Part shown: one piece after another, positions 1-26,168 of the stretch
Layout: every line of letters begins with the position of its first letter
Numbering within the stretch: position 1 is the stretch's first letter
From: Hysterium pulicare CBS 123377
Taxonomy: Eukaryota > Ascomycota > Dothideomycetes > Hysteriales > Hysteriaceae
Length of the DNA: 26,168 bases
Assembly (NCBI GenBank): GCA_000467715.1
Contig: AJFK01000169.1
Span: 1 to 26,168, forward strand
Direction of reading: 5' to 3'
Made by a program: the position numbers and the translations under genes
The notes under the pieces: generated by a model
The model's input: only the letters and a program-made list of their open reading frames with translations
Database searches by the model: none
Told to the model about the DNA's origin: nothing

Positions 1-24
1 GGGGGAGGGGAGGGGGGAGGGGGG
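1..24. other. G-rich tract at the left end
   Basis: The window opens with an almost pure G run broken by single A residues. It does not match the usual fungal telomere repeat (TTAGGG/CCCTAA). With the G run at the other end it suggests a contig boundary or a sequencing artefact. Confidence 0.6.
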
Positions 25-470
25 TTACCGCCTACCGGTTGTCTATAAAGCCTTGCCTTTTCTTCTTGCCTGCTTCCGGTTCTTCACTTTTCGGCACGTT
101 GGTCTGGCTAGCCATTAAACTATGTCACAAAAGACCATATGGATGTTCCGTGCCTACTTATGCGTTGTCAATCCACGGAACGAAGGGAAAGAATGGGTGC
201 GTTCTGGTGCTAAAGCACTGTAGAGCTTATGAATATGTGGTGGACCGTGGCTGGGTTCAACAATAGAACTGCTGAGGGTCGATGGGAGTGTGGATTGTGG
301 TGTTGGCGAGTGAGGATGCAGAGAGATTATGTGCAAGTAGCGAAAGGGGGAGGTGATGTGATGATGAGACTTACTCCTCCTATTTGCTAAAGGTACTCAT
401 CTATCCTTATTATTTCTTAAACACAACTGCCAACCCCATCCTAGCTCCACCAAATCATGTACAGGCATCG
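1..470 (+). repeat. Array unit 1 (left-truncated)
   Basis: TATA at 44-49. The ATG at 139 opens a 24-codon ORF that keeps the hydrophobic CLLM start and ends in a Trp-Cys pair. G-rich block at 284-300. The GATA site lies outside the window or in the G tract. Confidence 0.6.
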
Positions 471-940
471 CTTATCTAATCCACGCACTCCCCGAAATAC
501 TTCTCTCTGCAGGTATAAAGGCCTTCCTCCTCCTTCACTTCTTCCATCTCCTTACTCATGGTATAAATGCCGGGCTTGCCATCAACTTTCGGGATGAAGA
601 TGCCATGGTTTCCTTCGTGCCTGCTTCTGCGCCTTCAGGCAAATGAAGAGCTGGTTCGTATGTCGGATTGGTACCGAAACATGCAAAGCCCACGGTATGA
701 TTTATACTTGCTGGGTCCAATTCGGGAAGCAAAGAAAACCGAGTGGAGTGTGGAGTGTGGGAACGTGGATTGTAAGATGCCTGCTATTGGAGTTGATAGG
801 CTTAAGAGAGGTGGTGGTGAGGTGCGAGGCTCTTGGGTGGTGAGCCTCATCACTATTACTATTCAGCTCCATCATCCCCAGCTATATGCGACCTCTTACC
901 CCCTCCCACCACCTGATCTCAACTATGTACGTAGTACGGC
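471..940 (+). repeat. Array unit 2
   Basis: GATA-type site 471-480, TATA 514-519, ATG 605 (13 codons, frame shifted relative to units 1 and 4), TTGGTACCGAAAC block near 669, GAGTGTGG block 741-760. A second TATAAA at 562-567 is extra to the unit pattern. Confidence 0.65.
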
Positions 941-1414
941 TTATCTAATCTAGCTCTCGCCTTTCCCTCCTTCCGACCATCTATAAAAAGCTCACTTCCT
1001 TCTTCCCTTCCCGGATCTCTACCTACTCCTCACTTCGAGCCCAGAGCCTGATCGGCCATCAAGTCCACGATCGATTCTTTCATGGTCCATTTGTGCTCTG
1101 CTTCTGCCTCTTCAATCAGATATTGCCGGCATCGAATAGGCGTTTTTGGGCGACAAAAACAATTCAGAAGCGAATAGGTGTGGTATTTGAAGCACTTATG
1201 GACTACATAACAATGGGAGTGTGGAGTGTGGAGCGTGGAGTATGATTGTAAGGCCGACTCTCGGAGTTGATGTTTGTAGGAGAGGTAGTGATGAGGGCCA
1301 GGTTTGATGGTGATGAGCTTCATTAATACTCTCTAGCTTAACTATCCCAGGCTATAGAAGATCCTAACCTTAGCTCCTGTGGTAAGACTAGAAGGCCTTG
1401 GTGGATAATATGGG
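941..1414 (+). repeat. Array unit 3
   Basis: GATA-type site 941-950, TATA 982-987, ATG 1082 opening a 31-codon ORF. The GTGTGGAGTGTGG block at 1214-1240 is the longest of this motif in the array. Confidence 0.65.
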
Positions 1415-1920
1415 TTATCTAATCCGTAGCTCTTACTCTCGGATATAAAACGCCCCTCTTCCTTCTTCTCCGCTTCTGACTCCTCACTTCCTGCACAACT
1501 GGCAAGTCTTTACTTGGACTTTCTGAAGTGATCAACCAACAGAAGTTTTCTCCGTCATGGTCGTTTTGTGCCTGCTTCTGCGGCTTCACCGCGTCCGAGA
1601 AAGACTCGGAATGTGGGTTTGGTGCCAAAGTTGAAATAGCTAACGAAACATGTGGTAGTTGCTCTGGCTTCAATCAGACAAAACGCGGGACATTATGGGA
1701 TTTTGGGGTCGTTGATTGGGGTTGTAAAGTCTAATCCTTGAGTTAATAGTTTCGAGAGGAATAGAAGAGGTTGGAAGTGAAGTTCATTTCTCGTCTTTAC
1801 TGAAGGTCTTCATTATTGTTGTCATCATTACCATTATCTTTTCATTCAATTTCCAGCTATAGAGAATTTTAAACTTAGCCCCTACGCCAAGATTAGAAGC
1901 ATTTTGACCAATAGAACAGC
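1415..1920 (+). repeat. Array unit 4
   Basis: GATA-type site 1415-1424, TATA 1444-1449, ATG 1557. The ATG opens a 25-codon ORF beginning MVVLCLLLRL, the best signal-like start in the array. The TTTGGTGCCAAAG block is at about 1618-1630. The GTGTGG block is weak. Confidence 0.65.
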
Positions 1921-2377
1921 TGATCTAATCCACTCCCTCCTTTCCAAGTATAAAACCTCTCCTTTTCGTCGCTCGTCGCCCTCTTCTCGTTCTCCACTCT
2001 AATCACATAAGATCAAGTTGCTATCAGACGCCTGCCGCCAAGCTTCATCATGGCCGCTTTTGTGTCTGTTGTTGGCGAATTGGCTCTTCAATCTCGCAGT
2101 GTGAAGAACAATATGGATTTTGCGTCAACAAAAAACACGGCACGAAGAAACAATGTGGTGGTTGTTCTGCCTTCCATAGCATGAAGCCAAAGCAAAGCAT
2201 GAGATTGTGGAGTGTGGTCGTGATACCAGCATCTAGTGTTAGTAGTCGTGAGAGGATACTTGGTGTAAAGTTCAATTCTCATCTTTACTGCAGGTCTTCA
2301 ACATCATCCAGTTTCATCATATTCTGATCACAATCATGCCACTCGTCACCTATTCTACTGTCACTTTACTGCGCGGC
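1921..2377 (+). repeat. Array unit 5
   Basis: GATA-type site 1921-1930 (first T replaced), TATA 1949-1954, ATG 2050 opening a 44-codon ORF. GTGGAGTGTGG block near 2206-2217. Confidence 0.65.
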
Positions 2378-2830
2378 TTATCTATCAACTCTTTCCTTTT
2401 CTTCCCGACGCCCCTCTCCCTTCCAGGTATAAAACCTTCCTCGTCCTCAAAACTTCATAAATTGGATACAGGATTGAACAAACTTTAAGCAGCTGAGGTT
2501 AGCTTGACATCAATTGGAACAAAATCTCTTACAAATGGTTCCTCTGTGCCTCCACCGATGTATCTTCAACGGTAGCCAACCATTGGTGCTTTGGGTACCA
2601 AAAGTAGATTTCTTGTGGCTTGATGCTGTGGCTGTTGAGTTCAGTTAAGGAGATTCATCTGCGGTCATGGGAGTTCGGTTGTACTCGACGTTGCCGACAT
2701 TATTCAAGCTGAGGTGGAGTGCTTATCAATGATAAGCTTCGTCACTATTCGCCTGAACCATCTCACACTGTGGAGGCTTCGTCTCCCTAACTCCTTCGGG
2801 CAAAAAAGAAGCATTTGATGTTTGAACCGC
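2378..2830 (+). repeat. Array unit 6
   Basis: GATA-type site 2378-2387 (TTATCTATCA variant), TATA 2428-2433, ATG 2535 opening a 37-codon ORF beginning MVPLCL, followed by a TTTGGGTACCAAAA block. Confidence 0.6.
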
Positions 2831-3142
2831 TTATCTAATCCCCTGCCTAAATGCTGACTTTCTAGGTATAAATCCTTCTCCCTATCTTTTACTCCCTCCG
2901 TCCCCTTACTGCGAACTAGGTCTGACCTTCTATTACCTTCTCAAAGAAAGACTCATGGTCCCTTGCCGCTCAGCAGTGTTCTTTAACCCAGCGAGCCAAC
3001 CCAGAAATGGGATTCGTTGTCAAAACCTCAGATGGACGACAATATGTGGGTGGTGGAGTGGTTCATTAAGGATCTTGAGGAAGTTATGGGCGCTTGGTAG
3101 TATAGAGTATCACAAACTATGTCATTAAAGGGCTAGCACGGC
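2831..3142 (+). repeat. Array unit 7 (short)
   Basis: GATA-type site 2831-2840, TATA 2867-2872, ATG 2955 opening a 57-codon ORF. At about 312 bp this unit is shortened, apparently in its 3' half. Confidence 0.55.
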
Positions 3143-3612
3143 TTGTCTAATCAACCGCCCTCCTTTTCCTTAAAGCCTTTCTCCCTATATGTAACTAGCC
3201 TTCGTATTCTTCCACTCCCCAATCCTCACTTTAAACCCAAAGGCTTGGCTTTTCATCTATTATGTGGGAACATAGATTCGCATGGTCTCTGTGTGCTTGC
3301 TTCTGAATCTCAAACAGCCGCCGCGACCTTGGTGGACTGGTGCCAAAACGTGGCCTATCGTCATTGTATGTGGTCGCTGTTGGCGGGGTTAGATGTATGG
3401 ATAATGGAGGTTGAGTTGAGCGTTAAGAGTGAGAAAAGACCAAGAAGTGATAGAACAGAATTGGAAAAGGGGAAGGTGGTGAGCATCAGCTTTACACCTC
3501 GTGGTTGATGGAAGTGCTCATTACTCATCCATCCTCAGCCGCAGTCACTCCATCCACCGGTACTCCATTCACTGGCCACAGCCCTACATCCCTTCTCATA
3601 AGATAGTGCAAC
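3143..3612 (+). repeat. Array unit 8
   Basis: GATA-like site 3143-3152 (TTGTCTAATC, one change kills the GATA core), TATA degraded to CTTAAAGCC near 3170. The ATG at 3282 opens a 36-codon ORF beginning MVSVCLLLNL. GACTGGTGCCAAAACG block near 3337. Confidence 0.55.
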
Positions 3613-4044
3613 TTAACCAATCCACCCCTATCCTTATCTTCCTAGATCTAAGACACTCCTTTACTTCTTTCCTTTCTCACTTCTGATTCCTCACTTTCTG
3701 AATATCAAGCGATTTCTCAAGTTATCAACTAGCGCCTAAGAGCCCTATAATGCCTGCTTTAGATACTCTGCTTGTGTCAATGATTGAGCGAAGACTCTTC
3801 AAGATATGGGTTTTGGGTATATTATGCTCTGGATACTGGGTGGGTTAAACTCAGAGACTATGGAAATCGATGAGAGTGTGGAGTGTGGAGTTAGTGAGGA
3901 ATTGAAAAGAGAGAAATAAGTGGCAGTGAAGATGGAGAAGGTCGCGATGATACTACTTATTCCTCCATGGTTACTGAGGGACCGATTTCGGGTATCTATA
4001 AATTGACTACAAGAGCTCAAGAGATGGCACGACATATCTGTTCT
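3613..4044 (+). repeat. Array unit 9 (degenerate)
   Basis: GATA-like site degraded (TTAACCAATC, 3613-3622), TATA degraded (ATCTAAGAC near 3646). The ATG at 3750 aligns with the TGCCTGCTT block rather than with the usual start. A clear GAGTGTGGAGTGTGG block is at 3871-3890. Confidence 0.5.
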
Positions 4045-4474
4045 GCTTACTCCCCAAATCCCGTAAACCTTTCTCCCAGATATAAAACTTCCCACTTTCC
4101 TGCACTTCGGACAACACTGGACTGGCCTCTTCCAAGCTATCGATAAACAAGAAAAAACCGTCACAAGGTCCTTCGTGTCCGCTTCTGTGTCTTCAATTGA
4201 TCGGAATAAAGATGCACATGTGGCAAAGTCGCAGAATAGGAGTAGGTCACCGAGTCCGCTGTTGGTTGGATTCTCCAAAACATCCTCATACTCATGGGAT
4301 TTCGGAGTGGGTATTGGCAGAAGTGTCGAGTGAGCATAGAGGGTAAACTTATTTCATACTTTATAGTCGCTGCTGAGGTTCATCATCACCGTTACGCTGC
4401 ATCGATCACCTTTACTACAAGAGCTCTAACACTTTAGGTAAGCCGACTTTATGAGTTTTGAAGACGTAGTGCGG
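4045..4474 (+). repeat. Array unit 10
   Basis: Intact TATA at 4081-4086, GATA-type site lost. The usual ATGGTCC is AAGGTCC at 4165, so the mini-ORF has no start, yet the following TCTTCAATTGATC block is retained. Confidence 0.5.
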
Positions 4475-4485
4475 CTAATTTAATC

Positions 4486-5083
4486 GCGCTGTAGCCAAAC
4501 CTCCGAGCATCGGAGATGGAATATACCTTAAGAGAGGTTTGCCGAAGAAATCTGAAGGCTTTTAATCTTTGCCTCACACGTAAATACTGAGAACACGTAA
4601 AATCCCTGTTCCACATGCTTGCCTCATTTCCCCCAAATCTCTCATTCCTTTTGGTACTTCACGTGATTCTCTCCTACGGACTAAAACTGCAAGACTCTTT
4701 CTATGCCTCCAAAGTCCAGGCCATCGGCTTGATTAACAACCTGGTTGCCATGTTCTTGTCGTGTGAGGTCGAATAAAAGAACAATGACCCTGGTTGTCTC
4801 CAAGTATTGTCATTCCTTTGTCAGGCCTGCACCAAGCCATCCTTTGTACATGCATCCTGAACGCAATCTTGCATGCATTGAGCCATCCTTTGTACAAACG
4901 TATGGCCAGAACGCCATCTTGCAATACAAATAAAGTGCAGATAGACAATGACTTTGTCTAGTGTGCTAAAGATAGGCGTGAATGAAATACATGTATCTGG
5001 CTATGATAATGAAATCGTTCATCAGAAGATATCGAGCAATCTCGAAGCACACAATCTAATCTCAATAACCAAAGCAAGAAAAA
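4486..5083. other. Intergenic region upstream of the first SET gene
   Basis: About 600 nt with no gene I can support. It contains a two-copy direct repeat (4835-4923) and an A-rich stretch just before the ATG at 5084. No clear TATA box is seen close to the start. Confidence 0.5.
4835..4923. repeat. Two-copy direct repeat, period about 46 bp
   Basis: AGCCATCCTTTGTACA occurs at 4835-4850 and again at 4881-4896. Each copy is followed by a variant of GAACGCNATCTTGCA (ending near 4873 and 4923). A looser partial copy may lie just upstream near 4808-4825. Confidence 0.7.
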
Positions 5084-6175
5084 ATGGCGGCGAGGCGAAC
5101 AGCAGCAGCGGCTGGTACCGTAAAACCAGGGGGATCCACTCTTCAGAAGCAGATTGCGACGAAGAGGAATACGAACCAGGTACGCAAGCCATCCCAAACG
5201 AAGCCGCCAAAGAACATAAACACCTTGCAAAGATCCCCCAGCATCAATACCCAGATCTCCAAACAAATAGAAATGAAACCTCTCGTTCAAACTCCATACT
5301 ATGCCCCAACACTAAGCTGCCCCGAAACGTTTTTCTACACATCAGACTCCAAGACCCGAATCCGCAACAAGGGTTGCGGTATAGCCCCCAAGAGCATCAA
5401 CACTTGCATCGTCGATGCCGAAGACTGGATTGAGATTCCCACGCCTCGAAACTTCACCAGCGAAGAATTCCGAAACCTCACACCGGAGAAACTGCTAAAA
5501 GTCAGAGCCGGAACTGAGTTGGTCCCACTGATCTGTCTAGGGAGAAAGTGTTGGAGCGATACGGATGTATGGGGTGATGCATGTCCCAGTAATGCAGCAA
5601 GACGTGGCCGGAACCAAACCTGCACGCACACGTTCAAGGAATGGGCCAGTGGCGGCTTGAAGTGGCAGTCTCGGTTTGAGTTGGTAAGTGCCGGAGACAG
5701 GGGCATCGGCGTGCAGACCAAAGTTCCGTGGAAGAAAGATGACGTTTTGGGTTGCTATATCGGGCAGATACTTCCGAAACCGTGGTTTGGGGATGACTAT
5801 AGCTTTGCAATTCCTGTAGGGCCGAACATTGCGGGTAGGGGTAGGAGATCTGTTGGTTATATCGACGCGGTGGAATATGGGAATTGGACCCGGTTCATTA
5901 ACCACTCCTGCGATGCGCACTGTATTTTTGAACTTTGTCGGGTGGGCGATACGTTGGTAGTTGCGGTTGTTGCGCGGAAGGATATAGATGCCAATGTCGA
6001 GGTTACGGTGAATTATGGGCATGCATATTTTGAGGGGAGGGAATGCTTGTGCGGAGCAAAGAACTGCGTAGAGAGGAAGAAGATGATGATGGAGAAAAAG
6101 AACGAACCGGAGGCAAAGAATGGAGGACGCGTCTCTAAGCGTCGTCGAAAGCGCCTGACTTGGAAAGTGCGATAG
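5084..6175 (+). CDS. SET-domain protein 1 (putative lysine methyltransferase)
   Basis: A single-exon gene for 363 residues, starting at an ATG in an A-rich context. The SET domain spans about residues 196-312: DRGIGV near 205, the YIG turn at 225-227, RFINHSC at 270-276 and VNYG at 309-312. The post-SET CLCGAKNC (321-328) has the canonical CxCxxxxC spacing, which with C276 would form the usual zinc site. So the S-adenosylmethionine and lysine pockets look intact. Before SET lies a module shared with the two SET proteins at 12414-13670 and 14275-16545: DW near 114, a C-LG-x-x-C-W cluster (151-157) and C-x-H-x-F-x-EW (180-187). The tail is short and basic (SKRRRKRL), a likely nuclear signal. 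The N-terminus resembles histone H3 (see findings). Substrate unknown; the SET call is strong, activity is inferred. Confidence 0.88.
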   Translation: MAARRTAAAAGTVKPGGSTLQKQIATKRNTNQVRKPSQTKPPKNINTLQRSPSINTQISKQIEMKPLVQTPYYAPTLSCPETFFYTSDSKTRIRNKGCGIAPKSINTCIVDAEDWIEIPTPRNFTSEEFRNLTPEKLLKVRAGTELVPLICLGRKCWSDTDVWGDACPSNAARRGRNQTCTHTFKEWASGGLKWQSRFELVSAGDRGIGVQTKVPWKKDDVLGCYIGQILPKPWFGDDYSFAIPVGPNIAGRGRRSVGYIDAVEYGNWTRFINHSCDAHCIFELCRVGDTLVVAVVARKDIDANVEVTVNYGHAYFEGRECLCGAKNCVERKKMMMEKKNEPEAKNGGRVSKRRRKRLTWKVR

Positions 6176-6528
6176 GACGGTTTCCAAGACTTGAGCAAAC
6201 TTCAAGTCGGTTTAAAGATAGCCTATGAGTTAACTGAAGAGTAAGTGCATTGCTTTCCATGGGCAGCGGGAAAGGCGTGCCTTGGCCGACCAGCATATCC
6301 ATACGGGTATCTAAACTTGAAAGCTATTCAATTTTCTTTCTTAACCAGGAGTCTCGACGTTTTAAAGCTGATTTTGATTCGTATTGTGGGTATCATTTCT
6401 ACCATTTTAGTTCGTGACAAGAATTTTGCTGTAGAGTCAGGATGCATCCCTTCGCATGAAAGTCGCTGCGGCCGGAACAGACATAACCTCGTTTCGATGC
6501 CCAATTTCGTAGAGTCACATACATATTA
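6176..6528. other. Convergent 3' intergenic region
   Basis: About 350 nt between the stop of SET protein 1 (+) and the stop of NOP12 (-). It should hold both 3' untranslated regions. I see no gene or strong repeat. Confidence 0.5.
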
Positions 6529-8349
6529 CTACTTCCCGGGTTTCTTCCCGCCACCGGCCTTCCATGCCGCACCTCTTTTACTGCTCCGGGATTTTGGCTT
6601 CCCACCTTTCTTCTTTCCGCCCAATTTCAGCCCATTTGTGCCCTGTTTGCTACTTGCACGGTGCCCTTCGAATATGAAGGATTCTGGTGATTTGAATGGG
6701 AGGTTGCTTCGTGGTACAGTTGTCGAAGATGGCTTCCGGTTGGGTTGGAACTGGGCCGCACCAGCTCGTCCAAAGAGTTTGCGCGCTCGACCTTGCATGG
6801 ATTTCTGTTGATCAGAAACTTTTGGGATGTATATACCGTTGGGATTTCCCGGCTTGTTCCAGGTTGGGGTTGCGCTCTTGGCATTCCGTTTGACTGCTTT
6901 GGCGCGAACGACTCGGAGTTTACGCGGCAACAGAGGCGGAAACTTCTGGTCGTTGAATTGAAGGGCAGCCTCGACACCGTTCTCGTCCTGATGCTCAATT
7001 AGCTAGCGAAATGTAAGAAAGCGATGCCCAACATACCGTGAATTGCACATAGGCGAATCCTTTTCCGACTCTGGTCTTGGGATCGCGAACCACTCGTACA
7101 CTTTCTACCGTCCCAGCCTTGCCAAATTGAACCCACAACCCTTCTTCAACATCACCGGGTGGCTTACTCTTTTTCTTCTTTTCTCCGTCTTCGTTATTTT
7201 GTAGTGAACTCGCATCATCGACAAATCCGAGATTGCCAACAAAAATACATCGGCGATGATCTGTCTTGGACGGATGGGCTACTTCGTCAACACGTAAATG
7301 TCGGCCCAGCACTGTCGTGCCATTTAATCTCTTCGCAGCTTCTCTTGCGGCGATTTGAGTGGAATATACAGCATAAGCATTTGTGCTTTTAGTGGTCGCA
7401 TCCATAATTTCCTTCTTGGCAAAAGCTGCCTTCTTAGGTACTGCAGTCGCAAAAGCTGTAGAGCGAAAACGTATTGATTCGACCTTGTGAGGAGGCTTGT
7501 GCTGAGGAAGGGAAGGAACGAAGGATGCGAGGTGATTGAGTAAGGTCTTTTTGGCTGGCTTCGAGGTGATGGCTTCAGTCGAGACGTTACCAAGGAAGAC
7601 GGTCCGTCCCGCTTTCTCGAGTTCTTCCTCGTCTCTTGATGGTGCCAAAGTCTCATGTTTAGGGATATCGGTTGCCTCTTCATCAGACCCGACCGACTCT
7701 TCGTCTTCGTCTTGTGTCGAGGCAGAGGAGGCACCTGATTCAGACCCACTTCCGTCGTCTTTATCGTTATTGGCATCCTCAAGCTTTCGCCTTTTCTTTT
7801 CTTGCCCAGCGGACCGCTTCGCATCTTCCTTGGCTTCCTCTCGAGCGATCTTACGCATGTACCTCTCCTCAACCTCCTCTTCCTTGTTTCCACGCTTCCG
7901 TTTCTTGTGCGATGACGCCTGAGTCACATTTATCACGGAATCCCGCAGACGTGCAAGTGCCGTATCCTCATTGGACTGGGTTTGCTCCGAATCTGAAGAC
8001 TCGTCGCTGACTGGTTCATCATCTTCTGACGTATCGTCCCCATACTCAATATCGTCATCCTCCACTTCTTCGTCTCCAGAATCGGCGCTCGAGAGTTCTT
8101 CGTCATTTTCGGCAAGTTCAGCCTCGGTTGCTGCTTTGGCCAGTGAAGGTTGGGAGCGAGCTTTCGTAGGTGGTTTGACCGGTCCCAGCTAGAGTTGATG
8201 TCAGCAAATGACTTCATCCACGCAATTGTTTGACAAATTCGTAGATAGACACATACACTGCCAGCAAATAACGATGTTAGGTTTGGGTCAAAGACAGTCT
8301 TGTTGGCAGATAACGAAAGGCCGCCAGTAGCCTTCCCCGGGCCTTGCAT
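6529..8349 (-). CDS. NOP12: Nucleolar protein 12-type RNA-binding protein
   Basis: Three exons on the minus strand: 8349-8257, 8188-7037 and 6987-6529. The introns (8256-8189, 68 nt; 7036-6988, 49 nt) both begin GTATGT. The joined protein is 567 residues. An acidic, lysine-rich first third (DEE/SDE runs, KKRKRG) precedes two RRM domains. RRM1 is about residues 226-334 (RNP2 TVFLGNV at 227-233). RRM2 starts at about 345 (CIFVGNLGF) with RNP1 KGFAYVQF at 407-414, just before intron 2. After the second intron come DENGVEAAL and [11 protein letters not shown], then a basic GKKKGGKP tail. In yeast, Nop12 is a nucleolar factor for 25S rRNA maturation and 60S biogenesis; that role is transferred by family. 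A TAG acceptor nearer the donor would add five residues in frame; the CAG used here fits the RRM better. Confidence 0.92.
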
Positions 8350-8876
8350 GCTGTCTGATCTGTCGTGTGTTTTATATTATAGCGAGACGATTGTGGTGAT
8401 GTCCGTCTCTGTCTTTTGTGAAAGTTGACTCCATTCGTTGAAATTTTAGCCGGCGTCGGAATTTCTTAAGGCCGGCGAATAGCTTGATCCCTGCAGCCGC
8501 TAGGGTTCTCGTCACGCAGTCGGCATTGAGATCAACCCGCTTGTTGAACGCAGTCGAGCACATCCAGGTCTCCGCTACAGAACACCCTCCATTCACCACT
8601 GCCACCCTTCACCCATGTAGACCACCTTGGCTTCGCGGGTCTTTCACCATATTCACTATATTCACTTTCTTCAAATCCATCGCTACCGGGAATTTACACG
8701 TCGGAGGCCGCACCCAACAGCACTGCCGTCAGAAGCCTTTTTTGCCCGCATTCTGCGCCAACTGACCACAACGGTCTCTTTCAAGGCTTCTGCACCAAAG
8801 GCCTTGCTCACTGGCATCAGATCACAAGTACATACAATTGGACAATAGCGAAAACGGTTTTCTGCCTAGGCGCACC
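8350..8876. promoter_or_regulatory. Divergent intergenic region NOP12 / dep1
   Basis: About 530 nt separate the two outward-pointing starts, so it must hold both promoters. TTTATATTATAG lies 21-32 nt upstream of the NOP12 ATG. No other motif stands out, and the ORFs here have no recognisable domain. Confidence 0.55.
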
Positions 8877-11537
8877 ATGAGCGCGTTGCAGCGGACCAGG
8901 AGAAGCCGATCGAAGACTGCCCCAGACACGGGAGGTGACATCCCTCTCTTCAACAGTAAGTTGCACTTTCATTGTTGCTTTCGATCCCTATGAACCTTCT
9001 AGTATCGCGATCTTGCGTGCTGCACGTCTGGCAGCTGTCGGCGAAGGCTTTTTTGGGCAGCTTGTGCGTCACTTTGAGTGGAAAAGGGCCGCCAGGTGCC
9101 ATCGACCTAGGACTCTACGCAACACAACTCCAGCCTGCTCCTATGTAGCACATATACTAATTTTGTTTCTGTAGGAATGAATTCATCCACAAATCCTACC
9201 CTCGTCGCCCAAACTCCCACCCCTCCTCCCCTACAGCCGGTCGCACCACCTACCATCCTCGAATCTGCCGCCCAGGACACCGCAGAAAGCGATATCATAT
9301 TGGCAGAAGTTTTAGTAGTGCCGAAGTCGCTAGCTACTACAGCGCAATTGGATGAACCCCAAGATAACCAGGATGAGGGTGATGAGGGTGATGAGAGCCA
9401 GAGCGACAACAGGTCCAGTAGCCTAAGCGAGCTCGGGGACGGCCTCGACGAGCAGGACGAGCCAACCCCGCGAGTACATAAAGCTACCGAAATTGCTGAG
9501 AACGATTCCGAAGCCGAGACTGAACGACTGGATAACACACCAAGGAAACTTGTTCGCTCTGGCACAAACTTATCAATGCTGTCAGAGTCCATAATGGAAA
9601 AGACACCCAGCAAGCTGTCTAGCACAGTGCTATTCAATGAGGATGGGTCAGATCCGCCTTCCCCATTGGCCATGGTCGAACACCTTGTTGGAGATAATAT
9701 CGATGCAGACATAGAGATGAACTCGATATCTGTCGTGGCAGGCTCCGAAATAGGGAGTATGGCAGAAATTTCTCCGAGAAAACGCAAACGACCAAGCCCC
9801 GAAGCTAGTTCTGCCGATGAGCTGGACTCTGACGAGCCGGCGAGAAAACGGAGCGATACTGGCAAGAGTGGCACAATAAATGGTGAACATGGATATGTGG
9901 CCGAAAACAAAGAGCAGTGTGAGCTGGAGGAAGAAGAGGAAAGCACAGGTACTGAGAAATTTCTTCCTCGCTCAGCAGAGGAACTCCTGGATATGGAAGA
10001 AACAGCTGCGGACGTTGCAGAAGAGGCTGTCGGCGAATTAGCCGAAGTAGCGAAAATACCCCCAAAGCCGCGAAAGAGTAAAAGGAAAGGGAAGAAGGTC
10101 GACGATCCAACTGACCCATATAGCGGGTCGGTTGGAAATGATGAAGGGCTTGATGGGGAAGCCAACGATGGAGAAAACGATGACGATGAAAGCAGCGCTC
10201 ATGATGAAGAAGGTGAGAATACCAGGAAGCATCATAAGGGTGCCTCTAATCCTTTTCTAGTTGCGAAAAAGAAAGCCGCCATCGACTCGCTGGCGAAGAT
10301 TGAGAAGAAATTTAAGATCTTCAGAGAAAAGTAAGCGAGCAAAATTCCTCGCAAGTGCGATGACTAATTGCGAAATAGGTGGTGCGATGAAAGCCTCGCT
10401 CAGCTCAACAAAGAATTAGAGATGCTTCGGCAACCTAATTGCACACATCCTGATTACCTTGCAATGATACATTGCATAAATGAACGACGTAATGAGAAAA
10501 TTGAATACGAGAAACGGTTATTCGAATACAAACAGAAGTCTCTCGACACAAGGATATTTGCAGAGCGTCACCAGCTCTTCAGCCAATACTTTCAGACTGC
10601 TCGGGACGTACGAGAGCAGTTCCTCTCGGAATGCAACGAACGCATCTATCAGCTCCAGCGAGGGCGTAGGCAATTAGGTGTGGACGAGACCGAGTTTTCT
10701 TACCGCTTTCCAGAGAAGCGATCTCAACAGATCCAGCAACAGAGGGCGTACAACCTCGAGGTCTCAATCCTTTCGGGTGTTGCCAAGTATGTCGGATTCC
10801 CTGCCGCACCAGAGATTTCTCCTGCGCGGCCATCCGAGATTGAGGATGACCTCCGTGCCATGAAGGTGAGCTGCAATTCCAGTCGGCCGCAACACATAGT
10901 GCTGATGCATTTGGCTTAGATTCCAACGCGGCCCGCACCTGCGCCATATATACGACCGTACAATCGACCTTCTCGGGCGGACGAAGCTGCTGCTGAAGAG
11001 CAGTTCATCGAACAAACACCATGGGCAAACCCGCAGCATCCCGCCCATCTCCAGTCACATTATCCCGCAATTGCGAATGCGCCTTCGAGAGCATCGAGCC
11101 AGACATACCAAACTCCAGCTGGCCAAAGGCGCATCGTAGATGTTCACGCTCCGAATGGATCAGCTTCTACCATCGACATGCTCTCCAATCCTCCCTCTTC
11201 TACGGCTGCCCAAGGCCACTCCGCGCTTGACAGCAGTCAGCTTGGCAGAGATTCGGAATCTCCCGTCCTGCAGATGAAACGACTTCCAAGTGAGCATCGA
11301 GGCCCTTCCGATGGTCCAGGACCCCAGCCCCGTAACTTCGCTAGTCTCGCAAGAGAATCTTACACGAGCAACTCAAACATTCTTTCCAGTCCAGCGGGAG
11401 CGCCCCTTCGCGCTCAAGACCAATCAACCAGCAATTCCGCATCATTGCGTCCTGAGTCCAGTCGAACTTCACTAACTCAACGAAGTGGCCTTGGTCCTGT
11501 CAGCGTTGGTAGCGGAAGCGGTTTCTTTGGACGATGA
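8877..11537 (+). CDS. dep1: Dep1/Sds3-family subunit of the Rpd3L histone deacetylase complex
   Basis: Four exons: 8877-8955, 9175-10330, 10379-10865 and 10920-11537. The introns are 219, 48 and 54 nt with GTAAGT, GTAAGC and GTGAGC donors, giving 779 residues. The first ATG is chosen because exon 1 splices in frame (AAC A|GA ATG). Residues 28 to about 390 are acidic and low-complexity with basic patches (PRKRKRP, KSKRKGKK). The diagnostic part straddles intron 2: KIEKKFKIFREKWCDESLAQL, then LNKELEMLRQ, a HPDYL motif and a long charged helix to about residue 510. This is the Sds3-like coiled region by which yeast Sds3 and Dep1 join the Rpd3L complex. The C-terminal part is Pro/Ser-rich and ends GSGFFGR. 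I cannot separate Dep1 from Sds3 orthology by eye; the length favours the Dep1 naming used for filamentous fungi. Confidence 0.85.
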
Positions 11538-12413
11538 TGTCCTTTCTATTTTGCATATTATGACCAATGGCTTTCTCTCTTAGCGAGCGGACCGATCTTC
11601 TGCTGCTATTTAAGCGGATAATGTATAAATTTTGGGTTATCGGGAGAATACCTTGGATCCTATTGGCGTTCATGGAGTATATTTTATTCTCCCATCACCC
11701 ACAGTGTTTGTCTTTTCCCCATTTTGCTTTACGGATCAGTTTGCGGTCATCAAGCGGATTCTAATCATGTTCACTCCCACTCCAGCTTCTAGCGTTTGGA
11801 AGTGGGTAGACACTTCCTACGAGTTCCAAGGCGATGGGACATTGCTTAGCAAAAGGGTCATTTCCTTTCCTCTTGTTAATATTCTCCCGACACCTTCTGG
11901 TCGCTTGGTATGAGTATTGCCTTGTATGTATGACCTTTACGAAGCAAATGCTGGGCCAGGCTTTATGTAGGATTTCCCCGCGAGCCGGGGATTGCGATTT
12001 CGAGACTCTAGATACCTCTGTTGGCTTTAGATCAATGCAAGATGAGAATAAGTTGAGCTTCTGTGCTTCGATGAATTTGCTATTCCAAGAGGGGTTCAGA
12101 GGTGACGGTGTGAAGATGATGGTGGTGGTGACTAAAGGTCGCGTTTGAGTGGTCCGTGCTTCATGACTTCATCCTCATCCGCTTCCCTCTCTTCATCTCT
12201 CCAACCCAATGCAAGGCTATGTAAAACGTACAGATACCAATATCGCACACTTTTCATTAATAGACAAATTAATTTATCGCTATTCCGCAGACTATGCTCA
12301 TACAATCTATCCAAAATCTTTCCAAAACAACAGAAAACAATTCAAACTCTAACACACGACTTACCTGATCTTCCGACCTCCAAGAACATCCATGAGGAGC
12401 ATCTATGGATGTT
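11538..12413. other. Convergent 3' intergenic region
   Basis: About 880 nt between the stops of dep1 (+) and SET protein 2 (-). It has several short ORFs without domains. A perfect GTAAGT donor preceded by AG lies on the minus strand at 12364-12359, just beyond the SET protein 2 stop, so a 3' UTR intron is possible. Confidence 0.45.
12385..12413 (-). other. Stem-loop directly after the SET protein 2 stop codon
   Basis: AACATCCAT (12385-12393) and ATGGATGTT (12405-12413) form a perfect 9-bp inverted repeat around an 11-nt loop. It directly abuts the TAA (12416-12414, minus strand). Its position points to a 3' UTR hairpin; function unknown. Confidence 0.55.
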
Positions 12414-13670
12414 TTAATTCTTTTTGGGTCTTCCAGGCCCGCGTTTAATGACCTTGCTGCCTTGCACACCGGATCCTGCGGCATTGGTGTTTGCGTCCTT
12501 TCGCGGTCTTCCGCGTTTCTTTGGAGCTGGTGCGCCGCCTTGAGCACCGGATCCTGCAAAGTCGGCGGTTTGGTTCTTTGGTGGCCTTCCGCGTTTCTTT
12601 TGAGCTGGTGCGCCGTCTTGAGCATCGGATCCTGCAGAGTCGGCGGTTTGTTCTTTTGGCGGACTTCCGCGTCTCTTTTGCCCTGGTGCGTCACGCTGCC
12701 TAGCATCCTCGCACTTTGTACAATGGCATCCACCAGTTGGATAAGCAACGAACCTGTAATCGTTTGCTTCCTCCGCGTCCGTATCACTCATATAGCTTAC
12801 GGTTATCTCCTCGCCGGCAGCAATGAGCCTTCTAGCAACCACGGCAAGGACATACGTACTCCCCACACGGTACGGTTGGAAGTAGGTGTTTGCATTGTGG
12901 GAATGGTTAATGAAGCGGGTCCAACTTCCAGCCCTTTCAGCATCAATGTAAGCTTCTTCGAGTTTATGTTTAATATTGCGTCTTCTGTTCGGTCCTATAG
13001 GTATCTTCATTCGGTAATCCGAGTTGTTCCCCATACTCAAAGGGATAAGCTTGCCAGTATAGGCACCTAGGACATCATCTCCGTCCAAATGTATTCTAGC
13101 CCGTGCCCCGACTCCTCGATTATCGGTTTCAAATAGTTCAACCATGGCTCGCCAACCATGTGGACCATTGTCAATCCATTCGTTAAACGTATGATCACAT
13201 TCTGGCTTGTCCTGGTCCTTCTTCATCTTTTTCTTTCTCCCTTCTTCCTGCTCGAAGGGCTCGTTGCTGTGGCACTCAATATCGTTTATATTCTCTCCCC
13301 AAGTTGGACCCAGGCAATCGTAACCACAGTCGACATTTTTTCCCGTAACGGTTAGCAGATGGTCTACCGTCAGTGAATCCCAATGTCTTGGAAAGATGTT
13401 CCAGGGTTTCTGCTCGAGCCTCCAATCTGCCGGATCAATCGTAATTCTGTTCTGCTCTACAGGGATTATGGTGGCTCCGCCTGGTTGATTTGCGTTGCCG
13501 TTGGTAATTACTCTACGGTCTCTCAAGCGGAAGGGTTGCGGTGGCGGTGGCGGCAGCGGTGGTGCTGCTGGCGCTCCTATATTAGGAAGGGGAGGATTTG
13601 GAGGTAGTGGTACTACTGGTGGTCCTGCTTGGCCGTTCCTAGCCTTTACCTGGCTTCGTGTTTCTACCAT
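12414..13670 (-). CDS. SET-domain protein 2 with tandem AT-hooks
   Basis: A single-exon gene for 418 residues; the ATG is at 13670. A proline-rich N-terminus (17-46) is followed by the module shared with the other two SET proteins (ADWRLEQKPW 81-90, LLTVTG 105-110, CLGPTW 119-124, CDHTFNEW 158-165). The SET domain is about 172-293: DNRGVG 183-188, AYTG 203-206, RFINHS 252-257. The zinc site is altered: the usual NHSC is NHSH (255-258) and the post-SET is CHCTKC (315-320) rather than CxCxxxxC. SYM replaces the usual YG after the catalytic-position Tyr. Residues 332-407 are three 26-residue repeats, each beginning with an AT-hook-like KRGRP (the first degraded to RRGSP). A final KRGPGRPKK follows. 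AT-hooks bind the minor groove of AT-rich DNA, so a chromatin role is likely; methyltransferase activity is doubtful. Confidence 0.87.
   Translation of the reverse strand: MVETRSQVKARNGQAGPPVVPLPPNPPLPNIGAPAAPPLPPPPPQPFRLRDRRVITNGNANQPGGATIIPVEQNRITIDPADWRLEQKPWNIFPRHWDSLTVDHLLTVTGKNVDCGYDCLGPTWGENINDIECHSNEPFEQEEGRKKKMKKDQDKPECDHTFNEWIDNGPHGWRAMVELFETDNRGVGARARIHLDGDDVLGAYTGKLIPLSMGNNSDYRMKIPIGPNRRRNIKHKLEEAYIDAERAGSWTRFINHSHNANTYFQPYRVGSTYVLAVVARRLIAAGEEITVSYMSDTDAEEANDYRFVAYPTGGCHCTKCEDARQRDAPGQKRRGSPPKEQTADSAGSDAQDGAPAQKKRGRPPKNQTADFAGSGAQGGAPAPKKRGRPRKDANTNAAGSGVQGSKVIKRGPGRPKKN
12450..12677 (-). repeat. 78-bp tandem repeat encoding AT-hook units
   Basis: Three in-frame copies of a 78-nt unit (26 residues: KKRGRPPKNQTADFAGSGAQ and so on; the third is 25). 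The first two are very similar, the third more diverged. It lies in the 3' end of the SET protein 2 gene and multiplies a DNA-binding motif. Confidence 0.8.
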
Positions 13671-14274
13671 TACGCTTGAAATGTCGAAGATAATATATTT
13701 TTACAATGTTCAAGACGCTTTGCTGATATACAGTGCAAGTGTAGGTCTTGATAACGTCCTTGAGCGGGTTCTTGTTTCAAGTAACTTGGTTCCCTTCGAA
13801 ACTGATATACCTTCTTCTGAGCTCTTTATTGGAGAACAACGCATTGTTGCCCGCCCGATATCCTTCCTTATGATAGGACAAGGCATCGTCAGAAGTATGA
13901 ATCAACCAAAGAATGAGCAACAAAGGGAGAATGGCGAACAACAGTTTTGAAGACAAAGGAAGAGTACAATCGTCATTATTCTATATCTTCTTTGTCTTTT
14001 CATATATGCACTCGAAGCAAGCTTTACTGCAAGTATAATCTATTTTTGCAAATTGTTCCATCTCAATTACATACTAGAATGATGATGAAAGTGTATGATT
14101 CTAAAAATACATTCCGAGAATGAAGTCTGACGCTCCTCGTATGGCTTACCTTTCTTCAAACGAAAATGCTAATTCGATAAATAATAGATTCGCCACCGAA
14201 CCATCAACAAAATGCACTTACCTCCGCAATGGACAGCGCCAGGCTATCACAATACCTCCGAGCTCTACCCCTAC
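13671..14274. other. Intergenic region between SET proteins 2 and 3
   Basis: About 600 nt, AT-richer than the flanking genes. It should contain the promoter of SET protein 2 and the 3' UTR of SET protein 3. No gene, TATA box or repeat that I can support. Confidence 0.45.
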
Positions 14275-16545
14275 TTACTTCTTTCTTGTATTACTAGGCT
14301 TTCTACCTCTCTTCCCTTTAGCAGGCCCTTGTGTTTGCTCTTCTGCATTTGATGTCGTATTAGGATTTACTACTGGACGCGGTCGTGGTCCCGTTGGTAT
14401 ACGACTGGTAGTACCGCCCGGTCTTGTAGTAGTATAAGATCCAGCCCCTGCCAGCCCAGAAGAGGGTGGGGGTATGGCAGTTTGTCCGCCTTGAACGTCA
14501 GGTTCTTTTGTTGCATTTCCCTTACCTTTTGCCGGATTGCTTTTACCGGTCTCTTTGCCTGTGGACTTACCTTCTCCATTTTTGCCAGTCTCAGTGGTTT
14601 TGGACTGACCCTTGTTGTTAGGTTCTCTTCTGGTAGGTTTGTTTCTATGAGTTCGGCCACCATCTTGTGGACCTCCTTCGCCTTGATTTGGTTCGTTGTG
14701 GGGGTCCGAGGGATCGTCATGCCCATTTCCATTTGACTGCCCTGTAGTCTGCTTCTTGGAAACGCAATTATCGGAACCGCATCTGCATATTGTCTTTGAA
14801 TCGATAAAGTACTTCTTCCCGTAATCTACCGTTACTTCCTGGCCTGATTCGATGTCGTTCGTTGCAATGACTGCAAGGACCGATTTTGCACCCACCCGGC
14901 GCGTGAGGAATCTCGTGTCGGATTTGCAGTGGTGGTTCAGAAATCGTGTCCAGGATCCGCAATATATGGCATCAATGTATCCCTTGGGATACCCTTCTTC
15001 GAAATCGGGGTGTATGGCGCCCGGTTGATCATCTGTGGGGTGGATTTTCCTTGGTTTTGGCAGTCGAGGACCAAACCGGATAGGTAAACAATAACCACTA
15101 CCCGAGTCTTTTGGAATAAGCTTACCAGTATAAGCACCAAGAACGTCGCCACTTTTCCACGCAACTTTGGTGAAAACTCCAATTCCCCTATCTTCCGTTT
15201 CTTTCAACTCAAAACGAGTCTCCCATTTGTCTCCGCCACTGTACCACTTAGCATACTCATGTTGGCACTCTGAGACTTCGTCTCGCCTGTTCTGTATGCA
15301 CCGTGTTTTTTTGGTCTGTAGCATCTCTTCGCTTCCCCAACAAAACTGACCAAGGCATGAGTCGAAATCTGTAACACCCCTACCAAAGACTGTGAGCATT
15401 CTTTCTGTGTTTCTTGGTGGCCAGTAACTTTTCTTAAAGTTCCAAGGCATTTTGACATCTCTCCAATCTTTTCGGTCAAGGACGACATCTCGAACATACT
15501 CCGGTTTAACGCCGTCTCGCATTACGATGTCCTGGTCCGGGTTATCGACCGTGCGGAAATAGCAGGGTTTGGGACGATCAGCAAGTCCTGAGGGGTTTAC
15601 TTCTCTTGCATCAATTTCGGCACATTCTTCGATTTCTGACCTTTCTTTTTGTTGACCTTGTAGCCGTTTACTTCTTCGTAGATCGATCTTACGTTTCTTC
15701 CCATTTTCAATTTCCTCACCAGGAGCCTTCTCACCTTCCACGCTAGGCCCATTCTCACCGTTCTCGTTAGGTCCATTCTCATCACCCTCCTCTTTCTCTT
15801 CCTTATTGGGTCCGAGTGGAGGGCGGGCAGCTACGGTGTAAGGTTCCATGTTATCGATCTCTATATTGCTCCCATTCTTGACTTCGTCATTAGGGCCATT
15901 CTCACCTTCATTGCCAGGCCCATTCTGCTCAGCCTCCTCCTCATCCTCCTCATTGGTCGGAGGGAGGGCAGCTACGGTGTAAGGTCTGAAGGTATCATCG
16001 TCGATATCGGCCCCGTTCTCAGATTCGTTGTCATCGGAGCCGGAGTCAGTGACATTGGAGCCGAATTCAGTGATATCGGAGTCGGATTCAGTGATATCGG
16101 AGTCGAATTCAGTGATATCGGAGTCGGATTCAGTGATATCGGAATCGAATTCAATGCCGTCGGGGTCGGATCCGTTATCACTGGAGTCGGGTTCGTTGTT
16201 AAATCTGCCAGATGCTACATCGGCCGCGACTAGTTCTGCATGTTTTTCAGCCAATTGTTCTGGTGTCATCATAAGAGGAAGAGCAGCGACTGTGTAAGGA
16301 CCAATACTGTCCTGATACATGCGCTGAGCCTTGCGCGATCTTTCCTCGTCGATCCTCTTAAGGTTATTTAGGCGTCGCCGTTTACGCGGCTCATCCTCAT
16401 CGACTTGATCTACAAACTCCGGGGCTTCACGTGCCCATACTGTGACCCGCACCTGGTTAGTCCAATAGTTTAAGACACGAGTTTGGCGGGCTTCTTCTGC
16501 GTCTTGTAGGACTTGATCCCAGTGGGATCTGGGACGCTTCGTCAT
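14275..16545 (-). CDS. SET-domain protein 3, large acidic form
   Basis: A single-exon gene for 756 residues, ATG at 16545. The N-terminal half is acidic: basic RKRRR (54-58), four [FS]DSDITE heptads (134-160), Glu/Asn/Gly-rich stretches, and three copies of PYTVAA[LR]P at 83-90, 188-195 and 235-242. A bipartite-like KKRKIDLRRSKR (283-294) is a likely nuclear signal. The shared module follows: KDWRDVKMPW 359-368, LTVFG 384-388, CLGQFCW 397-403, C-x-H-E-Y-x-KW 427-434. SET is about 441-577: DRGIGV 452-457, AYTG 471-474, a long insert with GYIDA near 522, RFLNHHC 534-540 and VDYG 573-576. The post-SET CRCGSDNC (587-594) is canonical. NHHC instead of NHSC is unusual but the zinc Cys is kept. The low-complexity Gly/Lys/Pro tail ends in an AT-hook-like KRGRKP (744-749). 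Nuclear chromatin function inferred. Confidence 0.87.
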   Translation of the reverse strand: MTKRPRSHWDQVLQDAEEARQTRVLNYWTNQVRVTVWAREAPEFVDQVDEDEPRKRRRLNNLKRIDEERSRKAQRMYQDSIGPYTVAALPLMMTPEQLAEKHAELVAADVASGRFNNEPDSSDNGSDPDGIEFDSDITESDSDITEFDSDITESDSDITEFGSNVTDSGSDDNESENGADIDDDTFRPYTVAALPPTNEEDEEEAEQNGPGNEGENGPNDEVKNGSNIEIDNMEPYTVAARPPLGPNKEEKEEGDENGPNENGENGPSVEGEKAPGEEIENGKKRKIDLRRSKRLQGQQKERSEIEECAEIDAREVNPSGLADRPKPCYFRTVDNPDQDIVMRDGVKPEYVRDVVLDRKDWRDVKMPWNFKKSYWPPRNTERMLTVFGRGVTDFDSCLGQFCWGSEEMLQTKKTRCIQNRRDEVSECQHEYAKWYSGGDKWETRFELKETEDRGIGVFTKVAWKSGDVLGAYTGKLIPKDSGSGYCLPIRFGPRLPKPRKIHPTDDQPGAIHPDFEEGYPKGYIDAIYCGSWTRFLNHHCKSDTRFLTRRVGAKSVLAVIATNDIESGQEVTVDYGKKYFIDSKTICRCGSDNCVSKKQTTGQSNGNGHDDPSDPHNEPNQGEGGPQDGGRTHRNKPTRREPNNKGQSKTTETGKNGEGKSTGKETGKSNPAKGKGNATKEPDVQGGQTAIPPPSSGLAGAGSYTTTRPGGTTSRIPTGPRPRPVVNPNTTSNAEEQTQGPAKGKRGRKPSNTRKK
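16051..16146 (-). repeat. 21-bp coding minisatellite ([FS]DSDITE heptads)
   Basis: About four and a half copies of a 21-nt unit (GATATCGGAGTCG with alternating GATTCAGT/AATTCAGT on the plus strand) inside SET protein 3. Alternation of F and S at the first position gives a 42-nt higher-order period. It extends the acidic region. Confidence 0.85.
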
Positions 16546-17409
16546 TTTATAGCTTTCTATGAGCGCGATTGATGTTATTTGGGGAAATTGATAGGTATTA
16601 TAGAAAAGAAAACTCCTTACGACCAGCGCAGGAATCGAAAATATGCTGCTATAATATGAATGATCGAAAGGATGTCTTTGAGTTGAAATTCTTTCTGAAA
16701 TCTGAAATGGCCATCATGCTTCATATAGTAGTACTTGAGCGAGCTTGTGCTAAGACAATGCACTGTTCCCATGGCCTCGTGGTCAAAGAAAAAGCTGTAT
16801 GGCAAGATAAAGGAGAGATGTCGAGGGACTTGGAATGATACAAAGGGTCGAGATCGGATAAAGAGACAATGGCTATTGTTATGCTTCTTTGACACCAAGT
16901 AATTAGACTTGCTCATACGTAGGCAGCGACAAAAGGTAGAAAGTATTGAGTTCGCCAAAAATAGAACGGATGCTTTATGGTAGTTGAGAAGGCTGGAGGT
17001 TTGATATATCACGTGCTGCACGTGAAGTATGTTGAGTGCACGAGCCACCCTATCCAACAATCTCGCGATACACTTTTCCACACCTCGACCATCATCCACC
17101 TCACGATGCAGTGCCCATACTGAAGTTATCCTACCAACGCCAATTGATGTCTCTATTTATACCATGGTTTCGAGCCGACTTACCAGTAGTGTTGCACTAA
17201 TTATGCAGGTTTTCGTACCCATGGGCTTGGATGCATGCTCAGCCTTCAGCCTTGCAGGTCATGATTGCTAGACGGCGCGACTGATAAAGGTTACATCTCC
17301 TCGCACCAATTTTTAAAACTCCCATACTCACTCATTTCCCTCTTATCTCAAATGCCTTCCCTGCTTCATTTGCTGCGTGAACACCGCCACCATCTCACCG
17401 ACCACTATC
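16546..17409. promoter_or_regulatory. Divergent intergenic region SET protein 3 / DUF6536 gene
   Basis: About 860 nt between outward-pointing starts, so it holds both promoters. It contains a palindromic double CACGTG (17009-17025) and TTTTTAAAAC (17309-17318), about 90 nt before the + start. A 160-codon minus-strand ORF (17099-16617) has no domain and is not called. Confidence 0.5.
17009..17025. promoter_or_regulatory. Double E-box palindrome
   Basis: TCACGTGCTGCACGTGA is a perfect 8+1+8 palindrome with two CACGTG cores (17010-17015 and 17019-17024), the kind of site bound by basic helix-loop-helix factors. It lies 464 nt from the SET protein 3 ATG and 385 nt from the DUF6536 ATG, so it could serve either. 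Confidence 0.6.
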
Positions 17410-19891
17410 ATGAACGCAGCCCGCAGCCTACATGACCCTCGGGCTCGAGAACCTCCACCATTAACTTTTGGGCTTCGCTCGACTTATCACAGACTCGATT
17501 CCTTAGATGGCGGCATTGCGACAATTGAACTGGAAGATAGAGAAGGTGCGCATTTCCCGTTCGTACCCATCATGTGCCCGCGAAGACTGACTACGCGTAA
17601 TAGATAAGGCATACCGCGATTTACAAATGACCTCCAATCAAACTTACTCAGTCAATTCTCGCGATAATGAATATACTTCTCTGCACGGGCGTCACTTTCG
17701 AGTGCCCGACAAAGCTTCGAAACGTCAATGGCGTTCCAAGTTCAAGGGTAAGAAGCATAGTTGGCACCGATGGAGTTCTAGCCAAGGGTGGCGATTAGGC
17801 ATCTTTGTGGGATGTTGCACATCTGCACTTGTTCTCATCGTCAATATCACGCTCCTTCTTACTGGCGCCTTTCGGTATGATGGGTATAAAGACGGTATTG
17901 GCACATTGGCTCAAGGTCATTCCGACAACATTTCACGCCTGAGTACCGTATATCACATACTCATCAACATTCTCAGCACCACCCTACTGACTGCTAGTAA
18001 CTACTGTATGCAATTACTGTGCTCTCCTACCAGGACAGAAGTCGATATGGCCCATCGCCGTGCTGAGTGGCTTCGTATTGGCATTTTGAGCCCGAGCAAC
18101 TTACGCTTCATCAGCCTCCGAAGAGTTGCTTTCTGGTGGATATTAGCGTTATCATCCATACCATTGCATTTCTTGTACGACGTGTTACTCTTATGCAAAC
18201 GATCCGAACTGACAGCAAACTCAGGTACAATTCAACCGTCTTCGAAGTTAAGGTCGGTCAGAACTATTCAGTGACATTCATCAAAGCAGACGGGAGCAGC
18301 GGAGTATATACTACGGCTGAAGGGATGACGAATCTCACGAATCAAGAATGGCAGCGGACATACGATACCCAACTGGTTCCCAATTGTGGAGACTTATTCC
18401 TAGTTGTGGATAAAGTTTCGTTCAGTATCGGGCTTAACGCTAGCGCGGGCAAATGGAGTATCCACCTTCCTCCCAATAACGCAAATAACAACTGGACACA
18501 ATGGGATGGAACAAGCACAATTCAAACGCCAGTACAGCTAAATGACAGCGGTTCATACGAAGTTCAAGACCTAACCTCATATCGAATCGTCTACAATATG
18601 TCAGTTTGGAACCAAAGTCACACCCCTTTGATTCAATGGCCTTCCTCGACCTTCGTCAATGCGTCCATTATACACTCTATTTTCGAAGTTGATGGTCTTG
18701 CTAGTTCATCAGATGATTTCTGGCTAGCGTCACCGCCGCTTCACATCGCGTACGGATTGAGTGTCCCGATTCGGAATAGCAGCAGCATTCAAATTAGTGT
18801 TATGTTCCTGGCCATTGTCACTCTCGCAAATGCTGCTAAACTAGGAATCATGCTTACTGTCTACAATAATTCTACTGAGTCGTATCTGATCACAACCGGT
18901 GACGCTATTGCCTCATTCCTGGGGAAGCCAGACATTGCTACAGTCGGACTCTGTAACTTGGATAAAGAGGCAATTGTCAATCAGCTGCATGGGTCTAACA
19001 AAAAGAAATCCGCAGTCTGGAGTTCTAGTCGTTTACCTTGGCTTTCTGCAGTATCACTTTCAGAGCGGATTCCCTTCTTAATCATTTTGTATGCACTCGT
19101 TCCATCAATGCTCGCATTACGGATCTCTCTGACATACAACTAGTTTCATTGCAGGCAGCATCACTGTATTCAGCATGACTGAAGCGCTTCCGAACAGTCT
19201 ACCCAAAGACTCCGTTCTTAAGTGGGGCACTGCATCGCCGCTCCAGCTAAGTTTCGCGCGGAGAGCTTTCGATGCAGGAAGCATCCTTTCCAACGCTTTA
19301 TTAGCCAATGCTCCACAGGTGCTACTATCTTTATCTTACTTCTCTTTCAACAGACTCGCAACGTCTCTACTCGTTGCTCGCGAATGGAATTCTCATGGGA
19401 TATTCCGGAAAGGCCTTCGTGTCACAAAACCATATGGTGCACAGCGCAGCACCTACTTCCTCAACCTCCCATTCCGATATGCTGTTCCTTTGACTCTGGT
19501 ATCCGGCTTCATGCACTGGCTCCTATCTCAATCCATCTTCCTCGCTCGTTTCGAGATCCGAGACGAATCCGGTCACATCATTCCTGAGCAGTCCAAATCC
19601 ACTTGCGCTTACTCGCCTTTGAGCATACTCGTGTTTGGTATCACGTGGCTATTGCTTTCTGCTACTCTGGCTGTTCTTCCTATGCGGAAAATGAATGTGA
19701 GCGTACCGCTTGCGGCAACCTGTAGCTTGGTTATTAGCGCGGCTTGTCATCCACCCCCGGATGATGTTGATGCTCAGCTGAAGCCGGTCCAGTGGGGTGT
19801 TGTAAGGAGTCGCTTTGGTGGTGATATCGCGCATTGTACGTTTAGTAGTGAGGAGGTGGAGGCTCCGGAAGACGGAAAGCCGTACGCATGA
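17410..19891 (+). CDS. DUF6536-family multi-pass membrane protein
   Basis: Best model: four exons, 17410-17545, 17604-18174, 18225-19088 and 19159-19891, 767 residues. Introns are 58, 50, 70 nt. Intron 2 (GTACGA...CAG) restores HFLYNSTVF, a family hallmark. Intron 3 (GTATGC...CAG) removes an in-frame stop and leaves a hydrophobic helix. Exon 1 rests on a weaker GTGCGC donor but has a CTGAC branch site; without it, ATG 17627 gives 714 residues. DUF6536 covers about residues 107-240: GWRLGIFVGC, a membrane helix, INILSTTLLTASNYCMQLL, a SPTRTEVDMAH motif, LSSIPLHFLYN. Further helices follow in the C-terminal half (LANAPQVLLSLSYF, GAQRSTYFLNLPFRYAVPLT, LLSQSIFL). These are plasma- or endomembrane proteins of filamentous fungi with no known biochemical activity. 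Confidence 0.85.
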
Positions 19892-20795
19892 GATGTACAC
19901 TTTACGATTCTTGGAGACCTATGGAAGAAAGCTTCTGTGTTTCAAGGGTTTCTATGCACACAGGGTTTCATAAGTCATCGCTTTCGGAGGGTAGGTCTGC
20001 GACTATGATCTTCTTTACTACTGGTTGACTATCAGCCTACCTTCAGGTCCGAAAAACCTCTCAAAAAGGTTAATGTCGGGCGCAGGATGATTAACAGCGC
20101 TTGGATTGTAAAAGTCCAGAACTCCTTGAAGCTATGTTCAATGTCCGGAGTAGAAGCAAATAGACTAGACATACGTGTTTTGTTGATAATTGAGGTGAAC
20201 TTCCTGCCGTAGTACTCATGTTCATAGCGATTAGTGTAGACAACGATGGGCGAGGCGAGATACATTCTCGTTAGTGGCTTGTTGCTGAGCAGACTGCTTT
20301 GCCTGTTAGTGGACCCTGCACCAAGAGAAGGAGATGTTTGCTGACTTATCTGGAAATATCCAGCACATATTCATATCGATCTGATATTGATCACCTCGGA
20401 TCAATTTACTATTTTTAGAATCATTGGTTATTGGCCCCCGCGTATCATGATTGGCATCCTCCATGTACTCAGGCTAGAGGTGCATAGATTGGGCTTATCC
20501 TGCCACAAGAACTCCTCGGGCAACACAAAGGCTCTAATGTGGTCGCACAACATTGTTCATCGAAGCTGTTGATCCACCCGTGTAACGGCACTGGTAAACC
20601 GGAATCCGACCGACCAAGTAAAATCCTATTGAGGTTGAATCCGTGTGAACCTTTGGAAGCCGTTCGAGCTATGTCCTACCACCCAGTTGAGGCCGCTCAC
20701 GCCTTGTTCGATTATATCTATCCGCTTTCCAGCCTTGGTTACTTCTCTCCACGGCTCTTAGTCCTCTCTTTTGAATCCGTAACAGAATCCGCAAA
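19892..20795. other. Intergenic region
   Basis: About 900 nt between two + genes. It has no domain-bearing ORF; a 77-codon minus-strand ORF (20265-20032) and a 93-codon + ORF (20539-20820) look random. It should include the promoter of the 7TM gene, without an obvious TATA box. Confidence 0.45.
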
Positions 20796-22125
20796 ATGGC
20801 ACAGGGTTCGCTTCAGGTGACGGGTCTTAAGCCCATGTCTGAAGCTGAATTTCGTTATGAAGTCTCTCATACGGGTCGCATCATTATGCCTACATTTAGG
20901 GTACGCAATTTACCTTTTTAACAACTTGTCAACACCTTTATCCCACAGCTGACGTTTTTTTGACAGGTGGCGATAGCATTTTTGACGGCATTAGCGCTCA
21001 CTTGCTTCGTCGGACGCCTCTCCCTCCGCATCGTTACCCGACGACGACTTTATTGGGATGACGGCTTCTTGTGTCTTGCAGTTGTATGTCTCTGCACAGC
21101 TACAGGACTCATCTATCATAATTTGTTCCTCTACTATCTCATGAACGCCTTATTCCTCGCGTCGGATGTCGTAGAGACCACGCCGATTATCGAATACATC
21201 GAGCCCTTGATCCATTCTCCTCCAATGCGGAACGCCTATTCGGCGTTTATCTGGACCTGCATCTTTTCCGTCAAATTCTGCTTCTTTGCCTTCTTCAAGG
21301 CATTGATTCGGCACCTGCGAGGCCTAATCATCTATTACTGGGCATCAGTTGTCTTCACTGTTCTTGCATGGGCAGTTTGTTTTTCCGAAGCCTTTGTCTT
21401 CAACCGCTTCACAAGCGCCAATGATATCGTCCGGACAGATTGGTATCGCCTTAGCCTCACCTTCACGATTTTGGTGACATTTGTAGACCTCGTCAGTGAC
21501 ATATTAAGTATGGCTTTCCTCGGCGGTGTGGTATTTTGACGAGGCTGACTTGTGTCCAGTTGTCAGCATTCCAATTATTCTACTCCGAAACTCTCGGCTC
21601 AGATTGTCCACCAAACTTAGCATTGGATTCTTCCTGTGCCTTTCCATTTTTATGGCCATCTGCAGCATTGTCCGCGCGGCCGGGTACTTGCAAGCCCACA
21701 CGCACGTACCAGAAATAATCTGGCGGACATTCTGGCAGCAAGCCGAAGGCTGTATAGCCGTCATGATGGCCTCAATCACTGCGTTTCGGACCCTCTTCAC
21801 AGCAGGAAACCGACAGCCTGAAGAAGGAATCGAAGCCGCGCGGCCTAAAGCCTCTTGGCTGCGCTCACCGAAACGTAATGGCGGAGGCAAAGAAGGTTCA
21901 GAAGGACAGGACAATGGCCACATGAAACTCCCGAGCATACCGTCTGCAACGTTCAGTGGACTCCTATCTTTTATCCGCAAGTCTCCTGGCGGAGGTCAAA
22001 CGCAGATTTCGAACCCGGCGGTGTCAGTTGCGGACTCGGATCTCGATCCTCTAGAGGCGGATTATCATGCCGCTATCAGACGGCAAGAGACGACGAATCT
22101 GAGAAGTGTTGGTCACCTTCATTAA
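20796..22125 (+). CDS. Fungal rhodopsin-like seven-transmembrane protein
   Basis: Three exons: 20796-20900, 20967-21507 and 21560-22125, 403 residues. Intron 1 (GTACGC...GACAG, 66 nt) joins RIIMPTFR to VAIAFLTAL. Intron 2 (GTATGG...CCAG, 52 nt) joins VSDIL to IVSIPIILL, a family signature. Seven hydrophobic helices follow in order: IAFLTALALTCF, DDGFLCLAVVCL, FIWTCIFSVKFCFFAFF, YYWASVVFTVLAW, LTFTILVTFVDLVSDIL running into SIPIILL, LSIGFFLCLSIFMAIC, CIAVMMASITAFRTLF. The RRRLYWDDGF motif between helices 1 and 2 is typical. There is no CFEM domain, so it is the simple form of the Pth11-related group. The last ~120 residues are a polar cytoplasmic tail. Some relatives sense surfaces or nutrients; most are uncharacterised, so function here is open. 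Confidence 0.9.
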
Positions 22126-22673
22126 ACGAGGAACGAGGATAAGCAGATGCTGCTCACTTTGAGGAGTAGGCAGAAAGCATGAATGAAGGGGGGACTTTAG
22201 AACATGATAGCGAGAGGGGGCGGCAACGATAACATCATCTGAGGAGTGCGCAGTTGTTCGAGGACTGCGGGAATGTTGGCCTGTAAGCTTAGTGTAGCGT
22301 CATGTTGTTTTTGTGCTCCCTGCCAGATGGGATGCATACTGAACGTGCATGGATGGTGGGATCTAGGGGCCAATACCCAGTGTCCGGGCATCTGGTAGCT
22401 ACATATATCAACAAGCATTGATAGAATTCACCGGCGGACGTCCCTCGCCAGGCTGGACCCACACTGATCGCCCTTTCCTGGCCTAGCGCAGCTTAGTCAG
22501 AGATCAGTGCAACTTGCCAAACGACGCACCCGCCTTCGCTGTGTCACGTACCTAGGTACCTACCTACCTGCGCACAACACCGTCTAAGGCTGACAAGGGT
22601 GGCACCAAGGCTAAATAAGAGCGGCCCGCAGCCTTTCTCCCGTTGACCTCGCTCCGGCTTCATTCCTGGCCTC
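22126..22673. promoter_or_regulatory. Intergenic region and promoter of the P450 gene
   Basis: About 550 nt without a supportable gene. A short CCTAGGTACCTACCTACCT repeat lies at 22550-22568, and CTAAATAAGA at 22611-22620 is the nearest AT-rich, TATA-like element, about 55 nt before the ATG. Confidence 0.45.
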
Positions 22674-24486
22674 ATGGACCGCCCTTCTTTCCCCGCCTCG
22701 GCATCATGGCCAGCCGTCGTCTACGCAGCGCTGACAATTGCTCTTGTCTACGTGGGTTCGACTTGGTATCGCGCCCGCTCTCGTGTCAACCGGTTGCGCA
22801 AAATGGGGCTCGTAGGTGCTTCTTCTCCCCACGCGTTTTTGCACAACACATGCTGAGAACGCTCCACAGCCAATGCCCGAATGGAGCTGGCTCTTTGGTC
22901 ATCTTCTCGTGCTGAAAAAGTACCTTGGCAAATACCCGTCCAACATCTTCGTACCCGTTGCCATCGCCGACCTGGCCAGCCACTTCCCCGAGACGGACAT
23001 GTTCTATCTCGACACGTGGCCCTTTTCGAAACCGTTCCTGTGCGTCTGCGACCCGGATGCCGCGACCCAGGCATCGACCAAGTTCAATCTGCCTAAGGGC
23101 GACTTCCACAGGCGCGTGCTCGATCCGATTTCGGGTGGGCCGAACCTGCTCTCCATGAACGGCCAGGAATGGAAGTACTGGCGCACGCTGTTCAACCCGG
23201 GCTTCGCGCCTCAGTATCTGCTCGACCAGGTCCCAGGTGTTATCGACTCAGTGCAGACTTTTTGCGATAAGCTGCAAGAGCGAGCGGGCACGGGACTGTT
23301 TTGCTTGGAGGACATTGCTACGAGGATGACTGTGGACATCATCATGAAGGTCGTTCTGTACGAGATCCAACGCCCAGAGAAAGAATCATGCTTTGTATTA
23401 CTAATGTAAATTAGAGATGACGATCTCAATTATCAACTTGGACCGAGACCTCTGCCAGACGCGCTGCGCACCATGATCAGCTGGACCAAATTCGGCAACC
23501 CCATCGACCAGTACAACCCCCTCCGCTGGCTCCTCATCCGTTACTACGGCGGCGTCATGGACCGGTACATCCACGCCGAGCTCTCCAAGCGCTTCGAAGA
23601 GTACAAGAACGACGAGGTGCGCTCCTCCATGGGTGACACGACCAGGCGGTCCAAATCCGTCACCGCTCTCGCAATCGAAGGCTACTTATCCGAGCGGACC
23701 GAGCTGCTCAAGACGCAGCCAACGCTCGACCGCCGCCTCGAATCCTACCTGACCCGCCAGATCCGCCTCTTCCTCATGGCGGGCCACGACACAACGACCA
23801 GCGTCCTCGTCTACACGTTCCACCTCCTCTCGCAGCACCCCGCCGCGCTGCAACGCATGCAAGCCGAACACGCCGCCGTCTTCGGCCCAAATCCCGTCCT
23901 CGTGCCTGACCTCCTCCACAAGGACCCCGTGCTGTTGAACCAACTCCTCTATACCATGGCCGTCATCAAAGAAACCTTGCGCCTCTACCCGCCTGCGGGC
24001 ACAGTCCGCTCCGGCGTCCGCGGAACCACGCTCACAGACCGCCACGGCACGGCATACCCGACCGACGACTGCGACGTCTCGATCGTGCACCTCGCGATCC
24101 AGCACAACCCACGCGTATGGCCGCGGCCCACGGAGTTCCTGCCTGAGCGCTGGCTCGTTGAGGAAGGCGATCCTCTGCATCCACCTGCCGGAGGGTTTCG
24201 CACCTTCGAGGTCGGGCCCCGTAGCTGTCAGGGCAGAGAGCTGAGCTACATCGAGTTGAGGGTCGCACTGGCGATGACGGTGCGGAGGTTCAGCATCACG
24301 CCTGCGTATGAGGAGTGGGATAAGCTACAGGAGGAGAGGAAGGGGTTGTTCGAGAGGGGCATGGAGCGGGTTGGGTTGAGGGAGAAGATGGAGGGGAGGG
24401 TTGTTAACGGTGATAGGGTGTATCTGGTTGAGAAGGCGGCGGCGCATCCACCGGATGGGTATCCTTGCCGGGTGGAGCTTTTGTGA
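22674..24486 (+). CDS. Microsomal cytochrome P450 monooxygenase
   Basis: Three exons: 22674-22811, 22870-23357 and 23415-24486. Introns are 58 nt (GTAGGT) and 57 nt (GTACGA, ACTAAT branch site), giving 565 residues, slightly long for the superfamily. An N-terminal anchor (about 12-32) precedes the proline-containing PMPEWSWLFG hinge (47-56). The I-helix AGHDTTT is at 331-337, the ExxR motif KETLR at 394-398, PERW at 452-455, and the heme loop FEVGPRSCQG at 473-482 with the iron-ligand Cys at 480. All catalytic signatures are present, so an ER-bound oxygenase using NADPH-P450 reductase is expected. The substrate and CYP family cannot be told by eye. No biosynthetic partner genes are visible beside it. 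Exons use C/G third positions strongly, unlike the neighbouring genes. Confidence 0.93.
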
Positions 24487-24914
24487 GAAGGAGAAGAAAC
24501 GAGCGACCTCGGAAGTTTGCCAGGGCTTACTCTAATATTAGGTAACAATTTTAAAATGACTGGAACTAAGTTTCGATTTTAATTGATCTGCGTGGTCCCG
24601 TGAACGCGTGTTCCCAGCCACGCGGGTTTTACGCGTCAGGGGTTAAATTGGACCTCACACCTCGAATTCACAAACCGCTTCGTCCAATTATTCCTTCAAA
24701 CCCCTCCGAAGTCTTTTCATCATGAAACATGTTGTTTATAAGCGCGACGAAGCGTCTAGACGACCCACTGGCCCTCGCCCGAGTTCACCAATCGTCTTAA
24801 TTCCTCTATGCAAGCTTAATCGCTCCGACTATCAAAGATTTCCACACTTGGAACCTTCTGCCCGCCATACCCACTTCACCGACGTAAATGCGGACAATCC
24901 GATTGTGCAGACCG
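24487..24914. promoter_or_regulatory. Intergenic region upstream of the broken 2EXR gene
   Basis: About 430 nt. Two ACGCGT hexamers (24604-24609 and 24631-24636, 27 nt apart) match the MluI cell-cycle box core. A 79-codon ORF from 24722 overlaps the 2EXR start in another frame and shows no domain. Confidence 0.45.
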
Positions 24915-25500
24915 ATGACTACGAATCCGCTTCCCGAACTTGCACGGAAAACTGTGCTTGAAGGGTCTCGGGAAAATTTGATGTATGTGATAGTATCTCG
25001 ATGACTTGAGAGATGGATGCTTGCTAACATTTACTGCAGTTGGGTCCGCAATCAGAGAAAGTCTCCTCTTCTCAGACTTCCCGCCGAGATCCGACTGATC
25101 ATCTGGGAGTACGCGCTCAACCAAGGCATCATACACGTCGACTAGACGCAACACAAAATAAACAACCGGCAGAAGAATTACGTGAAATACTGCGAGCATA
25201 CTGTGGTTGGGGGCTTTCAAAGTGTGGTTTACAAGCGGAGTGAGAATCCATGGAGCAGAAGTCTCCTACGGAACGGGTGGGAGCCACGGCGACGATTCGC
25301 ATTTCTGCCTGCTGTGAGTCGGAAAATCTACCTTGAGACATGTTTGATGCCCTACGAGCTGAATATATGGTCTTTCGAAACCCGCCTTGTCATGAGAAAC
25401 TTCTTGGAAAGGAGCCTCTCGCCCCAGCAGAAGGGGCGATCAAGCCAGTGATCGTGCGATCTGGGCACAAGTTTTTATCGCGTGGTTATGTGAAAGAAGA
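24915..25500 (+). pseudogene. 2EXR-family gene broken by a TAG and a probable frameshift
   Basis: Exon 1 24915-24982, then a clean 57-nt intron 24983-25039 (GTATGT, GCTAAC branch, TGCAG). Joining gives ENLIWVRNQRKSPLLRLPAE followed by IRLIIWEYAL, the start of the fungal 2EXR fold (an F-box-like domain of unknown function). Five residues later (GIIHV) an Asp codon is followed by an in-frame TAG at 25143-25145. The same frame stays open to 25451 and still encodes family features: LPAVSRKIYLETCLMPYELN and VMRNFLERSLSPQQKG. Near 25433-25440 the reading appears to slip to another frame (AIKPVIVRSG), after which the original frame stops at 25449-25451. The splice signals are intact, so decay looks recent. 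Alternatives: a short 57-residue product, stop-codon readthrough, or sequencing errors. The 3' limit is approximate. Confidence 0.75.
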
Positions 25501-26149
25501 GAGTGGTAAAGACCAAGCACGCGGAAGCGGTGAATATATTGGGTATGTGGAACATTATCTTAGAGATCTGGAGTTCATGTATCAAGAGGAAGGATCCAAT
25601 GTGTGCAAATACTATGTTAAGACGGGCGAAAAGAAGACGTATCCGAAAGAGAAGAGAAGAGAGGTTGTACGGCGGAGAAGATATCCATACAGGTTAGGAC
25701 TTCTCCTCGCTTCCAGTTGCCAATTCACTAAAGTCTTAAATAGCTCCGATTCGTTCGATGACATGCCATAATATTCGAAGATCAACGCAGTGGGCTGCCC
25801 GTAGCCCTATCACCCAGCCTTCGACATCTCATGGCCGCCACCTCAGCTATAAGCCAACTCGCGTTCACTTCCGCACTCATTTGACTCTACCATTTAATCA
25901 ACCCACTCGCATTACAACTCATCATTGCTATACTTCCACCCTTTCCACTTCAATACGTCACTACCCAAAGTCACGCACGAAAAATCATCAAAGTTCAAGA
26001 CATTGACTAGTTTATCCTTTGAATATCTCTGAATTTCCAACTTTTGGACTTCGCCACCTCTCCAGACTGTAATACTCAACTTCAGATAACCGAACCGGGG
26101 GATCATGATCCAGGAAGAGCTGGTGCTAGCAGCGGTAACTTTGCGGTAA
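25501..26149. other. Right-end region without a recognisable gene
   Basis: Open frames continue to about 25771 and 26006 but show no domain. The first part may be the decayed 3' end of the 2EXR gene; the rest is AT-richer and featureless to my reading. Confidence 0.4.
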
Positions 26150-26168
26150 GGGGGGGGGGGGGGGGGGG
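26150..26168. other. G homopolymer at the right end
   Basis: An uninterrupted G run ends the window, mirroring the left end. It is not a telomere repeat and most likely marks an assembly break or read artefact. Confidence 0.6.

Follow-up and report, generated by a model that had tools for sequence, protein, structure and literature searches.

Ten diverged head-to-tail units ahead of a SET-domain gene

The window, i.e., the whole 26,168-nt stretch of DNA analysed, opens with ten head-to-tail diverged units of about 460 bp each (∼30–4454, + strand; U0–U9), and the first gene after them encodes a SET-domain protein (5084–6175, + strand; open frame 5069–6172; Pfam SET, E = 1.2e-13). We compared 1–4500 with itself, counting 16-mers with at least 13 matches at each offset. 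There were 97 positions at offsets 450–479 and 43 at 480–509 (shuffle mean 0.6, maxima 6 and 7, 100 shuffles), a second rise at 900–989 (18, 38, and 17 positions), and slight excesses at 300–329, 360–449, and 540–569 (8 to 11 each). The excess persisted against block-shuffles that retained local composition (offsets 420–510: 151 in total vs. a mean of 5.1 and a maximum of 19). Profiles built from nine units recovered the tenth on the + strand in all 10 cases (E = 1.3e-12 to 2e-43), the best + strand match past 4500 having E = 0.049, and the unit model, searched on both strands of the window, returned 10 matches, 10/10 on the + strand. The units thus share ancestry along their length in one orientation, as copies of one unit. 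Offset excess and leave-one-out recovery bear out the tandem array of ten units that a preliminary description of this DNA had proposed; its period of mostly 435–505 nt agrees with TATA-to-TATA distances of 434–505 nt between neighbouring units, with one exception of 323 nt.

The contig begins at the array, so that U0 (1–450) is truncated on its 5′ side (leave-one-out match 36–450, E = 7.6e-24); it has a G-rich tract at 1–24, TATAAA at 44, and, by alignment to the block, an ATG at 139. The 12-mer GCTTATCTAATC is found in U1 (451–919; 12-mer at 470, TATAAA at 514, block ATG at 605; E = 3.7e-35), in U2 (920–1393; 939, TATAAA at 982, ATG at 1082; E = 1.7e-29), and in the short, 312-nt U6 (2810–3121; 2829, TATAAA at 2867, ATG at 2955; E = 1.4e-13). 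Its counterpart is GGTTATCTAATC in U3 (1394–1899; 1413, TATAAA at 1444, ATG at 1557; E = 2e-43), GCTGATCTAATC, which has no GATA core, in U4 (1900–2356; 1919, TATAAA at 1949, ATG at 2050; E = 3.4e-26), and GCTTATCTATCA in U5 (2357–2809; 2376, TATAAA at 2428, ATG at 2535; E = 1.3e-14). U7 (3122–3591) carries GCTTGTCTAATC at 3141, a degenerate TATA (TGTAAC) at 3190, and the block ATG at 3282 (E = 1.6e-22); U8 (3592–4011) carries ACTTAACCAATC at 3611, a degenerate TATA (TCTAAG) at 3647, and the block ATG at 3750 (E = 1.3e-12). U9 (4012–4454) has a weak GATA block at ∼4030 (ATATCT core) and TATAAA at 4081 (E = 5.6e-14). Some units look decayed, given the degenerate TATA of U7 and U8, the loss of HGATAR in four of nine units, and AAGG in place of the block ATG in U9, where the ATG is lost. 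The look-alike GCTAATTTAATC at 4474 was rejected as an eleventh unit after 4454 for want of profile support, and a profile showed no further unit in 4431–5083.

Pairwise identity among the units is 40–53%, and adjacent units are more alike than under random orders (37 of 5000 permutations reached the observed mean). Satellite DNA with an internal promoter likewise consists of head-to-tail tandem units of a few hundred base pairs, but the copies here are not homogenised, the promoter motifs are better kept than the rest, and the array is, as far as searched, one locus of ten units. We rejected a RIP-mutated repeat, the array showing no RIP signature: (CpA+TpG)/(ApC+GpT) is 1.24, C-to-T rates differ little by context (CA 0.22, CC 0.20, CT 0.19), and the TATA boxes contribute to a TpA/ApT of 0.83 (vs. 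0.65–0.75 in eight other stretches tested).

Uneven conservation of the promoter-like parts

The best-kept hexamer of the unit is TATAAA, exact at the box in eight of the ten units, the next best being kept in six. We simulated uniform decay on a star tree with the consensus at its root, relying on 300 runs matched to the observed mean conservation; in none was any hexamer kept in at least eight units, and in none was the observed unevenness of conservation reached. Earlier simulations without such matching (five settings, 40 runs each), on which we do not rely, reached the observed unevenness in 0/40 runs in three settings and in 5/40 with p = 0.30 and an indel rate of 0.035 or 0.05, where mean conservation was clearly higher. 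The peak of conservation over 12 columns is by itself unremarkable, being reached in 21, 35, and 8 of 100 simulations (three settings). The retention of TATAAA agrees with the claim that the promoter parts have drifted less than the remainder of the unit. The same description had offered selection on transcription of each unit or slow decay; since the 300 simulations reproduced neither TATAAA retention nor unevenness, uniform slow decay is the weaker reading, and the first reading would have each unit transcribed or formerly so.

Within the array (4.45 kb), TATAAA is present at 10 sites on the + strand (eight of them unit boxes) and at two on the − strand; the remaining 21.7 kb of the window have two on the + and five on the − strand. 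The 40 nt after the TATA have a pyrimidine fraction of 0.80–0.88 in seven units and of 0.72, 0.65, and 0.57 in U7, U9, and U5 (array reference: mean 0.53, 95th percentile 0.75). With a TATA box followed by a pyrimidine tract at a fixed place in most of them, the units qualify by sequence as candidate Pol II transcription units. In U1–U8, the block ATG follows the TATA (in U7 and U8, the remnant aligned with it) at 91, 100, 113, 101, 107, 88, 92, and 103 nt, and in U0 the aligned ATG follows at 95 nt, so the spacing of 88–113 nt, originally claimed for eight units, is seen in nine of ten.

A GATA site had also been placed before the TATA. The block is present, with gaps of 18–40 nt to the TATA in U1–U9 (the U9 block being placed roughly), but HGATAR is intact in just five of the nine units that have it (U1, U2, U3, U5, and U6). 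Because the CTAATC half is kept slightly better (six units) than TTATCT (five) and HGATAR survives in only those five, the block does not specially favour a GATA factor as the regulator. The array has an HGATAR density of 4.27 per kb and the remainder of the window one of 3.04.

Unit body and candidate products

The unit body lacks three-base periodicity, 70 of the 369 indels between unit pairs have a length divisible by three, and the best translated scores average 37.8 on the + and 36.4 on the − strand (45 unit pairs: forward better in 25, reverse in 16, ties in 4). The tiny protein genes suggested for the array are consequently unsupported, and the units show no conserved reading frame by which they could be grouped as a tiny protein-coding family. 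If the conserved ATG were the start codon of tiny, rapidly evolving peptide genes, this could account for its steady distance from the TATA and for open frames from it with a mean length of 34 aa (shuffles, 21 aa; eight of the ten units examined; 20/500 shuffles reach this), and these slightly long frames leave room for micro-ORFs. We nevertheless regard peptide genes as very unlikely: 1-nt indels within the block put the ATG in different frames among units, the indel lengths and near-equal strand scores speak against them, and none of the seven open frames tried (7/7) had a Pfam match. Cysteine-rich translated segments common to some units (e.g., U3 and U4) raised a small secreted protein as a candidate, rejected since the best-scoring frames change from one pair to another and reverse-strand scores come close to the forward ones.

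A structured RNA was rejected as well. No consensus base pairs were found across units, alifold on the transcript-only parts gave 0, mean fold z over the 10 units is 0.19 on the + and −0.23 on the − strand, and U3 folds no better than its shuffles (z = 1.14). Rfam gave no match at gathering score in the window and none up to E = 1 in 1–4500, so neither fold nor Rfam places the units in a structured RNA family (snoRNA, snRNA, tRNA, etc.). Pol III units were rejected on a single T-run of at least 5 in the whole array and a tRNA scan that found none. With no coding periodicity, conserved fold, or Rfam match in the body, no product can be named.

The units might instead be decaying tandem pseudogenes, i.e., small genes whose promoters stayed intact for most of their history and which lost function recently, the promoter still being better kept. 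Motif losses in U4, U7, U8, and U9 and the missing common frame fit this history, and a past as noncoding-RNA genes would be compatible with it; a protein-gene past should have left three-base periodicity, which is absent, and uniform decay failed in all 300 simulations. We hold pseudogene decay to be possible but unlikely. In the body, C-to-T changes from the majority consensus, a poor proxy for the ancestor, exceed G-to-A changes (41/202 vs. 42/367), which weakly points in the direction expected for + strand transcription, and the promoter columns, partly untranscribed, show a C-to-T excess too (52/275 vs. 10/79).

Setting of the array and interpretation

The array is oriented towards the SET gene. 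It might be tandem regulatory DNA, a homotypic promoter- or enhancer-like cluster acting on a neighbour such as this gene, with transcripts as by-product or interference; the conserved islands do resemble DNA motifs, and the body has no recognisable product. Array and gene are, however, about 630 nt apart, with no unit similarity in between, and the unit model found no match at 26 SET loci outside the contig (∼3.3 kb each on average, short flanks). We consider regulatory DNA an unlikely account. Known promoter arrays, such as rDNA spacer promoters and the 5′ monomers of rodent LINE-1, are also tandem promoters upstream of another gene, but here the promoters are TATA-type and Pol II-like, Rfam found no rRNA in the window, and the first gene is the SET gene.

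No further unit was found in the 37.2-Mb genome by searches that overlook at least half of the known ones; native-unit DNA queries returned self-matches alone, neighbouring units not being separately returned, and are insensitive. The pair TATCTAATC-N12-42-TATAAA has four genome matches, 4/4 in the array (reversed control pattern: 5), and exact GCTTATCTAATC has six, three of them in the array (reversed control: 3), with no unit around the three outside sites (C141, C361, and C535). With one mismatch, GGGAGTGTGGAGTGTGG has five matches, four in the array (control: 3), and the fifth (C161) gives a weak model match (E = 0.11). Profile scans of thirteen stretches, from C135 (whole) and from C13, C133, C134, C137, C138, C139, and C141 (in part), among the 596 contigs of the genome, detected none; the strongest match outside had E = 1.8. 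The titles and abstract openings searched in the literature on arrays and promoters describe no such array.

The explanation we favour, to which we give an even chance, is an ancient tandem family whose members bear promoters and would be Pol II transcription units, probably noncoding ones. Each ∼460-bp unit would carry, or descend from one carrying, a + strand core promoter of the Pol II type, in which the upstream 12-mer is followed by TATAAA, the stretch rich in pyrimidines, and, at about TCCTCACTT, a putative start region. A short transcript of ∼300 nt, noncoding or at most with unconserved micro-ORFs, would probably be made from each unit, or have been made until recently. Stepwise tandem duplication may have built the array, the copies later diverging while selection acted chiefly on the promoter, together with a few short islands. 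Tandemly duplicated families of TATA-promoter genes are alike in being head-to-tail, with a promoter-like block per unit and neighbours most alike; the array differs in that no conserved frame or RNA fold was found. More tentatively, and as a rather doubtful extension, the locus might consist of ten noncoding Pol II units in a row, maintained over a long time, in which promoter and start region are kept by selection, the transcribed sequence is nearly free, and transcribing the locus is itself the function, perhaps under a nutrient-responsive factor at GATTAGATAAGC.

If silent, the array would be a good test bed for decaying vs. kept arrays. If transcribed, it would amount to ten natural replicates of one promoter that diverged under selection, could directly reveal the promoter parts needed by a filamentous fungus, and would clearly exemplify transcription that is maintained although its product is not conserved.

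A diverged tandem array at the contig start

Self-comparison, proposed in the preliminary description as the check for a repeat offset, gave similarity at offsets of 450–509 nt far over that of shuffled sequence, with the doubled period also visible and small excesses at a few neighbouring offsets. Ten head-to-tail units (U0–U9, about 30–4454, + strand) were delimited near a GATA-like block, and a profile of the other nine recovered the left-out unit in 10/10 trials (E from 1.3e-12 to 2e-43). TATA-to-TATA distances are, in order, 470, 468, 462, 505, 479, 439, 323, 457, and 434 nt. These tests confirm the tandem array as real. The repeat order and spacing described earlier are accurate, but some details are not, HGATAR (the fungal GATA-factor site) being intact in only five of nine units. 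The window is the entire contig (26,168 bp) in an assembly of 37.2 Mb and 596 contigs, presumably from a filamentous fungus to judge by its genes; G-rich or poly-G tracts lie at both contig ends (1–24 and 26150–26168), perhaps as assembly break points, so that the contig start truncates the array at base 1.

Pairwise identity among units is 40–53%. Adjacent units are slightly more alike than distant ones (mean likeness 0.467 vs. 0.446, a value that 37 of 5000 random orders attain), in line with duplication in tandem, step by step. Simulations needed ~36–44% of sites redrawn per unit to match the observed mean conservation, so the array is old. We rejected RIP as the cause of the divergence because CpA preference is absent and the substrate index (1.24) resembles that of the flanks. 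TpA/ApT is 0.83 in the array, above 0.65–0.75 in eight other stretches, and is raised in part by the TATA boxes.

The motif pairs GCTTATCTAATC-N18-48-TATAAA and TATCTAATC-N12-42-TATAAA matched the genome three and four times, always inside the array (control: 0; reversed control: 5, respectively). A gapped ATG-block pattern and a 23-mer of the ATG block (≤3 mismatches) gave two matches each, all inside the array (controls: 0), and a consensus-unit search of the genome returned seven places, 7/7 inside it. These searches are partly sensitive, the patterns recovering 3, 4, 2, and 2 of the ten known units and the consensus five (U0, U1, U2, U3, and U5), and a diverged copy may lie elsewhere in the genome.

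Neighbouring SET genes

The first gene past the array, ~630 nt beyond it, encodes a SET-domain protein (5069–6175, + strand); a short GCCATCCTTTGTACA-like direct repeat, 46 nt apart, lies between the two (4825–4896). Two further SET genes are on the − strand (about 12414–13700 and about 14275–16713), and the three share this 26-kb contig among 29 SET matches genome-wide. The unit model had no match up to E 1 in the short flanks scanned at the 26 SET loci outside the contig, and no functional link between the array and the SET genes was seen. Within the second SET gene, a 78-bp repeat in three copies (12459–12690) encodes KKRGRPPK-like segments, which we take to resemble AT-hooks; the third carries a 21-bp tandem repeat (16033–16194) encoding an acidic ESDSDIT stretch, and a repeated PYTVAA(L/R)PP motif. 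The starts of C135 and C138, two other contigs of the assembly, are very AT-rich, unlike the array, which suggests a genome with AT-rich compartments.

Uneven conservation and promoter-like parts

Mean pairwise identity in 15-column windows spans 0.25 to 0.61, with peaks at the GATA-like block, TATA, TCCTCACTT, the ATGGTC..TTTGTGCCTGCTTCTG block, TGGTGCCAAA, and GGGAGTGTGG. Uniform decay was simulated in three settings matched to the observed mean conservation (100 runs each), under the assumption of a star tree with the consensus as its root. The observed conservation variance was reached in 0/300 runs; TATAAA is intact in eight of ten units, and a hexamer intact in eight units likewise occurred in 0/300 (simulated maximum: 7). 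The earlier claim that promoter parts are kept while the rest drifts was borne out, and we take these comparisons as good support for selection on at least the TATA box after the duplications. Counting against unevenness, the highest single 12-column window was matched by 21, 35, and 8 of 100 runs in the three settings. A main rival reading, recent decay of a family of promoter-bearing transcription units, we regard as unlikely.

TATA followed by a pyrimidine-rich tract and then TCACTT is the form that strong Pol II promoters of filamentous fungi usually take. The units have this form, with a conserved TCACTT downstream of TATA and the tract, whose pyrimidine fraction is 0.80–0.88 in 7/10 units and 0.57–0.72 in U5, U7, and U9. 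The GATA sites claimed earlier are present as intact HGATAR in U1, U2, U3, U5, and U6, but the recurring element is the entire 12-mer GCTTATCTAATC, whose right half, CTAATC, is kept in six units; a GATA factor is a possible regulator, though not one that the data single out.

The unit bodies and their possible product

A conserved protein was ruled out for the unit body: its match autocorrelation has no lag-3 peak, 70 of 369 pairwise indels among units have lengths that are multiples of three, and translated similarity scores of unit pairs barely favour the + strand. ORFs from the block ATG average 34 aa in the eight units examined, a mean reached by 20 of 500 shuffles; they are thus somewhat long, and unconserved micro-ORFs within units are possible. 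Fold analyses of units, as far as examined, revealed no conserved structure of the kind expected from a structured RNA product, and an Rfam search of the window and the array returned no known RNA family. That the array is tandem regulatory DNA, the other main rival, seems to us more doubtful still than recent decay.

Relative to the majority consensus, C-to-T differences in the body (41/202) exceed G-to-A (42/367), which would fit + strand transcription; we give this little weight because promoter columns lean likewise (52/275 vs. 10/79) and the ancestor is only roughly approximated by a majority consensus. On sequence evidence, the most likely reading, to which we give an about even chance, is that the array represents an old family of transcription units that bear promoters and are probably noncoding, partly kept by selection.
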